Positions 1 through 64,000 of a stretch of DNA of 64,000 nucleotides are shown here, in pieces. A program made the position numbers and the translations under genes. Numbering within the stretch: the first letter of the stretch is position 1; every line of letters begins with the position of its first letter. The stretch comes from Chloroflexota bacterium (GTDB lineage Bacteria; Chloroflexota; UBA11872): contig JAJDZU010000012.1 of the NCBI GenBank assembly GCA_022824495.1, positions 300,643 to 364,642 of the forward strand, read 5' to 3'. Below the pieces are notes generated by a model that was not told the origin of the DNA, made no database searches, and saw nothing but the letters and a program-made list of their open reading frames with translations.

Positions 1-294
1 GGCGCGCCCGTCGGGAAACGGGTGCAGGCGGCCGGGGTCCAGCGGGTAGACGTGGAAGCCGTGCTTGCGGAGCTCGAGTTCGTCGATCACCTTCTGCTGG
101 AGGATGTGGCAGACGTAGGAGCAGGTGGAGATGTGGAAGCCGGGGAACCACTCCTCGGTGACGGCGGCGCCGCCGACCACGTCGCGACGCTCCAGCACCT
201 GTACGTCCAGCCCGGCCCGGCCGAGGTATCCGGCGGCCACCAAGCCGTTGTGCCCGCCGCCGACGATTACGACTTTCTTGTTTTCGGCCATGGT
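1..294 (-). CDS. Phytoene dehydrogenase-like NAD(P)/FAD oxidoreductase, N-terminal part
   Basis: Ninety-eight codons run from an ATG at 294 down to the window edge without a stop, so the gene is cut off at its 3' end. The protein opens MAENKKVVIVGGGHNG, a GxGxxG dinucleotide-binding fold, then LERRDVVGGAAVTEE, the second conserved stretch of CrtI/PYROXD2-type flavoproteins, followed by FPGFHISTCSYV. In the family these enzymes desaturate or oxidise lipophilic substrates using FAD; the substrate cannot be told here. It is divergent from the amidohydrolase that begins at 421. The long plus-strand reading frame across it is its antisense. Confidence 0.85.
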
Positions 295-420
295 TCGCTC
301 CTTTTGCCGCTACCCCGTGCCGGCTGGCTCGGACCCGTGCGCCAGAACGGCAGTCACCCGCAGCTTTGCGGCTGTCACCGGGCTAGAATCCCAGGCCGTT
401 CGGGGGACGGGTCGAAGCTT

Positions 421-1536
421 ATGACACGGGACTCCAGGAAGCCGCTGGGTCTGGACGATGTGCTCATCGTCGACTGCGACGTGCACGCGAACGAACCGCC
501 CGAGGCGCTGGCGCCGTATATCGACATGCCGTGGCGGCGCTCGCTGGAGTTGCTGGGCCGAGGGCCGCAGCGCTACCTGGACATTCCGGGCTACGCGCCG
601 ATTCTGAACCTGGACCCGCCGTTTCCGGACCGCGGGCTGGGCAACCGGACGGTGACCACGGCGCGGCAGATGCGCGATGAACTGGATGAGCTGTCCATCG
701 ACGTCGGCATCCTGTTTCCCGACAACCTGCTGAAGATCGCGGTGTTCCCGCACGTGGACTACGCGGCGGCGCTGGGACGTGCGTATAACGCCTGGCTGGC
801 GGACGCGTGGGTGAGCCGGGAAGAGGGCCTGTACGGGGCGGTGCTGGCCGTGCCGCAGGATCCGAAGGACGCGGCGGAGCAGATTCGGACCTACGGGGCG
901 GACGACCGGTTTGTGGCCGTCTACCTGCCGGTCGCGGGGCTGCGTCCGCTGTGGGGCGACCGGATGTACGACCCGATCTACGAAGCGGCCGAGGAGATGG
1001 GGCTGCCGGTGATGCTGCACAGCGTGGGGCTGATCCACCCGCACTTTCCGTTCAACCTGGAGCACGTGGAGTCGCGGATCGTACGCCACCCCATCAACCA
1101 TGAGTTCGCGCTGATGGCCAACCTGTTCACGATGATCGCCAACGGGGTGCCGGTGAGATATCCCGACCTGGAGATCGTGTTTACCGAGGGCGGCGTTTCC
1201 TGGGTGCCGTTCTGCATGTGGCGCATGGACAAGGAATACGCCGAGATTCCGACGGGCGCGCCATACCTGGAGCGTCCGCCGAGTGACTACATCAAGAAGA
1301 TGTACTACTGCACGCAGCCGATCGAGGAGCCGGAACGCGCACGGGATCTGCTGACCATGATCGACCTGTTCGATGGGCGCGATAAGGTCATTTTTGCCTC
1401 CGACTGGCCGCACCACGACTTCGACCATCCGCGCACCGTGCTGAACATGCCGTTCGACGCCGAGCTCAAGCGCAACATCATGGGCGAGACCGCCCGCCGC
1501 CTCTTCAAGCTGCCGGTGCCCGTTCCGGTCGCCTGA
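421..1536 (+). CDS. Amidohydrolase 2 family (PF04909) metal-dependent hydrolase
   Basis: The 371-residue protein is a TIM-barrel hydrolase or decarboxylase of the amidohydrolase-2 group. The DxDxH metal motif is seen as VDCDVHANEPPEA at residues 18-28, histidines cluster in MLHSVGLIHPHFPF near residue 200, and a late SDWPHHDFDHP supplies the conserved Asp/His near residue 325. The reading frame is open far upstream of 421, but that part is antisense to the oxidoreductase, and family similarity starts just after this ATG. Its stop overlaps the start of the following Rieske gene (TGATG), which suggests translational coupling. The substrate is unknown. Confidence 0.85.
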   Translation: MTRDSRKPLGLDDVLIVDCDVHANEPPEALAPYIDMPWRRSLELLGRGPQRYLDIPGYAPILNLDPPFPDRGLGNRTVTTARQMRDELDELSIDVGILFPDNLLKIAVFPHVDYAAALGRAYNAWLADAWVSREEGLYGAVLAVPQDPKDAAEQIRTYGADDRFVAVYLPVAGLRPLWGDRMYDPIYEAAEEMGLPVMLHSVGLIHPHFPFNLEHVESRIVRHPINHEFALMANLFTMIANGVPVRYPDLEIVFTEGGVSWVPFCMWRMDKEYAEIPTGAPYLERPPSDYIKKMYYCTQPIEEPERARDLLTMIDLFDGRDKVIFASDWPHHDFDHPRTVLNMPFDAELKRNIMGETARRLFKLPVPVPVA

Positions 1537-1931
1537 TGCCACGCATCCGCGTGGGGCCGGCGGATGACATTCAGCCCGGCCAGCCGGCGTTTGTGAGGCA
1601 CGGCGCGATCGAGATCGCCGTGTTTCGCGTGGACGACGGTTTTCGCGCCTATCGCAACCGTTGCCCGCACCAACAGGGGCCGGTGTGCACGGGTCCGGTC
1701 AGCGGCACGCTGGTGGCCACGGCCGATACCGACTGGCGGCTGGCCTGGGTGCTGGAAGGCCGGGTGCTGATCTGCCCGTGGCACAGCATGGAGTTCGATC
1801 TGGACACGGGGCGCCGGATCCGCGCCCAGTCGGAACGCTTGCGGGCGTTTTCTATTGAAGTCGAACGCGGTCAGGTTTTCGTGCAGGTGGGTCCACGCTC
1901 GGCGCCATCCGCTTCCCGTCAGGGGACCTGA
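1536..1931 (+). CDS. Rieske [2Fe-2S] ferredoxin-like protein
   Basis: A 131-residue single-domain Rieske protein. The two cluster-binding motifs are visible: CPHQQG (about residue 44) and CPWHSMEFD (about residue 80), separated by an unusually long 30-residue segment. There is no catalytic mononuclear iron domain, so it should act as an electron carrier or as a small subunit of an oxygenase. Its ATG overlaps the amidohydrolase stop codon, so the two are probably made together, although the electron acceptor is not evident nearby. Confidence 0.85.
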   Translation: MPRIRVGPADDIQPGQPAFVRHGAIEIAVFRVDDGFRAYRNRCPHQQGPVCTGPVSGTLVATADTDWRLAWVLEGRVLICPWHSMEFDLDTGRRIRAQSERLRAFSIEVERGQVFVQVGPRSAPSASRQGT

Positions 1932-2038
1932 CGACCGCTTGCCGTTAGTTGGGGCCGCCGGCGTCCCGAGTGTTTCACGGATCGTTCCAGGCTCATCCTT
2001 CCCCATCTCGCCGGCGTGTAGGCTGGATGGTGCGTGGA

Positions 2039-3196
2039 ATGCCGGGGGCTCAGCGAGTGAAGTTTGTCTCCGCCGTCTCGCTTGAGACCGAACCGGCGCG
2101 CATCGCACAGGACATCCACGACCAACTCGCGGCGGACGGACCGTACGACCTGGTGGTCGCATTCGTCCGGCCGCCAACCGATCCGGCGGGCGCGGAAGTC
2201 CTGGCCGGCTTGCATGCGTTACTGGCGCCGCGACGATTCATTGGCTGCACGGCAGGCGGCGTCGTGGGGTCCGGCCGCGAGATTGAGAGCCATGACGCCA
2301 CCGCGGTGCTGGCGGCGCGTCTGCCGGGCGTGCGGATCGATCCGCTTCCCGATCTCGACGACGAGGCCGTCGATCTTGCGCCGGACGACCTCCAGGCCTG
2401 CATCGTGTTGGTGGATCCCTATTCGACGGCTACCGAAGCCTTGCTGCGCCGACTGGACCAGCTGGCCCCGGGAATCCCCGTCATCGGCGGCGTGGCCAGT
2501 TGGGCGTCCGCCCCGGGTCGCAATCGCCTGGCCCAGGACGGTGAGGTCGCGAACTCCGGTCTGGTCGGCGTGACGCTGCGTGGGAATCTGCGTGTCAGCA
2601 CCATCGTCTCCCAGGGCTGCCGGCCGGTGGGCGACTGGTTCACCGTTACGGGAAGTCGCAGCAACCTGATCCAGGAACTCGACGGGAAACCGCCGCTTGA
2701 AGTTCTTCAGGAGGTCTTCAGCGAAGCCAGCCCCGAGGATCAGAAGCTGATGCGCTCCGGCATTCTCCTGGGGCGTGGCGTTGCCCAGCAGCCCAACGAT
2801 CTCGGGCATGGATCGTTCATCATCCGCGTCGTGCTGGGCGCGGACCGGGAATCCGGCGCGATCAGCGTGGCCGACCGCGTGCGCGAAGGCGAGTTTGTGC
2901 AGTTCCACGTGCGCGACGCCCAGAGCGCCCGCGACGACCTGGAGATGCTGCTGACGCCGCAGGTCTTTGAAGAAACCGCCGCCGGGGCTTTGCTATTCAC
3001 CTGCAACGGCCGCGGGGAACGCTTCTTCGGTGAGCGCGACGCCGACGTAGCGATCATCGGCAACGCCCTGGGCGAGCAGGTGCCGGTGACGGGCTTTTTC
3101 TGCGGCGGCGAAATCGGCCCTATCGGCTCGGCCAACTTCGTCCACGGCTACACCGCCAGCCTGGCCGTCTTTCGCCCAGGCTCCGGCGCGGGCTAG
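2039..3196 (+). CDS. FIST N/C-domain sensory protein
   Basis: About 385 residues with the architecture of FIST proteins: an N-terminal FIST domain (VKFVSAVSLETEPA..., RRFIGCTAGGVVG) and a FIST_C domain with the typical end LLFTCNGRGERFFG... VTGFFCGGEIGPIG... HGYTASLAVFRP. FIST domains are thought to bind small ligands and are often linked to signal transduction. No signalling partner is adjacent. The frame is open from 1949. Family starts lie close to VKFVSAVS, so ATG 2027, ATG 2039 and a GTG at 2057 are the realistic options; I chose 2039 without a strong ribosome-binding site. Confidence 0.8.
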   Translation: MPGAQRVKFVSAVSLETEPARIAQDIHDQLAADGPYDLVVAFVRPPTDPAGAEVLAGLHALLAPRRFIGCTAGGVVGSGREIESHDATAVLAARLPGVRIDPLPDLDDEAVDLAPDDLQACIVLVDPYSTATEALLRRLDQLAPGIPVIGGVASWASAPGRNRLAQDGEVANSGLVGVTLRGNLRVSTIVSQGCRPVGDWFTVTGSRSNLIQELDGKPPLEVLQEVFSEASPEDQKLMRSGILLGRGVAQQPNDLGHGSFIIRVVLGADRESGAISVADRVREGEFVQFHVRDAQSARDDLEMLLTPQVFEETAAGALLFTCNGRGERFFGERDADVAIIGNALGEQVPVTGFFCGGEIGPIGSANFVHGYTASLAVFRPGSGAG

Positions 3197-3209
3197 ATCC
3201 CACGCTTGA

Positions 3210-3234
3210 GGAAACTCGTTCGAGTTTCCGTTTG
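3210..3234 (+). terminator. Probable hairpin terminator after the FIST gene
   Basis: A perfect 9-bp stem GGAAACTCG / CGAGTTTCC with a TT loop lies 13 bases past the FIST stop codon and is followed by GTTTG. The T-run is short, so intrinsic termination is likely but not certain. Confidence 0.5.
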
Positions 3235-3325
3235 AGCGTTACTTGGGCGAATTCCGCTTCTCAGAAGTGAATAGCTGAACTCACTACAATCGCCGGGATA
3301 AAAATATGTTTATGGAGATCGTGAT

Positions 3326-4648
3326 TTGACGCAGTCGCCGCCGGAAGCTCCGAACGGTACCGCTCCCTCTAATGTCACCACCGGGCGCAGAGTCCGGGAA
3401 GCACTGCTCAAGACGACCGAAACGGTGCTTCGCCCGTTGGTCATCCGGTCGCTGCTGGCCTGGGAACGTCTTGAGTCGGGCGTCAGCTACAACCCCACCT
3501 CCAGGGACATTCAACGCGATCCCTACCCGACCTACGAACGGCTGCGGCGCAAGGATCCCGTGCATCGCATGCGGCTGGTGGACGCGTGGGCGATCACCCA
3601 GCACCAGGACATCGACGCGATGCTGCGCGACAGCCGACGGTTTTCGAACGGCGGCCGGGACTATGGGTACGTCGACTACGTTTCACTGCTGGACATGGAC
3701 CCGCCGGATCACACGCGCTTGCGGTCGCTCGTGGTCAAGGCGTTTACGCCGCGGGCGGTTGCGCAGCTCGCGCCAAGCATCCAGAAGACCTGCGACGAGC
3801 TTCTGGACGACGTCGAAGATACGACCCGATTCGACCTGATCGAGGCCCTGGCGTTTCCGTTGCCGGTGATCGTCATTGCCGAAATGCTGGGCGTTCCGCC
3901 GGCGGACCGGGACCGGTTCAAGACCTGGTCGCAGGACGCGGCGCTCTCGGTCGAGCCGGCGCTGAACCCGGGACAAGTGCGGCGGGTCCAGCGCGCCTTC
4001 GGGAATCTGCGCGAGTACCTGAACGGGCTGATCGAGCGTTTTCAGCGGGACCCGCAGGACAACATGATCAGCGCGCTGGTGGCCGTGGAGGAGGCCGGCG
4101 ACAGGCTGACCCGTGAAGAACTGCTGATGACCCTGATGTTGCTGCTGGTGGCCGGGCACGAGACGACCCGCAACCTGATTGGCAACGGGATGTTGGCGCT
4201 GCTCCGGAATCCCGACCAGTTGCAGCGGTTGCGCGACCATCCGGAGTTGATGGAATCGGCCGTCCACGAGTTGCTGCGCTATGACGCGCCCGTGCAACTC
4301 GACAGCCGGGTCGTGCGTGAAGACCTGGAGATTGGCGGCAAGCGCATTCGCAAAGGCCAGCGCGTCATCGGCCTGATCGGCGCCGCCAATCGAGACCCCG
4401 AGGCATTTGCCAGGCCGAACCTCCTGGACATTGGGCGAGGGGACAAGACTCATCTGTCATTCGGCCGGGGCATTCACTTTTGCCTGGGATCGCCCCTGGC
4501 GCTGTTGGAGGGACGAATTGCCTTCGCCACGCTCCTGCGGCGGTTCTCCTCCATCCGGCTGGCGGCCGAGCCGGAGCACCTGGACGTCGTGGTGTTGCGC
4601 GGTCTGCGGGAGTTGTGGATTGACGTCGAGCGAACTGCCGACGCATAG
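3326..4648 (+). CDS. Cytochrome P450 (bacterial soluble type)
   Basis: A 440-residue P450 with all hallmark motifs: the I-helix oxygen-activation motif AGHETT near residue 276, the K-helix ExxR (ELLR) near 315, and the heme-binding loop FGRGIHFCLG with the thiolate cysteine near 386. It resembles class I bacterial P450s that hydroxylate small hydrophobic molecules using ferredoxin partners. The start is a TTG preceded by GGAG. No redox partner is adjacent except the small Rieske protein 1.4 kb upstream, whose link is speculative. This P450 is unlike the GPP34-fused one at 21.6-23.6 kb. Confidence 0.92.
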   Translation: MTQSPPEAPNGTAPSNVTTGRRVREALLKTTETVLRPLVIRSLLAWERLESGVSYNPTSRDIQRDPYPTYERLRRKDPVHRMRLVDAWAITQHQDIDAMLRDSRRFSNGGRDYGYVDYVSLLDMDPPDHTRLRSLVVKAFTPRAVAQLAPSIQKTCDELLDDVEDTTRFDLIEALAFPLPVIVIAEMLGVPPADRDRFKTWSQDAALSVEPALNPGQVRRVQRAFGNLREYLNGLIERFQRDPQDNMISALVAVEEAGDRLTREELLMTLMLLLVAGHETTRNLIGNGMLALLRNPDQLQRLRDHPELMESAVHELLRYDAPVQLDSRVVREDLEIGGKRIRKGQRVIGLIGAANRDPEAFARPNLLDIGRGDKTHLSFGRGIHFCLGSPLALLEGRIAFATLLRRFSSIRLAAEPEHLDVVVLRGLRELWIDVERTADA

Positions 4649-4727
4649 CCCCCGGTGCCGCATCCGCGGCTTCGATGCACGGGCGCGCCGGCATTCGTTC
4701 CCGCGTTTGACCTGAGGCTCGCTCCCT

Positions 4728-4850
4728 AGAGACCTTGGCGTAACCCTGGGTTAGGTGCGCGGAAGACCCTCACCCCAGCCCTCTCCCACGGGGAGAGGGA
4801 GCAAGAGGGGCCGCGCCTTTGAGGGTGCGGGGCGTTATGCAAAGGTCTCT
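4728..4850. repeat. MITE-like element, copy 1 (terminal inverted repeats)
   Basis: A ~123-bp non-coding element with imperfect terminal inverted repeats: left end AGAGACCTTGGCGTAAC, right end GTTATGCAAAGGTCTCT. The core holds a CTCTCCC..GGGAGAGG hairpin and CCCTCACCCCAGCC. The same ends and core recur at least seven times in this window. The right end provides the TAG stop codon (4849-4851) of the symporter gene on the minus strand. Confidence 0.8.
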
Positions 4851-6375
4851 AGGCGGGCGTTCCGGCCTGGGCCGGGATGCCGCGCAGCACCTCGTCGAAC
4901 TCCCGCGTGCGGTCCTCCGACGGCGGGGGCGTCAGCAACGTACCGGCGATGGCCGCCAGCCCGCCCGCAAGGAATCCCGGCAGGGCCGGCATGACGTCGA
5001 ACATGCCCTGCGGGCCTCCCGACAGCACGAACTGCCAGAGTGACGCCACGACGAATCCGACCACCACTCCCGCTAGCGCGCCGCCGAAGTTGAAGCGCCG
5101 CCAGTAGAGCGCCAGGATCACCGCCGGGCCGAAGGTGGCGCCCATGCCACCCCAGGCATACGCCACCAGGTTCAGCACCGTGTCAGGGAAGGCGATGGCC
5201 AGGTAGCCCGCCAGCGCTCCGATCACAACCAGCAGCGCACGCCCCAGCCACACCCGTTGCGAGGCGCCCAGGGCGCTCGCATACCGGCGCAGCAGCGGCA
5301 GGTCGCCGGCCGCAATGGCCGACGCCAACAACAACTGCGAGTCCGCCGTGCTCATCACGGCCGCAATCACCGCCGTCAGGAGCAAGCCGCCAATGATGGC
5401 CGGAAAGAAGTAGTCCGACACCAGGAAATACACGCGCTCCGCATCCGACGTGGTGATGCCGATTTCGTCAAGCGCGGGCCGAGCAAAGAGACCGAGCAGG
5501 AAGCTCAGCGAATAGACAAGACAGAGCCACAGCGTCGACAGATTGCGGCTCTGCTTGATCCTGTCTTCGCGCTCCACCGCCATGAATCTCTGCAGCACGT
5601 GCTGCGCGCCGAAGAACCCAAGGCCCCAACCCATCGTGCCCAGGACAAATACCGGAGTGACCACCCCGCCGCGGTCGTCCGTGAATGGGTTCATGAACCC
5701 CGTCGCGCCGCCGCCCACGCCACCCAGCGGATCCTCGGCTGCCACGATGACGGTGGTCAGCATGATCACGAAGCCAATGAGGATCAGCACGGCCTGGAAC
5801 ACGTCGGTCCGCGAGACGGCCAGGAAGCCGCCGATGAACGTGTACGACGAGACGGCAATCAGGGTGAGGATCAGCCCGAGCGTCGGATCCAGACCGAATT
5901 CCGTGTTGAGCAATTTCGACCCGGCGACCAGGCCCGACGTGATGTAGAAGACCACGAAGAAAATCGTCAGCGCCGCGCACACGGCGCGCAGAACCTGCCC
6001 CTGGTCGCCCACGCGTCGCTCCAGGAACTCGGGAAGCGTCAGCGCGTCCTCCATCGAAATGGTGTAGCGACGCAGGCGTTTCGCGACGATGGTCCAGTTG
6101 ATCCAGGCGCCAATCACGAGAAACACGACCAGCCACAGCTGATTGGCGCCGCTCGTAAACGCCAGCGCCGGGAATACCAGCATCGTCCAGCCGCTGGTGG
6201 TGGACGAGCCGGCGCTGAGCGCGGTGGTGAAGCTGCTGAGCCGCCGGCGACCCAGCACGTAGTCCGACATCGCCGACATTTGGCGCACCCGGACGATCGC
6301 GATACCGATCAGAATCGCGAAGTACGCGATGAACACCGTGACGGTCCACGCGGTGCTCAGCACGTCCGGGGTCAT
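4849..6375 (-). CDS. Sodium:solute symporter (SSS family, PutP-like)
   Basis: A 508-residue membrane protein with about 13 hydrophobic segments. The N-terminal FIAYFAILIGIAIVR, the loop SDYVLGRRRLSSFTTALSAGSSTTSGWTML and the later SYTFIGGFLAVSRTDVFQ are typical of PutP-type sodium/solute symporters; the small-residue-rich stretch is where the family binds sodium and substrate. The substrate (proline, pantothenate or another organic solute) cannot be assigned. The stop codon lies in the terminal repeat of MITE copy 1, so insertion of the MITE may have reset the C-terminus. The LivK-like lipoprotein upstream is on the same strand, 34 bases away. Confidence 0.88.
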   Translation of the reverse strand: MTPDVLSTAWTVTVFIAYFAILIGIAIVRVRQMSAMSDYVLGRRRLSSFTTALSAGSSTTSGWTMLVFPALAFTSGANQLWLVVFLVIGAWINWTIVAKRLRRYTISMEDALTLPEFLERRVGDQGQVLRAVCAALTIFFVVFYITSGLVAGSKLLNTEFGLDPTLGLILTLIAVSSYTFIGGFLAVSRTDVFQAVLILIGFVIMLTTVIVAAEDPLGGVGGGATGFMNPFTDDRGGVVTPVFVLGTMGWGLGFFGAQHVLQRFMAVEREDRIKQSRNLSTLWLCLVYSLSFLLGLFARPALDEIGITTSDAERVYFLVSDYFFPAIIGGLLLTAVIAAVMSTADSQLLLASAIAAGDLPLLRRYASALGASQRVWLGRALLVVIGALAGYLAIAFPDTVLNLVAYAWGGMGATFGPAVILALYWRRFNFGGALAGVVVGFVVASLWQFVLSGGPQGMFDVMPALPGFLAGGLAAIAGTLLTPPPSEDRTREFDEVLRGIPAQAGTPA

Positions 6376-6409
6376 ACGCGGGCTATCCGCCAGCCGTGAA
6401 GTTCAGGGA

Positions 6410-7582
6410 CTACGGCCGCGGCGCCGGTCCCAGCACGATGTACTTTCGGTCCTCGGTCCGCTCTGCCGGCGGCAGCACTTCCACGACGACGCGCGAGAGG
6501 CCAACCACCTCGCCCTGCTCGTCGAAGCTGTAGTTGTCGCCAATCGCGCCGCTCCAGGTGATCTCGTACATGCAGTCGCGGAAGCCGTCGGCGTCCTGGT
6601 CGTCGCCGGTTTGCTTCAGGCACTCGGCCGTGATGTAGACGTCGTCGTAGGCGGATCCCAGGTGCCAGGGAAGCGTGACGTAGTTGTAGCGCTCCCTGAA
6701 GTCGGCCAGAACCTCCTGCGCCTTCGCGTTGTCGGGATCCAGGTCGGCGGTGATCGCTTTCATGCCGGTAGCCGCGTCGCCGGCGATCTCCAGGGCGGTT
6801 GTGCCCACGGAGATGGTCTCCGCGTAGATCGGCCCGTCATAGCCCAATTCGCGTGACTGCTTGATGATGGTTCCGGCCGACGCCTCGGACTGCGGCGCCA
6901 GGTGCAGGGCATCAGGGTTGGCGTCGAAGAGCTTCGTCAGCTGCGACCTGAAGTCGGTCACGTCGGAGGCGTAATACTCCTCGGCCACAATCGTGCCGCC
7001 GCGTTCCTCAAATTGGGCGACCGTCGTGCGCCGCACCCCCTCGGCGTAGTCGGTCGTTTCGGTAATCGTCGCAAGGCCGCGAACTCCGTCGGCCCAGAGC
7101 ACGTTGCCCGTGTCAATGCCGACCTGGATGTCGCTGATCTGCGTGCGGAAGATGTAGTCGCCCGCGTTGGCAATGTCGGGGTTGCTGGCCAGGCCGGAGA
7201 ACAGGATCACGCCGTCGGCCTCGGCCAGCGGCGCCGCTCCCAGCATCGCCCCGCTGCACGAGGTGCCGAGGATGATCTTCACTTCGTCGACCTCGGTCAG
7301 CTTCTTGTACGCGGTAATCGCGTCCTGCGCGTTGCACTTGGAGTCCTCGACGATGAACTCAATCGGACGCCCGTTCACGCCGCCCGCCTCGTTGATTTCG
7401 TCCAGCGCCATCTGCTTGGCCTGGCTGGCCACGGTGCCGTAGGTTTCGCCGGCGCCCGTGAGCGATTCCATGACGCCGATTCGGTAAGGCGTGCTGGTGT
7501 CTTCGCCGCAGGCTGCAAGTACCAGGCCAAGCGCCAGCAGCAGGCCCAGCACCAGGATCTTTCGGCTAGCTCTCAACAGCAT
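6410..7582 (-). CDS. LivK-type ABC substrate-binding lipoprotein (orphan)
   Basis: 390 residues. The N-terminus is a lipoprotein signal: basic start, hydrophobic LVLGLLLALGLVL, lipobox LAAC and acylated Cys25. The rest is a periplasmic-binding fold of the branched-chain amino acid/amide type (YRIGVMESLTGAGETYG, ALDEINEAGGVNGRPIEF, then KIILGTSCSGAMLGAAPLAE). Such proteins deliver ligand to an ABC permease, but no LivH/M/F/G genes lie in the window. It sits just upstream of the sodium symporter on the same strand, which is an odd pairing. Confidence 0.88.
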   Translation of the reverse strand: MLLRASRKILVLGLLLALGLVLAACGEDTSTPYRIGVMESLTGAGETYGTVASQAKQMALDEINEAGGVNGRPIEFIVEDSKCNAQDAITAYKKLTEVDEVKIILGTSCSGAMLGAAPLAEADGVILFSGLASNPDIANAGDYIFRTQISDIQVGIDTGNVLWADGVRGLATITETTDYAEGVRRTTVAQFEERGGTIVAEEYYASDVTDFRSQLTKLFDANPDALHLAPQSEASAGTIIKQSRELGYDGPIYAETISVGTTALEIAGDAATGMKAITADLDPDNAKAQEVLADFRERYNYVTLPWHLGSAYDDVYITAECLKQTGDDQDADGFRDCMYEITWSGAIGDNYSFDEQGEVVGLSRVVVEVLPPAERTEDRKYIVLGPAPRP

Positions 7583-7714
7583 GGTGCGCTCCTGTGTGCC
7601 GACGCCCGGTCGTCCCGCGAACTCTCGCCGCGACGCCGAGTGTCATTGCCACATTGTGTCCTCGTACGGGCAGGGGACTATGCTCCGAATTCGGTTCGCG
7701 CCAACCACCGCGGG

Positions 7715-9451
7715 CTACCGCTGCTGGTCCACGGTGACCGTGACGATGTCCACGCCGTGATATTTCTGGTGCTGCACCGACGCCGCGTAGTGCCACAACA
7801 GCCTGAATGACACCTCGCGCTCGTCGGGGGCGGGCGGCATGTCGTTCAGGTAGGCGAGTTGGTCTTCCATGTTGGCGCCTTCGAGCGCCGTCACGAACTC
7901 CATCTCGGCCGTGCGGTCGTTCATACGTGCCGAAACCGACAGTTGCCGGCCGTGCTCGGCCGCTTCATCGGATTCCTGAAGCAGGATCGACAACGTTTCC
8001 TCGCCGGCCGACGCCAGGCGGTCCGCTGAAGCGGCGTTCCACCCGTGCTTCGAAGCGAAGCCGCGCAGGAACTCTTCGATTGCCGGCAGCGCGTCCATGG
8101 CCAGGGCCGTCTGCAATCGCCGGCGCCGCGGGCTGGTCAGCTCCATGAACACCATCATGATGATCGCCACCACCGCGCCGGAGGTCATCCCGTTGCCCAG
8201 CAGGACCCCGATAAAGCCGTCGCCCAGCAAGTCGGGAAAGATCAACTGACTCTGAAAGCCCGCGCCAATCCAGAACGACAGGCCAACAATCGCGGCTGTC
8301 CGGTGGTTGACTCCGCCCTGAACGACAATCCGCATGCCCTGGACGAAGAGGATTCCGATCAGGAACGCGATGTACGCGGCCGCCACCGGGGAGGGGATCG
8401 CAATCAGGACAGCCGACACCTTGGGCAGGAACGCCAGCGCCACAAAGATGACGCCGATCACCACGCCGACCCGTCGCGCCGCGATGCCGGTGACCTCGGT
8501 CAGCGGGATGCTGCTCGAATAGGTGGTGTTGGGCAGAGTCCCCAGCAAGCCGGAGAGCAGGTTTCCGACCCCGTCCGAGTTCAAGGCGCCCTGCACGACC
8601 CGGAAGTCCGTCGCTTGCGGCCGTCGACGCGAGACGCGCTGAATGGCCACGCTGTCGCCGATCGTCTCGATGGCGCCCACGATTGTCACCATCACGAAGG
8701 CCGGCAGCAGGGCCCAGAACTTCACGTCCGGCGTCACGTCGAATCCCGGCCAGGCGCCCCACGGAATGCCGATCCAGTCGGCGTCCAGCACTCCGGACAG
8801 GTCATAGATGCCAAAGAGCCCGGACACCACGCATCCCACGACCAGGGCGATCAACGGCGACCACAGACGCCAGGCCGGCGGCGCGCGCAATACCAGCGCG
8901 ACCACCGTTGTGAGCGTCAGCAGAGCCGCCACAGGTGCGGCCGCGTCGGATGAACCCTCGGGCACATCGGCCAGGGCATCGAAGAGCAGCGGCACGATCG
9001 TGACGGCGATCAACATGATGACTGTGCCGGTCACCGCGGGCGTGAAAATGCGCCGCAGCAGGGCCAGACGCGACGCCAACAGGAACTGGATGAGCGACGA
9101 GATGACGATCAAGGTCGCCATCGTGGCCGGACCGCCAACCGCGAGCGCGCCGATGCAGACGGCAATGAATGCGCCGGACGTTCCCATGAACAGGATGTGC
9201 CCGGACCCGATCCGTCCCACCCGAACGGCCTGCATAATCGTCGATATCCCGCTCACCAGCAGCGCGGCAAACACGGCCCAGGCCGTGTATTCCGCGGGCT
9301 GCCCGGCAATCTGGAGCACGATGACCACGCCCAGGACCACCGGGGCCAGCATGATCAGGGCGGCCTGAAAGCCGGCGCCAATGGCCAGCGGAGCGGGTGG
9401 ATTCTCGTCCGGCTCGTACCGGATGTGTTCGTTCACATGCTCCGTCGCCAT
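7715..9451 (-). CDS. NCS2 xanthine/uracil permease with C-terminal ATPase-like domain
   Basis: 578 residues, well above the usual ~430-480 of NCS2 permeases. Residues 1-445 are a 12-14-segment nucleobase permease (ALIMLAPVVLGVV, GTVGAIETIGDS-like segment AIETIGDSVAIQRVSRR, NTTYSSSIPLTEVTGIAARRVG). Residues 446-578 form a soluble tail: AIEEFLRGFASKHGW, then ASAGEETLSILL resembling the N-box helix of histidine-kinase-type ATPases, ending FRLLWHYAASVQHQKYHGVDIVTVTV, which resembles the last helix and strand of that fold. The tail is probably regulatory. The permease part is certain; the tail assignment is by pattern only. Confidence 0.85.
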   Translation of the reverse strand: MATEHVNEHIRYEPDENPPAPLAIGAGFQAALIMLAPVVLGVVIVLQIAGQPAEYTAWAVFAALLVSGISTIMQAVRVGRIGSGHILFMGTSGAFIAVCIGALAVGGPATMATLIVISSLIQFLLASRLALLRRIFTPAVTGTVIMLIAVTIVPLLFDALADVPEGSSDAAAPVAALLTLTTVVALVLRAPPAWRLWSPLIALVVGCVVSGLFGIYDLSGVLDADWIGIPWGAWPGFDVTPDVKFWALLPAFVMVTIVGAIETIGDSVAIQRVSRRRPQATDFRVVQGALNSDGVGNLLSGLLGTLPNTTYSSSIPLTEVTGIAARRVGVVIGVIFVALAFLPKVSAVLIAIPSPVAAAYIAFLIGILFVQGMRIVVQGGVNHRTAAIVGLSFWIGAGFQSQLIFPDLLGDGFIGVLLGNGMTSGAVVAIIMMVFMELTSPRRRRLQTALAMDALPAIEEFLRGFASKHGWNAASADRLASAGEETLSILLQESDEAAEHGRQLSVSARMNDRTAEMEFVTALEGANMEDQLAYLNDMPPAPDEREVSFRLLWHYAASVQHQKYHGVDIVTVTVDQQR

Positions 9452-9470
9452 CGTTCACACCAGGAAATTC

Positions 9471-9483
9471 TTACCGGCGGTAA
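9471..9483. promoter_or_regulatory. 13-bp palindrome upstream of the nucleobase permease
   Basis: TTACC-GGC-GGTAA lies 20 bases before the permease start codon on the minus strand and could be a repressor operator. It is only a symmetry observation; no regulator gene is adjacent. Confidence 0.3.
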
Positions 9484-9744
9484 ATGCTGCCACACTCACG
9501 CTTGACGTTCACTCGTGACACTGAGCCCCTACCGGTCCGCGGTCTTCGTCGATTTCCTTCACCGCCTCGCGGAAAAGTGCGTGGCTCAGGCCGTGTGGCG
9601 TTTCGGCAAGCCAGTAGTTCGATGCCGATCCCTACGTCAGATCGTCGTTCGTTGTCTCCCCTCGCGGCGATGGTAGGGTGAGCGCCTTTTTTGGCGCGAC
9701 CCGGAGCCAATGCCGACTCTCAGGCCGCGAATGTCGATTCGTAC

Positions 9745-10143
9745 ATGAGCGACGATCTCCGCGAGCGGGCGACCTGTGTCCTGATCAGAGACGAAAGAGT
9801 GCTCCTGGTCGCGGACGGCGCACGGAAGTACATGCTTCCCGGCGGCGGCGTAGATCCCGGCGAAACGATCGAGGCCGCCGCCCGGCGCGAATTGCTTGAA
9901 GAGACAGGCCTGGTTGCAACCCACACCGAGTATTTGTACGAGTTCGAGACGGCAAGCAACCGGCATCACGTCTTCGCGGTCGAAGCCGACGGCCCGCTGG
10001 ACGAGGGCAGGATCACGGCCGACGGCGAAATCCGCGGGTTCCTGTGGTGGGACATGGAATCCGACGTGTCTGTCTATCCCCACGTTACGTCGGTACGGAG
10101 CTGGCTGCGCGCCGCAAACCAGGCCGGCCCAACACGGGCGTAG
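9745..10143 (+). CDS. Nudix hydrolase
   Basis: A 132-residue Nudix protein. The Nudix box reads GGGVDPGETIEAAARRELLE followed by ETGL, matching GX5EX7REUXEEXGU with every catalytic glutamate present. These enzymes hydrolyse nucleoside diphosphates linked to another moiety; the substrate is unclear. I chose the ATG at 9745 (MSDDLRERATCVLIR) because the frame upstream of it to 9691 has no family likeness. Confidence 0.88.
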   Translation: MSDDLRERATCVLIRDERVLLVADGARKYMLPGGGVDPGETIEAAARRELLEETGLVATHTEYLYEFETASNRHHVFAVEADGPLDEGRITADGEIRGFLWWDMESDVSVYPHVTSVRSWLRAANQAGPTRA

Positions 10144-10265
10144 CGTCGTATTGCGCTGAGTCATTGGTGCGTGTGGGAGTCGACGCACGGCGCACCTAGC
10201 GCCAAATCACTTCAGACGCCGAATGCGAATCGTTCCCGAAGACGTGTGGGTAGCCTGTGCTTTAC

Positions 10266-11408
10266 ATGTCTGACGACATCACCCTCGGCACGCTTCGCTA
10301 CGCCTCCGTCACCGTCAACGACCGCACCCAGTGGAACTTCGCGGAGATCGGCGATGACGAGGGCCTGACGGCCGTTGTTGAGACCACGTCCGGCGGCGAT
10401 GTCGCCGGCCGCCTGACCCCAATCATGCAGGCCCTGGCCGGGCGCCCAATTGACGATGAGGCTGAGGTTGTTCGAGTCGCCGGGCTCAGCCTGCGCCAGA
10501 TCAGGCAAGACTTCGCGTTGGCCACCGCCGTCAGCGCCGTGCGCACTGCGGTCGTGGACATCCGAGCCCAGCGCGACGGCCTCACTCTCACCCAGGCCCT
10601 GGGCGGTCAATCCGTCGACAGCATCGAGTTGTATGCCAACACCAATCGGCATCTGCTGACCACCGACCGGAATCCCCGCGACTTTGCGGCTACCGCCGAA
10701 CGCGCCGTCCGCGATGGATTCCGCACCGTGAAATGCACGCCGTTCGACGAGGTCAATCCCGGGGCTCCAGGCGCCGATCTGAGAGAACTTGCCCGACCCG
10801 GGATCGAACGCCTGGCCGCCGCACGCCGCGCCATCGGCCCGGACGTCACGCTGCTGGTGGATTGCCACAGCCGCTTTGACCTGCGGTCAGCGTGCGACCT
10901 GGCCGAGGAGTTTGCGCAACTCGACGTCGGCTGGTTCGAGGAGCCGGTCAATCCGGAACGAGACTCGGACGTCCTGGCGGAGATTGCTGCTTGTGTTTCC
11001 ATGCCCATCGCCGGCGGGGAGCACGCCTACGGCGCTGAGTTCTTCCAGCGGCTGGTTGCCACGGGCGCCATCGAAGTCGCCATGCCCGACATCAAGCACT
11101 GCGGCGGCGTTCGCGAAGCGGTCCGGGCTGCGACCCTGGTGGCGCGGCACGGTGGCCGCACCTCGCTCCACGGCCCCAGCGGTCCCGTGTCCATCGTGGC
11201 CGGCGGCCACGTCTCCGCCGCCATGCCCGCGGCTCTCCCGCTGGAGTTCGGGGCCTACGAATGTCCCTGGCGCGCCGACCTTATCGATCCTCCTGAACAG
11301 GTCCGCGACGGCCGCCTGCGTCTCCCCGCCGGCCCCGGCCTCGGCTTCCATCTCAACCCCGCAACCCTCGAACGCCACGGCCAAGCCTGGCGCCCCGCCT
11401 TTCCCTGA
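10266..11408 (+). CDS. Enolase-superfamily (mandelate racemase/muconate lactonizing) enzyme
   Basis: 380 residues. A capping domain is followed by a TIM barrel with the superfamily's landmarks: FRTVKCTPFDE (catalytic Lys region), LLVDCHSRFDL (first metal Asp), WFEEPVNPE (second metal Glu), IAGGEHAYG (third Glu region) and MPDIKHCGGVREA. The group abstracts a proton alpha to a carboxylate, often in sugar-acid dehydration or racemisation. The ATG at 10266 is preferred to the track-like start at 10257. Many such paralogues occur in some marine Chloroflexota, which fits the suggested origin. Confidence 0.88.
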   Translation: MSDDITLGTLRYASVTVNDRTQWNFAEIGDDEGLTAVVETTSGGDVAGRLTPIMQALAGRPIDDEAEVVRVAGLSLRQIRQDFALATAVSAVRTAVVDIRAQRDGLTLTQALGGQSVDSIELYANTNRHLLTTDRNPRDFAATAERAVRDGFRTVKCTPFDEVNPGAPGADLRELARPGIERLAAARRAIGPDVTLLVDCHSRFDLRSACDLAEEFAQLDVGWFEEPVNPERDSDVLAEIAACVSMPIAGGEHAYGAEFFQRLVATGAIEVAMPDIKHCGGVREAVRAATLVARHGGRTSLHGPSGPVSIVAGGHVSAAMPAALPLEFGAYECPWRADLIDPPEQVRDGRLRLPAGPGLGFHLNPATLERHGQAWRPAFP

Positions 11409-11490
11409 TCTCTCCCGGGCCCGTCCACGATCCGGATGATCCGCCGGCTCGACCTGCGTTTAACCCGCCGGCCTATTGCTGCCCGCGCAG

Positions 11491-11533
11491 GTGAGTCATA
11501 AGGTGAGTCGGAATGACTCACTTCATGACTCAC
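11491..11533. promoter_or_regulatory. Palindromic operator of the vapBC locus
   Basis: Four half-sites form a large near-perfect palindrome: GTGAGTCAT-AAG-GTGAGTC, 5-bp centre GGAAT, then GACTCAC-TTC-ATGACTCAC. It ends 13 bases before the antitoxin start codon. VapBC complexes are known to autoregulate by binding such inverted repeats, so this is the expected operator. Confidence 0.78.
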
Positions 11534-11546
11534 ACGGAAGGCCGGC

Positions 11547-11810
11547 GTGAAGCAACTCACGGTCCGTGGCTTCGACGACGAACTGAGCGACGCGATTCGG
11601 GGCCTCGCCAGGCGCGAGGGGATCTCGCTCAACAAGGCCGCGTTGCGGCTCCTGCGCAAAGGCGCCGGGCTAGCCGACGGATCCGAGGGCCGCGCAAGGG
11701 TCGGTTCCTCACTGGACCACCTGATTGGAACCTGGACCCAGGAGCAGGTTGACGAACTGAACGAGGCGCTGCAGGAATTCGAGAAGATTGACGAGGAACT
11801 CTGGCAGTGA
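11547..11810 (+). CDS. vapB: VapB/RHH-type antitoxin
   Basis: An 87-residue protein that starts with a ribbon-helix-helix (KQLTVRGFDDELSDAIRGLARREGISLNKAALRLL, DNA-binding strand LTVRGF). The acidic C-terminus (DELNEALQEFEKIDEELWQ) should wrap the toxin. The GTG start at 11547 follows the palindromic operator. Its stop overlaps the toxin GTG (GTGA), the usual arrangement for toxin-antitoxin pairs. Confidence 0.85.
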   Translation: MKQLTVRGFDDELSDAIRGLARREGISLNKAALRLLRKGAGLADGSEGRARVGSSLDHLIGTWTQEQVDELNEALQEFEKIDEELWQ

Positions 11811-12205
11811 GGCTACTCCTGGACTCAAATGCGTTCAGCCTGCTGGCGCATGGACACCGTCACGTCGCTGAGCTCGTGCGGGTAGCCGAGGAGGTATATC
11901 TCTCGGCGATTGTGGTCGGTGAGTTGCTTGCCGGATTCCGGTCAGGATCGCGATTCGAGCAGAACATGGCTGACCTGCGCGCTTTTCTGGACAACTCACT
12001 CGTCTCCGTGATTCCCGTGGGATCCGTCACCGCCGATCGCTACGCCCGAATCTCGGCGTCGTTGCGTGCAAAAGGCCGTCCCATTCCGACCAACGACATG
12101 TGGATCGCGGCGCATGCGATGGAAACCGGCGCCGACCTGGTGTCGGCCGACCGCCACTTCGCACACGTCGACGGCATAGCCTGGGTCCCGGTATCCGTCG
12201 ATTGA
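11807..12205 (+). CDS. vapC: VapC-like PIN-domain toxin
   Basis: 132 residues with the PIN nuclease acid set: LLLDSNAFSLL (first Asp), VVGELLAGF (Glu), PTNDMWIAAHA (Asp) and DLVSADRHFAHVDGI (last Asp). VapC toxins are ribonucleases that cut tRNA or rRNA. It starts at a GTG overlapping the antitoxin stop. A short hairpin (ACCCTGC..GCAGGGT) follows immediately after the stop. Confidence 0.9.
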   Translation: MRLLLDSNAFSLLAHGHRHVAELVRVAEEVYLSAIVVGELLAGFRSGSRFEQNMADLRAFLDNSLVSVIPVGSVTADRYARISASLRAKGRPIPTNDMWIAAHAMETGADLVSADRHFAHVDGIAWVPVSVD

Positions 12206-12317
12206 CCCTGCGGCAGGGTGGTGTCAGGCGCGTCTCGTACGCCTGTGGTCAGTACACCCGGTCCCAACGACCGATCAGGAATGACCGGTTGTCGAGAACT
12301 GCTCTCTGGCGATCGGC

Positions 12318-12563
12318 TCAGTCGGCCGGTGGCGGCATGCGCCCAAAAATGCGTTGGACAATGTCCCGCACGTCGCGAATCTCCACCCGTACTTCGCTGA
12401 TTTCGGCGGTTAACCGCTGATCGAGCTTCCGAATGTCAACTCGAATCAGCGCGTCTGCATCTTCCAGGTTCGCGATGCGCTGTTCGACCCTCCGGAACCG
12501 CCGTGCCGCCCCAGCAACAATCCCGATCGACCCGAGCATCAGGCCAAGCATCGCCCAGTCCAT
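12318..12563 (-). CDS. Small membrane-anchored coiled-coil protein
   Basis: 81 residues: a single N-terminal transmembrane segment (WAMLGLMLGSIGIVAGA) followed by a heptad-rich helix (RRFRRVEQRIANLEDADALIRVDIRKLDQRLTAEI split over several heptads). I do not recognise a family. A similar layout, one membrane helix plus short charged helix, is found in the 87-residue protein at 59743. Start ATG 12563 was chosen since the upstream part of the frame is unlike protein. Confidence 0.5.
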   Translation of the reverse strand: MDWAMLGLMLGSIGIVAGAARRFRRVEQRIANLEDADALIRVDIRKLDQRLTAEISEVRVEIRDVRDIVQRIFGRMPPPAD

Positions 12564-12861
12564 CGCTATCCCTCTGATCGCGTGTGCTCGGCAGCCGCCC
12601 TCCAATCGATTTACGTCCTCTGAACGTTCTATCACTCACGTACTACAGCACCAAGCGCTTGAGACCTCGGCAACGTAGACATCCCGAGCCGGGCGATACT
12701 CTCTGCTGCCACGGGCTTGCGCCTGCTGGGGCCCACGCATGAGGCACGATTGGCTCACTCGAGCCAGGCCTTCCATCGAAGGCAATCCGACAGTTGACGA
12801 GCACCCGACTGACGAAGCTCTACGAGTTCAATAATCCGGCAAGCCACGCCGGGAGGAACCC

Positions 12862-13503
12862 ATGACCTTCAACGTTGAGGAAAATCTGGGCGCCGTGGAT
12901 CGCTCTGTGACGTCACGTGAGCGCGACGGACGGACCGCCCATGCAGTCTTCCTTTCCCGCAGCTACGCAACCACAGTTGCAGATCTGTGGGACGCCCTGA
13001 CCAACGCCCAGCGCATCCCCAATTGGTTTCTGCCGATAACCGGCGACCTCGAACTCGGCGGCCGCTATCAACTGGAAGGCAACGCCGGCGGCTCGATCAC
13101 GGCTTGTGAACCTCCCTCGCACTACGCCATTACCTGGGAGTTTGGCGGCGACGTCAGTTGGGTGGACGTTCGCGTCGCTGACGATGGGCGCGGCCAGGCC
13201 CGGCTCACCGTCACCCACACCGCCCACCACTCCGGTCACTGGGAAACCTACGGCCCCGGCGCAACCGGCGTCGGTTTCGAAATGGGACTGCTCGGGCTTT
13301 ATATGCATCTCACAGACCCGGATCAGCCCAAGCCCGACCCGATGGAGTTCGCCATGTCGGCCGATGGCCGGGCGTTGTCGACGGGCAGCGGCCGGGCCTG
13401 GGGCGAAGCCGACATCGCAAGCGGGGCCGCCCCGGAGATCGCCCGAGCCTCCGCCGCACGTACGATTGCCTTCTACACCGGCGAAGAGGTCGAGGCCGGC
13501 TGA
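12862..13503 (+). CDS. SRPBCC/AHSA1-domain protein
   Basis: 213 residues with the START-like AHSA1 pattern: VFLSRSYATTVADLWDALTNAQRIPNWFLPI, LELGGRYQLEGNAGGSITACEPP, YAITWEFGG, then a long C-terminal helix. Members bind hydrophobic ligands or act with Hsp90-like partners. A strong ribosome-binding site GGGAGGAACCC precedes the ATG. The small membrane protein gene follows 43 bases on. Confidence 0.85.
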   Translation: MTFNVEENLGAVDRSVTSRERDGRTAHAVFLSRSYATTVADLWDALTNAQRIPNWFLPITGDLELGGRYQLEGNAGGSITACEPPSHYAITWEFGGDVSWVDVRVADDGRGQARLTVTHTAHHSGHWETYGPGATGVGFEMGLLGLYMHLTDPDQPKPDPMEFAMSADGRALSTGSGRAWGEADIASGAAPEIARASAARTIAFYTGEEVEAG

Positions 13504-13546
13504 CCTGGGGCCGTCCCACAGCGCGCGACAGGAGAGGACGTAGCCG

Positions 13547-13915
13547 ATGCGAATCGCCATGCTTGTGCTGGCTTTCATCTACGCGGCCCTGGCCATGCTC
13601 ACTGCGGCCGTGGGCTCCTTCGCCGACGGCGGCGACGTCTGGTCGCGGCTGGTGCTCGTGCTACTTCACCCCCTGGCCGCCGGCGCGCTCTTGCTGCTCC
13701 TCCTGCGGCCCACCGCCTCACGAAAGCTCGTGCTCGCCATCGCCGCGCTTCTGCTGGCCACCGTGGCTGCGGACCTGTCGCTGGCCGCCGCGATCGCCGG
13801 CGGTGCCATGAAAGGCGATTGGGAACTTCCCGTGATCTTCGCCGTCATCCCCGCCCTTGGCGTGCTCTCTGCCCTGGGACGGGCTGTTACGTCGACCCGC
13901 TCAAGTCCGAGCTAA
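13547..13915 (+). CDS. Four-helix integral membrane protein of unknown function
   Basis: 122 residues with four hydrophobic segments (MLVLAFIYAALAML, LVLVLLHPLAAGALLLLLL, LVLAIAALLLATVAADLSLAAAIAGG, LPVIFAVIPALGVLSALG). The AGGAGAGG ribosome-binding site lies 9 bases before the ATG. It probably forms an operon with the SRPBCC gene. No family recognised. Confidence 0.65.
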   Translation: MRIAMLVLAFIYAALAMLTAAVGSFADGGDVWSRLVLVLLHPLAAGALLLLLLRPTASRKLVLAIAALLLATVAADLSLAAAIAGGAMKGDWELPVIFAVIPALGVLSALGRAVTSTRSSPS

Positions 13916-14526
13916 CGCCGCCGCTGACTCGCGTACGCCAGGATCCCGCCCAACAGAACCACCGTCACGGCCGTCACCAGCAACGGCACCCAGACGCCGG
14001 CGGCAAAGGAGTCCGGTGACGGCTCGGGCTGCGGTCCCGACGTGCCGGCCCGCGGCGCCTGCCCTTCGCCCAGCGCGTCCAGGTCGGCTTGTGCTTGCCG
14101 CAGAAGCGCGGTCCGACTGCAGATGCTCGCCTGGTAACCACCGTCACCTGACGCATTCACCGAGGCGTACACGATGTATTGCGCACCCTCGCTGAAGGCA
14201 AACCCGCAACTTCCGCCCGTCGGCGGCGTGGTGATGTACAGGCGTTCGTGCACAACGCCCTTCCACACCGTGCTGACGTCAAGCCCGACGGTCGTTCGAT
14301 CGCCTGGCTTGAACGGCGTCACGTTCGGGTCGAAGGAATGGCTGACTGAAATGACGTGCCCGGTAAAGACCGCGTCAAACTTCTCGATCTCTTCTGCGGG
14401 CGAACCGGGCACCACGCACTTGCATGCTTGGACACCGCCCAGGCTCCCGATGAACCACACGGCACTGAGCAGCAGCGCGATAGCTACCACGCGCGTTATC
14501 GACCCCGTCACCTGCGCGATCCCCAC
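13912..14526 (-). CDS. NTR/TIMP-like secreted protein with C-terminal membrane anchor
   Basis: About 204 residues from a GTG at 14526. A hydrophobic N-terminal segment (VVAIALLLSAVWFIGSLGG) is followed by ACKCVVPGSPAEEIEKFDAVFTGHVIS, the CxC start and TIMP/netrin-like OB-fold signature, then TVWKGV and a cysteine pair (GGSCGFAF, SICSRTALL). A C-terminal segment VPLLVTAVTVVLLGGILAYA with RRR end is a membrane anchor. It begins just after the amidohydrolase stop on the same strand. Function unknown. Confidence 0.65.
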   Translation of the reverse strand: MGIAQVTGSITRVVAIALLLSAVWFIGSLGGVQACKCVVPGSPAEEIEKFDAVFTGHVISVSHSFDPNVTPFKPGDRTTVGLDVSTVWKGVVHERLYITTPPTGGSCGFAFSEGAQYIVYASVNASGDGGYQASICSRTALLRQAQADLDALGEGQAPRAGTSGPQPEPSPDSFAAGVWVPLLVTAVTVVLLGGILAYASQRRR

Positions 14527-14542
14527 GTGGCTGGCTGAAGGG

Positions 14543-15979
14543 TCAATTGATCGTCGGCCAATCCCCGGCCAAGTCGACGCCCAGCCGCTGCGCCCGCTCG
14601 GCCACCGACGTCGACGCGGCGTGGCAGACGTCCTGCTCGTCAACCCGGGTTGAGCGCCCCCCGCTGAACACGACCTCGCCGTTCACCACCACCATCGCGA
14701 CGCTGCCGCTCCCCATCGTCAGCGCCAGCTGATGCACCGGATTGTTGCCGGGATACGCCTCCGCCGCGGCCGGGGATCTCACCACAACATCGGCTCGTTT
14801 TCCGGGCTCCAGGCTTCCCAGTTCTGCCTCCAGGCCGGCTGCCGCGGCCGCGTTGACGGTCTGCATCTCCAGCAGCGCCTCAGCCGGCACAGGGTCGGCG
14901 AAAGACTGAGCCACGAAGTGCGCGGCTTGCATCGTGTTTCCGGGCGTGCCGTCGAAGGCCCCGTCCGTGCCAAGCGCTACAGGCACACCCCGCCGGAAGC
15001 GCTCCGCCATCATGAACCGCGCCTGCCCGCCGATCCCCAGAGAGAAGTACGCGGTCGGGCACCACACGATCTGGCAGCCGGATTCGTGAATCGCCGCTTC
15101 GTCAGTCTCGTCCAGTGCATTCGCGTGGACCACAACCGTGTGCTCGTCCAGCACGCCCAGTTCGTTCAGGTGTGCCACCTGGCTGACGCCATTCAAGGCC
15201 CGATAAACCTCCGCCTCTTCGGGCACGTATCCCGCGTGCAGGTGTAGCGGCACGTCGTGTTGGCGGGCGCAGGCATGGGCCGCCTGCAGCAACACGGGCG
15301 AGCCGGTCCCCACCCCGTAGACGAAGACGTACCCGCGAACCCGTGCCTCGGGATGGCTGTTTCGGTGCAACTCCGCGTCGAGTTGCCGGAGGCACCGCGC
15401 GCGGTCGACCGGCGCCCGAGCCATCAGGCTCCGACTCTCCAGCGCCGGCATTGCCTCAAAACACTCGCGCCGGTCCCATAGATAGAGAGGGGCAAACAAG
15501 GCTCGCAGCCCCACCCGCTCAACCGCCGCCGCCGCGGCGTCAGTCGAAAACAACGAGCCCGGCTCAATGAACATCGTGAAGCCGCACCGCAGCATCTCCA
15601 GGCCGGCCATGGCCGTGGCCGCGGCTTCGTCGTCCTCGGTAACCCCCGCCTTCCAATCGGCGAAATTGACCGGCGATGAGCCAGTGTCGTGAATGTTCCC
15701 GAACACCCCCCGGCAGGATGTATGCACGATGTGGTTGTGCGCGTCGATCAAGCCCGGATGCACGACTCCCCCGTCGGCATCCAGGGTCGTCCGAGCCTCG
15801 AAGCGATTTCCCAGATCGGCGTCCGCGCCAACCGCCGCGATCCGCGAGCCCTTAATCGCCACGGCGCCGGGCCGGAAGATCGCGCGCTCCGAATCCATCG
15901 AAACGACCTGCCCGTTGCGAATCAGCAAGTCACACGACTTTCGATTAACGCCGGCTGGCTCCAACCTCGAACGTGTCAC
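14543..15979 (-). CDS. ATZ/TRZ-type amidohydrolase (cytosine/guanine deaminase-like)
   Basis: 478 residues. The N-terminal beta-sandwich (LLIRNGQVVSMD, VAIKGSRIAAVG) leads to the barrel with metal site HPGLIDAHNHIVH (HxH near residue 83), HLHAGYVPE, VVHANALD (His) and ALGTDGAFDG (Asp). This is the pattern of TrzA/AtzB/guanine deaminase and SAH deaminase enzymes acting on N-heterocycles. The start is GTG. Exact substrate unknown. Confidence 0.88.
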   Translation of the reverse strand: MTRSRLEPAGVNRKSCDLLIRNGQVVSMDSERAIFRPGAVAIKGSRIAAVGADADLGNRFEARTTLDADGGVVHPGLIDAHNHIVHTSCRGVFGNIHDTGSSPVNFADWKAGVTEDDEAAATAMAGLEMLRCGFTMFIEPGSLFSTDAAAAAVERVGLRALFAPLYLWDRRECFEAMPALESRSLMARAPVDRARCLRQLDAELHRNSHPEARVRGYVFVYGVGTGSPVLLQAAHACARQHDVPLHLHAGYVPEEAEVYRALNGVSQVAHLNELGVLDEHTVVVHANALDETDEAAIHESGCQIVWCPTAYFSLGIGGQARFMMAERFRRGVPVALGTDGAFDGTPGNTMQAAHFVAQSFADPVPAEALLEMQTVNAAAAAGLEAELGSLEPGKRADVVVRSPAAAEAYPGNNPVHQLALTMGSGSVAMVVVNGEVVFSGGRSTRVDEQDVCHAASTSVAERAQRLGVDLAGDWPTIN

Positions 15980-15997
15980 TGCACGGATCAGAAGGGG

Positions 15998-16441
15998 CTA
16001 GTCCTGCCCCATTGCGGCCAGCCGGTTCGACAGCTCATCCATGTCTACGTCCTCGATGTGGCTGGCGATCGACCACGTGTTGCCCGAGGGGTCCGTCACC
16101 CGGGCAATCCGGTCGCCGTAGAACTGATCGGCCGGCTCGTCCTTGGCGGTTGCGCCCGCCGTGACGGCCTGGGCGTATACGGCGTCGACTTCCTCCACGT
16201 AGAGATGCATCTGCGAACTGGTGACGGGAAAGTCCGGCGGGGCTGCATCGGACAGCATGACCACCGAGCCTCCAATGTCCACCTCGGCGTGGCCGATCAG
16301 GCCCTCGCCCATCGGAATGCGCGTCCGCTCCACCGCTCCAAAGGCACGCGCAAGAAAGTCCAGATACCCGGCGGCATCCTCAACGATCAGATACGGCGTC
16401 ACCGCCGCATATCCGTCTGGAATCGGTTTCACCTCAGTCAT
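15998..16441 (-). CDS. VOC-family protein (PhnB/glyoxalase-like)
   Basis: 148 residues, starting MTEVKPIPDGYAAVTPYLIVEDA and showing the VOC layout of PhnB-type proteins: AAGYLDFLARAFGAVE, HAEVDIGGSVVMLSD, MHLYVEEVDAVYAQAVTAGAT, DRIARVTDPSGNTW. These small proteins bind metal and act on or bind small molecules; its role is unknown. It sits 19 bases upstream of the amidohydrolase start on the same strand. Confidence 0.85.
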   Translation of the reverse strand: MTEVKPIPDGYAAVTPYLIVEDAAGYLDFLARAFGAVERTRIPMGEGLIGHAEVDIGGSVVMLSDAAPPDFPVTSSQMHLYVEEVDAVYAQAVTAGATAKDEPADQFYGDRIARVTDPSGNTWSIASHIEDVDMDELSNRLAAMGQD

Positions 16442-16631
16442 CGGAACTCCTCTCCGGCTGGTGGTCGGGTCGTGGCTGTCGGTCACGCGGCCTCACCGAT
16501 CCGCCGGGGACGGCGGTCCACGACGTCAGATGTCAGCCGCTCTCCGTTAATCATGCCCGCTGCAGCCCCATCATGATTGACGTGGCAGACTCGTCCTTCT
16601 ACGGTGTCTGCCCGTCGCACGCGGTGTTTCC

Positions 16632-17525
16632 GTGACAGATCTGAGCGCGATTCCAGATAGTTCCAGCATTCCCATCCCCACGGTCGGGATCCCTCAGGAG
16701 ATTCTGCAAAAGGTTGATCGGGCTGACCGTCGACTGATCATCAGCGACTCGTATCCGTATCGCACCAAGATGCCTCGGCGTGCCTACGAGAGTCAGAAGG
16801 CCGAGCTTCAGGTTGAGTTGCTGAAGCTGCAGAACTGGGTAAAGGAGTCCGGGCAGCGCATCGTCATGCTGTTTGAGGGGCGTGATGCCGCGGGCAAGGG
16901 CGGAACTATCAAGCGCTTCATGGAGCACCTCAACCCTCGCGGCGCTACCGTTGTGGCGCTGCCCGCCCCTACCGAACGAGAGCGCGGCCAGTGGTACTTC
17001 CAGCGCTACGTGCAGCACCTGCCAACCAGCGGCGAGATAGTTTTCTTCGACCGCTCCTGGTACAACCGCGCGGTGGTCGAGCCGGTCATGGGCTTTTGCA
17101 CCCCTGCGGAGACAGTGCGCTTCCTCCGCGACACGGTGATGTTCGAAGAAATGCTGATCAACGAAGGCCTGCGGCTGTTCAAGTTCTGGTTCTCGGTCAC
17201 CCAGGAGGAGCAACTCCGGCGTGTCATGTCCCGCGCCCGAGACACCCTCAAGCAGTGGAAGCTCAGCGACGTGGACCGGCGGTCACTCCCGCTCTGGGAC
17301 GAATTCACCGAGGCCAAGAAGCTCATGTTCGCGGCCACCGATATCAAGGCTTCCCCCTGGGTGGTCGTCAAGTCCGACGACAAGAAACGCGCCCGCCTGA
17401 ACTGCATGAGCTTCGTGCTGCGCAGCTTCGACTACGATCCCAATGTCAGCCTGCGCGTGCCGAGGCCCGATCCCAAGCTCATCGGGCCGGCCAAGAATCT
17501 CTACGCCGAGGACGAAGTCTGGTAG
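16632..17525 (+). CDS. ppk2: Polyphosphate kinase 2
   Basis: 297 residues. Walker A is FEGRDAAGKGGTIKRF (about residues 80-95), the lid region has HLNPRGATVVALPAPTERERGQWYFQRYV, and Walker B is EIVFFDRSWYNRA. This is the one-domain class I type that makes nucleotides from polyphosphate, commonly GTP or ATP from NDP. The start is a GTG after the TTTCC; a TTGACG (16575) lies upstream but its -10 is weak. Strong family match throughout (KFWFSVTQEEQLRR). Confidence 0.93.
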   Translation: MTDLSAIPDSSSIPIPTVGIPQEILQKVDRADRRLIISDSYPYRTKMPRRAYESQKAELQVELLKLQNWVKESGQRIVMLFEGRDAAGKGGTIKRFMEHLNPRGATVVALPAPTERERGQWYFQRYVQHLPTSGEIVFFDRSWYNRAVVEPVMGFCTPAETVRFLRDTVMFEEMLINEGLRLFKFWFSVTQEEQLRRVMSRARDTLKQWKLSDVDRRSLPLWDEFTEAKKLMFAATDIKASPWVVVKSDDKKRARLNCMSFVLRSFDYDPNVSLRVPRPDPKLIGPAKNLYAEDEVW

Positions 17526-17790
17526 CGGTCCGCCGCGCACGCGATCCGACGAACGGACCACTTGCGGCACTTCCGCGACACCAGAGTAAACGCAAGCTCG
17601 TGGAAGGCGTATGCTAGGGGCCGGCAGATCGCCGGGCGGAGCTGTGAGGCGGTTGCGTCGTGACCGCCGCCGTCTCGGCTGAGACGAAAGACAGAGTTAT
17701 GGCGCTTAGCTCTGCATCAACTCAAGTCACGCTGACGACTGCGCCAACGGAATCCCGCGCCGGTCTCAGCTCCGCTGATAGCTACCCGGC

Positions 17791-20268
17791 ATGAACCAGG
17801 TACTCACCAGGTTCAGTTCGCTCGTTACGGCCCGGCCGTGGATCACGCTCCTCGTCATCTTCATCGTCACTATTGCTCTCGGCGCCGGCGGCGCGCTGCG
17901 TGCGCCGCTCCCTTCAACGGCGGAGACGCTGCCTGACAACAGCCCCATCGCCGACGCCATGGACGAGATCAATGAACTCTTCGGCGACCACGGCGAGGTC
18001 AGCGCTGTCACTCTCCTGTTCCGCGGCGACGCGCTCACGCCTGCCGGGCTGGCGCAGATGGATGCCCTCCTGAAGGACGCTATCGGCGACCCGGGTGTTC
18101 AACAGCTGCTGGCCCCCGAGAACCCGGTGTTCTCGCCCGCCACGCTGATCAAGTTCGCGCTTCAGGTCGAGAGCCTGGAGGCGGTAACGCAGGCTCAGAT
18201 CGACGCGGTACGCGTGCTTCCGGAAGTCCAGCCGCTGCTTGCCCTGATGACTGGAACGGATACGGATGGCACGAAGATTGCGATCGGCAACGTTCGCCTC
18301 CTCGACACCGGCGACGAGCGAATTGCGGACGCCGAGCGAACGATCAACGAATTTGCGGCCGCGTCAGCCGGACCGCTGCAGGCAACCAGCGTCTCGTTCT
18401 ACGTGATTGAGGACGCCTACAAGGCGGGCATCGAGGAAGGGATGCTGCCGCTGATTGGCGTGGCCTTCCTGCTCATTGCCTTGCTGCTGCTCCTCTTCAC
18501 GCGCGCGTTGTCGGACATGTGGCTGACCCTTGCCGGCCTCCTCACCTCCATCATCTGGATTATCGGCGCGGAAGGTTGGCTCGGCCCGAACGCGCTGGGC
18601 CTCATCGGCCCGCCAAACTCGCTGACCTCGCTCGTCCCGATCATCGTGATCGGGCTTACGGTGGACTATGCGATTCAGACCATTTCGCACTATCGCGAGC
18701 AGCGCGTCGAGGGACAGGACGTGCTCACGGCCATTCGCCGGGGTCTGAGCCACGTCACGGTTCCGCTGGTCCTGGCCGCTGTCACCACCATCGTGGGCAT
18801 GCTGGCCAGCTTGTTCTCGCCCATTGGCATCGTTCGCGACTTCGGAGTCGTCGCCGGCATGGGCGTCGGCATGAGCCTGATCGTCATGCTCACGCTGGTC
18901 CCGGCCAGTCGGGTCATCATCGACCGACGGCGCGAGGCCCGCGGCACGCTGAAGCCCGCCCGTCCCATCGTCAACGCCTTGCCGGGTGTTCAGGGATTGG
19001 CCGGGGTGATCGGTCGCAGCGTGACCCGCTGGCCCCTGCCGTACATTCTCGTCGTACTCGCGATCACCGTCGCGCTCGGGATTTCGGTCCGGGGTCTCAA
19101 GTCGGAGTTCAGCATCAAGGACATCCTCCCGAGGGGCGGAGCGGTGCATGCGGACATGGACACCCTTGAAGCGGCAGTTGGCGGCTCGGCCGAAGTGACC
19201 AGTGTGCTCATTGAGGCCGAGGCCACGCAGACCCGCACCCTCCTCAACGTGCAGGACCTCACCAACGCCTTTGCCGACGAGACCCGTCGCCCGCCAACCG
19301 CGGCTGGTCCCATCCAGGCCTCATACGAATTGCTGGTGCGTGACTGGACCACGCAGAGCGGCCAGCCCGGCGACAAATACGATCCCGAGATCGCGGCGCT
19401 GTTCCGCGAGGCATCGGCGGGGGTGCGGCTCGATCCGCACCTGATGCAGGAAGTGCTCGACCGGATCGAGGCCAAAGATCCCGCGCTCTCACGCCTGCTC
19501 GTCAACAACCCGCAGGGCATTGACACCATGCTGCTCCAGTTCCAGAGCTATGGCGGCGATACCCAGGCAACCAAGGTGCTCCAGAAGGAACTCGAGGAGC
19601 TCTGGGCCGGCGACGACAACGCAATCACGGCGACGTCGCAGAGCATCATCTCGATCACCGTCACCGACTCGATCACGGCGCGCCAGACCGAGGCCATCGC
19701 CACCACGGTCGCGGCGGCGTTGACCGTCCTGGCCATCTTCTTCTGGCTGACGCTACGGCAGCCGGCGTTGGCGATCGTTGCCGTCGGTCCCATCGTGCTT
19801 GTCCTTATCTGCGTCCTCGGAACCATGGCGCTGCTCGGGATCCCTTACACGATCATCACGTCAATCATCACCGCCCTCTCGATCGGTATCGGGGTGGACT
19901 ACACCATCCACGTGATCCATAGGTATCGGGAGGAATTCGCCCGCCTGCGTAACCCGGAGGAAGCGGCCGTGCGGACGCTGGCCACCACCGGTTCGGCCCT
20001 GTTGGGCTCCGCCATGACCACCGCGCTCGGCTTGGGCGTTCTGGCGGCATCGCCGTTGGCCGGGTCGCAGCAGTTCGGCATTACGGCGGCCATCACCATC
20101 GCCTACTCGCTCATCGTCGCTGTCGTCTTGGTGCCGCCGGCGATGACCATCTGGGGCGCCTACCAGAACATGCGCCTGCGCTCCATGGTGGAGCGCGAGT
20201 GGTCTGACCTCGATATCGCGATCGACGACGTGTACCGGCGCCACGAAGAGGAACAGGCGCAGTCCTGA
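17791..20268 (+). CDS. RND/MMPL-family transporter (possible sterol or lipid exporter)
   Basis: 825 residues with two RND repeats, each one helix, a large extracytoplasmic domain and five further helices. The fourth-helix motifs LVPIIVIGLTVDYAIQTISHYREQ and IITALSIGIGVDYTIHVIHRYREE carry the acid residues of the proton relay in the sterol-sensing-domain-like MMPL group (relatives include HpnN, Patched/NPC1 and the bacterial sterol transporter BstA). The gene lies 190 bases upstream of the sterol methyltransferase on the same strand, so a role in moving sterols is a reasonable inference, but no substrate is shown by the sequence. Confidence 0.88.
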   Translation: MNQVLTRFSSLVTARPWITLLVIFIVTIALGAGGALRAPLPSTAETLPDNSPIADAMDEINELFGDHGEVSAVTLLFRGDALTPAGLAQMDALLKDAIGDPGVQQLLAPENPVFSPATLIKFALQVESLEAVTQAQIDAVRVLPEVQPLLALMTGTDTDGTKIAIGNVRLLDTGDERIADAERTINEFAAASAGPLQATSVSFYVIEDAYKAGIEEGMLPLIGVAFLLIALLLLLFTRALSDMWLTLAGLLTSIIWIIGAEGWLGPNALGLIGPPNSLTSLVPIIVIGLTVDYAIQTISHYREQRVEGQDVLTAIRRGLSHVTVPLVLAAVTTIVGMLASLFSPIGIVRDFGVVAGMGVGMSLIVMLTLVPASRVIIDRRREARGTLKPARPIVNALPGVQGLAGVIGRSVTRWPLPYILVVLAITVALGISVRGLKSEFSIKDILPRGGAVHADMDTLEAAVGGSAEVTSVLIEAEATQTRTLLNVQDLTNAFADETRRPPTAAGPIQASYELLVRDWTTQSGQPGDKYDPEIAALFREASAGVRLDPHLMQEVLDRIEAKDPALSRLLVNNPQGIDTMLLQFQSYGGDTQATKVLQKELEELWAGDDNAITATSQSIISITVTDSITARQTEAIATTVAAALTVLAIFFWLTLRQPALAIVAVGPIVLVLICVLGTMALLGIPYTIITSIITALSIGIGVDYTIHVIHRYREEFARLRNPEEAAVRTLATTGSALLGSAMTTALGLGVLAASPLAGSQQFGITAAITIAYSLIVAVVLVPPAMTIWGAYQNMRLRSMVEREWSDLDIAIDDVYRRHEEEQAQS

Positions 20269-20458
20269 TTGACACCTTCGGGCCTTGCGGACGGGCAGTC
20301 GATCATCCGTATGGCAGCGGACTCGGCATCGTCGGTTCTCGCGCCGCCGAGAGACGCTTATGCCGTTGCCGCTATCAGCGCGCTACTCGGCTAAGGCAGA
20401 CCCTCTCAAAGCAGGTGCTTCTTGCTCACCCAACCTCTGAGCTTCTCCTGAATTAGGC

Positions 20459-21523
20459 ATGCGACTCCCGTTATCAAAGGAGATTGCGCACTTCCGCAAT
20501 CTCTCCAGCGGGCTGAAGGCCGCCTACCGTGGATCGGATACCCGCGGCCGCGTGCGGCACTTCGATGGATGGACGCGCCGAGCGACGGCGAAAGATGCCG
20601 GCGCGGCGGGCTACGACCACGCCAAGACTGTTTCGGAGTATTACGACCTTTGCAGTGAGTTCATGGTGTTTGGTTGGGGCGCATCCCTCCACTTCGCGCC
20701 GCTATCCCCGCAGGAGAGCCTGGAAGACTCCAAGATTCGGCACCAGCGACTGATGATTGCCAAGCTGGAGTTGAGCAAGGGCATGACGGTGATCGACGTC
20801 GGGTGCGGCATCGGCGGCCCAATGCGCCGCGTCGTCCGCGAGGCTGGTGTCAGGGTCCTCGGCGTCAATAGCAGTGAAGTCCAGCTGGACAAAGCAAGGG
20901 CCCTGAACGCCGAAGCGGGGCTCGAGCACATGATCGACTATCTCGCGTGCAGCTTCATGGACATGGACGCTATCGCGGACGGCACGTTCGACCGTGGCTA
21001 CGCAATCGAATCGACCTGCCATGCCCCGGACAAGGTGGGCGCGTTCGCCGAGATCTACCGCGTGTTGAAACCCGGCGCCCTTTTCTGGGGTCAGGAAATG
21101 TGCATGACGGACAGGTTCGATGCCGACGACGATCGGCACCGGGCCATCAAGCAGGAGCTCATGCACGGCATCGCGCTCAAGGACATCGCGACGACGGGAG
21201 AAGTCGACCGCGCTCTCGAAGCCGTGGGTTTTCAGCTCATCGAGGGCGGGGATCGGGCCATCGCCGAGAACGGTCAGACAATCCCGTGGTATCAGCCCAT
21301 GGTGACCCGGCGCAGCACGCTCGGCAACGCCCTGCACCGGTTACCGCTGGGCCGCAAGGCGTTCATCGCGGCATCGAGGCTGGCCGAGTTGCTGGGGCTA
21401 TTCCCGAAGGGTTCCGCCGAAGTCGTTGGGTTGATGGATCGCACCGCCAACGCCTATGTCGCGGGCGGCAAGACCGGAATCTTCACGCCGTTGTACTGTT
21501 TCCTGGCCCGCAAACCCCTGTAG
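20459..21523 (+). CDS. Sterol C24-methyltransferase-like (Erg6/SMT) enzyme
   Basis: 354 residues with colinear likeness to Erg6/SMT. The sterol-binding aromatic segment reads EYYDLCSEFMVFGWGASLHF (residues 60-79; yeast has YNLVTDFYEYGWGSSFHF). SAM motif I is VIDVGCGIGGP (111-121). Next come YAIESTCHAPDK, IYRVLKPGALFWGQE, IPWYQPM, and the SMT C-terminal domain ending GGKTGIFTPLYCFLARKPL (Erg6: GGKSKLFTPMMLFVARKP). The enzyme should transfer methyl from SAM to a Δ24 sterol side chain. It lacks transmembrane segments. Ordinary cyclopropane or ubiquinone methyltransferases lack these SMT-only segments. Confidence 0.88.
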   Translation: MRLPLSKEIAHFRNLSSGLKAAYRGSDTRGRVRHFDGWTRRATAKDAGAAGYDHAKTVSEYYDLCSEFMVFGWGASLHFAPLSPQESLEDSKIRHQRLMIAKLELSKGMTVIDVGCGIGGPMRRVVREAGVRVLGVNSSEVQLDKARALNAEAGLEHMIDYLACSFMDMDAIADGTFDRGYAIESTCHAPDKVGAFAEIYRVLKPGALFWGQEMCMTDRFDADDDRHRAIKQELMHGIALKDIATTGEVDRALEAVGFQLIEGGDRAIAENGQTIPWYQPMVTRRSTLGNALHRLPLGRKAFIAASRLAELLGLFPKGSAEVVGLMDRTANAYVAGGKTGIFTPLYCFLARKPL

Positions 21524-21561
21524 GCGCCGGTTCCCGGCCGCTCGGGAAACTCCCTGGTCGG

Positions 21562-23589
21562 TTAGACGTTCAGTTCGCGTCGCTGTTCGGCAATGCGGAA
21601 CTTCAGCTTCTTGCTCGGCTTCATCGACGGCAGCGGGTTGAACCCGAGCTTAAAGTTCGGCGGGGACACCTCGAGCGTGAAGTGATGCGCGACCATCAGC
21701 ACGTTTACCGCCAGCTGCAGTTCCATCCACCCTGTCCCGAGGCATCGGTGCGTGCCCAGTCCGTACGGGGCGTATCCGGGACTGCGATGCTCATTGCGCG
21801 GAGGCAGGTAGCGGTCGATATCAAACTTGAAGGGGTCGGGAAAGACGTCGTTCATATAATGCGACGCTGTCTGGGCAATGTAGACCCGCGACCCCACTGG
21901 TATTTCGTAGTCCTCAACCACGCACGAATTCATCACGGTGCGCAAAGACACCGGAACGATCGGGTACACACGCAGGCATTCCATGAGGAATCGGTGCGTG
22001 ACGTCGATCACGTGCGGTTTGAGAGCATTGGGGTCCGGGTCACCATCGGCGAACACGGCATCTGCTTCGATTTGGATCTTCTCGTAAATCTCCGGCTGCG
22101 ATGCCATGGCATACAAGACGAAGCTAAACGCATCGCCAAGGTACACACTTGCTATCAGCGCGGCGGAGAAGGTGAAGGGTAGATTCGACTCCGGGACGAA
22201 CTGCGGATCGCTCGAATGCAGGCTGAGCAGGTCATCGGCAAGGTCTCGCGGAACTCCAGCCCGCTGGGCCGGCGTATGCACGCTTTGGACTTTTTCAACC
22301 AAGTCGTCCAGGAGTTTGGCTCGGCGCCGCATGCTTGGAGTCTTAAGCATGAACTTGGGCAGGATTTTCAAGATGTGAACGTTGAGTGCCCGTTCTTTGA
22401 ACGACGTCATATCGTCAAAGATATCCTGCGTATCAATGCTGATGAAAAGCGGCGAGATCTGCGCGTTTACCATCCGCCGGCACATGCTGGTTGCGGGGTA
22501 GGCGTCTCCAACCGTCCAACTCGTCATGTATTCGCGCGCTTGCCGGCAGAGGAAGTCCAACTGTCCCATGAGCCTGCCGCGAGAATACGCTGCGCCCAGC
22601 GACTTGCGAAGCCGAAAATGCTCCGCGCCGTCTAGTGAAGGCAGGACGCCGGATGCGCCATAGACTTTCTCGAAGTCCGCAAAGTAGTCCTTGGTTCTGA
22701 GGTACATACGCCCGCTGCGATGCACCCAGCGATTTGTCTCGGGACCGGCCAGGAAGATCATGGGTTCCTGGAAGGGAGGGCGTAGCTGAAACACCGGGCC
22801 GTATTCTTCGGCGAGATCCGCGAAGAGGGCGGGAAAGTTCCCATTGCGAAGATGCGGGTTGAGCAGCATTCGAAACAGTGAGACCGTCGGGATCTTCTTG
22901 GTGAAGGCCGAATGTCGAAGCGATGGGCCGGCGAGGCTCTCGGAAACTGCGGCGGCGATGGCCCGTCCAATGAGATCCATGTTGCAAATGAACTGAATGC
23001 GCTCCTCATCCCGGTCTTCGAGCTGAAACATGAAACGAAAGACATCGCAGGTATTGACGAGGCAGACGATGATGGCATCCCGAGGATCAGGTATATCGTC
23101 ATTAAAGATGGCTTTGCCGATGCGCGTCCTGACGAATTGAGCCGCCGTGCCTTCGGCGGGACTGTCTAGAATGTCAGTCTTCCAGGCAGTACGCGACAGC
23201 GTCCAGAACTCGCCCTCGTGGTGCTCAAGGATATTGAGTTCAACCAGGCGATCCAGCGTTGCATCAATGATCGAGTCAGCGCGCGGAGCCAGCCGTTCGA
23301 TCCAGTATTGGGCGTTCCGCTGGTCGGACTCTTCGGCAATTTCCTTAAGCACGGGGTCAAGGATGGGATTACCCGTTTCCGTGGAATCCACGAGAAACAA
23401 GGAGTCCATATCTGTGTCGATCCGCGACAGCAGCGAGAGTTCCGCAAGCGCGGCGCCAATGACCGCGCAGTTCAAGTGCCAACCGGGCACCTGGTAGAAG
23501 TATCCGGACTCCTCATTGAGGAGCATCAGCACGAGCTCGTCCGGCAAACTTAGCTGTTTGTTTGCAACGGGCTCTGATGTGAGAGTCAT
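21562..23589 (-). CDS. GPP34 (GOLPH3/Vps74-like)-cytochrome P450 fusion
   Basis: 675 residues. Residues 8-215 have the GPP34 pattern: LSLPDELVLMLLNEESGYF, AVIGAALAELSLLSRID, DATLDRLVELNILEHHEG, RTRIGKAIFND, PRDAIIVCLVNTCDVFRFMF. In eukaryotes this domain binds PI4P at membranes. Residues about 235-675 are a P450: ExxR as ECLRVYP, meander FDIDRYLPP, heme loop APYGLGTHRCLGTG with Cys616. The usual I-helix A-G-x-D/E-T-T is replaced by YLGDAFSF, so proton delivery may differ. It faces the Rieske gene across a 136-base shared upstream region, within the sterol-type gene set. Stop and start are clear; no frameshift separates the domains. Confidence 0.88.
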   Translation of the reverse strand: MTLTSEPVANKQLSLPDELVLMLLNEESGYFYQVPGWHLNCAVIGAALAELSLLSRIDTDMDSLFLVDSTETGNPILDPVLKEIAEESDQRNAQYWIERLAPRADSIIDATLDRLVELNILEHHEGEFWTLSRTAWKTDILDSPAEGTAAQFVRTRIGKAIFNDDIPDPRDAIIVCLVNTCDVFRFMFQLEDRDEERIQFICNMDLIGRAIAAAVSESLAGPSLRHSAFTKKIPTVSLFRMLLNPHLRNGNFPALFADLAEEYGPVFQLRPPFQEPMIFLAGPETNRWVHRSGRMYLRTKDYFADFEKVYGASGVLPSLDGAEHFRLRKSLGAAYSRGRLMGQLDFLCRQAREYMTSWTVGDAYPATSMCRRMVNAQISPLFISIDTQDIFDDMTSFKERALNVHILKILPKFMLKTPSMRRRAKLLDDLVEKVQSVHTPAQRAGVPRDLADDLLSLHSSDPQFVPESNLPFTFSAALIASVYLGDAFSFVLYAMASQPEIYEKIQIEADAVFADGDPDPNALKPHVIDVTHRFLMECLRVYPIVPVSLRTVMNSCVVEDYEIPVGSRVYIAQTASHYMNDVFPDPFKFDIDRYLPPRNEHRSPGYAPYGLGTHRCLGTGWMELQLAVNVLMVAHHFTLEVSPPNFKLGFNPLPSMKPSKKLKFRIAEQRRELNV

Positions 23590-23646
23590 CGCTCTGGCTC
23601 CCCGCGCCTAACCCTGACAAGCCTGTAAACTGAAGCTATATCGGGT

Positions 23647-23667
23647 GAGTCGGGACTCGATTGACTC
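23647..23667. promoter_or_regulatory. Candidate operator between the divergent P450 and Rieske genes
   Basis: GAGTC-GG-GACTC (23647-23658) plus a third half-site GACTC (23663-23667) lie in the 136-base gap between the two divergent starts (23589 and 23726). Repeated half-sites in a divergent promoter region suggest shared regulation; this is symmetry only. Confidence 0.35.
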
Positions 23668-23725
23668 TAGCACAGGCGGCGAGGCAACGGGCCGATCACG
23701 GAGTGCGGGGAGATACCTGGCGTAC

Positions 23726-24835
23726 ATGGAGGTCCAGCAGGTAACCGGTCTTACCGGGTCTGTCGATAACGAGCGCGGGACTACGGCGGCGCAACGCCGG
23801 CAGGCAGTCCTTGCGCCTGAGCTGTCCCCATTCCCCGAGGGCTGGTACTTCGTCGCGTCGCGAAAGGCCGTCCAAAAGGCAGGGCTGATCCAGAAAACCT
23901 GGATGGGCGAGAACATCGTCGTCTGGTGCAACGACGACGGCCGCATCTGCGTCGCCGAGGCCATCTGCCCGCACCTGGGCGCCGATCTGGGGCCGGCCGC
24001 GGGTGGGCAAGTCAGCGACGGCCGGCTCGTCTGTCCCTTCCACGGCTATGAGTTCGACACAACCGGCCAGTGTGTCGCAACTCCCTTCGCTCCGGCGCCG
24101 CGAACCGCCAGGTTGCGGGTCTTTGACACCCGCGACTTCCATGGCCTGATCTTTGGCTGGTGGGGCATCGACGGACGCCCGCCGCAATGGACCCTGCCCA
24201 CGGAGCCCCTGGAACAGGACGGCTGGTGCGACTACGAGATCACCACTCTCCGGTTTCCTGGCCATCCCCAGGAGACCACCGAGAACTCGGTCGACCTGGC
24301 TCACCTGCGCTACGTCCACGGCTACGACAACGTGGATCGCTCCGCGCGAATGCTGGTGGACGGGCATCGCCTCGAAAGCCGATTCAAATTCAAGCGCATC
24401 CGCACCATCGCCAGGTTCGCCAGGCTGACCTTCAGTGTCTCCGCCGATACCCACATCTTTGGACTGGGCTACTCGTTCGTCGACATCCGCGAGCACTCCA
24501 TCGGCATGAACATGCGGCTGTGGGTGCTGGCGACGCCGGTCGACGGCACGCTCATTGACCTGACCCTCGTCTCGCAGGTACGCGAGATTCGCAGCCCGAA
24601 ACGGCTCTTTGTCGGCTTGGGCATTCTTCCCCGGAGGTTCCGCGCTCCCCTCATCAACAAGTTCATGTCGCTTCAGCAGAAAGAGGATGTCCTGCAGGAT
24701 GTCGTCATCTGGGGTCGCAAGCAGTACACCAGCCGTCCCCGCCTCTGCCGATCCGACGGCGAGATCATGCCCTTCCGCTACTACTGCGCCCAGTTTTATC
24801 CCGAACCCGGCAACGTCGAGGGCTCCACAAACTGA
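23726..24835 (+). CDS. Rieske non-heme iron oxygenase (DAF-36/KshA-like)
   Basis: 369 residues from ATG 23726. The Rieske cluster ligands are Cys81 and His83 (CPHLGADLG) and Cys103 and His106 (CPFHGYEF). The mononuclear iron facial triad appears in ENSVDLAHLRYVHGY (His193, His198, with Asp190 nearby). The segment FPGHPQETTENSVDLAH and the LIFGWW motif recall cholesterol 7-desaturase (DAF-36/Neverland) and 3-ketosteroid hydroxylases; SdmA, the bacterial C-4 sterol demethylase, is also a Rieske oxygenase. Steroid oxidation is therefore likely, position unknown. There is no reductase gene beside it. The frame is open from 23645 but the 27 extra residues look non-coding. Confidence 0.85.
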   Translation: MEVQQVTGLTGSVDNERGTTAAQRRQAVLAPELSPFPEGWYFVASRKAVQKAGLIQKTWMGENIVVWCNDDGRICVAEAICPHLGADLGPAAGGQVSDGRLVCPFHGYEFDTTGQCVATPFAPAPRTARLRVFDTRDFHGLIFGWWGIDGRPPQWTLPTEPLEQDGWCDYEITTLRFPGHPQETTENSVDLAHLRYVHGYDNVDRSARMLVDGHRLESRFKFKRIRTIARFARLTFSVSADTHIFGLGYSFVDIREHSIGMNMRLWVLATPVDGTLIDLTLVSQVREIRSPKRLFVGLGILPRRFRAPLINKFMSLQQKEDVLQDVVIWGRKQYTSRPRLCRSDGEIMPFRYYCAQFYPEPGNVEGSTN

Positions 24836-24844
24836 GCGTCGGCG

Positions 24845-26200
24845 CTACGCCTTCCTGAATCCCAGCCCGTACATGATGCTTCCGTAGTAGTTGAACCACC
24901 GCCGTGCCGCGGGATCGTCGAAGGGGTATTTGGCGCCAATCTGCCGGGCCGTCGCCAGCCCGCTAACGAAGCACGTCTCCTGGCTGTTGACCAGGGTATG
25001 AGCCCCGCAGTGCCAGGTTCGCCGCCTGCCCTGGATGAACTGGAACAGGTTGATCAGCACCGCAACGTGCTTCACGTCGTGCACGATGTGCTGAAACCAC
25101 CACCGCTTGATGACCTTGCCTTCGTCGATTCGGCTGATCGGGTTATAGGTCACCAGGCATGGCTTGTCCGACAGGTTCGCCCACGGTTGCTGGTTATGCA
25201 TGATGTAGGTGATCTCATAATTGTCCGGCCTCGCCCCGTACTGCTCGATGTAATTGCTGCGTGTCTCCAGCGGCTTAGTCTCATTGTCCGGGAGGACCGA
25301 AGAATCGGAGTGAACGATCGCATGATTATGCAGTTCGCTTTCGTAACGTATCGATGAGAGGAGATAACGCTCAAGCAGTGTCGGCTTGTCCAGGATCATC
25401 AGCGTCTGGTTCGCATTACAGGCAAGTATCACGTCGTCGAACGTCTCCCGTATCCCGTCTTCGTCCTCGACTTCAACGCAATCCGCACGCCGATACACCT
25501 TGCGCACTGGCCGGTTGAGATAGATCTTGTCCCCAAAGTCCGCCGTCAGATTCTCGTAGATGCGCCGCGTCCCCTGGTCCCACGTCTGCATCGGCGTGGC
25601 GTTCTCGATGTCAAAGAACTCGAGGTATCGGCTGAAAAGCGCGGCCGGCATGTCGAACACGTTCGTCGCCATCAGGAAGTTCACGAACATTGGCTTCAGG
25701 ATCTTGTACCTGAAGTCCCCTGAGAACCCGCCCAGGTTGAGCACCGTTCCCATGCTGATGTAGTTGAATGGATTAAGCGCGTTCAGCAGCTTCGACCGTG
25801 ATCGCGTCAGCCAGCCAATCCGATGCAGACTACGCAACAGCCGCTGGAACTTCCTGATCTCGGGTTGCAATTGCTCCCTGATGTCGGAATCGAAATCGTG
25901 AGCGTAAACACCGCGTCCGTGCTTCACGCTATAGCTGAATCGAGTGTCAATCAGCGCGATACCAAACTTCTCCATCACCAACAGGATGTGGTGATAGACC
26001 GAGGGAATACAGGCGGTTACGGAGACATCAAAGGGAATCGAGCTGCCGTCATTCTGCGCCATATCTGCGGTAATCGCGTTCCCACCAACCTGTGCGTTGG
26101 CCTCGAACAGCCGGAAGTCAAAGCGGTCCGGATGCTGATGCAGCGCCCACGCCGCGCCAAGCCCTGATATGCCTCCACCGACAATGGCGATTCGGCGCAA
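24845..26200 (-). CDS. Flavin amine-oxidase-like NAD(P)-binding oxidoreductase
   Basis: 451 residues. The N-terminus is an FAD-binding Rossmann motif IAIVGGGISGLGAAWAL, then FEANAQVGGNA (ribose contact) and the mid-protein YENLTADFGDKIYLNRPVRKVYR. The C-terminal part TWHCGAHTLVNSQETCFVSGLATARQIG replaces the usual GE-xxxx-YxxGxA flavin end motif of amine oxidases. Relatives usually stand beside cyclopropane-fatty-acid or lipid-modifying genes, so a lipid or sterol substrate is plausible here. It converges on the Rieske gene with a 9-base gap. Confidence 0.85.
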   Translation of the reverse strand: MRRIAIVGGGISGLGAAWALHQHPDRFDFRLFEANAQVGGNAITADMAQNDGSSIPFDVSVTACIPSVYHHILLVMEKFGIALIDTRFSYSVKHGRGVYAHDFDSDIREQLQPEIRKFQRLLRSLHRIGWLTRSRSKLLNALNPFNYISMGTVLNLGGFSGDFRYKILKPMFVNFLMATNVFDMPAALFSRYLEFFDIENATPMQTWDQGTRRIYENLTADFGDKIYLNRPVRKVYRRADCVEVEDEDGIRETFDDVILACNANQTLMILDKPTLLERYLLSSIRYESELHNHAIVHSDSSVLPDNETKPLETRSNYIEQYGARPDNYEITYIMHNQQPWANLSDKPCLVTYNPISRIDEGKVIKRWWFQHIVHDVKHVAVLINLFQFIQGRRRTWHCGAHTLVNSQETCFVSGLATARQIGAKYPFDDPAARRWFNYYGSIMYGLGFRKA

Positions 26201-26307
26201 TCCGCTGCCCCACGGTGTGCCTGGCGCTGTCCTCGAACCCTAGCACCGACATTCGAGTGTCTACGTAGGGCGTGTCCGCCGCGAACCGGCGCGCACACGG
26301 GCGCCTT

Positions 26308-26706
26308 TCAGCAGCACCCGCACGTCGTGTCGGTATCCGTTCGTGCCTCGGATCCGTGGGTTGCATAGCCGTCGCGCTTCCACCAGTCGAGTCCACCAAT
26401 CAGTTCCCGAACCTGAAACCCCAGCGTAAGCAGCTTCAACGCCGTCTTCGTCGATGCATTGCATCCAATGCCGTCGCAATAGCAGACGTACAACCTGGAC
26501 CGGTCCAACGACGCGGTCGATTTGGCGCTGATGTCCCGATGCGGGAGGCTCAGGGCGTACGGGATGTGCTCGGTTGCGTAGGCGCTCGTGGAGCGCCCGT
26601 CCACCACCGCGATTGGCTCACCGTTCTCAAGCGCCTCGTACAAATCCGCCGAGTCCATCTCGAAGGCGAGCTTGCTCTGGTAATGCCGCATCTGCTCAAG
26701 ATCCAC
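26308..26706 (-). CDS. Rhodanese-like single-domain protein
   Basis: 132 residues. The fold markers are AVVDGRSTSAYATEHIPYALSLPH and the active loop CYCDGIGCNAST with a cysteine at the loop start, then LGFQVRELIGGLDWWKRDGYA. The last residues are cysteine-rich (TTCGCC), an unusual addition that could bind a metal or carry sulfur. It lies upstream of and on the same strand as the flavoprotein. Whether it serves the sterol genes is unknown. Confidence 0.82.
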   Translation of the reverse strand: MDLEQMRHYQSKLAFEMDSADLYEALENGEPIAVVDGRSTSAYATEHIPYALSLPHRDISAKSTASLDRSRLYVCYCDGIGCNASTKTALKLLTLGFQVRELIGGLDWWKRDGYATHGSEARTDTDTTCGCC

Positions 26707-26905
26707 GCTGCGGTCTCCTGTTGAACGTCCGACTGTGCAGCACGCGTGCCGCGTTCACTCAGCCTAAGGCAAGCAGGCTTGCCCGCGGCACGAGAGGGAT
26801 CGGAGGGCCCTTGCCGGGAGACCGCCAGCCTCCGCTCGTCACGCTCGGCAACGGTCCCGGGAACCTGCGCTGACGGTTATGCGTGGCGAGTCTCGAAATA
26901 CCCAA

Positions 26906-26934
26906 TTGACCGCTCGCATGGGCAATTTCATAAT
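26906..26934 (+). promoter_or_regulatory. Sigma70-type promoter of the tandem sterol reductases
   Basis: TTGACC and CATAAT stand 17 bases apart, each one base from consensus, with the -10 element 32 bases before the first reductase ATG. This is the best sigma70 promoter in the neighbourhood. Confidence 0.65.
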
Positions 26935-26966
26935 GACCGAATCATTAGAAGTCGGGGTATTTGAGC

Positions 26967-28106
26967 ATGATTGAATGGCTCGGCATTCAACACCTGTTCG
27001 AGCTTTCCCCAACGGAAGCCATTATTGGCTTTTTCACCCCGCTGATTATCTTCGCCGTATTTTTCGTCGTGCAGCTCATCCTTCCGGGAATCCGGGTCCC
27101 CGGATACGTTACAAATCCGGAGACCGGCCAACCCCGCAGCTATCGGCTCAACGGTCTCATGGTCTATGCCATAGCGGTCATTGTTTGGGCGACCGAAGTC
27201 ACCGGAATGCCGCGCACCTGGTTCTACGAATCAGCCGTCTATTCGGTGGCTGGCGGCACGGTCGTCGTCGCCATCCTTACCCTCATAGCCGTCTTCAGCC
27301 AGCCGCAAGACGAAACCAGGAATCCGATTGCGGCCTTCTGGCTCGGGAGGGTCCAGGAGCTGTCGTTCCTGAAAGAACGCATTGATCTGAAAATGTACTT
27401 TTACGTCGTCGGCGGCTCCATGTTTTCGCTCAACGCCCTTTCCGCGGCCGCCTGGCACGTGGAGCGGTTTGGCGAGAACGCCAATCCGGGAGTTTTCCTG
27501 GTCGCGGCATTTTATACGTGGTATGTAGTGGACTACTTCATCTTTGAGCGGGTCCAGCTGTACACCTTCGACGTGATCTACGAGAAGCTCGGCTTCAAGA
27601 TGTTCTGGGGCGGTCTCATGGTCTACGGCTGGACTTACATCCTCCCGCTTTGGGGCATGGCCGCGCATCCGAGTCCCGAATTCTCCACGGTCTGGACGTA
27701 CGTCTGGCTCATCGCGGTGGCGGCCCTGTGGGTGACGGGCTGGGTGATGAGCCGCGGCGCCAACATGCAGAAGTACACCTTCAAGCGCTGGCCCGACCGC
27801 AAGTTTCTAGGTCTCATCCAGCCTGAGTACATCCAGGCCGGCGAGCGCAAGATCCTGGTCAGTGGCTTCTGGGGCGCCGCCCGCCACATGAACTACCTGG
27901 GCGAGTGGTTCCATGCCTCCGCCATAGCCCTGGCCTTCGGCCACTTCACCAACCTCTGGGCCTGGACCTACTTCATCTGGATCGTCGCTCTCTTCGTAAC
28001 CCGCCAGCGAGAAGACGATCACTACTGCGCGCAGAAGTACGGCCCCGAGAAGTGGGCCGAGTACCAGGCCCGCGTCAAGTACCGCATCTGCCCCTGGATC
28101 TACTGA
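26967..28106 (+). CDS. ERG4/ERG24/DHCR7-family sterol reductase, copy 1
   Basis: 379 residues, about nine hydrophobic segments. The C-terminal family signature is clear: RKILVSGFWGAARHMNYLGEW (human DHCR7 has LLVSGFWGVARHFNYTGDL), then a lumen helix and EDDHYCAQKYGPEKWAEYQARVKYRICPWIY (DHCR7: [30 protein letters not shown]). Members reduce sterol double bonds at C14, C7 or C24(28) using NADPH. The position acted on cannot be read from sequence. ATG 26967 is preferred over a TTG two codons earlier; its ribosome-binding site is the GGGG in TCGGGGTA. It is followed after 124 bases by a close paralogue. Confidence 0.9.
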   Translation: MIEWLGIQHLFELSPTEAIIGFFTPLIIFAVFFVVQLILPGIRVPGYVTNPETGQPRSYRLNGLMVYAIAVIVWATEVTGMPRTWFYESAVYSVAGGTVVVAILTLIAVFSQPQDETRNPIAAFWLGRVQELSFLKERIDLKMYFYVVGGSMFSLNALSAAAWHVERFGENANPGVFLVAAFYTWYVVDYFIFERVQLYTFDVIYEKLGFKMFWGGLMVYGWTYILPLWGMAAHPSPEFSTVWTYVWLIAVAALWVTGWVMSRGANMQKYTFKRWPDRKFLGLIQPEYIQAGERKILVSGFWGAARHMNYLGEWFHASAIALAFGHFTNLWAWTYFIWIVALFVTRQREDDHYCAQKYGPEKWAEYQARVKYRICPWIY

Positions 28107-28230
28107 GCCAGGACCCCGTGAGCGCCAAAACGCGTGCCGCCGACCCTGCGAGGAGAGGTGGGTCACTCGTTGACCGTTTCCTTGCCCGTCTCCATAATCG
28201 CCGCAGCGCTGGAAATCGGGGTAATCGATC

Positions 28231-29370
28231 ATGATTGAGTGGCTTGGGATCGAACACCTTTTCGAGCTTTCCCCAACCGAAGCAGTCCTCGGCTTCCTTA
28301 CACCGCTCGCGATCTTCGTTGTGTTCTTCATCGCCCAGGCCATCCTGCCCGCCCGCCGCGTTCCCGGCTACGTCATCAACCCGGAGACCGGTAGGGCCCG
28401 CAACTATCGCCTTAACGGTCTGCTCGTCTTCATCATCGCCATCGTGGTATGGGCCATCGAGCCATTTGGCTTGCCGCGCGACTGGTTCTACCGATCCGCG
28501 ATCTATGCCGTGGCTGGCGGCACCGTGTTCGCCGCGCTCATTGCGCTCGTGGCCCTGCTCAGCCAGCCACAGGGCGAGATCAAGAACCCCTTCCACGCCT
28601 TCTGGACCGGTCGGTCTCTCGAACACGCACTACTCAATGAACGATTCGATCTGAAGATGTATCTATACGTCGTCGGCGGCACCATGCTGGTCCTCAACTC
28701 CATGTCCGGAGCCGCCTGGCACTACGAACGCTTCGGCGACAACTTCAACCCCGGCGTCTTCCTCTATACGGCCTTCTTCACCCTATACATATTCGACTAC
28801 TTCATCTTCGAGCGCGTCCAGCTCTACACCTACGACCTGATTCACGAAAAGCTCGGCTTCAAGTTGATCTGGGGTGGGCTTGTGATCTATGGCTGGCTCT
28901 ACATCCTCCCGCTCTGGGGCATGGCCGTTTATCCGAACCCTGACTTCTCGACGGCCTGGACCTACGTGTGGCTTATTGGAACGGGCCTGCTCCTTGTCTT
29001 CGGCTGGTCCATCTCTCGTGGCGGCAACCTGCAGAAGTACTGGTTCAAGCGCTGGCCCGACCGCAAGTTCCTGGGAATCATCGAGCCCGAATACATTCAG
29101 GCCGGCGATCGCAAGATCCTCTGCAGCGGTTTCTGGGGTGCGGCCCGTCATTTCAACTACATGGGCGAAGGGTTTGCCTGTTTTGCTATCGGCCTGTCAT
29201 TCGGTCACTTCACGAATCTCTGGGCCTGGACGTACTTCATCTTCATCGTCTCGCTGTTCACTTGGCGTCAATGGGACGACGAGGCGCACTGCGCCGAGAA
29301 GTACGGCGAGGAAAAGTGGGCCGAATACAAGGCCCGCGTCAAGTACCGCATCTGCCCCTGGGTCTACTGA
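28231..29370 (+). CDS. ERG4/ERG24/DHCR7-family sterol reductase, copy 2
   Basis: 379 residues, the same length as copy 1 and similar end to end (MIEWLGIEHLFELSPTEAVLGF against MIEWLGIQHLFELSPTEAIIGF). It keeps the catalytic end: RKILCSGFWGAARHFNYMGEG and DDEAHCAEKYGEEKWAEYKARVKYRICPWVY. Differences cluster in the membrane core, which fits a division of labour, for example two different sterol double bonds. Its upstream ATCGGGGTA matches the spacing of copy 1. The pair most likely arose by local duplication. Confidence 0.9.
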   Translation: MIEWLGIEHLFELSPTEAVLGFLTPLAIFVVFFIAQAILPARRVPGYVINPETGRARNYRLNGLLVFIIAIVVWAIEPFGLPRDWFYRSAIYAVAGGTVFAALIALVALLSQPQGEIKNPFHAFWTGRSLEHALLNERFDLKMYLYVVGGTMLVLNSMSGAAWHYERFGDNFNPGVFLYTAFFTLYIFDYFIFERVQLYTYDLIHEKLGFKLIWGGLVIYGWLYILPLWGMAVYPNPDFSTAWTYVWLIGTGLLLVFGWSISRGGNLQKYWFKRWPDRKFLGIIEPEYIQAGDRKILCSGFWGAARHFNYMGEGFACFAIGLSFGHFTNLWAWTYFIFIVSLFTWRQWDDEAHCAEKYGEEKWAEYKARVKYRICPWVY

Positions 29371-29392
29371 CCCAGCGCGCGGTAGCCGCTCC

Positions 29393-30268
29393 TCAGATTC
29401 GGTAAATCTCCTCCGCCGTCCCCGAAAACAGCCGGATCTGCTCGTCCCTGCTGAAGTCCGAGACGATCTCCGTATAGGCATCGATCACTTCGTCGTACGT
29501 GCTCCACAGCCAGTCCACCGGCCAGTTGGTGCCGAAGAAACAGCGCTCGACGCCCATCGTCTCGATTGACGTGAGGACCCATGGTCGGATGCTGTCCACC
29601 GTCCAGTCGTGGTCGCCCATGCCCAAGCCTGAGATCTTCCAGCGGACGTTGTCACAGCTGGCTGCAATGGCGACGCCCCGCTTCCAGTTCTCGAAGTACT
29701 CGTCCGTCCGCTCGTCCGGCATGCCCGTGTGATCCACCACGATCGTGATGTTCGGAAACCTGTGGGCCAGGTCCCGCACTTTCTCCATGTCCTGCCACTG
29801 GGCCGGCATGCTCGACACCAGGTTGAACTGCTCGAAGAGCGCGAAGCCCCGGTGATAGTCCGGCTCCACCAGGTAGTCCCCGTACGAAAAATCCCGGATG
29901 CCCCGCATGTTGGGCGACTGGCAGTGTCGTGCCAGCACGTCTCCCACCCCCGGATCCCGCAGGTCCGCGTGCGCCACGATCCCGTGCGGAAACCCCGTCC
30001 GCTCCGCCGCCTCCTGCAGCCACTCCGTCTCGGTCACGGGGTCGGGACTCCCAATCGCGGCCTGCACGTGCACGGACTTCGTGACGTTCGCGTTGCGCGT
30101 CTCGGCGATATAGTCCTCAGCGACGTAGTTCCGCTCGGCCAGCTTCTGTATCTGCCACCCCAGCGTGTGATGCGGGACCCCCGGCTGCCAGTGGCCGTAC
30201 ACGAGTTCCGGGTGCTGCATGTCGTAGTAATGAACATGCGAATCGACGAAATCAAGCTTGTCACTCAT
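29393..30268 (-). CDS. Amidohydrolase 2 family (PF04909), lactonase-like
   Basis: About 291 residues starting MSDKLDFVDSHVHYYDMQHPEL, with the metal motif DSHVHYYD at once, then HADLRDPGVGDVLARH, TIVVDHTGMPDE (His and Asp), ISGLGMGDH and FFGTNWPVDWLW. This layout is like fuconolactonase and 2-pyrone-4,6-dicarboxylate lactonase relatives. The start at 30268 avoids a 13-residue leader that lacks family likeness. It follows the sterol reductases but faces them, so a link is not supported. Confidence 0.85.
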   Translation of the reverse strand: MSDKLDFVDSHVHYYDMQHPELVYGHWQPGVPHHTLGWQIQKLAERNYVAEDYIAETRNANVTKSVHVQAAIGSPDPVTETEWLQEAAERTGFPHGIVAHADLRDPGVGDVLARHCQSPNMRGIRDFSYGDYLVEPDYHRGFALFEQFNLVSSMPAQWQDMEKVRDLAHRFPNITIVVDHTGMPDERTDEYFENWKRGVAIAASCDNVRWKISGLGMGDHDWTVDSIRPWVLTSIETMGVERCFFGTNWPVDWLWSTYDEVIDAYTEIVSDFSRDEQIRLFSGTAEEIYRI

Positions 30269-30353
30269 CGCCCGTAACTCGCTTTCGCTGGCTGGGTTGG
30301 GAGCCAAGTCCTCACGACGGCTTCGAGACGAAGCCTAACGCGAGGGAATCCGT

Positions 30354-31427
30354 TCAGCCGTCCGCCGTCTTCGCTCCCCTCCGATTCGCCATTGATCTCG
30401 GCGTCAGCTCAAACAGCGGCTCCTCGCCGACGAAGAAGCGCTCCAACTCATCCACCATCAGGCTGAAAAACCGGTGCCGGCTGGCCAGTGTCACCCCCGC
30501 GATGTGGGGACTCAGGAAGACGTTAGGCAGCTCGATGATCTCGCTGTCAGGCGGAATCGGCTCCGGATCGAACACGTCCAGCCCCGCCACGATATCCCCC
30601 CGTTTCAACCGCTCGATCAGCGCCTCGCTGTCCACCACGACACCGCGCGACACGTTCACGAACACGGAGTTGGAGCGAATCAAGTCCAACTCCCGCCGCC
30701 CGATCATCCCCTCCGTCGCCGGCGTATGCGGCGCCAGGCAAACAATCACGTCCGACTCCGAAAGCACCTTCTCCAGCGAGGTCTTCACCACCCCGATCGC
30801 GTCCGGCATCTCGCTGGCCAGGTACGGGTCGTAGACCCGAATCGCCACCTCAAAGGGCTCCAGCAACTTCACCAGCCGCCGCCCAATGTGCCCGCACCCG
30901 ATCAGCCCAACCCGTTTCCCCGTTAGCTCGCCATGCACGAATCCAAAGTCGTCACGCGCCGGCTTCTCGATATCTCCCGCCAGGATGTTCCGAAAGCTCT
31001 CCCCCGCATTCCGCAGCGATATCAGCATCAGCCCCAGCGCCCACTCCGCCACCGGGTACGACGATCCATGCGTCGTATCCACCGTCCGGATCCCGCGTTC
31101 CCACGCCGCTTCCACATCGATCCGGTAGGCAAACCGGTCCCCCTCCAACTCCCCGATAATCTTCAGCCTCGGCGCCGCGTCCATCACCTCCGCACTGATC
31201 CGCGGCGACCCATGCGACACCACCACCCCGTCCACGTCGCCAACCTTGTCCATCAGCCGCCCGATAGCCCCCGCTTCCTCATTCGCCCCAAACGTCGCCC
31301 CGCCCTCAACCCGCAACCACTCCCACTCCGCCACCGCCTCCAGCCGCTCCAGGTCCTCCGCCAACAAGCTCAACTCGCGCACGTCTCGACTGCAGACGAT
31401 CAACACCCGCGGCCGGGCACTCGTCAT
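30354..31427 (-). CDS. D-isomer-specific 2-hydroxyacid dehydrogenase
   Basis: 357 residues. The NAD(P)-binding motif is VGLIGCGHIGRRLVKLLEPF (about residue 170), followed by the substrate-binding R-containing segment NSVFVNVSRGVVVDSEAL and the catalytic His in NVFLSPHIAGVTLASRHR (near residue 320). It would reduce a 2-ketoacid or oxidise a D-2-hydroxyacid. The substrate is unknown. It ends 86 bases upstream of the amidohydrolase start on the same strand and could be co-transcribed. Confidence 0.88.
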   Translation of the reverse strand: MTSARPRVLIVCSRDVRELSLLAEDLERLEAVAEWEWLRVEGGATFGANEEAGAIGRLMDKVGDVDGVVVSHGSPRISAEVMDAAPRLKIIGELEGDRFAYRIDVEAAWERGIRTVDTTHGSSYPVAEWALGLMLISLRNAGESFRNILAGDIEKPARDDFGFVHGELTGKRVGLIGCGHIGRRLVKLLEPFEVAIRVYDPYLASEMPDAIGVVKTSLEKVLSESDVIVCLAPHTPATEGMIGRRELDLIRSNSVFVNVSRGVVVDSEALIERLKRGDIVAGLDVFDPEPIPPDSEIIELPNVFLSPHIAGVTLASRHRFFSLMVDELERFFVGEEPLFELTPRSMANRRGAKTADG

Positions 31428-31496
31428 TTGGTGTCGTGCCTGAGACTCACCCTGGCGGTTGCTGAGGTTCCATCGGCAGTCGAGACGTCATGGCTG

Positions 31497-31769
31497 CTAC
31501 CTCTCGGCCAGCCTGCCTGACAGGTACTTGTGGATGATGCTCGACAGCAGGGTCTGGTAGGGAATGCCCTCTTCCCTGGCCCGCGAATGCGCCAGGTTGA
31601 AGTCCCGCTCGGTCACCCGCAGATTTACCCGCTTGGTCTTGTTGAACGTCTGACGCGCCGCTTGCCGGGCCGCCTCCATTTCCTCTTCAACACCAGCAGC
31701 CGAGCGCAACTCTCCCCGCTCGAATCGGTCCAGAATCTCCCGCTCTTCCGCATCCAGCCTGTCGTTCAC
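31497..31769 (-). CDS. brnA: BrnA/CopG-type antitoxin
   Basis: 90 residues. The C-terminal half is a ribbon-helix-helix (KRVNLRVTERDFNLAHSRAREEGIPYQTLLSSIIHKYL), and the N-terminal acidic part (LDAEEREILDRFERGELRS) is typical of the CopG antitoxin group that pairs with BrnT. It overlaps the toxin stop by 4 bases, toxin first, as in brnTA operons. Confidence 0.85.
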   Translation of the reverse strand: MNDRLDAEEREILDRFERGELRSAAGVEEEMEAARQAARQTFNKTKRVNLRVTERDFNLAHSRAREEGIPYQTLLSSIIHKYLSGRLAER

Positions 31770-32053
31770 GTTGATCGTCTCCTCCCGTAGTCTCGCGTCG
31801 CTTTCCGGCTCGGAATGATCGTCTTCAGGAACCGCGTACCGTCGGCCTCGGACACGAACGGCACGAGGTGTATGTACTCCTCGATTTCCACGGCATAAAT
31901 AAACTGGCCCGGATAGCGATCCTGATTCGGGTGCTCCAGCACGTCTACCAGACCGCCTTGCTCAATGGCCGAGACGACGCGCTCGAATGAGATACCGCGC
32001 TCCTCAATGAGCCGCTGGTTCTTCTCCGAGCTCCAGTCAAAGCCGATGCCCAT
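31766..32053 (-). CDS. brnT: BrnT-type ribonuclease toxin
   Basis: 95 residues from ATG 32053 (MGIGFDWSSEKNQRLIEERGISFERVVSAIEQGG). The likeness continues with VDVLEHPNQDRYPGQFIYAVEIEEYIHLVPFV and the basic end FLKTIIPSRKATRDYGRR, where the BrnT family has its catalytic basic and aromatic residues. It is the first gene of a two-gene operon with the antitoxin. Confidence 0.88.
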   Translation of the reverse strand: MGIGFDWSSEKNQRLIEERGISFERVVSAIEQGGLVDVLEHPNQDRYPGQFIYAVEIEEYIHLVPFVSEADGTRFLKTIIPSRKATRDYGRRRST

Positions 32054-32242
32054 GAGCCAATTATCATCCAATGTGTGCGCTTTGGCAACACACAGTCGCT
32101 GTCGCGACGCGGACGGATCGGCTGTGACCGTGAACCTCTGGTCCTCGCTGCACGGAACTGTCATCGGCTCCGGGCTCGCGGGCTGCGGCCGCAAGCTCTA
32201 TCAGTATTCTCTCGCGCGGAATTGGCAGCGCTCCTTCCGCTC

Positions 32243-32947
32243 TCAGCGCACCACGCCCACCGTCAGCGACACCACGTACCCATCGCCAGTCGACGTCACC
32301 TGCCCCATCAGGGCTTGAAGGTCGGCGTCGTCCCTCCCGACTGAATCGTTCGTATTCGTCGTGCCGCGAGGTCCCCGCGCGGAATAGGGCTCGGACTCGA
32401 ATACGGCGTCGGAAACCTCATCCGGAAAGTACAGCTGCGACGCGATCAGCCGCCCTTCGCTCGTGAAGGCCCTGAAGTGAATGTGAACCGTCCGGCCCGG
32501 ATACCAGCCGGGATAGATCGTCTCGAACTCGACCCGCCCCTCGGCGTCCGTCACTTGCCGCCCGCGCAGAAACGTCTCGCCCGAGGTATCCGCGCGATCG
32601 TCACCCTGTCCCGGATATCCCGAGTACTGACCCGCCGCGTCCGTATGCCAAATGTCCACGAACACATCGCCGATCGGCTCACACGAACCTGCCGCCACGA
32701 ACCGCAACTCCACCAGCAACGGCGTCCCCGGCTTCCCCTCCGTGATCTCCCGGCGGATCTCACCGATATCGAAATAGAAGGGCCCTTCCGTCTGCCGCGG
32801 CGACGCCTCGCATATCGCCTCCACAGCCGCCGTCGTTTCAACCGCGGCTGACCCGGCCTCTGCAGTCGAGTCCTCCGGGCCGGGATCGCACCCAACCACC
32901 GCCAGTGCCAGCAGCACGGCAAGGACCAGCAAGGTCACTACCCGCAT
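32243..32947 (-). CDS. Intradiol dioxygenase-like lipoprotein
   Basis: About 234 residues. The N-terminus is a lipoprotein signal with lipobox AVVGC, then a short linker and the intradiol dioxygenase fold: CEASPRQTEGPFYFD, VFVDIWHTDAAGQYSGYPGQ (Tyr ligand), FETIYPGWYPGRTVHIHFRAF (Tyr and two His iron ligands), SQLYFPDEV. Classic intradiol enzymes are cytoplasmic, whereas this one is predicted to be exported and lipid anchored, like a subgroup of unknown substrate. The ATG at 32947 places the signal at the N-terminus. Confidence 0.83.
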   Translation of the reverse strand: MRVVTLLVLAVLLALAVVGCDPGPEDSTAEAGSAAVETTAAVEAICEASPRQTEGPFYFDIGEIRREITEGKPGTPLLVELRFVAAGSCEPIGDVFVDIWHTDAAGQYSGYPGQGDDRADTSGETFLRGRQVTDAEGRVEFETIYPGWYPGRTVHIHFRAFTSEGRLIASQLYFPDEVSDAVFESEPYSARGPRGTTNTNDSVGRDDADLQALMGQVTSTGDGYVVSLTVGVVR

Positions 32948-33041
32948 GGACCCTGCACACCCATCACTGACCGCCCAATCCCTCCTGGGCCGCACTTAAC
33001 GAACGTACGGACCGGTCATCCTCCGTGAATTCGCTGGACCG

Positions 33042-33860
33042 CTACATCGTGTCAAAGCCAAACCACCCCGGCACGGCCGCCGCCTGACGCACCCACGTCT
33101 CCATCTGCGCCTCGTCCAGTTCACCCTCGTGGATGTTGATCCAGCGTGAATCCGGGTCCTTCGCCTCGCCGGGCGGCAGCGGGTCCAACCGCATGCCGTT
33201 CGTAAACGTCACCTTCACGTAGCGGGTAAACACGTGGTAGCTCAGAAACCAGCCCATGCCCTCCACGCCGTACCAGGGCGAGTTCCACCGCACCGCCTTC
33301 CGCACGTCCGGCACCGTCCGCTCGATCAGGTCGTCCAGCCGCCGCCCGATGTCGTGCTTCCACTCCGGCATCGCCGCGATATACGCCTGCACCGGCGCGT
33401 CCCCGTCCGCCTTCGCAATCTGCGGGTTCCCGCCCGACAGCAAAATCGGCTTATCTCCCGCCGCCGCCTTGCGGCTCATGTACCCGTGCGTCTTGTTGTA
33501 CTCCACAGCCTCCCGCAGCAACGCCTTCAGTGACCTCCGGTTGATTCGGTCGCCCTCATTGATGTCGATCGCCCGCCACTGCTTCCCGCCCAGGCTCGCG
33601 TTAAACAGCTTCTTCGGATCCCGCAGCTGCGCTCCCTGCGCAAACCTCAGCGTCACCGTGTCCTCGCGCGCGTTCCCCACGGCGAGAGTCCCGTCATGCG
33701 ACCACGTCGGACTCCCCCGGTACTTCCACTCCTCCACCACCTCGGGATCGACCTCGTGAATCAACGCCCGGATCTCCGCCAACCGCTCGCCGCGCCAATC
33801 CCCCAGGTCCGCAATCGCCTTGTCAATGAGTTCGGAAGGGCTCAACTCGTCCACTGCCAT
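33042..33860 (-). CDS. Tandem DUF1801/YdhG-like protein
   Basis: About 272 residues made of two frataxin-like DUF1801 domains. The first has WRGERLAEIRALIHEVDPEVVEEWKYRGSPTWSHDG and VTLRFAQGA; the second has YIAAMPEWKHDIGRRLDDLIERTVPDVRKAVRWNSPWYGVEG and YVKVTFTNG. Single-domain members are proposed iron-handling proteins; this doubling may make an internal dimer. A start at 33860 (MAVDELSPSEL) is preferred. Function unproven. Confidence 0.75.
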   Translation of the reverse strand: MAVDELSPSELIDKAIADLGDWRGERLAEIRALIHEVDPEVVEEWKYRGSPTWSHDGTLAVGNAREDTVTLRFAQGAQLRDPKKLFNASLGGKQWRAIDINEGDRINRRSLKALLREAVEYNKTHGYMSRKAAAGDKPILLSGGNPQIAKADGDAPVQAYIAAMPEWKHDIGRRLDDLIERTVPDVRKAVRWNSPWYGVEGMGWFLSYHVFTRYVKVTFTNGMRLDPLPPGEAKDPDSRWINIHEGELDEAQMETWVRQAAAVPGWFGFDTM

Positions 33861-33932
33861 CTCTCCCGCCTTCTCCCCCGACGCCAACCGTTCCTACTAC
33901 AGTAAGCCACGCCCGAAAGCGGAGCACGGCCT

Positions 33933-35453
33933 GTGACCGACTTCAACGACTACCTCATGCAGTCCTACGAGCTCCGCGAAAAGCTCGTCGCCGACAGGCA
34001 CAGGCCTCGCTACCACTTCGTCCCGCCCGAAGGCCGTTGGAACGACATCAACGGCGCCGTCTACTGGAACGGCCGGTACCACCTCGGCTACTTGCAGAAG
34101 ATCCCCAACGACGGCAGCCCGATCGACTTCTCCAGCTGGCAGCACATCAGCAGCCGCGACCTGCTCCACTGGCGCTACCACCGGGCCTCCCTGCGCGAAC
34201 CATTCGAGGGCGCCAAAGGCGACTACTTCAACAGCGGCGACGTGATGGAAGGTATGCCCGTCCCCACCATCATCACCAACATGCCCCGCCACGGCATCTG
34301 CATCTACCAGAGCCACGACGCCAACCTCGACCACTGGGTTCCCCTGCCCCAGAACCCCGTCATCCCCCTCGACCCCGCCCCCGAAGGCCAGCCAACCAGG
34401 TCCAACAGCCGGCTTCCCGAATGCGTCATTTTCGACCCCAGCGGCTGGAATGAAGGCGACACCTACTACGCCCTCATCGGCAACAAGAATCACCGCCCCG
34501 GCTACCAGGGCGACTCCACCAGCCTCTTCAAGTCAACCAACCTGGTGGACTGGCACTACGTCGGCCCCTTCTACAAATCCGACCGCAAGTGGACCGATGA
34601 GATCGAGGACTGCGCCTGCTCCAACTTCTTTCCCTTCGGCGACAGGCACATGCTCCTCATGCACACCCACCAGCCCTACGGCCGCGCCCAGTACTACATC
34701 GGCCGCTACGAGAATGAGCAGTTCTACCCTGAAACCTACGGCCGCCTCAGCCACCTCGGCAGCCTGCTGGCGGGCCCCGAAACGCTTATCGACGACAAGG
34801 GCCGCCGCCTCTTCTGGGGCTGGATCCGCGAGGCCCGCGACTGGTCGGACCACGGCTGGAGCGGCGTCATGTCCCTCCCCTGGCACCTCTCCCCCGCTCC
34901 CGACAACACCCTCCGCATCGACCCCGTCCAGGAACTCCGCAACCTCCGCTACGACGAACGCCGCCACCCTGACGTCACCCTGTCGCCCGGCGAAGAACGC
35001 ACTCTCCGCAGATTTCAATCCGACTGCGCCGAAATCACACTCACCATCCATCTCAACCAGGCCACCCGCTTCGGCCTCAAGCTCTGCTGCTCCCCCGACG
35101 GCCAGGAAGAAACCGTCCTCACCTACGACACCCGGCGCCAGCACTTCGTCGTCGACTTCGACCGCTCCAGCCTCGATCCAGACCTCACCTACGGCCGCAA
35201 CCCCCGCGACACCACCAGTGCCACCCGCCGGCAAGTCGTCCCCTTCCCCCTCCAGCCCAACCAACCTCTCCATATCGACTGCTTCATCGACCGCTCCGTC
35301 ATCGAACTCTTCATCAACTCCCGCATCTGCATCGTCCAACGCATCTACCCCACCCGCCCCGACAGCACCCACCACAGACTCTTCACCCACGACACCCCCA
35401 TCACCGCCCAGAACATCGTCAAATACGAAATGGACGCCACCAACCCCTGGTAA
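33933..35453 (+). CDS. GH32-like glycoside hydrolase (fructosidase family)
   Basis: 506 residues with a five-bladed propeller-like start and C-terminal sandwich as in GH32. The nucleophile motif is RWNDINGAVYWNGRYHLGY (usual WMNDPNG, Asp kept). SSRDLLHWRYH matches the S-x-DLxHW region, and the acid/base motif is LPECVIFDPSG (usual ECP, Glu kept). The Pro-to-Ile changes in WNDPNG and ECP are non-standard, so fructose-linked sugars are a guess. No signal peptide is seen, so it acts in the cytoplasm. The start is a GTG. Confidence 0.8.
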   Translation: MTDFNDYLMQSYELREKLVADRHRPRYHFVPPEGRWNDINGAVYWNGRYHLGYLQKIPNDGSPIDFSSWQHISSRDLLHWRYHRASLREPFEGAKGDYFNSGDVMEGMPVPTIITNMPRHGICIYQSHDANLDHWVPLPQNPVIPLDPAPEGQPTRSNSRLPECVIFDPSGWNEGDTYYALIGNKNHRPGYQGDSTSLFKSTNLVDWHYVGPFYKSDRKWTDEIEDCACSNFFPFGDRHMLLMHTHQPYGRAQYYIGRYENEQFYPETYGRLSHLGSLLAGPETLIDDKGRRLFWGWIREARDWSDHGWSGVMSLPWHLSPAPDNTLRIDPVQELRNLRYDERRHPDVTLSPGEERTLRRFQSDCAEITLTIHLNQATRFGLKLCCSPDGQEETVLTYDTRRQHFVVDFDRSSLDPDLTYGRNPRDTTSATRRQVVPFPLQPNQPLHIDCFIDRSVIELFINSRICIVQRIYPTRPDSTHHRLFTHDTPITAQNIVKYEMDATNPW

Positions 35454-35610
35454 TCCACGCTCCCTGCCACCTTTTGCCGCGAATGCCTCCCCAGACGGCC
35501 AATTGGTGAACTGGGTGCAAGGGACGCGCCAACGATTCCGGTGCTCAAGGTCGTGCTATTGGTCTAATCGGGTAGCGTGACTGCCATGAGAGCACTCGGA
35601 TCGGCTGAGA

Positions 35611-36591
35611 TTGTCCTCGCTTCTGCCGCCAATTGAGTCCTGGGCCGACTGGTCGGCCATATTCGAGAATGCGCGCCTCTGGCGTCCGGTCATCGATGCC
35701 ATCTGTTGCTCCCATGGAATCAGCTACCGGTCCATCCAGACTCCGCCATCAAATACCAACGCCGTCTTCCTCCTGGACGGCCGTTTCATTCTCAAGATCT
35801 ACAGCCCATTCTGGTCAGAGTTCGAAATAGAACCCAGGCTGATCGAGGTACTGGAAGCCAACGCCGCCGTCCCCGTCCCCAAGATCGTCGCGGCTGGCCG
35901 GTATCAGGACAGGGTTACGTGGAGCTACCTCGTCTTAGAAGCCTGTTCTGGCCAGACGCTTGACGCCATCAGATCTGAACTCACGCGGGACGATCTCCTG
36001 GCCATCTGCGCACAAGTGGGCTTGGTCATCAGGGCTCTGCACCAGACGGATGTCTCGCAACTTGATGCCATTCACCCTGGGGAATCCTGGGATGACTTGG
36101 TAGCTCGCAGGCGAAGCGAGGTTCAGGACGAACTCACCCGCACGGGAATGATCGGACCCGATGCTGTGGAAGAGCTAACCCGAATCCTGGATCGCGTCAT
36201 CGCCGACTCCAGGCGGAGCCCGAGGACACTTGTTCATGGCGACTTGGAGTCCGACCACATCCTGCTGAACAGGCTGGACGGACAGTGGACCGTCACCTCG
36301 ATCATCGACTTCGGCGACGCCAAAATCGGCGACAGAGACTACGAGTGGATGCCCGTGTGGCTCGGCCTCTTCGACCGAGACATCCAGGCCATGCGAGCGT
36401 TTCTGAACACATACGATCCCACGCTGCTAACCGACCGGGGTTTTCCGCGCCGCGTCATGGCATGGACGCTACTCCACGACTTCGGCACCGACGCCGTTTC
36501 CGGATTACTCAAGAGGACTAACGCCCCGACTCCCATACAGACGTTCAGTGGATTGCAAAAGATTCTCTGGCCTGCGCTGACAACCCTGTAG
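35611..36591 (+). CDS. APH-type phosphotransferase (aminoglycoside/choline kinase-like)
   Basis: 326 residues of the APH kinase fold: VFLLDGRFILKIYSPFWSEFEIEPRL (ATP-site Lys), HQTDVSQLD, the catalytic loop LVHGDLESDHILLN (Asp and Asn) and metal site SIIDFGDAKIGDRDYEW. The start is a TTG at 35611; a nearby ATG at 35586 stays open for only 16 codons. The substrate may be a small alcohol or drug; no resistance claim is justified. Confidence 0.82.
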   Translation: MSSLLPPIESWADWSAIFENARLWRPVIDAICCSHGISYRSIQTPPSNTNAVFLLDGRFILKIYSPFWSEFEIEPRLIEVLEANAAVPVPKIVAAGRYQDRVTWSYLVLEACSGQTLDAIRSELTRDDLLAICAQVGLVIRALHQTDVSQLDAIHPGESWDDLVARRRSEVQDELTRTGMIGPDAVEELTRILDRVIADSRRSPRTLVHGDLESDHILLNRLDGQWTVTSIIDFGDAKIGDRDYEWMPVWLGLFDRDIQAMRAFLNTYDPTLLTDRGFPRRVMAWTLLHDFGTDAVSGLLKRTNAPTPIQTFSGLQKILWPALTTL

Positions 36592-36750
36592 AGCACCTGG
36601 AAACCCCTCCCTGTCCCAGCCCGCCTCTCTTCTGTCGCACCGCACCCCGTTCATGCTGAGCCGGCCCGCCGTCCGCGGGGGCCCGTGTCGAACCTCCACC
36701 CGGCCGAAGCCATCCGCCTCGTCCGCTATTTCTCTAAACGCTCTCTCCTT

Positions 36751-37203
36751 TCAGCTCACTCCTTCCTGAATCCCCATTACCTCCTCAAACGACCTCCCAA
36801 CATCCACCGCCTCAAAGAACACCAGCCGATACCCATCCGGATCCACCACCACGATCTCCCGCGTATTCCACGGCCGCGTCACCGGCCCTTCCTCCAACTC
36901 CACCCCACGCTCAACCAGCCGTTCTGCCATCGCGTCAACACTCACATCCCCCACAAGGAACGACAACGACACCCCCACACCCTTGACGCGTTCGCCGTCC
37001 GACCCCGAATCCGGCACTAACAACACATCCGCATACTTCCGCCACCGCAAGTGACCCAACACCGGTTCCCCATCCGCCCCCGGCATCACAAACACCGTCC
37101 CAAACCCAACCGTCTCCGCATACCACCCCACCGACGCCCCTACGTCCCGCACCGCCAGCGTGGGAAACATCGGCATCGGATAAATCTCCACGCCCTCCTC
37201 CAT
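36751..37203 (-). CDS. VOC/bleomycin-resistance-like protein
   Basis: About 150 residues starting MEEGVEIYPMPMFPTLAVRDVGASVGWYAETVGFGTVFVMP, then ADVLLVPDSG, VSLSFLVGDVSVDAMAERLVERGVELEEGPVTRPW and EIVVVDPDGYRLVFFEAV: the paired beta-alpha-beta modules of the VOC superfamily. No substrate can be assigned. I started at the ATG 37203 rather than the longer open frame to 37263. Confidence 0.82.
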   Translation of the reverse strand: MEEGVEIYPMPMFPTLAVRDVGASVGWYAETVGFGTVFVMPGADGEPVLGHLRWRKYADVLLVPDSGSDGERVKGVGVSLSFLVGDVSVDAMAERLVERGVELEEGPVTRPWNTREIVVVDPDGYRLVFFEAVDVGRSFEEVMGIQEGVS

Positions 37204-37255
37204 CAATCCGGCCCGGCCAGGCCCGTCACCAAGCCCCTGCCTTGAGCCGCCAACC

Positions 37256-37440
37256 CTCTTCAACGCCCAGTCGCCCCTCTACTACCTCGAACTCCCGGAT
37301 GTGACCCGGCCCGTCCGGGTCGTGCGAATTCCCGGTGTCTGAGATATAAAGCCGCGCCTGGTCCGGCCAAAAGCACAGCCCATTCGGCCTGACCAGGTCG
37401 TCAGCGACAACCGTAGCTTCACCGGCTGAGGGTCGGCGGC
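37256..37440 (-). pseudogene. Fragment of an SMP-30/gluconolactonase gene
   Basis: The minus strand reads ATVVADDLVRPNGLCFWPD... RLYISDTGNSHDPDGPGHIREFEVVEGR, matching a central stretch of the full gene at 38115-39104 (ATVVAEDLVKPNGLCFSPDESRLYISDTG). Only about 55 residues remain and both ends run into unrelated sequence. It is a decayed partial duplicate 0.7 kb from its parent. Confidence 0.75.
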
Positions 37441-37510
37441 CAGCCGGGGCAATGAGCGCGGTCACCTCGGGCCGAGGATGACGGGGCGTCAAACTCTGAG
37501 TGAAGTCGGG

Positions 37511-37816
37511 CTAAAGATCAGTTGTTGCAGACGCCGGCGCGAGCCGCGTCACCTGGAGTTGGCTCGCTCGCTCTCGAGCCTGCCAGAGGTCATAAGCCGT
37601 CTGCAGACCCAGCCACGTCTCCGGCGACGACCCAAACGCCTTCGACAACCGAATCGCCATCTCGACCGACACCGCAGTCTTCTCATTGACGAGTTCGGAC
37701 AGCGCCTGGCGGCTCACGCCCAACCCTTGGGCGGCCTTGGTTACGGAAAGCCCAAGCGGCTCCAGGCACTCACGCCTGACGATTCCGCCCGGGTGCGGCG
37801 GATCGACCATAGCCAT
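37511..37816 (-). CDS. higA: HigA-type antitoxin
   Basis: 101 residues: PPHPGGIVRRECLEPLGLSVTKAAQGLGVSRQALSELVNEKTAVSVEMAIRLSKAFGSSPETWLGLQTAYDLWQA is the HigA helix-turn-helix family pattern almost end to end. It represses its own operon and neutralises HigB in the family. The toxin gene just upstream is frameshifted, so this antitoxin appears to be left alone. Confidence 0.88.
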   Translation of the reverse strand: MAMVDPPHPGGIVRRECLEPLGLSVTKAAQGLGVSRQALSELVNEKTAVSVEMAIRLSKAFGSSPETWLGLQTAYDLWQARERASQLQVTRLAPASATTDL

Positions 37817-37835
37817 CGCTCAACTCCTCTCAGTG

Positions 37836-38100
37836 CTAATGATAATCCGTGTAGTCCACATCGGCCGCATGGCCATCCTGGAATCGGAACGTGACGCGCC
37901 AGTTTCCCGACACGGAGACGGCATAGTGCCCGCGAAGTTGTCCTCGAAGCTGGTGGAATCGAAACCCCGGGAGGTCCATATCTCGCGGCTGACGGCTGCG
38001 GTCAAGCACGGCGAGGATATTCCTCAGCTTTCGGACGTGGTGCGGAGCAACCCGCCGTGATCCGCCCTTCCCACGATTTGAGCCTGGCTTAGCTCTTCAT
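37836..38100 (-). pseudogene. higB: Broken higB toxin gene (frameshifts)
   Basis: From the stop at 37836 upwards one frame reads VAPHHVRKLRNILAVLD... RDMDLPGFRFHQLRGQLRGHYAVSVSGNWRVTFRFQDGHAADVDYTDYH, the complete C-terminal four fifths of HigB. That frame has no start codon before an upstream stop. The expected N-terminus is found in another frame (ATG 38100: MKS, stop, then ARLKSWEGRITAG). The length of 265 bases is not a multiple of three. I read this as a small deletion at codon 4 plus a one-base shift. Confidence 0.75.
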
Positions 38101-38114
38101 CGCCGAAGAGACCG

Positions 38115-39104
38115 CTACGGCCGCTGGCTCCCAACCGCCTCTACGTACAGCGAATACAACGACTGGCTCCCCGTCATAAACAGCCGATTCCTCTTGGCGC
38201 CGCCGAAACAAAGGTTCGCGCACGGCTCCGGTAGCACGATCCGCCCGATCAACTCGCCCTCCGGCGTCAGGCAATGCACCCCGTCCGTTCCGGGCCCGGC
38301 CCAACCCACGCTCGACCACAGGTTTCCGTCCTGATCGGTCCGAATCCCGTCCGCAAACCCGGGCGACATATCGGCAAATACCTCGCCGCCGCGCAGTGTC
38401 CGACCCTCCACCACCTCGAATACCCGGATGTGTCCTGGGCCATCGGGATCGTGCGAATTCCCCGTATCCGAGATGTACAGCCGCGACTCATCCGGTGAAA
38501 AACACAGCCCGTTCGGCTTCACCAGGTCCTCGGCCACCACCGTCGCGCCACCGGTCGCCGGATCCAGCCGGTACACCCGCGTCGGCAGTTCAGCCTCGGC
38601 CCGCTCCCCCTCATACGCCATCACGATTCCATAGCCGGGATCCGTAAACCACACGGCTCCACTGGAATCGACGACCACATCGTTCGGCCCGTTCAGCCGC
38701 TTCCCGTCGAACCGATCCAGCAAAACCGTCAGGTTCCCGTCGTGCTCTGTCCGCGTAACCCGCCGCGTCAGGTGCTCGCACGTAATCAGCCGTCCTTGCA
38801 GGTCGCGCGTGTTGCCGTTGCTGTAGTTGGAAGGCTGACGAAACAGCGTCACCGCACCCGTCACCTCGCAGTAGCGCAGCATCCGGTTGTTCGGGATATC
38901 GCTGAACACCAGCGACCTGAAATCCCCAAACCACACCGGCCCTTCCGCCCACCGAGCCCCCGTGTACAGCCGCTCCACCGCCGCATTCCCCAGCCCGTAC
39001 GCCCCGAACCGCGGGTCCAGCACTTCCACGGCCGGGTCCGGATACCGAACAATCCCCTCGTCCCAACGCCGCCGCAGCTCGGCAGTCCACCCACCGTCAC
39101 TCAC
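38115..39104 (-). CDS. SMP-30/gluconolactonase/LRE-like protein
   Basis: 329 residues of six-bladed propeller type: WAEGPVWFGDFRSLVFSDIPNNRMLRY, NGNTRDLQGRLITCEHLTRRVTR, KRLNGPNDVVVDSSGAVWFTDPGYG, LVKPNGLCFSPDESRLYISDTG and DGIRTDQDGNLWSS. The metal ligands Glu (AEGP), Asn (NGPNDV) and Asp (DGIRTD) are in place. Family members hydrolyse sugar lactones. A truncated copy lies at 37256-37440. Confidence 0.88.
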   Translation of the reverse strand: MSDGGWTAELRRRWDEGIVRYPDPAVEVLDPRFGAYGLGNAAVERLYTGARWAEGPVWFGDFRSLVFSDIPNNRMLRYCEVTGAVTLFRQPSNYSNGNTRDLQGRLITCEHLTRRVTRTEHDGNLTVLLDRFDGKRLNGPNDVVVDSSGAVWFTDPGYGIVMAYEGERAEAELPTRVYRLDPATGGATVVAEDLVKPNGLCFSPDESRLYISDTGNSHDPDGPGHIRVFEVVEGRTLRGGEVFADMSPGFADGIRTDQDGNLWSSVGWAGPGTDGVHCLTPEGELIGRIVLPEPCANLCFGGAKRNRLFMTGSQSLYSLYVEAVGSQRP

Positions 39105-39151
39105 GCTTGCTTGTCCTCAATCGGCCGCCCCTCTGGTGCCGCACCGGTGCC

Positions 39152-39574
39152 TCAGACCTCCGAGGCTTCCCGAAACGGATTGATCACCCGCAGCCCGTCA
39201 TAGTCTTGCTGCGAACTCAGATCTTCCGAGTACACAGCATCACACCCCAGGGCCCGCGCCGCCGCCAGGATCGCCCCGTCCCAGTACGAAATCTGGAAGC
39301 GCCGGCTGATGACCACGGCCGATTCGAAAATCTCGCGCGTCATGTGCTGAAGCGGCTTGTCCCGCAGGAGCTCCAGGAACGCCATCGCGTTATCCGGCGA
39401 CAGCCTGCCGGGGTGCGCAGGGTGCGTCGTTCGCGAGAAGAACTCCTGCAACACCTGCACTGAAAGAGCCACGTCCGGCTCCCGCATCAGCGCCTGCGCC
39501 TGTCTGCGCTTCACCTCGTCCCCGGGCGTATGTTGTGCAGCGTAAATGAGCACGTTTGTGTCCAGGAATCGCAT
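39152..39574 (-). CDS. vapC: VapC-like PIN-domain toxin
   Basis: 140 residues: RFLDTNVLIYAAQ (first Asp), VLQEFFSRTTH (Glu), SYWDGAILAAARALGCDAVYSEDLSSQQDYDGL (later acids). This is the PIN ribonuclease pattern. Its start lies 9 bases beyond the stop of the upstream gene, which encodes the antitoxin. Confidence 0.88.
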   Translation of the reverse strand: MRFLDTNVLIYAAQHTPGDEVKRRQAQALMREPDVALSVQVLQEFFSRTTHPAHPGRLSPDNAMAFLELLRDKPLQHMTREIFESAVVISRRFQISYWDGAILAAARALGCDAVYSEDLSSQQDYDGLRVINPFREASEV

Positions 39575-39583
39575 GCCGAGCGC

Positions 39584-40000
39584 CTACGACTCCGTCTCTT
39601 CGTCAGTCGTGCCAACCTGATAGGACGCGGAGGATTCCGCGGCGCGCGCATCCAGCCCGCTAAGCTCCATCGCCAGCATCTCGCGTTCCCGCTCCGCCAC
39701 GTGCAGTCGCGCCTCCAGCCGTGCCCGTTGGCGATCGTGCACCTCTTCCCGCGTCATCCGGTCATATCCGCGTAAACCAACGCCGCGCGCGTCCCAGTCC
39801 GCAAAAAAGTCGTCAAGGCGCTTCAAGTAAGCCTCGTGCGACTCCTGCCGCCTCACCGCGGCCTGTTCCGTGAACAAGCCGCCCGTCCGGCCACTCAGGT
39901 ACTCCCGCACCAGCGCCGACACCGACGTATCCAACTCCGCCGCCCGAATCCGCGCCCGCCGATACGTCGCATCATCCACCGAAACCGTAATGTTCCGCAT
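39584..40000 (-). CDS. vapB: VapB-like ribbon-helix-helix antitoxin
   Basis: 138 residues starting MRNITVSVDDATYRRARIRAAELDTSVSALVREYLSG, a ribbon-helix-helix of the DUF6364/CopG kind, followed by a long charged helix (EAYLKRLDDFFADWDARG, EEVHDRQRARLEARLHVAERER). The longer open frame upstream runs through MITE copy 2 and is not coding. Its operator-like repeats lie just upstream. Confidence 0.8.
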   Translation of the reverse strand: MRNITVSVDDATYRRARIRAAELDTSVSALVREYLSGRTGGLFTEQAAVRRQESHEAYLKRLDDFFADWDARGVGLRGYDRMTREEVHDRQRARLEARLHVAEREREMLAMELSGLDARAAESSASYQVGTTDEETES

Positions 40001-40019
40001 TCCCACAGTCCCACAGAAT

Positions 40020-40036
40020 CTGTGATTCACAGTATA
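40020..40036 (-). promoter_or_regulatory. Promoter/operator of the second vapBC locus
   Basis: On the minus strand a -10 like TATACT overlaps the inverted repeat CTGTG-AAT-CACAG, followed by two direct CTGTGGGA copies before the ATG at 40000. The layout fits autorepression by the toxin-antitoxin complex. Confidence 0.5.
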
Positions 40037-40125
40037 CGGAGCCCTGGTGTCGCGGAGCTGCCTCGCTGCGTCGCCATCTCCGTCCGCGTCCGCAACGGAG
40101 GTTCGGAAACTACACAGGTTCCAAT

Positions 40126-40250
40126 GTGTGACCTTTATAGAACACCCTTCGTCCTCGAGGGAGGGGCCGCTCTTGCTCCCTCTCCCCGTGGGAGAGGGTT
40201 GGGGTGAGGGTCTTCCGCGCACCCAACCCCGGGTTATGCAAGGGTCAGAA
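40126..40250. repeat. MITE-like element, copy 2
   Basis: The core CTCTCCCCGTGGGAGAGG and GGTTGGGGTGAGGGTCTTCC is followed by CGGGTTATGCAAGGGTCAGA at the right end. The left end (TGACCTTTATAGAACACCC) is a degenerate inverted partner. The right end supplies the TGA stop (40245-40247) of the hydrolase on the minus strand. Confidence 0.72.
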
Positions 40251-41114
40251 TAGGAAGTCTCGCAGAGCCCGCGCCGTTCCTTCCGGCTGCTCGATCCACG
40301 GCTCATGCCCCGCCCTCGCGATCGTCGCGTGACGACTGTTCGGAATCAGCCGAGCCACCTGGGCTCGAGCCCATCGCGGCCGCGGATCCCCCTCACCGTC
40401 CAGGACAAGCGTCGGCGCCTTGACCTGCGAGACCTTCGCGCCCAGCCCGCCCGTGTTCTCCATCCGATTGTTCTCTGCATTCAGCGCGGCATTCAGCGAA
40501 TAGTTGATCGGAAAGCGGTCATACCGGGGAACATCGTCCAGCCGCGTCACGTCATGAAGCTCGGTCCGTCCGAGCAACGAAGCCTCCTCTTCCCTGATCC
40601 CCTCAAGTTCCTCCCCTGTGGCCGTCAGTTGCTGTTGCTTGAGCAGCCGCAAGCGCTCGCGTTCGGCGGGCGGCAGCTTCGCTTCGCGATTCCGGCGATA
40701 GGCCTGGTGCCACGCAGGGTCTATCCCCGTCCCCGACATATACACCAGCCGCGCAGTGCGCTCGGGGTACTGGATGGCATACAGCAGGGCCAGGTGCGCC
40801 CCCCACGAATGACCGATGATCGTCCAGGCCTCGTAACCCCAATACGCTCGCAGAGCATCCAGATCGTCCACAAACGTCGCCACGTCGTAAGGCCCAACGT
40901 CTTCCGACCGGCCGCATCCCCGCTGGTCGTACCGGTGCACCGTCGCCACGTCCTCGATCATCGCCGCAACCGGCCCCAGGTAGTCATAGATCCCCGGACC
41001 GCCGTGACAGAGCACAACCGGCGGCCCCGTCCCTTGCGTCGCCGTCCACAGCGTCACCCCATTCGCGGATACACGCCGTTCAGAAATGGACACGCGTCCC
41101 CCCTCAGGACTCAT
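40245..41114 (-). CDS. Proline iminopeptidase-like alpha/beta hydrolase
   Basis: About 289 residues. The oxyanion loop is VVLCHGGPGIYDYLGP, then YDQRGCGRSED, the nucleophile elbow IIGHSWGAHLALLYA, the acid in PTLVLDGEGDPR and the late histidine in IARAGHEPWIEQPEG. This is the prolyl aminopeptidase/Pip group, but substrate choice is open. The last codons and stop lie in MITE copy 2, so the original C-terminus may have been changed. Start 41114 (MSPEGGRVSISERR) is chosen from several. Confidence 0.85.
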   Translation of the reverse strand: MSPEGGRVSISERRVSANGVTLWTATQGTGPPVVLCHGGPGIYDYLGPVAAMIEDVATVHRYDQRGCGRSEDVGPYDVATFVDDLDALRAYWGYEAWTIIGHSWGAHLALLYAIQYPERTARLVYMSGTGIDPAWHQAYRRNREAKLPPAERERLRLLKQQQLTATGEELEGIREEEASLLGRTELHDVTRLDDVPRYDRFPINYSLNAALNAENNRMENTGGLGAKVSQVKAPTLVLDGEGDPRPRWARAQVARLIPNSRHATIARAGHEPWIEQPEGTARALRDFLF

Positions 41115-41181
41115 CTGCGCCCGGAACCTGCCTCGGCACGCACTAGGCATCCGACATCGAACCGACCGATTGAGAGCATTC

Positions 41182-42516
41182 CTAAAGCAGCGCCGTCGCA
41201 ATCAGCAGGCCCACGGTGGCTGCCGGCATATACCGTCCCAGCTCGATCGCGCCATGGAGCAGAAGGCGCTGCGGACCTGACCGCCACCACGCGGAGGCCA
41301 TCTCCGCCACCAGCGCCCCTCTTGGCAACCGCCAGGCAATCAGGGCCGCGCCGCCGATTCCCACCACGATGCCGACGCCTGAGCCGGTCAGTTGGTCCAC
41401 CCACTCCAGGAGCGGCCGGCCCCCGAACGAGAGCTCCACGGATGTGAAGCTCAGCGCCGAAGGGACCCCCAGCAGCAGCGTGGCGCCAACGGCGATCAGG
41501 GCGGCAGTGCTCTCGGAAAAGCCGCGCTCGTACCGCAGGGGAGCCGTGGCCACCGCCAGGGTGCTGTAGCACGAACTGAAGGCCGCGACGAACAGCGCGC
41601 CAAAGAAGAAGGGCGCCAGCACCCTGCCGCCGGCCAGGTCGCCAAATACCTGCGGAAAAGCGGTGAACGAGAGCTGGCTGCCCGAGTCGGGTGCGATTCC
41701 AAATGTGAAGACGATGGAGAAAATGGCGACTCCGGCCGTCAGGGAAATCGCGGCGTTGGTCACCGCCACGGCGGTTGAGGAGGCGATGATATTGACGTTC
41801 CTGGGGATATAACTTCCGTAGGTGATCAGCACCCCGGTACCCACCCCCAGCGAAAAGAACGCTTGGCCCGCCGCCATCCGCCACGTCTGCGGCTCCAGGA
41901 ACTGGGCGAGATCGAAGGACGTATAGAAGGCCAGCGCCTCCGCGCCGCCGGCCAGCGTCTGGCTGTAAATCGCCAGCAGCGCCACCATCAGCACAAGCGT
42001 CGGCATCAGCACCTTGCTCAGGCGCTCGATACCCCCCGTCCCTCGTCGCAGCACCAGGAACACCAGCCCGCCCACGGCAACGAAGTACCAGAGGGAGGCA
42101 AAGCCGTCGGTCATCTCGTCGAACGGCCGCAGGTCGCCTCGGACCGAGTCGACCAGGTACCCCAGCGTCCATCCGGTAATCACGAAGTAGTAACTCATCA
42201 CCACCACGGCCAGGGCCACCACAAACCAGCCGAACCACGGCCCCCATCGCCCGCTGACGCGACGGAACGTCCCCACGGGCCCCCACTCCGTCAGGCTGCC
42301 GGCCGTCGTCTCCAGCACGAACAGCGGCAGGCCAACCGCCAGAATGCAAATCAGGTAGCACAGGATGAACGTGCCGCCGCCGTTCTCGCCCACCATGTAC
42401 GGAAAGCGCCACAGGTTCCCCAGCCCCACCGCCGCCGCCACCGACGACACGATGAAGGCGCGTTGGGAGGTCCAATCCTGTCTGGTTGGCGGGGAACCGC
42501 TCGCCCCGGCGCTCAC
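41182..42516 (-). CDS. Neurotransmitter:sodium symporter (SNF family)
   Basis: 444 residues with 11-12 membrane segments. The first helix has AVGLGNLWRFPYMVGENGGG, the sodium/substrate signature of LeuT-like proteins, followed by LPLFVLETTAGSLTEWG and AAGQAFFSLGVGTGVLITYGSYI. It would import an amino acid or similar solute with sodium. The start is a GTG. It ends 68 bases before the hydrolase start on the same strand. Confidence 0.92.
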   Translation of the reverse strand: MSAGASGSPPTRQDWTSQRAFIVSSVAAAVGLGNLWRFPYMVGENGGGTFILCYLICILAVGLPLFVLETTAGSLTEWGPVGTFRRVSGRWGPWFGWFVVALAVVVMSYYFVITGWTLGYLVDSVRGDLRPFDEMTDGFASLWYFVAVGGLVFLVLRRGTGGIERLSKVLMPTLVLMVALLAIYSQTLAGGAEALAFYTSFDLAQFLEPQTWRMAAGQAFFSLGVGTGVLITYGSYIPRNVNIIASSTAVAVTNAAISLTAGVAIFSIVFTFGIAPDSGSQLSFTAFPQVFGDLAGGRVLAPFFFGALFVAAFSSCYSTLAVATAPLRYERGFSESTAALIAVGATLLLGVPSALSFTSVELSFGGRPLLEWVDQLTGSGVGIVVGIGGAALIAWRLPRGALVAEMASAWWRSGPQRLLLHGAIELGRYMPAATVGLLIATALL

Positions 42517-42923
42517 GTCCGCCTACCCCCGGCGGGAACCGCCCGCGGCCCCGCTTGCCACCCGCCCGTGACCGGGCAAAGCAGAACAAGGCACGCCAAC
42601 ATCCACGCCCCCTGCCGGAGTTAGGAAGACCGAAAAAGACTCGACTCCAAAACCCCCAGAATGCCAGCGCGCCGCCCGTCCGCCTGACCCATCGGCCACT
42701 GACAGCGGACCACCTGGGCACACAGAGCCAAGACTGCCGCAAACCCGCCGAGAACCAACCCACCCGCAACAAGATGGGCTTGAACAGGGAGTAAGTCCAG
42801 AATCCCCCGCTCTTCGTCGCAACACCCTACGCCCAGACCCCCGGGACCAGGCAGCCAAATGGCCAGGAAACAGAACCTGTCAGCCTCAATGAGGTGTCCC
42901 CGCCTGGCTGAGCGAAATTTCCG
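42517..42923. other. Intergenic stretch without a recognisable gene
   Basis: About 400 bases between the SNF symporter and the kinase-like gene. It is cytosine-rich on the plus strand; open frames here are antisense extensions of the symporter frame. I see no RNA gene or strong repeat. Confidence 0.4.
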
Positions 42924-43580
42924 CTATTGTTGCGACCGGCCTCGACGTTCCGTACCTGGCCGATCGGCAGGTCCTGCAGGGCCGGTCCGGCCCGCCCAAC
43001 GCGACTCCACCTCGGAACGAATTCGCTCGACCACCAGGTCGATACCGAGAGTTCCCTCAATCACCAGGTCGGCGTCTGCTCGCATCCGCTCCTGAAAGTG
43101 TTCGTAGATCGGCCTGGCCCGAGCTTCATATCCAGCCAGCTCGGCAATCACATGCTGAAGAGGTTCGTCCGCAAGCTCAATGTCTCGCAGAATCCGCCGC
43201 GCCATGGCAACGTCCAGCGGCGTGTCGATGAAGACCAACAGGTCGATCAACCTCCCTGAATCTGAATGCGCTCGACCCAGGGGCGCGTCAGCCACAACGT
43301 AACGCGCCGGCCCGACGATGGTTCCGCCCATCGGATAGCAGATGCTCTGGCCATCTTTCAATGCCTGTAAGTGACGAATAAAGAGAGGAGTTTCGTAGGC
43401 ATCGTAATCGGCCCCGTCGGCGAACCAGCGTGGCAGGTCAGCGGGATATACGTTCGATTCTTCGTAATCGTCGAAGTGAAGAGCCACAGCGTCGCCAAGA
43501 ACCCCGGCCAGGCGCCGGGACGCCGCCGTTTTCCCGCCACCGCCGACGGCGCTAATCCCCACAACGCTAACGTGGTTCAT
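42924..43580 (-). CDS. Uridine kinase-like P-loop protein
   Basis: 218 residues. The P-loop is VVGISAVGGGGKTAASRRLAG, followed by LHFDDYEESNVYP (Walker B-like aspartates as in uridine kinases), YVVADAPLGR, LLVFIDTPLDVAMARRILRDI and a final ADLVIEGTLGIDLVVERI. It probably phosphorylates a small metabolite; no operon partners help to define it. Confidence 0.82.
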   Translation of the reverse strand: MNHVSVVGISAVGGGGKTAASRRLAGVLGDAVALHFDDYEESNVYPADLPRWFADGADYDAYETPLFIRHLQALKDGQSICYPMGGTIVGPARYVVADAPLGRAHSDSGRLIDLLVFIDTPLDVAMARRILRDIELADEPLQHVIAELAGYEARARPIYEHFQERMRADADLVIEGTLGIDLVVERIRSEVESRWAGRTGPAGPADRPGTERRGRSQQ

Positions 43581-43806
43581 TGTTCCAGGCCATCCCCCTC
43601 AGATCCGAACATCACACGCCGAAGACATGAGCGACTCAGCCAAAACGTACCCCTGCAGCCATGTCCCAAGTAGTTGACCCAATAGGATTCCATCCCCCTA
43701 CCTCGCCAACGCCAACAGGCCGCCCATCCAACCGACCCATCAGCCCTCGTCTACCTCCAACCCCTTATCCACTTCCACTCCAGTCTCACCTCTCACCTCT
43801 CTAAGC

Positions 43807-44334
43807 TCACTCCTTCCTCAGCCCCTCGCCCCTTCCTCCCTCTGCAAGCCGCCGCAGCGAATCCCCAACCACCCGGAACGTCCGCCACTCCGGCAACATC
43901 TCCGCCCCCAGGTCCTCGTAGAACCGGTGCGCGTCCGTATTCCAGTCCAGCGCCACCCATTCAAACCGACCGCAGCCCCGTTCCACCGCAATGGCCGCCA
44001 CCCGTCGCAGCAGCCGCGTGCCCAGCCCGCGCCGTCGATACTCCGGCGACACGTACAGGTCGTGCAGGTACATCCCCCGCCGCGCCAGGAACGTCGAATA
44101 CGTGTGGAAATACACGGCGAACCCCGCCGGTTCCTCACCCGCAAACGCCAGCAGAGCCTCCGCCGCCGGCGCCTCCCCAAACAGCGACCCCTGCAACGAC
44201 GCCTCCGTCGCCGCCACCTCATGCGTCAGCTTCTCGTACACCGCCAGGTCCTGAATGAGAGCCATCAGCCGCGGTACATCGTCCTCCGTCGCGGCGCGAA
44301 TAGTGAACCCGGGCGATTGAGCCACCGTTGTCAC
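43807..44334 (-). CDS. GNAT N-acetyltransferase (SSAT-like)
   Basis: 175 residues of the diamine/spermidine acetyltransferase subgroup: FTIRAATEDDVPRLMALIQDLAVYEKL, GFAVYFHTYSTFLARRGMYLHDLYVSPEYRRRGLGTRLLRRVAAIA (acetyl-CoA loop RRRGLG) and WVALDWNTDAHRFYEDLGAEMLPEWRTFRV. The start is a GTG. The first 55 codons and the region upstream are duplicated at 48165-48400. A tRNA-Ala remnant lies just upstream. Confidence 0.9.
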   Translation of the reverse strand: MTTVAQSPGFTIRAATEDDVPRLMALIQDLAVYEKLTHEVAATEASLQGSLFGEAPAAEALLAFAGEEPAGFAVYFHTYSTFLARRGMYLHDLYVSPEYRRRGLGTRLLRRVAAIAVERGCGRFEWVALDWNTDAHRFYEDLGAEMLPEWRTFRVVGDSLRRLAEGGRGEGLRKE

Positions 44335-44382
44335 CGTCCTTGCGGGTCTTCCAAGCTCTACGGCCTCGCCACTCTACTCTTG

Positions 44383-44433
44383 CTGCACCGACCGGCATTC
44401 AAACCCGCAACCTCCGCCATGCGAGTGAGGCGC
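44383..44433 (-). pseudogene. tRNA-Ala 3'-half remnant
   Basis: The minus strand reads an anticodon arm CTCACTCGCATGGCGG then GGTTGCGGGTTTGAATGCC, similar to the 3' half of the intact tRNA-Ala(CGC) at 57798-57873. The D-arm and 5' acceptor strand are missing. It is a decayed fragment. Confidence 0.55.
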
Positions 44434-44547
44434 ATCGTTGTCGCCCCTCGGGGTCGGCTTCGGCGGCTCGAGAGCGACTCCAGCGTCCAAACCAGAGTCG
44501 TCGGCTGCCTCAACTAATTCGGACTGAGTCAAGGCCTTTCAGGCATG

Positions 44548-45228
44548 CTAAGTCGTTGAATCACGGGCCTCGCCGCCACGCTTACGCAGCAATTGCATCA
44601 GTCGATAACCCGTAATCGCACCGTACAAGAGAGAGGCTAAAACCGCACCGATTCCCCAATCATCGTAGTACCACCACATCACGAGTCCTACGAATACCCC
44701 ACCCACAGCCATTGCCGCGGCATTCGCCTGCAGCCACACGCCGGTCCGTGCCACATGAGTCCGCAGTAACGTCAATTGTAGACCTCCCACCACCGACCCC
44801 GCGATTACGCCGCCCAGGCCGAACATCACCACCCCGCTCCAGGGCTCCGAATTACTCCCCCCGGTGATTGAAATGAGTTGCCCGCCGCCAACGATCGCGG
44901 CCACCACCCAGCCCACGATAGCGCCCATCGCCCAGCCCAGACCCCAGCCTAACGCTGTAATCAATATCCACGTCCTCGCTATCGCTACGTGCCTCCGCAA
45001 CACGAGAAACTGAAGCCCTCCTAGCACAAATCCGGGTACGAGCAATATCCCGAACATCGCGGAGATTCCTACCAGTGCGCTTTCTGTTGCCAGTCCGATA
45101 GACACCAGCACAGCAGCCACCGTGCCGGCGGCCAGGCTGCTCAGCACCCACTGGAACCAAAATTTCCAATGCGGAGCCTGGGCAGCGCCCGCCCTGTGAG
45201 CATTACGTTCGCCAGCCTGCGCATCCAT
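44548..45228 (-). CDS. Multi-pass membrane protein of unknown function
   Basis: 226 residues with about six hydrophobic segments in three similar pairs (WVLSSLAAGTVAAVLVSIGLA, LLVPGFVLGGLQFLVLRRHV, GLGGVIAGSVVGGLQLTLLRTHV). The GGLQ-(F/L)-L-LRxHV motif occurs twice, hinting at internal duplication. AGGAGA lies 6 bases before the ATG at 45228, which decides the start. No family recognised. Confidence 0.7.
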   Translation of the reverse strand: MDAQAGERNAHRAGAAQAPHWKFWFQWVLSSLAAGTVAAVLVSIGLATESALVGISAMFGILLVPGFVLGGLQFLVLRRHVAIARTWILITALGWGLGWAMGAIVGWVVAAIVGGGQLISITGGSNSEPWSGVVMFGLGGVIAGSVVGGLQLTLLRTHVARTGVWLQANAAAMAVGGVFVGLVMWWYYDDWGIGAVLASLLYGAITGYRLMQLLRKRGGEARDSTT

Positions 45229-45404
45229 CGTCGTTCTCCTCATGGCTTGCTAATGGATCTGGGTGTTCGGTATCACGATCATTGCGCTGGGTGAATTTCC
45301 CCTGGTCAAGGACAGCCGACCCCGGCTAAGCGCGCTTAAGCTCTCAATCCAGCGCTGATCGAAGAAAAGTAAACGCCGGGTAGATAGTGGACGGCCCATC
45401 TGCG

Positions 45405-47180
45405 TCAATCCCGCCGCAATTCGACCAGCCCGCGTGCCTGAGATCCCCAACACACGACGAATCCGTCGCGCTTAATCCCACACGTGTGGTCGGAGCCGGC
45501 GCTGACCGAGACGAACTCGCCGGTGGGCGGATTGGCTTGGCCGACAGTCTCGTCTTCCACACTGGTGGCGGTATTTGCCTCGTTTGATCCCCAGCAAGCA
45601 ACGACGCCGTGGACCCGCACCCCGCATGTGTGGAAGTCGCCGGCGCTAACGGCGACGAACTCTCCATCCGGCGGCATCGCCTGACCGAAAGTCTTGTCCG
45701 TCCAGTCGTAATATTTGTTCGATCCCCAGCATTCGATGATGCCGTCGGTCCTCAGCCCGCAGGTGTGTATGGCACCGGCGCTCACCGAGGCGAACGTTCC
45801 ACCCGGCGGCGTGGCCTGACCAATCGCGGTTCCGCCGTAATTTTGATTCGAGCCCCAGCATTCAACGGATCCATCAAGCCTCACTCCGCATGTGTGGGAT
45901 CCACCCACGCTTACGGAGGCGAACGTCCCACGCGGCGCCGTGGCTTGGCCTTCGTCGTTGTATCCCCAGCATTCCACGGAGCCGCTACTCGTTACCCCAC
46001 AAGTGTGGCTGGATCCGGCGCTGACCGAGCTGAATTCCCCTCGGGGTGGTATGGCCTCGCCATGTTCATCATGGCCCCAGCATTCAACGCGGCCGTCGCG
46101 CTTCAATCCGCAGGTATAACCGCTGCCTATGCTGACGGCGGCGAACTCCCCGGACCTCGGACTGGACTCGGCATCGTCGCTTGTACTCCAGCACTCGACT
46201 GCGCCGTCGCGCCTCACCCCGCAGGTATCGCCCAATCCGGCGCTCACCGAGACGAAGTCCCGCAATGGTGGCGTGGCGCCTCCGTCAATATCGCTGCCCC
46301 AGCATTCGGCGGCGCCGTCCGGCCTCACCCCGCAGGTGTGGAAAGCCCCGGCGCTCACTGTGGCAAACCCGCCGGAGGGCGGCGAGGCCTGACCTGCAAC
46401 ATGGGAGCCTTGGACGCCGAGATTGGATCCCCAGCACTCCACCGAGCCGTCACGCCTCACCCCACACGTGTGGTTACCCCCCGCGCTAACCGAGGTGAAC
46501 TCGCCGGGCGGCGGCGTGGATTCGCCAGATGCGTTCTCGCCCCAGCACTCCGCGGATCCGTCCTGCCGCACGCCACAGCTGTGTGTGCCCCCGCTGCTGA
46601 TGGACGCGAACGCCCCGGACGGCGGCGTGGATTCTCCATAGTCATCGATACCCCAGCACTCGACAGAGCCGTCTCGCCTCATCCCGCAGGTGTATTCGGA
46701 CCCGACGCCGACCGAGGCGAATGCCCCTGACGGCGGTGAGGATTCGCCATGTGTATTGCCGCCCCAGCATTCGACAGAGCCATCTCGCTTCAAGCCGCAG
46801 CTGTGGCCGTACCCGGCGCTGACGGTGGCGAACTCCCCGGCTGGCGGATTGGCCCGGCCATCGTCATCTTCGCCCCAACATTCCAACGAGCCGCCGCGGC
46901 TCACCCCGCACGTATAGCCGGCCCCGGCGCTTACCGAGTCGAACGCCCCCGACAGGGGCGTGGACTGGTGTTCCGTGTTATCGCCCCAACATTCAAGAGA
47001 GCCGTCCCGCTTCACCGCGCAGGTGTGGCTGAATCCGGCGCTGATCGAGGCGAACGCCACGTCCTCCGTTCCCGTGACCCCGAGCGTGGGCATGGCGCTA
47101 TCGCCCGCACCGCAGGCGGCCAACACGATGACCACGAACGAGAAAAGGGCCGCCAAGGCCAACTGTCGACTGAGGTGCAT
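45405..47180 (-). CDS. RCC1-like repeat lipoprotein (14 repeats)
   Basis: 591 residues from ATG 47180 (MHLSRQLALAALFSFVV, lipobox LAAC). After the acylated cysteine come 14 tandem repeats of 37-48 residues, consensus FxSVSAGxxHTCGVRxDGSVECWG followed by a variable spacer and TPPxGE. Each repeat has two cysteines (HTCG, ECWG) that may form a disulfide, fitting a surface location. The count suggests two seven-bladed propellers. Repeats 6 and 11-13 have long variable loops. Function unknown; ligand or host binding is possible. Confidence 0.88.
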   Translation of the reverse strand: MHLSRQLALAALFSFVVIVLAACGAGDSAMPTLGVTGTEDVAFASISAGFSHTCAVKRDGSLECWGDNTEHQSTPLSGAFDSVSAGAGYTCGVSRGGSLECWGEDDDGRANPPAGEFATVSAGYGHSCGLKRDGSVECWGGNTHGESSPPSGAFASVGVGSEYTCGMRRDGSVECWGIDDYGESTPPSGAFASISSGGTHSCGVRQDGSAECWGENASGESTPPPGEFTSVSAGGNHTCGVRRDGSVECWGSNLGVQGSHVAGQASPPSGGFATVSAGAFHTCGVRPDGAAECWGSDIDGGATPPLRDFVSVSAGLGDTCGVRRDGAVECWSTSDDAESSPRSGEFAAVSIGSGYTCGLKRDGRVECWGHDEHGEAIPPRGEFSSVSAGSSHTCGVTSSGSVECWGYNDEGQATAPRGTFASVSVGGSHTCGVRLDGSVECWGSNQNYGGTAIGQATPPGGTFASVSAGAIHTCGLRTDGIIECWGSNKYYDWTDKTFGQAMPPDGEFVAVSAGDFHTCGVRVHGVVACWGSNEANTATSVEDETVGQANPPTGEFVSVSAGSDHTCGIKRDGFVVCWGSQARGLVELRRD

Positions 47181-47342
47181 CGCGCCGCCAGACCTGTTGG
47201 GCTGGAATCCGGCATGTACCTGGCCCAATAGAATCTGCGTTCCCAAGGATAGGTATGTAAACAGTCTCATCTCAGAGCCGACGAGGATCAGCGGAATCGT
47301 TCAAGTACAGTCAGGGCTCCAGCATAAGCGGCGATCCTTCGT

Positions 47343-47404
47343 GAATTCGAACCCACAATCCCGGCAACGCCGCTGCCGCGCCCTTCCGACTGAGCCATCG
47401 GCGC
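47343..47404 (-). pseudogene. tRNA-Ala(GGC)-like remnant
   Basis: The minus strand reads CGCCGATGGCTCAGTCGGAAG, an anticodon arm CGGCA-GCGGCGT-TGCCG with GGC in the anticodon position, and TTGTGGGTTCGAATTCAC. The T-arm is a base short and the 3' acceptor strand does not pair. It retains D and anticodon arms but is not functional. Confidence 0.6.
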
Positions 47405-47411
47405 TCAGCGT

Positions 47412-47458
47412 CGCCCGGCTCATCTCCCCCTGAACCACCGCGATCAGCCGTCCTACAT
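47412..47458 (-). pseudogene. Short remnant of an AlbA_2-type gene
   Basis: About 44 bases are nearly identical to 56356-56400 inside the AlbA_2 gene, the part that encodes GRLIAVVQGEMSRA. It lies directly before the tRNA-Ala remnant on the same strand, the same order as AlbA_2 gene then tRNA copy at 56 kb. Confidence 0.65.
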
Positions 47459-47686
47459 TTGAGACCTTTGCGAATCGCCCCTCGCCCTCGAGAGAGGGAC
47501 GGCTCCTGCTCCCTCTCCCGGTGGATCTTTGCAAGACCCGAGGGGCGGGTGTGCCGTGTCAATCTCTTCAAGGGGACGCCGTTCTTCCCCTCTCCAAGGG
47601 GAGAGGCAGGTTCGGCCGTCCTCGGCCGAAATCGGGGAGGGGTCGTCCGGGCACCCAACCAGGGGGTACGCAAAGGCCTCACATGA
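47458..47686. repeat. MITE-like element, copy 3 (composite)
   Basis: The left end TGAGACCTTTGCGAATCGCCCC and right end GGGGGTACGCAAAGGCCTCA form inverted repeats around two palindromic cores (CCCTCTCCCGG and CCCTCTCCAAGGGGAGAGGC). An internal TCTTTGCAAGACCC suggests that two elements have merged. It immediately precedes the remaining tail of a toxin gene. Confidence 0.7.
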
Positions 47687-47693
47687 GGGGCAC

Positions 47694-47798
47694 ATGAGGG
47701 CACTCGGTAGGCAATGGCCGTTGCTTGGCGGTGACAAGGACACCCAGCCGCGAGACATACAGCGGGCCAGGAGAATGGCCACCGAGTGGAGGGCCTGA
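47694..47798 (+). pseudogene. C-terminal remnant of a HigB-like addiction-module toxin, copy A
   Basis: A 34-codon frame ends WPLLGGDKDTQPRDIQRARR... ATEWRA and stops in a TGATG overlap with the antitoxin. LL-GGDKxxQxxDIxxAxxxAxEW is the characteristic end of the TIGR02683 toxin family, which pairs with just this antitoxin family. The N-terminal three quarters are missing, cut at the MITE. Confidence 0.7.
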
Positions 47799-48313
47799 TG
47801 GCTGAGAAGTATCGAAAGTTCGATGCATCGGACCACATAAGGACCGCGGAGGATGCCCAAGGGCTTCTCCAAGCGGCGACGGAAGAGGATGTCGGAGACG
47901 GCGTCGTGATTCGCGCTGCCCTCAGGCATCTCGGTCGAACACACAACCTGAGCGCTCTCGCTCGTGACACCGGGCTAAACCGGGGCAATCTGTATTCGGC
48001 GCTCCCTGAAGACGGCAACCCCACCCTCGCAACCCTGCGCAAAGTCACCCGCGCCTTGCGGCTAAAGCTGCGTCTTGAGCCTCTCGAGAGTCCCGCTAAT
48101 GCCGGGCAACCGTCCAAGCCCTCCAATCTCCCGGCAGAGTCGACGTCCACCTGGCTTCGGCCACCTCCGCCGCCGGCGCCTCCCCAAACAGCGACCCCCG
48201 CAACGCCTCCTCCGTCGCCACCACCTCATGCGTCAGCTTCTCGTAGACCGCCAGGTCCCAAATCAAGCCCATCAGCCGCGGCACGTCCTCCTCCGTGGCC
48301 GCCCGAATCGTGA
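47798..48313 (+). CDS. Addiction-module antidote (TIGR02684-like), copy A
   Basis: 171 residues from ATG 47798. The first ~110 match the addiction-module antidote family: FDASDHIRTAEDAQGLLQAATEEDVGDGVVIRAALRHLGRTHNLSALARDTGLNRGNLYSALPEDGNPTLATLRKVTRALRLKLRLEP contains the helix-turn-helix. The last ~60 residues are proline-rich and are antisense to a GNAT fragment, so the original stop was lost at a junction near 48165. Copy B at 54464 stops at the equivalent place. The upstream toxin is only a remnant. Confidence 0.8.
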   Translation: MAEKYRKFDASDHIRTAEDAQGLLQAATEEDVGDGVVIRAALRHLGRTHNLSALARDTGLNRGNLYSALPEDGNPTLATLRKVTRALRLKLRLEPLESPANAGQPSKPSNLPAESTSTWLRPPPPPAPPQTATPATPPPSPPPHASASRRPPGPKSSPSAAARPPPWPPES

Positions 48314-48341
48314 ACCCGGAGTCTTCCGGCACAGATGTCAC
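48165..48341 (-). pseudogene. Truncated GNAT acetyltransferase duplicate
   Basis: From ATG 48341 the frame reads SGFTIRAATEEDVPRLMGLIWDLAVYEKLTHEVVATEEALRGSLFGEAPAAE, the first 55 residues of the GNAT at 43807-44334. It then breaks into the antitoxin cassette. Upstream flanking DNA (CTCGCCACTCTAC) is shared too, showing a segmental duplication. Confidence 0.82.
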
Positions 48342-48576
48342 CGTCCTTGTAGGTCTTTGAAACTCGGCTTCCTCGCCACTCTACGCTTGGTGGGCTAAGG
48401 CGTGCTGATTCGCGAGCTTTTCGGTGCGAGGTTCGAATCCGAGCAGGCGGTCAGGCGACTCCGCAAAGTGCCTCACGAGCTTCCGATCCGCCAGGGTTCG
48501 AGGCCCAACCACTCGATGACTCTGGTTCTCTAAGGCCCGACGCGACTGGCGGGCTCGCCTTTCAGCGTCGCCTGGC
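48342..48576. other. Intergenic region with possible tRNA debris
   Basis: GGTGCGAGGTTCGAATCCGAGCAGG (split: T-arm-like GGTTCGAATCC at about 48450) resembles a tRNA T-arm but I cannot fold a complete tRNA. No open gene is convincing here. Confidence 0.3.
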
Positions 48577-49254
48577 TCAGCCCATCAGGCCCCCTATGGC
48601 AGCTGGCAACTCCCTGAACGTAGCGACCTTGGCAGTGGCTTTGGACAAGTCGTGAGATGCCGTGAACTCGTTGGCAACCACGATGCAGTCAATCCCCGCC
48701 GCTACCGCCGACTCCAACCCTCGCGCCGAATCTTCAACAACCACCGTTTCAGCGGCGGTAGCGCCAAAGCGTTCGAGCCCTGTCAGATAGGGTTCGGGAT
48801 GTGGTTTAGCTCGCTCGTAGTCCTCCCTGTCCAAATGGAACTCCATATAGGTCAGGATCGACCGCTCTTCGTGTATCAGGTCAAAGTCAGCTCGTTTGGA
48901 TGTAGTGACGATAGCCATCCGATACGTATCGGCGAGTTCGGCCAGCGTTTCCAGGACGCCCTCAATCTCGATGTCTTCTGTTCGAAGGTATTCCTGGTGG
49001 TAAGCATTGCGGACTTCACGCTGCCTGCTGATAGTCTGCTCATCAACACCAGCCTCTATGGCTTGAGCCCAGGTGGCCATTCCCTGGGTCATGTCTCGCA
49101 GGTATTGGTCTTTATCCAGCGTAAAGCCAATGTCGGCCAGGGCGCGCGCTCCGGCCTTGTAATACCAGAATTCGGTGTCCACCAGGACCCCATCATGGTC
49201 AAAGAGGATGTACTTCTTCACCGTTGGTCCCTGTGGCCCTCCGTACACCGTCAT
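48577..49254 (-). CDS. HAD-superfamily phosphatase (beta-phosphoglucomutase-like)
   Basis: 225 residues. The motif I nucleophile is ILFDHDGVLVDTEFWYY, motif II is MAIVTTSKRADF, motif III KPHPEPYLTGLERFG and motif IV VVVEDSARGLESAVAAGIDCI. This is a subfamily I cap-type phosphatase or phosphomutase. Its ATG overlaps the PurC stop by 4 bases (ATGA), so it is likely translated with PurC; a link to purine synthesis is possible but unproven. Confidence 0.88.
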   Translation of the reverse strand: MTVYGGPQGPTVKKYILFDHDGVLVDTEFWYYKAGARALADIGFTLDKDQYLRDMTQGMATWAQAIEAGVDEQTISRQREVRNAYHQEYLRTEDIEIEGVLETLAELADTYRMAIVTTSKRADFDLIHEERSILTYMEFHLDREDYERAKPHPEPYLTGLERFGATAAETVVVEDSARGLESAVAAGIDCIVVANEFTASHDLSKATAKVATFRELPAAIGGLMG

Positions 49255-50522
49255 GTGATTCCTTGAAGGTTGCTTGCCAAACGAGACTCGACCGGCTGGT
49301 CCACTTCCGGAAACTCAAACGAGCGCCCGGTGATCTTCTCGTAAAGGTAGATGTAGCGTCGTGAGAGCTCGACCACAAGGTCGTCCGGTGCTGCTGGGAG
49401 GACGTCATCCTCGTACGGGTCGCAGTTCTCCGTGAACCAGAGCCGGAGGAACTCCTTGTCAACGTTGTCGGGTTCCTGACCCTCCCGCATGCGCTGTTGA
49501 TAAGTGTCGGCAATCCAATAGCGACTGGAGTCAGGGGTGTGGATCTCGTCGACCAGGAGAATCTGACCGTTCTTGTCACGGCCCATCTCATACTTGGTAT
49601 CGACGAGAATCAGGCCATGCTCGGCTGCCGTAGCTTGACCGTAATCGAACAGCTCCAGGGCAATGCGGCTGCATTCTTCCCACTCATCGGCCGTCATCCA
49701 GCTCTCGGACACGATCTCGTCAGGGCTGATCGGACGGTCGTAATCCCCCTTCGTGGTCGGTGTAAGCAGATTCGTTGGGAGCTTCTGGTTTTTCAGCAGA
49801 CCGTCGGGCAAATCTATGCCGCAGTATTCACGCCGACCACTCTGGTAGACCGTCCAGAGCGCGGTGCTCGTCGTTCCCGTGATGTATCCGGGCACCACGA
49901 ACTCAATCGGAAAGACAGTGCATTTCTCGGCGATCGTGACATTCGGGTCCGGGACGGATAGAACCTGGTTCGGAACAATGTGGCGGGTCTGTTCAAACCA
50001 CCATGCGCTCGTCAGGTTCAGGGCCTGCCCCTTGAAGGGGACAGCTGCCAGCACCCGGTCGAAGGCACTCTGTCGGTCGGTGGTGACAAGTGCCAGACGA
50101 TCCCCAAGATCGTATCGATCCCGTACTTTGCCTATGTACTTCGCATCCTGAGAAATAGTCGTCTCAATGAGGCAATTGCCAAGCTCTTGTCGAATTCGAT
50201 CCGCGTAGCTCGCTGAGGTGTAAATAGCGTCCTCCGTTTTCTTGACCTCCACACGGTTACTCCGGGACAGCTCGGTAACGCGCTTCTTGAGATCGGTCCA
50301 CTTCTCGAAGCCGTACTCGTGAGCGATCGCGGCTTGAGCGTCACGCAGCGATAGCTTGGCAGTGGCGATGTCGGCGTCGGATGCTTTGAGCAGCGCTGGG
50401 CGTGATGTTCGGAATTGCGCTGCGGCGTCTCGATCGCCGGCATTCACAGCCTTAAGTAAAGCCTTGGCCTGTTTCTGAAGGTGCTCCAGGCTCGGACGCA
50501 GCGGAAGACTGCGGGGACGCAT
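49251..50522 (-). CDS. purC: SAICAR synthetase with extra N-terminal ankyrin-family-type domain
   Basis: 423 residues. Residues ~95-423 are PurC: KYIGKVRDRYDLGDRLALVTTDRQSAFDRVL, PNQVLSVPDPNVTIAEKC, FPIEFVVPGYITGTTSTALW, LILVDTKYEMGRDKNGQILLVDEIHTPDSSRYW. The enzyme joins aspartate to CAIR in purine synthesis. Residues 1-90 (RPSLEHLQKQAKALLKAVNAGD... LRDAQAAIAHEYGFEKWTDLKKRV) look like the leader found on bacterial ankyrin-repeat proteins, an unexpected fusion. AAGGAG six bases before ATG 50522 fixes the start and shows that the extra domain is translated. Confidence 0.92.
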   Translation of the reverse strand: MRPRSLPLRPSLEHLQKQAKALLKAVNAGDRDAAAQFRTSRPALLKASDADIATAKLSLRDAQAAIAHEYGFEKWTDLKKRVTELSRSNRVEVKKTEDAIYTSASYADRIRQELGNCLIETTISQDAKYIGKVRDRYDLGDRLALVTTDRQSAFDRVLAAVPFKGQALNLTSAWWFEQTRHIVPNQVLSVPDPNVTIAEKCTVFPIEFVVPGYITGTTSTALWTVYQSGRREYCGIDLPDGLLKNQKLPTNLLTPTTKGDYDRPISPDEIVSESWMTADEWEECSRIALELFDYGQATAAEHGLILVDTKYEMGRDKNGQILLVDEIHTPDSSRYWIADTYQQRMREGQEPDNVDKEFLRLWFTENCDPYEDDVLPAAPDDLVVELSRRYIYLYEKITGRSFEFPEVDQPVESRLASNLQGIT

Positions 50523-50727
50523 ACGCACTCCTTTCAAGTGGCCTGCTGTCCGCGTAATCAGGCCGAAAAGAGTGGTACCAAGAAGCCGTGCGGTTGCGGG
50601 GGCGGGTTAAACCCTTGTCGCGGACTCGGGGGCTCCCACTAGTGCGCCTACCCAATTCATACGAAACGGAGCCCGCTACTGTCAAGACTGGGCTCGGGCT
50701 TGGGAACCTGCCGGAGCCAGGCCGTCT

Positions 50728-50766
50728 GCACCAATGCGAGTGCGCTGCCTGCCCGACTGCGCTCCT
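50728..50766 (-). pseudogene. Possible tRNA-Ala fragment
   Basis: Plus-strand CAATGCGAGTGCG followed by CCCGACTG-GCT resembles the antisense of the intact tRNA-Ala(CGC) (CAATGCGAGTGCGGCGCTCTTCC... split). Only the anticodon and D-arm region is recognisable; I call it a weak remnant. Confidence 0.35.
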
Positions 50767-50870
50767 TGCCACCGGCAGCCGCTGATTGTGTCGACCTACG
50801 GCCGCCACCGCTGCGTGCGTCAGACTCCCTGGACCTCGATCAACTCGTACACCTGCGGAGCCGGCACCGG

Positions 50871-51170
50871 CTACCCGGCCCTCTCAAGAGAGACCCCTCC
50901 GAAACGTCCCGCGTCCCCCAAGCCGCGGCCGCTCTTGCTCCCTCTCCCCGTGGGAGAGGGTTGGGGTGAGGGTCTTCCGGGCATCCACACCGGGTTATGC
51001 AGAGGTCTCTCAAGAGCCTCAAAGTAGACTTCAGTAGCCTCCCGAATCTGCCCACACACCTCCGCCCGCCACTCCCCAACCGCCACACACCCCGCCAAAT
51101 CCGGCACCCGCGCCCAAAAGCCCCTCGGCCCCCGCTCAATGACGCAGGCGTACGTCACCGCCCCACGCAT
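50871..51170 (-). CDS. HicB-like antitoxin with MITE-altered C-terminus
   Basis: About 99 residues. The start MRGAVTYACVIERGPRGFWARVPDLAGCVAVGEWRAEVCGQIREATEVYFEALER is a HicB fold and a close relative of the gene at 57560-57772. From there the frame enters a MITE (PLHNPVWMPGRPSPQPSPTG) and leaves it again to end LERAG. Removing the element and one flanking 10-bp repeat restores ...YFEALERAG-stop. No HicA gene is adjacent. Activity is doubtful. Confidence 0.75.
   Translation of the reverse strand: MRGAVTYACVIERGPRGFWARVPDLAGCVAVGEWRAEVCGQIREATEVYFEALERPLHNPVWMPGRPSPQPSPTGRGSKSGRGLGDAGRFGGVSLERAG
50889..51010. repeat. MITE-like element, copy 4, inserted in a hicB gene
   Basis: A 122-bp element AGAGACC...GGTCTCT with core CTCTCCCCGTGGGAGAGG and GGTTATGCAGAGGTCTCT at the right end. 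The identical 10-mer CTCTCAAGAG flanks it on both sides (about 50881-50890 and 51007-51016), a target-site duplication overlapping the element tips. Its excision would restore the hicB frame. Confidence 0.85.
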
Positions 51171-51394
51171 TGCAGCCCAGCCACCCTCAGGACACGGTTC
51201 CAGGTTCCTTCGCATCCCGACAACAGCTTGAAATGCGTTCGTGCCACAATGCAGCTGTGGTCTGGGAACGGACGGCCCAACCCAATGAGGCGGCGCCGGT
51301 TTCGCTTGATTGACGGCGAACCCCCGATGGTCAACTGGGCGGCCGCCGCTCATCCTGTGTGGGCCGAATGCTCGCACGTCGTGGTTTTGCATTC

Positions 51395-51853
51395 ATGCTA
51401 GAAACAGGAAGCGCGGCGCCAGACTTCACCATCACCCTGCTCTCCGGCGGGGAGTTCACCCTTTCCGACCTCCGGGGATCCAGGGTTGTCCTCTTTTTCT
51501 TTCCGGGAGCCTTAACCCCGGGGTGAATGGCCGAGAACGTGGGATTTGGAAAATCCCAGCGGAGGATGGCCGACCGTAACGCCATTGTGCTCGCCATCAG
51601 CTCTGCCGAAGAGAGGAAGCTAAGGCGCTTGGCCACGTACTTCAGATTCCTGAGGATTGACCTGCCCCTGGCCCATGATGCGGATAGCCGCGTCGGCGCC
51701 CTCTACGACCTCAGGCCTGATACCGGGGTGGGCAACTTGCGCGTGACTTACGTCATTGACGAAGAGGGGTTGGTCAGAGACTTCCACCACAACGAACTGT
51801 CCGTTTCCAGCCACTGGCGTTGGGCGTTGCGGACGCTTCGCGCCGCCCGTTAG
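51395..51853 (+). CDS. Selenocysteine-containing peroxiredoxin (Bcp/AhpC-like), UGA at the peroxidatic site
   Basis: 152 residues if the TGA at 51524-51526 is read as selenocysteine 44. Before it: MLETGSAAPDFTITLLSGGE, FTLSDLRGSRVVLFFFPGALTPG; after it: MAENVGFGKSQRRMADRNAI, VLAISSAEERKL, PLAHDADSRVGALYDLRPD, VTYVIDEEGLVRDFHH. The catalytic PxxxTxxC motif becomes P-GAL-T-PG-U: the stop codon replaces exactly the peroxidatic Cys. Frame and similarity continue on both sides without an indel. Peroxiredoxins reduce peroxides and Sec versions are known. A SECIS-like hairpin follows at the right distance. A simple nonsense mutation is the alternative. Confidence 0.85.
51540..51558 (+). promoter_or_regulatory. 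Bacterial SECIS-like hairpin
   Basis: TGGGATTT-GGA-AAATCCCA forms a perfect 8-bp stem with a GGA loop; the loop begins 22 nucleotides after the UGA. Known bacterial SECIS elements have a small loop with G in the first two positions and 16-37 nucleotides from UGA, which fits. An outer GGCC/GGCC pairing (51529-51532, 51567-51570) could extend it. Confidence 0.75.
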
Positions 51854-52101
51854 CCAACCGGCCGGTTTTCCTACCTCGAGTAATGCGGCGGGACTACCGG
51901 GTCATCTAACCGTCCTAAAGCGATGGATGGAATCTCGCCGCCGGCAAGTGAACGCGAACCGGCTCAGATGACGAATTCCTCAACAATGCGGACCACAAAC
52001 AACGTAAATTAAAGGCTCCGGTGAACCGTGTCAGATTGAATTGCAAACGTTGCGGTGGGAGGTTGCTATGTGACGACTGCGCGTTCCGGCAGTGTGCCGA
52101 G

Positions 52102-53172
52102 CTACCGAAATTCCGCCCTGAGCATCTCAGCCGCCAGGGACTCATTCCTGAGCTTCAAGTACGCCTCGTCCAGCGGGATATCGGCAGCGCTTCCCGGCGC
52201 GAAACCGCAGTCGGGGTGCAGCATTAAACGCTCAGGCGCGACGTATTCGGCGGCCCGCCTGACGCGGTCGGCAATCTCGAATGGCGTGTCGATGTGGCTG
52301 CTGCGGCAGTCCACGCATCCCAGGCCGATATCGAAGCGTTCTGGGAGTTCGCGCAATACGGCAAAGTCGCCCGCCGCCGGTATCGCAAACTCCAACATGA
52401 GAATATCGACGTTGAGACCGGCCAGGGCTGGAAGAATCGGCTCATATCCACCCTCGCCGACCCATCCTGCGCGACCCTTATTGCGCCGACACAGATGGAT
52501 TGCCAACCGGACGCCGTCTACTCCCGTGACGACGCGGTTCAGCAAGTCGACGCAGTAAGCCAACTCGGCCTGCGGATCGTCGTAGCCCGCCCGCACCTTC
52601 GAGTCCACGAACAGGCACAGGTGAGGGTCGTCAAATTGCGCTATCGCTACCCCTTCGTCGCGTAGGGCTTCCAGCTCTTGCCGAAGCACGGGCACGAGCG
52701 CCTCTGTGAAGTCACGTCGAGTGGGATACGCGGCACTTGACAATTCGGGGTCCCACATCCGCTCACCCAACAGGTATGGCGATGGTATGGCGACTTTGAC
52801 ATCGCGTCCCGTATGCAGTTTGAGGAACCGTGCCTCCCTCGCCAGCAGGCCGGGGTTTGCGACTTCGATTTTCGAAGTGACGACGTGCCAAGTTTGGCGC
52901 TGTCCCAGGACTTCCTTGATGGACAGATCGAACCCGCTGCAGATATCCGCAATCACCCCAACGTATGACTTTCTACGCCATTCCCCGTCGGAAATAATGT
53001 CGATGCCGGCAAGCTCCTGCATCTGCGCCACGTATGGAATGGCGGAGTCCATCATCCGCCGAAAATCGCCCGAAGTGCCGCCCCCTTCGACCTGTGATTC
53101 AATCAGGTCACGCACATATTGAGGTCGCGGCATGGAGCCCACGACGGTGGTTGGAAACAGGCCTCGTTCCAT
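52102..53172 (-). CDS. MetE-like cobalamin-independent methyltransferase
   Basis: About 356 residues (ATG 53172, MERGLFPTTVVGSMPRP). It corresponds to the C-terminal catalytic barrel of MetE: SGDFRRMMDSAIPYVAQMQELAGIDIISDGEWRR, a zinc-site HLCRRNKG (His and Cys), IAQFDDPHLC and the late HPDCGFAPG (Cys). Stand-alone versions transfer methyl groups to thiols from donors other than the usual folate. It follows the nucleotidyltransferase gene with a gap of a few bases, so they form an operon. Confidence 0.83.
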   Translation of the reverse strand: MERGLFPTTVVGSMPRPQYVRDLIESQVEGGGTSGDFRRMMDSAIPYVAQMQELAGIDIISDGEWRRKSYVGVIADICSGFDLSIKEVLGQRQTWHVVTSKIEVANPGLLAREARFLKLHTGRDVKVAIPSPYLLGERMWDPELSSAAYPTRRDFTEALVPVLRQELEALRDEGVAIAQFDDPHLCLFVDSKVRAGYDDPQAELAYCVDLLNRVVTGVDGVRLAIHLCRRNKGRAGWVGEGGYEPILPALAGLNVDILMLEFAIPAAGDFAVLRELPERFDIGLGCVDCRSSHIDTPFEIADRVRRAAEYVAPERLMLHPDCGFAPGSAADIPLDEAYLKLRNESLAAEMLRAEFR

Positions 53173-53179
53173 TTGGCGT

Positions 53180-54001
53180 TCAGGCAAGATTTCGTGCGTT
53201 TTCTCTGCTCGTGGTCAGACGTGGCTCAGGTACAGGATTGTTCGCGAACCGCATCCAGTCGGCGCTGGCCAGGTGGTAGTCCTGGATGGTGTCGACCTCA
53301 TGGTAATCACCGGGTACGGCGACGCAGTGTACCGGGATTCCATCTCTGATCATCCGGTCGAGTAGAAGAATCACATACGCCATGCGGAAGGGCCTGCCAT
53401 CGGCGATGACTTGCTCATCGCCAAGTTCGGCGTGGAGTTCGTCGTAAAACTGCAGGAACTGAGATGCGCCCTCGGGCGTCATCTTAAGCACGCCCGAATA
53501 CTCTCCGGATGCCTCGTGCGGCTTGATCGTCCGTGAAACCTCGACCACGCGGGCGCCGTCCACGAGAATCTTCTCGGCGTCCGACTCCGGGTGCATACTC
53601 CGAAACGCATACCGTTCACGCCAACGAGTGTCCATGACAAGCGTGATGTCGTGCGGCGAATCCTGAAGCGCCTTCACGGCGCCGCCGCGGTACAGCGTAT
53701 CGGTGTACGTCGCATAGAAGCCGCGGGCCATGTGTTCACGAGCACAGACGAGGGAAGCGAGGATGTTGGTCGTGGACCAGGCGGGATTTTCTACATAGGT
53801 GAGATTTGGATAGGCGTCCCGAACCACGTCCATCAGGTACCCGCCTACGAAGACAAACCGGTCCAGACCATTCTGTCGAAACGCACCTAGCGTCCAATCG
53901 AGAATTCTGGCGCCCGCGACTTCAGTAAAGAACTTAGGTTGCGACGCGGTGAAGGGCATAAGCCGTGCGCCCCGTCCGGCCCCGAGGAGGATGACCTTCA
54001 T
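53180..54001 (-). CDS. Nucleotidyltransferase of phosphocholine/phosphonate cytidylyltransferase type
   Basis: 273 residues. The N-terminus MKVILLGAGRGARLMPFTASQPKFF is the nucleotide-binding G-x-GxR loop with the downstream Lys, and YVENPAWSTTNILASLVCAREHM recalls LicC/PntC-like enzymes (N-x-x-(Y/W)-x-x-TN). TDTLYRGGAVKALQ may carry metal aspartates. It would activate a small phosphorylated alcohol or phosphonate with CTP. It is the first gene of a pair with the MetE-like protein. Confidence 0.8.
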   Translation of the reverse strand: MKVILLGAGRGARLMPFTASQPKFFTEVAGARILDWTLGAFRQNGLDRFVFVGGYLMDVVRDAYPNLTYVENPAWSTTNILASLVCAREHMARGFYATYTDTLYRGGAVKALQDSPHDITLVMDTRWRERYAFRSMHPESDAEKILVDGARVVEVSRTIKPHEASGEYSGVLKMTPEGASQFLQFYDELHAELGDEQVIADGRPFRMAYVILLLDRMIRDGIPVHCVAVPGDYHEVDTIQDYHLASADWMRFANNPVPEPRLTTSRENARNLA

Positions 54002-54075
54002 GCCTTGGCGTTGCTACGTAGTCCGAGTTCCCGCTCAGACTACCGCGCCCAACCTGCGACCGTCGTGCAGGGTGG

Positions 54076-54150
54076 TGGCGGACCGCACAGGATCCGAACC
54101 CATACCCCCACAATGCAACTGCGGCGCCCTTCCGACTGAGCCATCGGCCC
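54076..54150 (-). tRNA. tRNA-Ala(UGC)-like gene, possibly decayed
   Basis: The minus strand reads GGGCCGATGGCTCAGTCGGA and onwards with anticodon arm CCGCA-GTTGCAT-TGTGG (anticodon TGC), a pairing T-arm and encoded CCA. The acceptor pairs except position 7-66; G3:U70, the alanine identity pair, is kept. The discriminator would be G, unlike normal tRNA-Ala (A), and the variable loop is a base short. Functional status is uncertain. Confidence 0.55.
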
Positions 54151-54274
54151 TCGTCTTTGCCTACCCTTGATCCCGGCAACTACTACCAATCCCCATCAAC
54201 GTGATCTCTCGCCGGCTCTCTAAGGTCTCCTCTCCGCTCTTGCCCCTCTCACCTCTCACTCCTCTTCGCTCACT

Positions 54275-54336
54275 CCTTCCTCCCGAGTGAGGGGTCTTCC
54301 GGGCAACCAAGCCCCGGGTTGCGCGAAGGTCTCACC
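54275..54336. repeat. MITE-like element, copy 5 (right half only)
   Basis: GTGAGGGGTCTTCCGGGCAAC followed by CCCGGGTTGCGCGAAGGTCTCAC is the right part of the MITE; the palindromic core is lost. It lies just before the second toxin tail, matching the arrangement at copy 3. Confidence 0.6.
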
Positions 54337-54359
54337 AGAGGAGCAACATGAGGGGTGAT

Positions 54360-54503
54360 ATGGAGGCGCACGGTGGGCAATGGCCGTTGCCTGGCGGTGA
54401 AAAGGACATCCAGCGGCGAGACATTCAGCGGGCCAGGAGAATGGCGACCGAATGGAGGGACCGATGGCTGAGAAGTATCGAACGTTCGATGCATCGGACT
54501 ACA
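54360..54503 (+). pseudogene. C-terminal remnant of a HigB-like toxin, copy B
   Basis: The frame reads MEAHGGQWPLPGGEKDIQRRDIQRARRMATEWRD, the same toxin end as copy A, then runs past the antitoxin start because the original stop was lost (GACCGATGG instead of GCCTGATGG). It is only the last quarter of a toxin. Confidence 0.68.
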
Positions 54504-54814
54504 TAAGAACCGCAGAGGATGCGCAAGGCCTTCTCAGAGCGGCGACGGACGAGGATGTCGGGGACGGCGCCGTGATTCGCGCTGCCCTCAAGCATGTCGC
54601 TCGAACCCACAACCTGAGCGCCCTCGCTCGGGAAACCGGCCTAAACCGGGGCAATCTCTACGCGGCGCTCTCCGAAGACGGCAACCCCACCCTCGCAACC
54701 CTCCTCAAGGTCACCCGCGCCCTGGGCCTAAGGCTGCGTCTCGAGCCTGTCCAGAACCCCGCCAAGTCCAGGCAACCGTCCAAGCCACCCAATCTCCCGG
54801 CCGAGTCCACATAG
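54464..54814 (+). CDS. Addiction-module antidote (TIGR02684-like), copy B
   Basis: 116 residues, MAEKYRTFDASDYIRTAEDAQGLLRAATDEDVGDGAVIRAALKHVARTHNLSALARETGLNRGNLYAALSEDGNPTLATLLKVTRALGLRLRLEP and a short basic tail. The helix-turn-helix is LSALARETGLNRGNLYAAL. It is nearly the same as copy A over its whole length and DNA similarity extends about 100 bases upstream. It has a proper stop, so it is the better preserved copy. Its toxin is truncated. Confidence 0.85.
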   Translation: MAEKYRTFDASDYIRTAEDAQGLLRAATDEDVGDGAVIRAALKHVARTHNLSALARETGLNRGNLYAALSEDGNPTLATLLKVTRALGLRLRLEPVQNPAKSRQPSKPPNLPAEST

Positions 54815-55132
54815 ACCCGTTCTCGGCCACCCCCACCGCCGGCCAACGCGCCAATCTCCGATAGGTTCGGCGAGACGAGCAAATCCAAGACCGCGACGCC
54901 TGGGTTGGAGTCTGAGGGCGACGCGGCGAGGAGCAAGAGCTAAAGCGTTCCGTACTATCGACCGCATTTGACTGCGATAACGAGTCTTATGGTACCGATA
55001 CTAGTACCTATGAGAGGTCAATCTCCGTGGGGCGATGTGTACGGCAGGCAGGTTCGAGCTCGAACTGTCACTTGGATAATCTGAGCGATTGGAGACTTGG
55101 TGACGATGGCCGGACTTGGGCACTAGTTCCCT
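54815..55132. other. Intergenic region, AT-richer than average
   Basis: 318 bases with no convincing gene. GGTAC-CGATACTA-GTACC (near 54990) is a short inverted repeat. The composition shifts towards A/T here, as in the adjoining hypothetical gene, which suggests foreign DNA. Confidence 0.4.
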
Positions 55133-55906
55133 CTAGCGCTCTGGGGGCGTCCAGGGTTTGAACAGATCAATCCCTGCCCTAGTTAGCTCAATCTCGATTG
55201 CTTCGGGTAACTTCCTGCACTGTGGATCCAATAGGCTCCATGCAATTCTGTACTCCTCTTGATCGCTGAATCGATTGCTCTTTCGAAACCATCGCTCGAT
55301 CTGGACTGCTTCATTGAGATCATCAAGGTCGACGCTTCGAGGATCGACATCGTAAGAGTAGTTTACCCAGTCTCGGTAAGTGGCGCTACAGTGCGCCGAA
55401 ATCTTGTTTAATGATATCCAACGCCGTATTCCGCACCGGATCTCAATATCCAGGCTTTCCACATCCTCGGTTACAGTCCAGAAGTCGTATCTGTCCGGCA
55501 GTGCAGCTTGTAGCCGTTCCCAGGCCGCCCTTGACGTAGGCTCTCTCGAGAGACAGAGTATGAATGGACTTCCCAATTGAGAGTCCTCCAACTTGAGATC
55601 CCTAGATCTCGTCCACGTTCCTGGCCCTTGGCTTATGATCGCTCGGTCATCTTTTTTATCATCCAGAAGTTCCCATAACTGGCGAGCAAACGCGTCGTCC
55701 ATTTCCTCTGTAGCATGCACCGGGAAGTCCTCTTCCCTCTGCCAACGTACCGTCAGTGTCTCTGGCACTCGAGCGCGCACCTCGCCTTCCCTTTGATCTC
55801 CAATACCGTCTTCTCCGATGTCTCGATAGCAAATTGCCTGCGTCATCCGTAATTTACCCGTAATTGCTGGTGCGTATTGGCTTTCCCAACCTCGTACTAG
55901 CTTCAC
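55133..55906 (-). CDS. Hypothetical protein, atypical composition
   Basis: 257 residues (GTG start). I do not recognise a family. There is a central YDFWTVTEDVESLDIEIRCG and a C-terminal RFSDQEEYRIAWSLLDPQ, a phrase common in hypothetical proteins of mobile elements. It lacks membrane helices and a signal peptide. Codon usage is visibly less GC-biased than its neighbours, so horizontal transfer is likely. A defence or phage-related function is only a guess from location. Confidence 0.65.
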   Translation of the reverse strand: MKLVRGWESQYAPAITGKLRMTQAICYRDIGEDGIGDQREGEVRARVPETLTVRWQREEDFPVHATEEMDDAFARQLWELLDDKKDDRAIISQGPGTWTRSRDLKLEDSQLGSPFILCLSREPTSRAAWERLQAALPDRYDFWTVTEDVESLDIEIRCGIRRWISLNKISAHCSATYRDWVNYSYDVDPRSVDLDDLNEAVQIERWFRKSNRFSDQEEYRIAWSLLDPQCRKLPEAIEIELTRAGIDLFKPWTPPER

Positions 55907-56009
55907 TTGGTTCCGCCGTTATCTAGGCCCATCGCCTAAGTCCACAACGACACCTGCGGAAATCTCCAAGGACAGTATGCGGCAGCCAGCGCAGATGGAG
56001 CCGTGAGCC

Positions 56010-56085
56010 TGGTGGTCCGAATGAGATTCGAACCCACGACCTCCGCAATGCGAGTGCGGCGCTCTTCTGACTGAGCTATCGACCG
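56010..56085 (-). pseudogene. tRNA-Ala(CGC) copy with damaged acceptor stem
   Basis: It matches the intact tRNA at 57798-57873 through D, anticodon (CTCGCAT loop) and T-arms and ends in an encoded CCA. The 5' acceptor strand reads GGTCGA where GGTCCGA is needed to pair with TCGGACC, a one-base deletion. It lies 80 bases after the AlbA_2 gene. Confidence 0.7.
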
Positions 56086-56165
56086 TCGGCCTTGACTGCC
56101 TTGACATAAGGTCCCGGAATTGCCTGTAGAAATGCCTCTTTTTCTCAGTGGCCAGGCCGACAGTT

Positions 56166-57548
56166 TCAGGCATCTTCTGCTTGTTCTTGCGAATCCCGCA
56201 CCTGTCCACCTAGGTTGGTCAGTCGGTAATGTTGCGCCCTGCTCCTTGGTTTGTCGGGGAGGGTCATTTCGATCAGGCCCGCATTGATTCCGGGTTGCAG
56301 GTAGATAGTCCTGAAGTGTCTGCGGTCCGCCAGACCCAAGGCTTCCATTATCTCTGCCCGGCTCATCTCCCCCTGAACCACCGCGATCAGCCGTCCCACA
56401 TGGGGGGTGACATGGGGGGTGACATGGGGGGTGGGTGCCGACTGCTGGCGCGGAAACGTCACGGTCAGCCAGTCCGGCGACACTTGGAAAGTCGGTTTCG
56501 CGACGCCGTGCTCGCGGCACGAATGGTGAATCCGCCTGATGCCGCTCCCAATCTGCTCCACCAGGTTCATGCGGTACAACATGCTGAAGAGCAACGGATT
56601 CCGCGGGACGCTCTTGCTGCCGAGTTCCTCCTCCCGCATCCCCGCCGGTAGTCCGCCGGGCGTGACGATCTCAACCCGATCCCGATAGATGTACACATGC
56701 ACGTTGGCCGTGCTGCGATAGTCCCTGTGCGCAATCGCATTTACAACCGCTTCCCGCAGGGCGGTCTCGGGCAGCTCCAGGCGCTCGTCCCGCCCGAGGG
56801 CGTGAGGAATCAACTCGGAGTTCAGATTTGCCTGCAGGTAGCCCATCACCTCCACGTAGATCGCGTACAGATTCCCCTTGAACTCTCTGCGGTCCAGGAT
56901 GTGTGTCTTGGAGCTTCCCCGAAAAACTGCGCACGTCACGCTGGCCGGAATCGTGAAACGAGTGACGTCGTCAGCCAGCAACCATGCCCCTGCGTGCGTC
57001 ACCTTGGAGCCCTTTGCCAGATGCAGGTTTTCCAGAACGGTCATCGCGTCCAGCCCGGAGTCAATGCCGGCGCGTCGGGCGAATTCCAACCAGCGAGTGG
57101 TGGTGATCTCGACGTGTGGATCAAAGGCGTTGCATGGAGTCTCGTCGAACCGTATGAGACCTTCCTCAAAGAAGAACTCCCGAATCTCGTCGCGGGACAA
57201 CTGCTGGCAGTTCGCCCCCTCGCGGATGAAGAACCGTCCCCGGAACGAATAAGGCTTGCCGTGCTGTTCCGGCACAGCGACGCTCAGAACACCTCCTTGG
57301 CTCTCAACCTCCACGGACACCGGCGGGTCCGCAGTACGTGCCATGCTCTGGATCTGGGACTTCAGCCGGTTATGGTCGTCAACGCCAACGACGGTTCCAG
57401 TGTCGTCAACCCCAATCAGGATCACCCCGCCGGTCGCGTTGGCAAACGCGCATATCTCCCTGCCGAGGTCCGACGAAAGGGACTGCTTGAATTCAGTAGT
57501 GAAGCCCTCACCGAGGGCGATCAAGTCGGAAAGTGCTCGCGGCGCCAC
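56166..57548 (-). CDS. AlbA_2 (Schlafen-like) ATP-binding regulator
   Basis: 460 residues. The N-terminal AlbA_2 domain has EGFTTEFKQSLSSDLGREICAFANATGGVILIGVDDTGTVVG. The middle region ALREAVVNAIAHRDYRSTANVHVYIYRDRVEIVTPGGLP is an ATPase-like segment of this family, followed by LLFSMLYRMNLVEQIGSGIRRI. The end is a winged-helix module (GRLIAVVQGEMSRAEIMEALGL). Three tandem PHVT units come from a 12-bp DNA repeat (near 56400-56435). It starts 11 bases after the HicB gene stop; together they sit between two tRNA-Ala copies. Confidence 0.88.
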   Translation of the reverse strand: MAPRALSDLIALGEGFTTEFKQSLSSDLGREICAFANATGGVILIGVDDTGTVVGVDDHNRLKSQIQSMARTADPPVSVEVESQGGVLSVAVPEQHGKPYSFRGRFFIREGANCQQLSRDEIREFFFEEGLIRFDETPCNAFDPHVEITTTRWLEFARRAGIDSGLDAMTVLENLHLAKGSKVTHAGAWLLADDVTRFTIPASVTCAVFRGSSKTHILDRREFKGNLYAIYVEVMGYLQANLNSELIPHALGRDERLELPETALREAVVNAIAHRDYRSTANVHVYIYRDRVEIVTPGGLPAGMREEELGSKSVPRNPLLFSMLYRMNLVEQIGSGIRRIHHSCREHGVAKPTFQVSPDWLTVTFPRQQSAPTPHVTPHVTPHVGRLIAVVQGEMSRAEIMEALGLADRRHFRTIYLQPGINAGLIEMTLPDKPRSRAQHYRLTNLGGQVRDSQEQAEDA

Positions 57549-57559
57549 GCTGATCTGAG

Positions 57560-57772
57560 TTAACCGATGATTCGCCTGAACGTCTGAACACCCGAAGTCG
57601 GCTGGCCGTCTTCCTCAAGCGCCTGTAGATAAAGCTCGATAGCCTCGCGAATCAGCCGACACACCTCCGCCTTGGTTTCGCCAACCGCCACGCAACCGGG
57701 CAAGTCGGGCACATGGGCTCCGTAGCTTGTCGCCCCTCGCTCAATCACGACGGCGTATTTGGTGGTGTCCAT
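57560..57772 (-). CDS. HicB-family antitoxin-like protein
   Basis: 70 residues, MDTTKYAVVIERGATSYGAHVPDLPGCVAVGETKAEVCRLIREAIELYLQALEEDG and a short tail: the partial RNase-H-like HicB fold. No HicA toxin is adjacent; the next gene is AlbA_2. It begins 25 bases from the 3' end of the intact tRNA-Ala. A paralogue with a MITE insertion is at 50871-51170. Confidence 0.85.
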   Translation of the reverse strand: MDTTKYAVVIERGATSYGAHVPDLPGCVAVGETKAEVCRLIREAIELYLQALEEDGQPTSGVQTFRRIIG

Positions 57773-57797
57773 CCCCGCACCTTTGAGCGGTTATTTC

Positions 57798-57873
57798 TGG
57801 TGGACCGAATGGGATTCGAACCCACGACCTCCGCAATGCGAGTGCGGCGCTCTTCCGACTGAGCTATCGGCCC
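57798..57873 (-). tRNA. tRNA-Ala(CGC), intact
   Basis: 76 bases with a complete cloverleaf: acceptor GGGCCGA pairs with TCGGTCC (including G3:U70 for alanine), D-arm GCTC/GAGC, anticodon arm CCGCA-CTCGCAT-TGCGG with anticodon CGC, T-arm GTGGG-TTCGAAT-CCCAT, discriminator A and encoded CCA. It is the best preserved of the tRNA-Ala copies in this window. Confidence 0.92.
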
Positions 57874-57894
57874 TCAGCAGCACCCACGGGGGCT

Positions 57895-58262
57895 GCTCAT
57901 CTTTCCCTCTCCTGGGGGAGAGGCAGACTCCGGCGTACCCGCCGGAAATCGGTGAGGGGTCTTCCGCTCGTGACCGCTCACGTTCACCCCGACGCTTCGG
58001 CAACAATCCCAAGCGATCGCCGAGTCTTCTCCCTCTCCCTGTGGGAGAGGGTTGGGGTGAGGGTCTTCCGCTCGTGACCTCGCCCCGTCTCAGAACCTCC
58101 TGTCGCACGCGACCCTGCATCCGCCGAGTCATTCCCTCTCCTGCGGAAGAGGGTCTTCCGGTCGCGGTCGCTCACCATCAATCGAACGCTACGTCAGCAA
58201 TCCTAATCGGCGGGTGTGTCTTTTCCCTCTCCCTTGAGGGAGAGGGTCAGGGTGAGGGTGGC
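57895..58262. repeat. Cluster of MITE-core repeats
   Basis: Four partial elements in series: CCCTCTCCTGGGGGAGAGGC with TACCCGCCGGAAATCGGTGAGGGG split over 57900-57960, CCCTCTCCCTGTGGGAGAGGG with GGTTGGGGTGAGGG at 58027-58066, CCCTCTCCTGCGG at 58133-58150, and CCCTCTCCCTTGAGGGAGAGGG at 58223-58246. No gene is present in the 468 bases between the tRNA and rpmA. Confidence 0.7.
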
Positions 58263-58341
58263 TGCCGGCCTAAGCACCCAAGCTCGGGTCAAGCATCCCA
58301 ACCGCCCCAACTCCGCCAACCGAATCCAGATCCAGAGAAAC

Positions 58342-58596
58342 CTAGGCCGCCGTAGCCACTCGAACGCGCTTCCGACCCCGAACCTGCTCAAACACCAGCG
58401 TCCCGTCCGCCAGCGCAAACAGCGTGTGATCCCGGCCCACGCCCACGTGAGCCCCTGGGAGCAACTTCGTCCCGCGTTGCCGCGCGATGATCTGCCCCGT
58501 GCGAATGTCCTCGCCCGCGAACTTCTTCACGCCCAGCATCTTGGGATTGCTGTCGCGACCGTTCCGGCTGCTGCCCAGACCCTTTTTGTGTGCCAT
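58342..58596 (-). CDS. rpmA: 50S ribosomal protein L27
   Basis: 84 residues, [62 protein letters not shown]: full-length L27 with the conserved N-terminal AHKK(G) tail that reaches the peptidyl-transferase centre. There is no cleaved leader as in Firmicutes. It follows rplU at 32 bases. Confidence 0.97.
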
Positions 58597-58628
58597 TGCT
58601 CGTTGTCCTTCCGCGTTGTCTGCTGAAC

Positions 58629-58952
58629 CTACGCCGCCTGCGCGCTGATCGACTCGATCCGCACCCGCGTCAGTTCCTGGCGGTGACCCATTCGTCGGCG
58701 CCGGCGCTTACTCGCCTGGTACGTAAAGATCCGGATCTTCGGCCCCCGCACGTGCTCCAGCACGCTCGCCTCGATCGATGCCCCGTCCACCGTCGGCTGA
58801 CCGACCCGGACTCCGTCGTCGTCGCTCACCAGCAACACATCGTTAAACGTCAGCGACCCTGACGCCTCGGCATCCAGCCGATCCACCTCAACCACATCGC
58901 CCGGCGACACGCGGTACTGCTTGCCCCCGGACGCAAAAATCGCGTAACCCAT
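58629..58952 (-). CDS. rplU: 50S ribosomal protein L21
   Basis: 107 residues, [31 protein letters not shown], then [28 protein letters not shown]. The basic [11 protein letters not shown] stretch that binds 23S rRNA is present. It is the first gene of the standard rplU-rpmA pair, a sign of chromosomal backbone. Confidence 0.97.
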
Positions 58953-59095
58953 AACGATCCCGCCGCTGGTTCTGGCTCAAGAAAATCCGGCGTCCCAACC
59001 GCGCGCCAACCTAACCGGCACGCCACGCCATCAACCCACCCATCCTAGCAAAATCGGCACCTCACTCCGCCATCCCGGTGCCTCCCGGCACTTTC

Positions 59096-59424
59096 GTAGG
59101 GGCGGGTCTGTGACCCGCCCGTCTTCCGGTCGTGCCGCAACGGACGCCCGACCAACCGCATTCCGGCCACCCACCCCACCCCCACGTCATCCCAACCCCC
59201 GACGTCTCCCTTCCGCCATCCCGGCGTCCCCGGCCGGGACCCAGCACCATGCTCAGTCCCACCGCACCCAAGCCACCCCTGGCAACCCACCCAGACCTAA
59301 CGCTCCCAACCTCCCCCTCCCCCGTTCGTGGTGAGCCGGGCCGGAGTCCGTCGGAGGCCCGTGTCGAACCACCCTCCGCCCGCCTCATCCGTTCCACCGT
59401 AGGGGCGAGTCTCTGACCCGCCTG
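59096..59424. repeat. GTAGGGGCGGGTCTGTGACCCGCC-type repeats
   Basis: GTAGGGGCGGGTCTGTGACC-CGCCCG at 59096-59121 and GTAGGGGCGAGTCTCTGACC-CGCCTG at 59399-59424 are two copies of a small palindromic repeat (GGCGGGTC..GACCCGCC). The stretch between them is non-coding. Confidence 0.65.
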
Positions 59425-59544
59425 CCTTCCTCCCCTCCCCCATCCCGGCGTCCCCGGCCGGGACCCAGCACCATGCTCAAAGCGACCGCACCCAAGCCAC
59501 CCCTGGCAACCCACCCAGACCCAACGCTCCCAACCTCCCCCTCC
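59216..59544. repeat. ~105-bp direct repeat pair
   Basis: 59216-59320 and 59440-59544 are near-identical (CATCCCGGCGTCCCCGGCCG, GACCCAGCACCATGCTCA, then CGCACCCAAGCCACCCCTGG, CAACCCACCCAGA). The copies differ at about six positions. Open frames on the minus strand across them come from the repeat and are unlikely to be genes. Confidence 0.78.
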
Positions 59545-59742
59545 ACGTCTCAGCTCACTCCTTCTCGCAGACCAAGAGCTCTCCGACCGGAAATCACACG
59601 ATCGAAAAACCCCGCGACCGTGGCCCCACGTTGACCAGACCTTCGCCCGCGCCTAGCCTCGAGAGCCGGGGGCGGACGGCATCAGCAGCCCACGCATGGA
59701 GCCTGTGCCGCGCGGACCGACAGCCTGCGCCCGGAGGACCCG

Positions 59743-60006
59743 ATGGACACAACCGCGTCGCTCGATGTTGGAACCTTCTTGACGGTCGCGGTGACCGGCG
59801 CGGCGGCACTGGGCGGGCTGATCCTCGCGCTATTTGCCTGGCTCCGCTCCGATATTCGCGACCTCCGCCAACGTCTAGATGGCTTCATCGACAGTCACGG
59901 ACCGGTCAGGCAGGAGGCGAGCGATGCGACGGCGCTCCGAGGCATCGTGCGCGAGGTTCTGCGAGAAGAACTCGCCAACCCGGCGCACACAACCGATCCG
60001 ACCTGA
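59743..60006 (+). CDS. Small membrane-anchored protein
   Basis: 87 residues: an N-terminal membrane helix (TVAVTGAAALGGLILALFAWL), then a charged helix (SDIRDLRQRLDGFIDSHG) and C-terminal RGIVREVLREELANP. GGAGG lies 7 bases before the ATG. It resembles the 81-residue protein at 12318 in layout but not clearly in sequence. No family recognised. Confidence 0.55.
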   Translation: MDTTASLDVGTFLTVAVTGAAALGGLILALFAWLRSDIRDLRQRLDGFIDSHGPVRQEASDATALRGIVREVLREELANPAHTTDPT

Positions 60007-60217
60007 CGCTACCAGCGTCCCGCGAGGAATCCCGTACCGCTCGGCCTGCCACAAGCATGACGTTCCCGCTCGGTCCTGGGCAGGAACGCGCTTTGTCGCC
60101 GCAAGGATTCGGTGCCGCGACTGTTCGCCGCCGACAACCCGCTTCAACGCCCTGGCGACCCGGCCAACACGCCCCTCGTCTTCAATGAGGTGCCCGCTCT
60201 TGCCTCCTCCCCGGCAA

Positions 60218-60530
60218 GACCTTTGCAAGACACCCCTCGCCCTCGCGAGAGGGACGGCTCTTGCTCCCTCTCCTCCGAGACCTTTGCGTAACCCAGAGGG
60301 GGCAATGTCAATCTCAACAAGCGGGCGCCGTTCTTTCCCTCTCCAAAGGGAGAGGCAGAACCTGTCCTGAGCTTGCCGAAGGATTCGGGCGTCTTCGGCC
60401 GAAATCTGTCAGGGGTGTTCCGGGCAACCAAACCGGGTTATGCAAAGGTCTCTCCTCGGGGAGAGGGTTGGAGTGAGCGGTCTTCCGGGCAACCACCCCC
60501 GGGCTACGAAAAGACCTCCCGGGGGCGAAG
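60218..60530. repeat. Nested MITE-like elements, copies 6 and 7
   Basis: The outer element runs from AAGACCTTTGCAAGACACCC to GGGCTACGAAAAGACCTCC. It is split inside its palindromic core by a second element from GAGACCTTTGCGTAACCC (60284) to GGGTTATGCAAAGGTCTC (~60452). TCTCCTC borders the inner element on both sides, a target-site duplication. Confidence 0.75.
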
Positions 60531-60876
60531 GGGAAGACGGCCAGCGGCCGCGGAAGGTGCAACCTGGAGTCCCCCAGGCGTTGAAACCCCGTCAACACGG
60601 CCCACCATCGGGAAACCAGCGCGCTGCTGCCACAGCGTAGCTCGTGAAAGAATAGCCATGCGTTAATCACGGGTTAATGCCGTCCATGTACGATCTCTCA
60701 TTCTGTAGGAGCGGAATCACCGTGCGCTAGCTCGGACGAGCAGGACAGGCGACCAGCGTGGCTCCACTGACACCCCGGCGCATGTGTGGGCATCGTGCCA
60801 ATGTGTCTTGCGTCGTCGGGTATCAGCACTCCGGGTTTCGTTCAAGTGACGCAATATTGAAAGCCAAAGCAAGGGC
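60531..60876. other. Non-coding region upstream of the SulP gene
   Basis: About 345 bases with no recognisable gene. The base composition is less GC-rich towards the SulP start (AATATTGAAAGCCAAAG), where a promoter may lie, but I see no convincing -35/-10 pair. Confidence 0.4.
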
Positions 60877-62553
60877 ATGCGTGCGCTTGCGATGATAAGA
60901 CGAAGCGTAATCACGGCAATACCGCAGCGCATCAATTATGGGTTGGCTGACTTTCGTGACGATGTGCTCGGCGGTCTCACTGCCGCTGCGGTAGCGCTGC
61001 CGGTCGCGCTGAGTTATGGCGTAATTTCCGGTCTGGGTCCCACGGCGGGCCTGTATGGCGCGGTCGCGTTGGGACTATTCGCGGCCACCCTGGGTGGAAC
61101 CAGGGCGATGATCTATGGTCCCAACCTGTTGGTTGCCATTCTGATGTCGGTCGTCGTTGCGGAGTACGCCACCAGCATCGCTGAAGCGGCAACCGCCGGA
61201 ATCCTGGCCGGCCTTATTCAGATCGGCATCGGTCTCTTGCGATTGGGCCGATATGCGGCGTATATCCCCTATTCCCTGATGTCGGGATTCTTAACTGCCG
61301 TCGGAATCTTGCTCATCGTAAAGGAGGGTCTCGTAGCGTTGGGCGACTCTCCGGCCGGCCGCAATGTGGTTGGAGCGATCAGAGCCTATCCTGCTGCGCT
61401 GGGCGAGCTGAAGCTCGATGCTCTGGCGCTGACTGTTCTTTGCCTGGCTTTGGGCATGGTGTGGCGAGGCCGGCTCCAACGCCTCTCCCCGCCGGCCTTC
61501 GTCATGCTGATTGCGGGAACACTCGTGGGCGTGATCTGGTTTCGGGAGACGTCGGTCATCGGAGAAATTCCGCTTAGCATCCATCCCCCGGATTTATCGG
61601 TCGTTTCGCTGGATTTTTTCGCACGAGTTTTGCCTATAGCGTTCATCATGGCATTGCTCGCCTCGGTGGATACGGTAATTGTAGCCATGGCTCTGGATTC
61701 AATCACCGGGTCGAAAAACCAACCGAACAGGGAGATGATTGCCCAGGGAATCGGAAATATAGCGGCGGGATCGATTGGGGTCCTGGCCGGCTCATCGACT
61801 CAGGGCTGTTTCAATAACGCGCACAGCGGGGGACGATCGCCGGTTGCCGGCCTGACTGTCGTTGTGGCGTTCCTGGCAGTGATTCTCTTCCTGGCGCCGG
61901 TTGCGGCGCAAATCCCATTAGCCGTGCTGGCCGCCATTCTCATAAGAACTGGCTGGAGTCTTATAGAATGGCGCTTCATTCTTAGAATTCACCGTATCCC
62001 CAAGAGCTATGTATTTGTGATGCTTATAACCTGTGGTCTTATTCTGTTCGTGGATTTCGTCATTGCCATCACAGTCGGGTTGGTCGTCGCCGGACTCACT
62101 AGTGCCCGACGGCTGGAAAACCTGGAGGTTTCCTCGCTCCTCTCGGTGCCGTTATTGGACCTCGTCGTTTTGGACGAAGCCGACCCGAGAAAGGACGTCG
62201 ACATCTTTGCGGCCAGCACGGGTCTGGTCGTATTCCCGGATCGCGTTACCGTGGCCTCGGCCCCTGAGATCAGCCGCATCGTCCGGCCCGACATCCGGGA
62301 GCATCAAATCACTGTTTTCGATATGTCTCGAACGGTCTACGTGGACGATTCCGCCGCGTTCATCATCGGCGATCTCATCAAGATCGCCACGGCGCGAAGT
62401 CCCAGAACTCTCGTCATTGCCGGACTGACCGACAGTGTGGCCAACACCCTCAACACCATGGGGACGCTGGACCGGGTGCCAGAGAAGCATGTCGTAGCCA
62501 ACGTCGAGGAAGCCAAGCGGATCATTCGCCCAATGCTCCGCGCGACGCGATGA
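60877..62553 (+). CDS. SulP-family anion transporter with STAS domain
   Basis: 558 residues. The SulP core has DDVLGGLTAAAVALPVALSYGVISGLGPTAGLYGA and later GNIAAGSIGVLAGSSTQGCFNNAHSGGRSPVAG. The C-terminal STAS domain (residues ~435-540: DIFAASTGLVVFPDRV, ITVFDMSRTVYVDDSAAFIIGDLI) has the phosphorylatable-loop place of anti-sigma antagonists. It carries sulfate, bicarbonate or another anion. The ATG follows AAGGG. No selenate or sulfate assimilation gene is adjacent. Confidence 0.9.
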   Translation: MRALAMIRRSVITAIPQRINYGLADFRDDVLGGLTAAAVALPVALSYGVISGLGPTAGLYGAVALGLFAATLGGTRAMIYGPNLLVAILMSVVVAEYATSIAEAATAGILAGLIQIGIGLLRLGRYAAYIPYSLMSGFLTAVGILLIVKEGLVALGDSPAGRNVVGAIRAYPAALGELKLDALALTVLCLALGMVWRGRLQRLSPPAFVMLIAGTLVGVIWFRETSVIGEIPLSIHPPDLSVVSLDFFARVLPIAFIMALLASVDTVIVAMALDSITGSKNQPNREMIAQGIGNIAAGSIGVLAGSSTQGCFNNAHSGGRSPVAGLTVVVAFLAVILFLAPVAAQIPLAVLAAILIRTGWSLIEWRFILRIHRIPKSYVFVMLITCGLILFVDFVIAITVGLVVAGLTSARRLENLEVSSLLSVPLLDLVVLDEADPRKDVDIFAASTGLVVFPDRVTVASAPEISRIVRPDIREHQITVFDMSRTVYVDDSAAFIIGDLIKIATARSPRTLVIAGLTDSVANTLNTMGTLDRVPEKHVVANVEEAKRIIRPMLRATR

Positions 62554-62687
62554 ACCACAGCCCGGCCTTCGACCCGCGGCTGAGCAGTCTCGACCTCTCC
62601 CTAGTTTGGCCCCCACCTCGCTCGTAACCCGTCATCCCGGCGTCCGAGCCTGCCCTGAGCCGCCAGAGGCAGCCGAGCCGAATCTTC

Positions 62688-62887
62688 ACCCTCTCCTGGG
62701 GGAGAGGCAGAACCTGTCCTGAGCCTGCCGAAGGATTCGGGCGTCTTCGGCCGAAATCGGTGAGGGGCCTTCCGCGCAACCAACTCACCAGGGACCAACA
62801 CAGTTGGAGGCCGCGGTTCTTCACCCTCTCCGAGGGGAGAGGCAGATTCGGGCGTCTTCGGCCGAAATCGGTGAGCAACTGTGTTGG
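62688..62887. repeat. MITE-core repeats next to the IS110 element
   Basis: Two tandem blocks share CCCTCTCCnnGGGGAGAGGCAG, TTCGGGCGTCTTCGGCCGAA and ATCGGTGAG. The second block is bounded by an inverted repeat: CCAACACAGTTG (62795) and CAACTGTGTTGG (62876). The latter lies next to the end of the transposase gene. Confidence 0.68.
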
Positions 62888-62898
62888 GGCGTCGAGTG

Positions 62899-64000
<1,102 letters not shown>

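What the first reader, a model, noticed from the sequence alone, without database searches (positions are those of the whole stretch)
17791..29370. A bacterial neighbourhood of sterol-tailoring genes: SMT, P450, Rieske oxygenase, flavoprotein and two sterol reductases
Seen: an Erg6-type methyltransferase with the SMT-only sterol-binding segment, a P450, a DAF-36/KshA-like Rieske oxygenase, an amine-oxidase-like flavoprotein, and two ERG4/ERG24/DHCR7-family reductases within 9 kb, next to an RND/MMPL transporter. Known: each family acts on sterols in eukaryotes or sterol-making bacteria, and bacterial SMT homologues have been reported from uncultured bacteria. Inference: a compact route that methylates the C24 side chain, oxidises the ring and reduces double bonds. 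No oxidosqualene cyclase or squalene epoxidase is here, so the sterol may come from elsewhere in the genome or from a host.
Basis: partly seen in the sequence, partly recalled or inferred. Interest (0 to 1): 0.93.

Follow-up and report, generated by a model that had tools for sequence, protein, structure and literature searches.

The report
Sponge-symbiont kit for remodelling borrowed sterols
A likely sponge-dwelling Chloroflexota bacterium, whose available genome holds no recognisable sterol-making cyclase, carries a gene cluster predicted to remodel cholesterol-like lipids that it would have to obtain from its host or surroundings, and close relatives of the cluster's methyltransferase gene sit in bacteria labelled as at least six phyla.

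Summary
In detail: SMT, P450, Rieske oxygenase, flavoprotein, two ERG4/ERG24-family reductases and an MMPL transporter lie at the stated coordinates. The own genome (93.5% complete) has one cyclase, a squalene-hopene cyclase, and no squalene epoxidase match. Of 79 SMT-carrying genomes searched (from the best 80 of 135 related loci), 9 have an OSC-like cyclase and 70 do not. Fusion sequence lies near the SMT in 49 of 80 loci, in several phyla, and rarely with an OSC in the genome (1 of 49 against 8 of 30; lineages not independent). The P450 fold matches CYP46A1 and CYP51 among the best (Z tied). A flavoprotein 78% identical to the window's sits in another genome's OSC-P450-ERG24 cluster, which ties that family to sterols. 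Best reading: an OSC-free module, likely moved between symbiont phyla, that would alkylate, oxidise and export exogenous sterols. No activity was shown. Bacterial SMTs and OSC-containing sterol clusters of sponge symbionts are published; the OSC-free, GPP34-P450-centred module is the new variant.

The parts
17791..20268 (+). MMPL/RND transporter with sterol-sensing/Patched-like domain; predicted lipid exporter
   Evidence: Pfam MMPL 144 bits, Sterol-sensing 49 bits; NCBIfam HAE3 200 and HpnN 111 bits, both below their cut-offs
20459..21523 (+). sterol methyltransferase (Erg6-like)
   Evidence: Sterol_MT_C 59.2 bits over cut-off 21.7; CMAS also over cut-off; 80 relatives at 68-96% identity kept of 135
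21562..23589 (-). GPP34-cytochrome P450 fusion (GPP34 residues 15-217, P450 244-645); ExxR and haem Cys616 invariant, usual I-helix acid-Thr pair absent
23645..24835 (+). Rieske oxygenase with KshA_C domain (KshA-like)
   Evidence: 4qdf 88.6 bits; Rieske motif in 42 of 44 and mononuclear-iron motif in 44 of 44 family members
24845..26200 (-). FAD flavoprotein of the amine-oxidase superfamily; predicted sterol oxidase, desaturase or double-bond isomerase
   Evidence: nearest solved LkcE 94 bits, then 2b9w 'putative aminooxidase' 43 bits (recalled to be a fatty-acid double-bond isomerase); 78% identical copy in an OSC cluster
26308..26706 (-). small rhodanese-domain protein inside the cluster; role unknown
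   Evidence: Rhodanese 50.6 bits; family present in 6 loci including the window
26961..28106 (+). ERG4/ERG24-family sterol reductase A (divergent)
   Evidence: PF01222 140 bits; MaSR1 4quv 119 bits, NADPH-site motifs kept
28231..29370 (+). ERG4/ERG24-family sterol reductase B (divergent)
   Evidence: PF01222 129 bits; 4quv 108.7 bits

Best explanation
The cluster encodes a sterol-methyltransferase-family enzyme, a GPP34-P450 fusion, a KshA-type Rieske oxygenase, an amine-oxidase-family flavoprotein, two ERG4/ERG24-family reductases and an MMPL transporter, which together likely remodel sterols that the bacterium would have to obtain from its sponge host or surroundings, since no oxidosqualene cyclase was found in its genome. 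Predicted steps: the SMT methylates the side-chain double bond of an acquired sterol; the P450, whose best-matching solved folds include cholesterol 24-hydroxylase and CYP51, oxidises the sterol while its GPP34 domain would hold it at the membrane; the Rieske enzyme would oxidise the ring; the flavoprotein would shift or introduce a double bond; the two reductases would saturate double bonds with NADPH; the MMPL pump with its sterol-sensing fold would move the product into or across the envelope. Shown: gene families, the fusion, conservation across loci, absence of an OSC match. Inferred: substrate, reaction order, product, uptake and host benefit.
For: Families over cut-off. Own genome: one cyclase, hopene cyclase TIGR01507 732 bits (cut-off 431) against osq_cycl 270 (cut-off 851); no PF08491 match. 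SMT carriers: 9 of 79 genomes with OSC-like cyclases (709-767 bits, none over the cut-off of 851), 70 of 79 with none above 280 bits, 34 of 79 with no match at all, including the 4 of 5 Dadabacteria that could be searched. Conserved company among 80 SMT loci: fusion sequence in 49 (tblastn; in L007 and L012 only its P450 part), Rieske 43, AmOx 28, window-type MMPL 28, a clustered RND/MMPL pump of any of three types 48. Fusion and OSC: OSC in 1 of 49 genomes with the fusion at the SMT locus and 8 of 30 without, p=0.0015; 1 of 39 and 4 of 21 for loci of 15 kb or more, p=0.046. Sterol link: P450 family profile best hit CYP51 E 8e-37, best folds CYP46A1 and CYP51; AmOx at 76-78% identity on the OSC contig of G038 and G077, within about 5-10 kb; AmOx in 26 of 32 SMT genomes chosen because most lack it at the SMT locus; ERG4/ERG24 in 35 of 47 genomes, the window's own included.
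Against: No activity data. Genomes are mostly MAGs, so missing genes may be assembly gaps. SMT is also hit by CMAS over cut-off, and its best solved relatives are not sterol enzymes; the one chain named 24-sterol C-methyltransferase scores only 31.6 bits. The reductases lack the LNPRxG segment seen in MaSR1 (0 of 15), stand near the SMT in only 8 of 80 loci, and 12 of 47 carriers have none, so they may be accessory. The flavoprotein's nearest solved relative is named an amine oxidase (LkcE). In five of seven OSC-like genomes with a flavoprotein match it lies on another contig than the OSC. The P450 lacks the usual oxygen-activating I-helix pair, so it may not be an ordinary hydroxylase. Foldseek's own ranking put CYP184A1 and BM3 first. 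No sterol uptake system was identified. The Fisher test ignores relatedness (4 of the 9 OSC carriers lie in one Acidimicrobiia clade).
Confidence: 0.66

Rival explanations
1. De novo sterol synthesis: the cluster is the late part of a complete pathway whose OSC and squalene epoxidase are missing from the assembly.
For: The genome is 93.5% complete, so single genes can be missing; OSC-containing steroid clusters, often flanked by SMT, are known from Ircinia symbionts (PMC9531527, section 14 read); 9 of 79 SMT carriers do have an OSC-like cyclase.
Against: Own genome: no OSC and no SE match; 70 of 79 SMT carriers lack it, too many for independent gaps; four cyclase-free Dadabacteria; the near relatives G001, G003 and G009 also show only SHC-like scores. 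The window cluster lacks the CSG core of ERG24-CYP51-LSS.
Confidence: 0.1
2. Sterol catabolism: the Rieske (KshA-like), P450 and flavoprotein start breakdown of host sterols for food.
For: Rieske nearest solved relatives are KshA with KshA_C over cut-off; sponge MAGs carry KshA homologues, one cluster of them known only from sponge MAGs, and steroid degraders were isolated from sponges (PMC5790920, passages).
Against: A side-chain methyltransferase and reductases build rather than break down. The extradiol-dioxygenase profile TIGR03213 gave no match in the own genome; of 15 genomes 5 had weak matches (best 44.7 bits) and none reached the cut-off (a single surrogate, not an HsaC model, and none of the 14 control genomes reached the cut-off either). 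No profile typical of steroid degradation beyond KshA_C among the 10 proteins scanned around the cluster. KstD, HsaA, HsaB and HsaD were not tested.
Confidence: 0.1
3. The substrate is another isoprenoid (hopanoid, squalene or carotenoid), not a sterol; the families were recruited to it.
For: The genome encodes a hopene cyclase; the MMPL resembles the hopanoid transporter HpnN at a score below cut-off; SMT also matches CMAS.
Against: 34 of 79 SMT carriers, the Dadabacteria among them, have no cyclase match at all, so hopanoid is unlikely to be the common substrate; the same flavoprotein family sits in OSC clusters; P450 and reductase nearest solved relatives are sterol enzymes.
Confidence: 0.14

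Closest known systems
Clusters of steroid genes (CSGs) of Ircinia symbionts (PMC9531527; section 14 and passages read)
   Same: Sponge-symbiont MAGs of many phyla, horizontal transfer, SMT and ERG24-type reductases; by their jk18x names several of my loci come from that study
   Different: CSG core is ERG24-CYP51-LSS, a de novo pathway; the window cluster has no LSS and no CYP51 and has a GPP34-P450 fusion
Bacterial SMTs of sponge metagenomes (Brown 2023, PMC10070321; abstract and sections 7, 9, 11 read)
   Same: Bacterial sponge-symbiont SMTs; eight of ten tested methylated desmosterol in vitro; 13 of 24 tested SMTs were in clusters or MAGs with an OSC, so 11 were not; action on host sterol is raised as a possibility for Chlamydiae
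   Different: The words Rieske, P450 and GPP34 do not occur in its main text; I could not check whether a member of this SMT family was among those tested
Coxiella Stmp1 (PMC8787468, abstract read)
   Same: A bacterial sterol-modifying protein that may act on host cholesterol
   Different: A single protein of an intracellular pathogen; here a multi-gene module; its sequence was not compared
Melophlus msb cluster (PMC7074536, passages read)
   Same: Sponge gammaproteobacterial sterol cluster with Rieske, reductase and SMT
   Different: Contains a squalene epoxidase/cyclase; no GPP34-P450 mentioned in the passages read
CYP51 and CYP46A1
   Same: Among the nearest by profile and fold
   Different: 15-17% identity; N-terminal GPP34 domain; CYP51-type I-helix not kept

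Membership tests
sterol methyltransferase (SMT/Erg6) | Sterol_MT_C domain over Pfam cut-off together with a SAM-binding domain | tested here: met
   59.2 bits against 21.7; Methyltransf_11 61.6
sterol methyltransferase (SMT/Erg6) | groups with characterised SMTs in a tree | not tested
   no characterised SMT sequences at hand; the tree holds only the window family
sterol methyltransferase (SMT/Erg6) | methylates a sterol side chain | not testable with these tools
   needs expression and GC-MS
ERG4/ERG24 sterol reductase family (PF01222) | profile over cut-off | tested here: met
   140 and 129 bits against 27
ERG4/ERG24 sterol reductase family (PF01222) | NADPH-site segments as in MaSR1 (their role is recalled) | tested here: met
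   RG[AG]NxQK 15 of 15 and SGxWGx[AS]RHxNY 12 of 15 family members, both window copies included; RxxxDDxxCxxKYG 9 of 15, reductase A but not B; alignment of A
delta14-sterol reductase (MaSR1 type) | LNPRxG segment (seen in MaSR1; its importance is recalled) | tested here: not met
   0 of 15; so not filed as a delta14 reductase
cytochrome P450 | ExxR and haem-binding Cys | tested here: met
   E537, R540 and C616 invariant in 30 of 30
CYP51 | CYP51-type I-helix His-Thr (motif recalled) | tested here: not met
   reads ASVYLGD in the window; not filed as CYP51
GOLPH3/GPP34 | PF05719 over cut-off | tested here: met
   110 bits against 29.1
GOLPH3/GPP34 | PI4P-binding residues | not tested
   solved GOLPH3 aligns only at E 0.36
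KshA 3-ketosteroid 9alpha-hydroxylase | Rieske centre, mononuclear iron motif, KshA_C | tested here: met
KshA 3-ketosteroid 9alpha-hydroxylase | 9,10-seco steroid catabolic context | tested here: inconclusive
   extradiol surrogate TIGR03213 without match in own genome; other genes not tested
Ircinia CSG (de novo sterol cluster) | lanosterol synthase (OSC) with CYP51 and ERG24 | tested here: not met
   no OSC in the genome; the cluster's P450 is not a CYP51

The most novel reading that the evidence does not exclude
Sponge symbionts of at least six phyla share a horizontally spread, OSC-free module, built around an SMT and a membrane-tethered GPP34-P450, that rewrites the sterols of their host. 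It would be the missing source of sponge-typical side-chain sterols (24-isopropyl and 26-methyl types such as aplysterol), so that the sponge sterol biomarker would be a joint host-symbiont product. The P450, without the usual oxygen-activating pair, would run an unusual sterol oxidation or rearrangement.
Probability: 0.27. Interest if true: 0.92.

Novelty: new variant of a known kind. Interest (0 to 1): 0.66.

Why it matters
Side-chain alkylated steranes are read as fossils of sponges and algae. If bacteria that cannot make sterols still alkylate and oxidise host sterols, symbiont gene content becomes part of reading that record, and unusual sponge sterols get candidate enzymes. The GPP34-P450 fusion is a concrete protein to test: 2220 database proteins match it at E <= 1e-10 among 7997 scored candidates (only the best 120 were listed, all 120 with both domains).

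Tried and rejected
AlphaFold of the flavoprotein gave pLDDT 54 and was not used for a fold search. The GPP34 part of the fusion was barely covered by the fold search, and the sequence search against solved GOLPH3 gave only E 0.36. NCBIfam named none of the nine window proteins scanned over cut-off. The fusion is present in 15 of 19 genomes of the window's family, the own genome included and one match a fragment. The reductase search gave 1054 proteins at E <= 1e-5, best 120 listed; the few source names read ergosterol biosynthesis protein, delta14-sterol reductase, DUF1295 and once Ste14, so names do not settle its function.

Two first attempts at comparing SMT with RecA identity mis-extracted RecA: one search kept only 14 genomes, and one search used 27 with wrong frames in some. 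Both RecA results are discarded; the Fisher test does not depend on them. One search is used: one search found RecA in 38 of 40 genomes, 30 loci were returned, 7 were dropped because my motif was not found (the window's own among them) and 2 for lack of a phylum label. One I-helix pattern hit the wrong place and is ignored, as is its first SMT pattern (0 hits).

Considered and rejected: cyclopropane or ubiquinone methyltransferase (not excluded by profile alone); NnrU/ICMT for the reductases; assignment as CYP51 or as delta14-reductase. A tree with eukaryotic SMTs was not built for lack of reference sequences. Whether Brown et al. tested a member of this family could not be checked (no supplement look-ups). 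The 55 SMT loci beyond the best 80 were not seen.
Full report
What is there. The window is G000:C3:300643-364642 of a 3.37 Mb, 25-contig genome, 93.5% complete. The P450 is fused to an N-terminal GPP34 domain (122 and 110 bits). All 120 listed homologues, out of 2220 found, carry both domains.

Where the sterol would come from. The only cyclase found in the genome is squalene-hopene cyclase (TIGR01507 732 bits against cut-off 431; osq_cycl 270 against 851), and there is no squalene epoxidase profile match. The SMT was used to scan genome contigs: 135 relatives, best 80 kept. Of 80 carriers 79 could be searched for OSC (L021 not held). Scores fall into two groups: 9 genomes at 709-767 bits and 70 at 280 bits or less or nothing; 34 of 79 have no match at all. 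None exceeds the curated cut-off of 851, so the upper group is called OSC-like. For one of them, G038, the frame also holds a squalene epoxidase domain. Most are MAGs, which weakens each absence by itself but hardly 70 times over.

A module, not a neighbourhood. Around 80 SMTs: fusion sequence in 49 (tblastn; in L007 and L012 only the P450 part; 48 as clustered frames), Rieske in 43, AmOx in 28, window-type MMPL in 28, one of three clustered pump types in 48, ERG reductases in 8. Order and strand differ between phyla. Of 38 Chloroflexota loci 28 have the fusion and 27 the window-type MMPL, with Rieske and AmOx placed variously. All 6 Gemmatimonadota and 3 of 6 Acidobacteriota loci have an AcrB-type pump instead. 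The 5 Dadabacteria loci have SMT, Rieske and another MMPL, in 2 of 5 a reductase, and no P450 fusion there; of 11 Actinomycetota loci only 1 has the fusion. Genome-wide, ERG4/ERG24 proteins occur in 35 of 47 genomes, the own included, and the flavoprotein in 26 of 32 genomes chosen because most lack it at the SMT locus, all 4 Dadabacteria among the 26. The fusion at the SMT locus and an OSC rarely go together (1 of 49 against 8 of 30, p=0.0015; 1 of 39 against 4 of 21 for loci of 15 kb or more, p=0.046). These counts are not independent: 4 of the 9 OSC carriers lie in one Acidimicrobiia clade of the SMT tree.

Transfer. The SMT tree needs 13 phylum changes where 6 is the minimum (quick tree, 30 of 78 inner branches open). 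Across phyla SMT identity averages 68.0%, about that of RecA (65.8%), exceeds RecA in 115 of 172 pairs, and does not rise with it (r = -0.29; 21 genomes). Within phyla SMT is not more alike than RecA (79.2 against 80.6%, 38 pairs). The RecA of L049, L052 and L058 is identical although their labels name two phyla, so the labels of L049 and L052 are doubtful; I counted them as Gemmatimonadota, but not in the tree, whose count of 13 includes changes that rest on those two labels.

Oddity. In the fusion family E537, R540 and C616 are invariant, yet the window's I-helix reads ASVYLGD instead of the usual acid-Thr motif (usual motif recalled). L050 and L060 are closer to ordinary. This may mean an unusual reaction.

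What is known. Brown 2023 (sections 7, 9, 11) showed active SMTs from sponge metagenomes, 13 of 24 with an OSC in cluster or MAG, and raised host sterol for a Chlamydiae MAG. Kelly 2022 (section 14, passages) described transferred OSC-containing steroid clusters in 115 of 537 Ircinia MAGs. The 2021 reef-demosponge MAG paper has no word beginning with sterol or steroid in its main text. Coxiella Stmp1 (abstract) is a precedent for a bacterial protein thought to modify host sterol. Searches for GPP34 with P450 and for sterol genes of sponge symbionts showed no such fusion and no OSC-free module in the titles and abstract starts listed; only the listed papers were seen, and the library misses most subscription journals.

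Habitat. The jk18x names belong to an Ircinia study. The reef-demosponge paper names Rhopaloeides, Coscinoderma, I. ramosa and Aplysina, which fits isolate names RHO, COS, IRC and APA; that link, and the sponge origin of SB06, MPM, p16x and OX638 records, is inference or recall, and the source of L044 and L079 is unknown to me. The window genome's own source and phylum are inferred from its nearest SMT relatives (92-96% identical), labelled Chloroflexi.

Noticed in passing
G000:C3:95286-97283, outside the window (L120:8284-10287): A second GPP34-P450 fusion in the same genome, 36% identical, next to an acyltransferase (Acyl_transf_3) gene.
   Followed up: partly
window 26308-26706 (-): Small rhodanese protein inside the cluster, family present in 6 loci including the window.
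   Followed up: partly
window 16632-17525 (+): A gene (called PPK2-like from its sequence by recall, no profile run) beside the cluster; in L005, L006, L008 and L038 its homologue lies between flavoprotein and reductases.
   Followed up: partly
L011:17253-18278: A second, 40% identical SMT with a stronger Sterol_MT_C score (85.8 bits) near the module; second SMTs of similar identity in L060 and beside the OSC in L122.
   Followed up: partly
L049, L052, L058: RecA identical although labelled Gammaproteobacteria and Gemmatimonadetes; record labels or bins doubtful.
   Followed up: partly
window 29393-30307 (-): Amidohydrolase with weak similarity to L-fucono-1,5-lactonase (80 bits, cut-off 400), kept next to the reductases in near relatives.
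   Followed up: no
Dadabacteria loci L021, L026, L027, L035, L039: Small genomes (1.6-1.8 Mb for the four held) with SMT, Rieske and MMPL together and no cyclase match in the 4 of 5 searched.
   Followed up: partly
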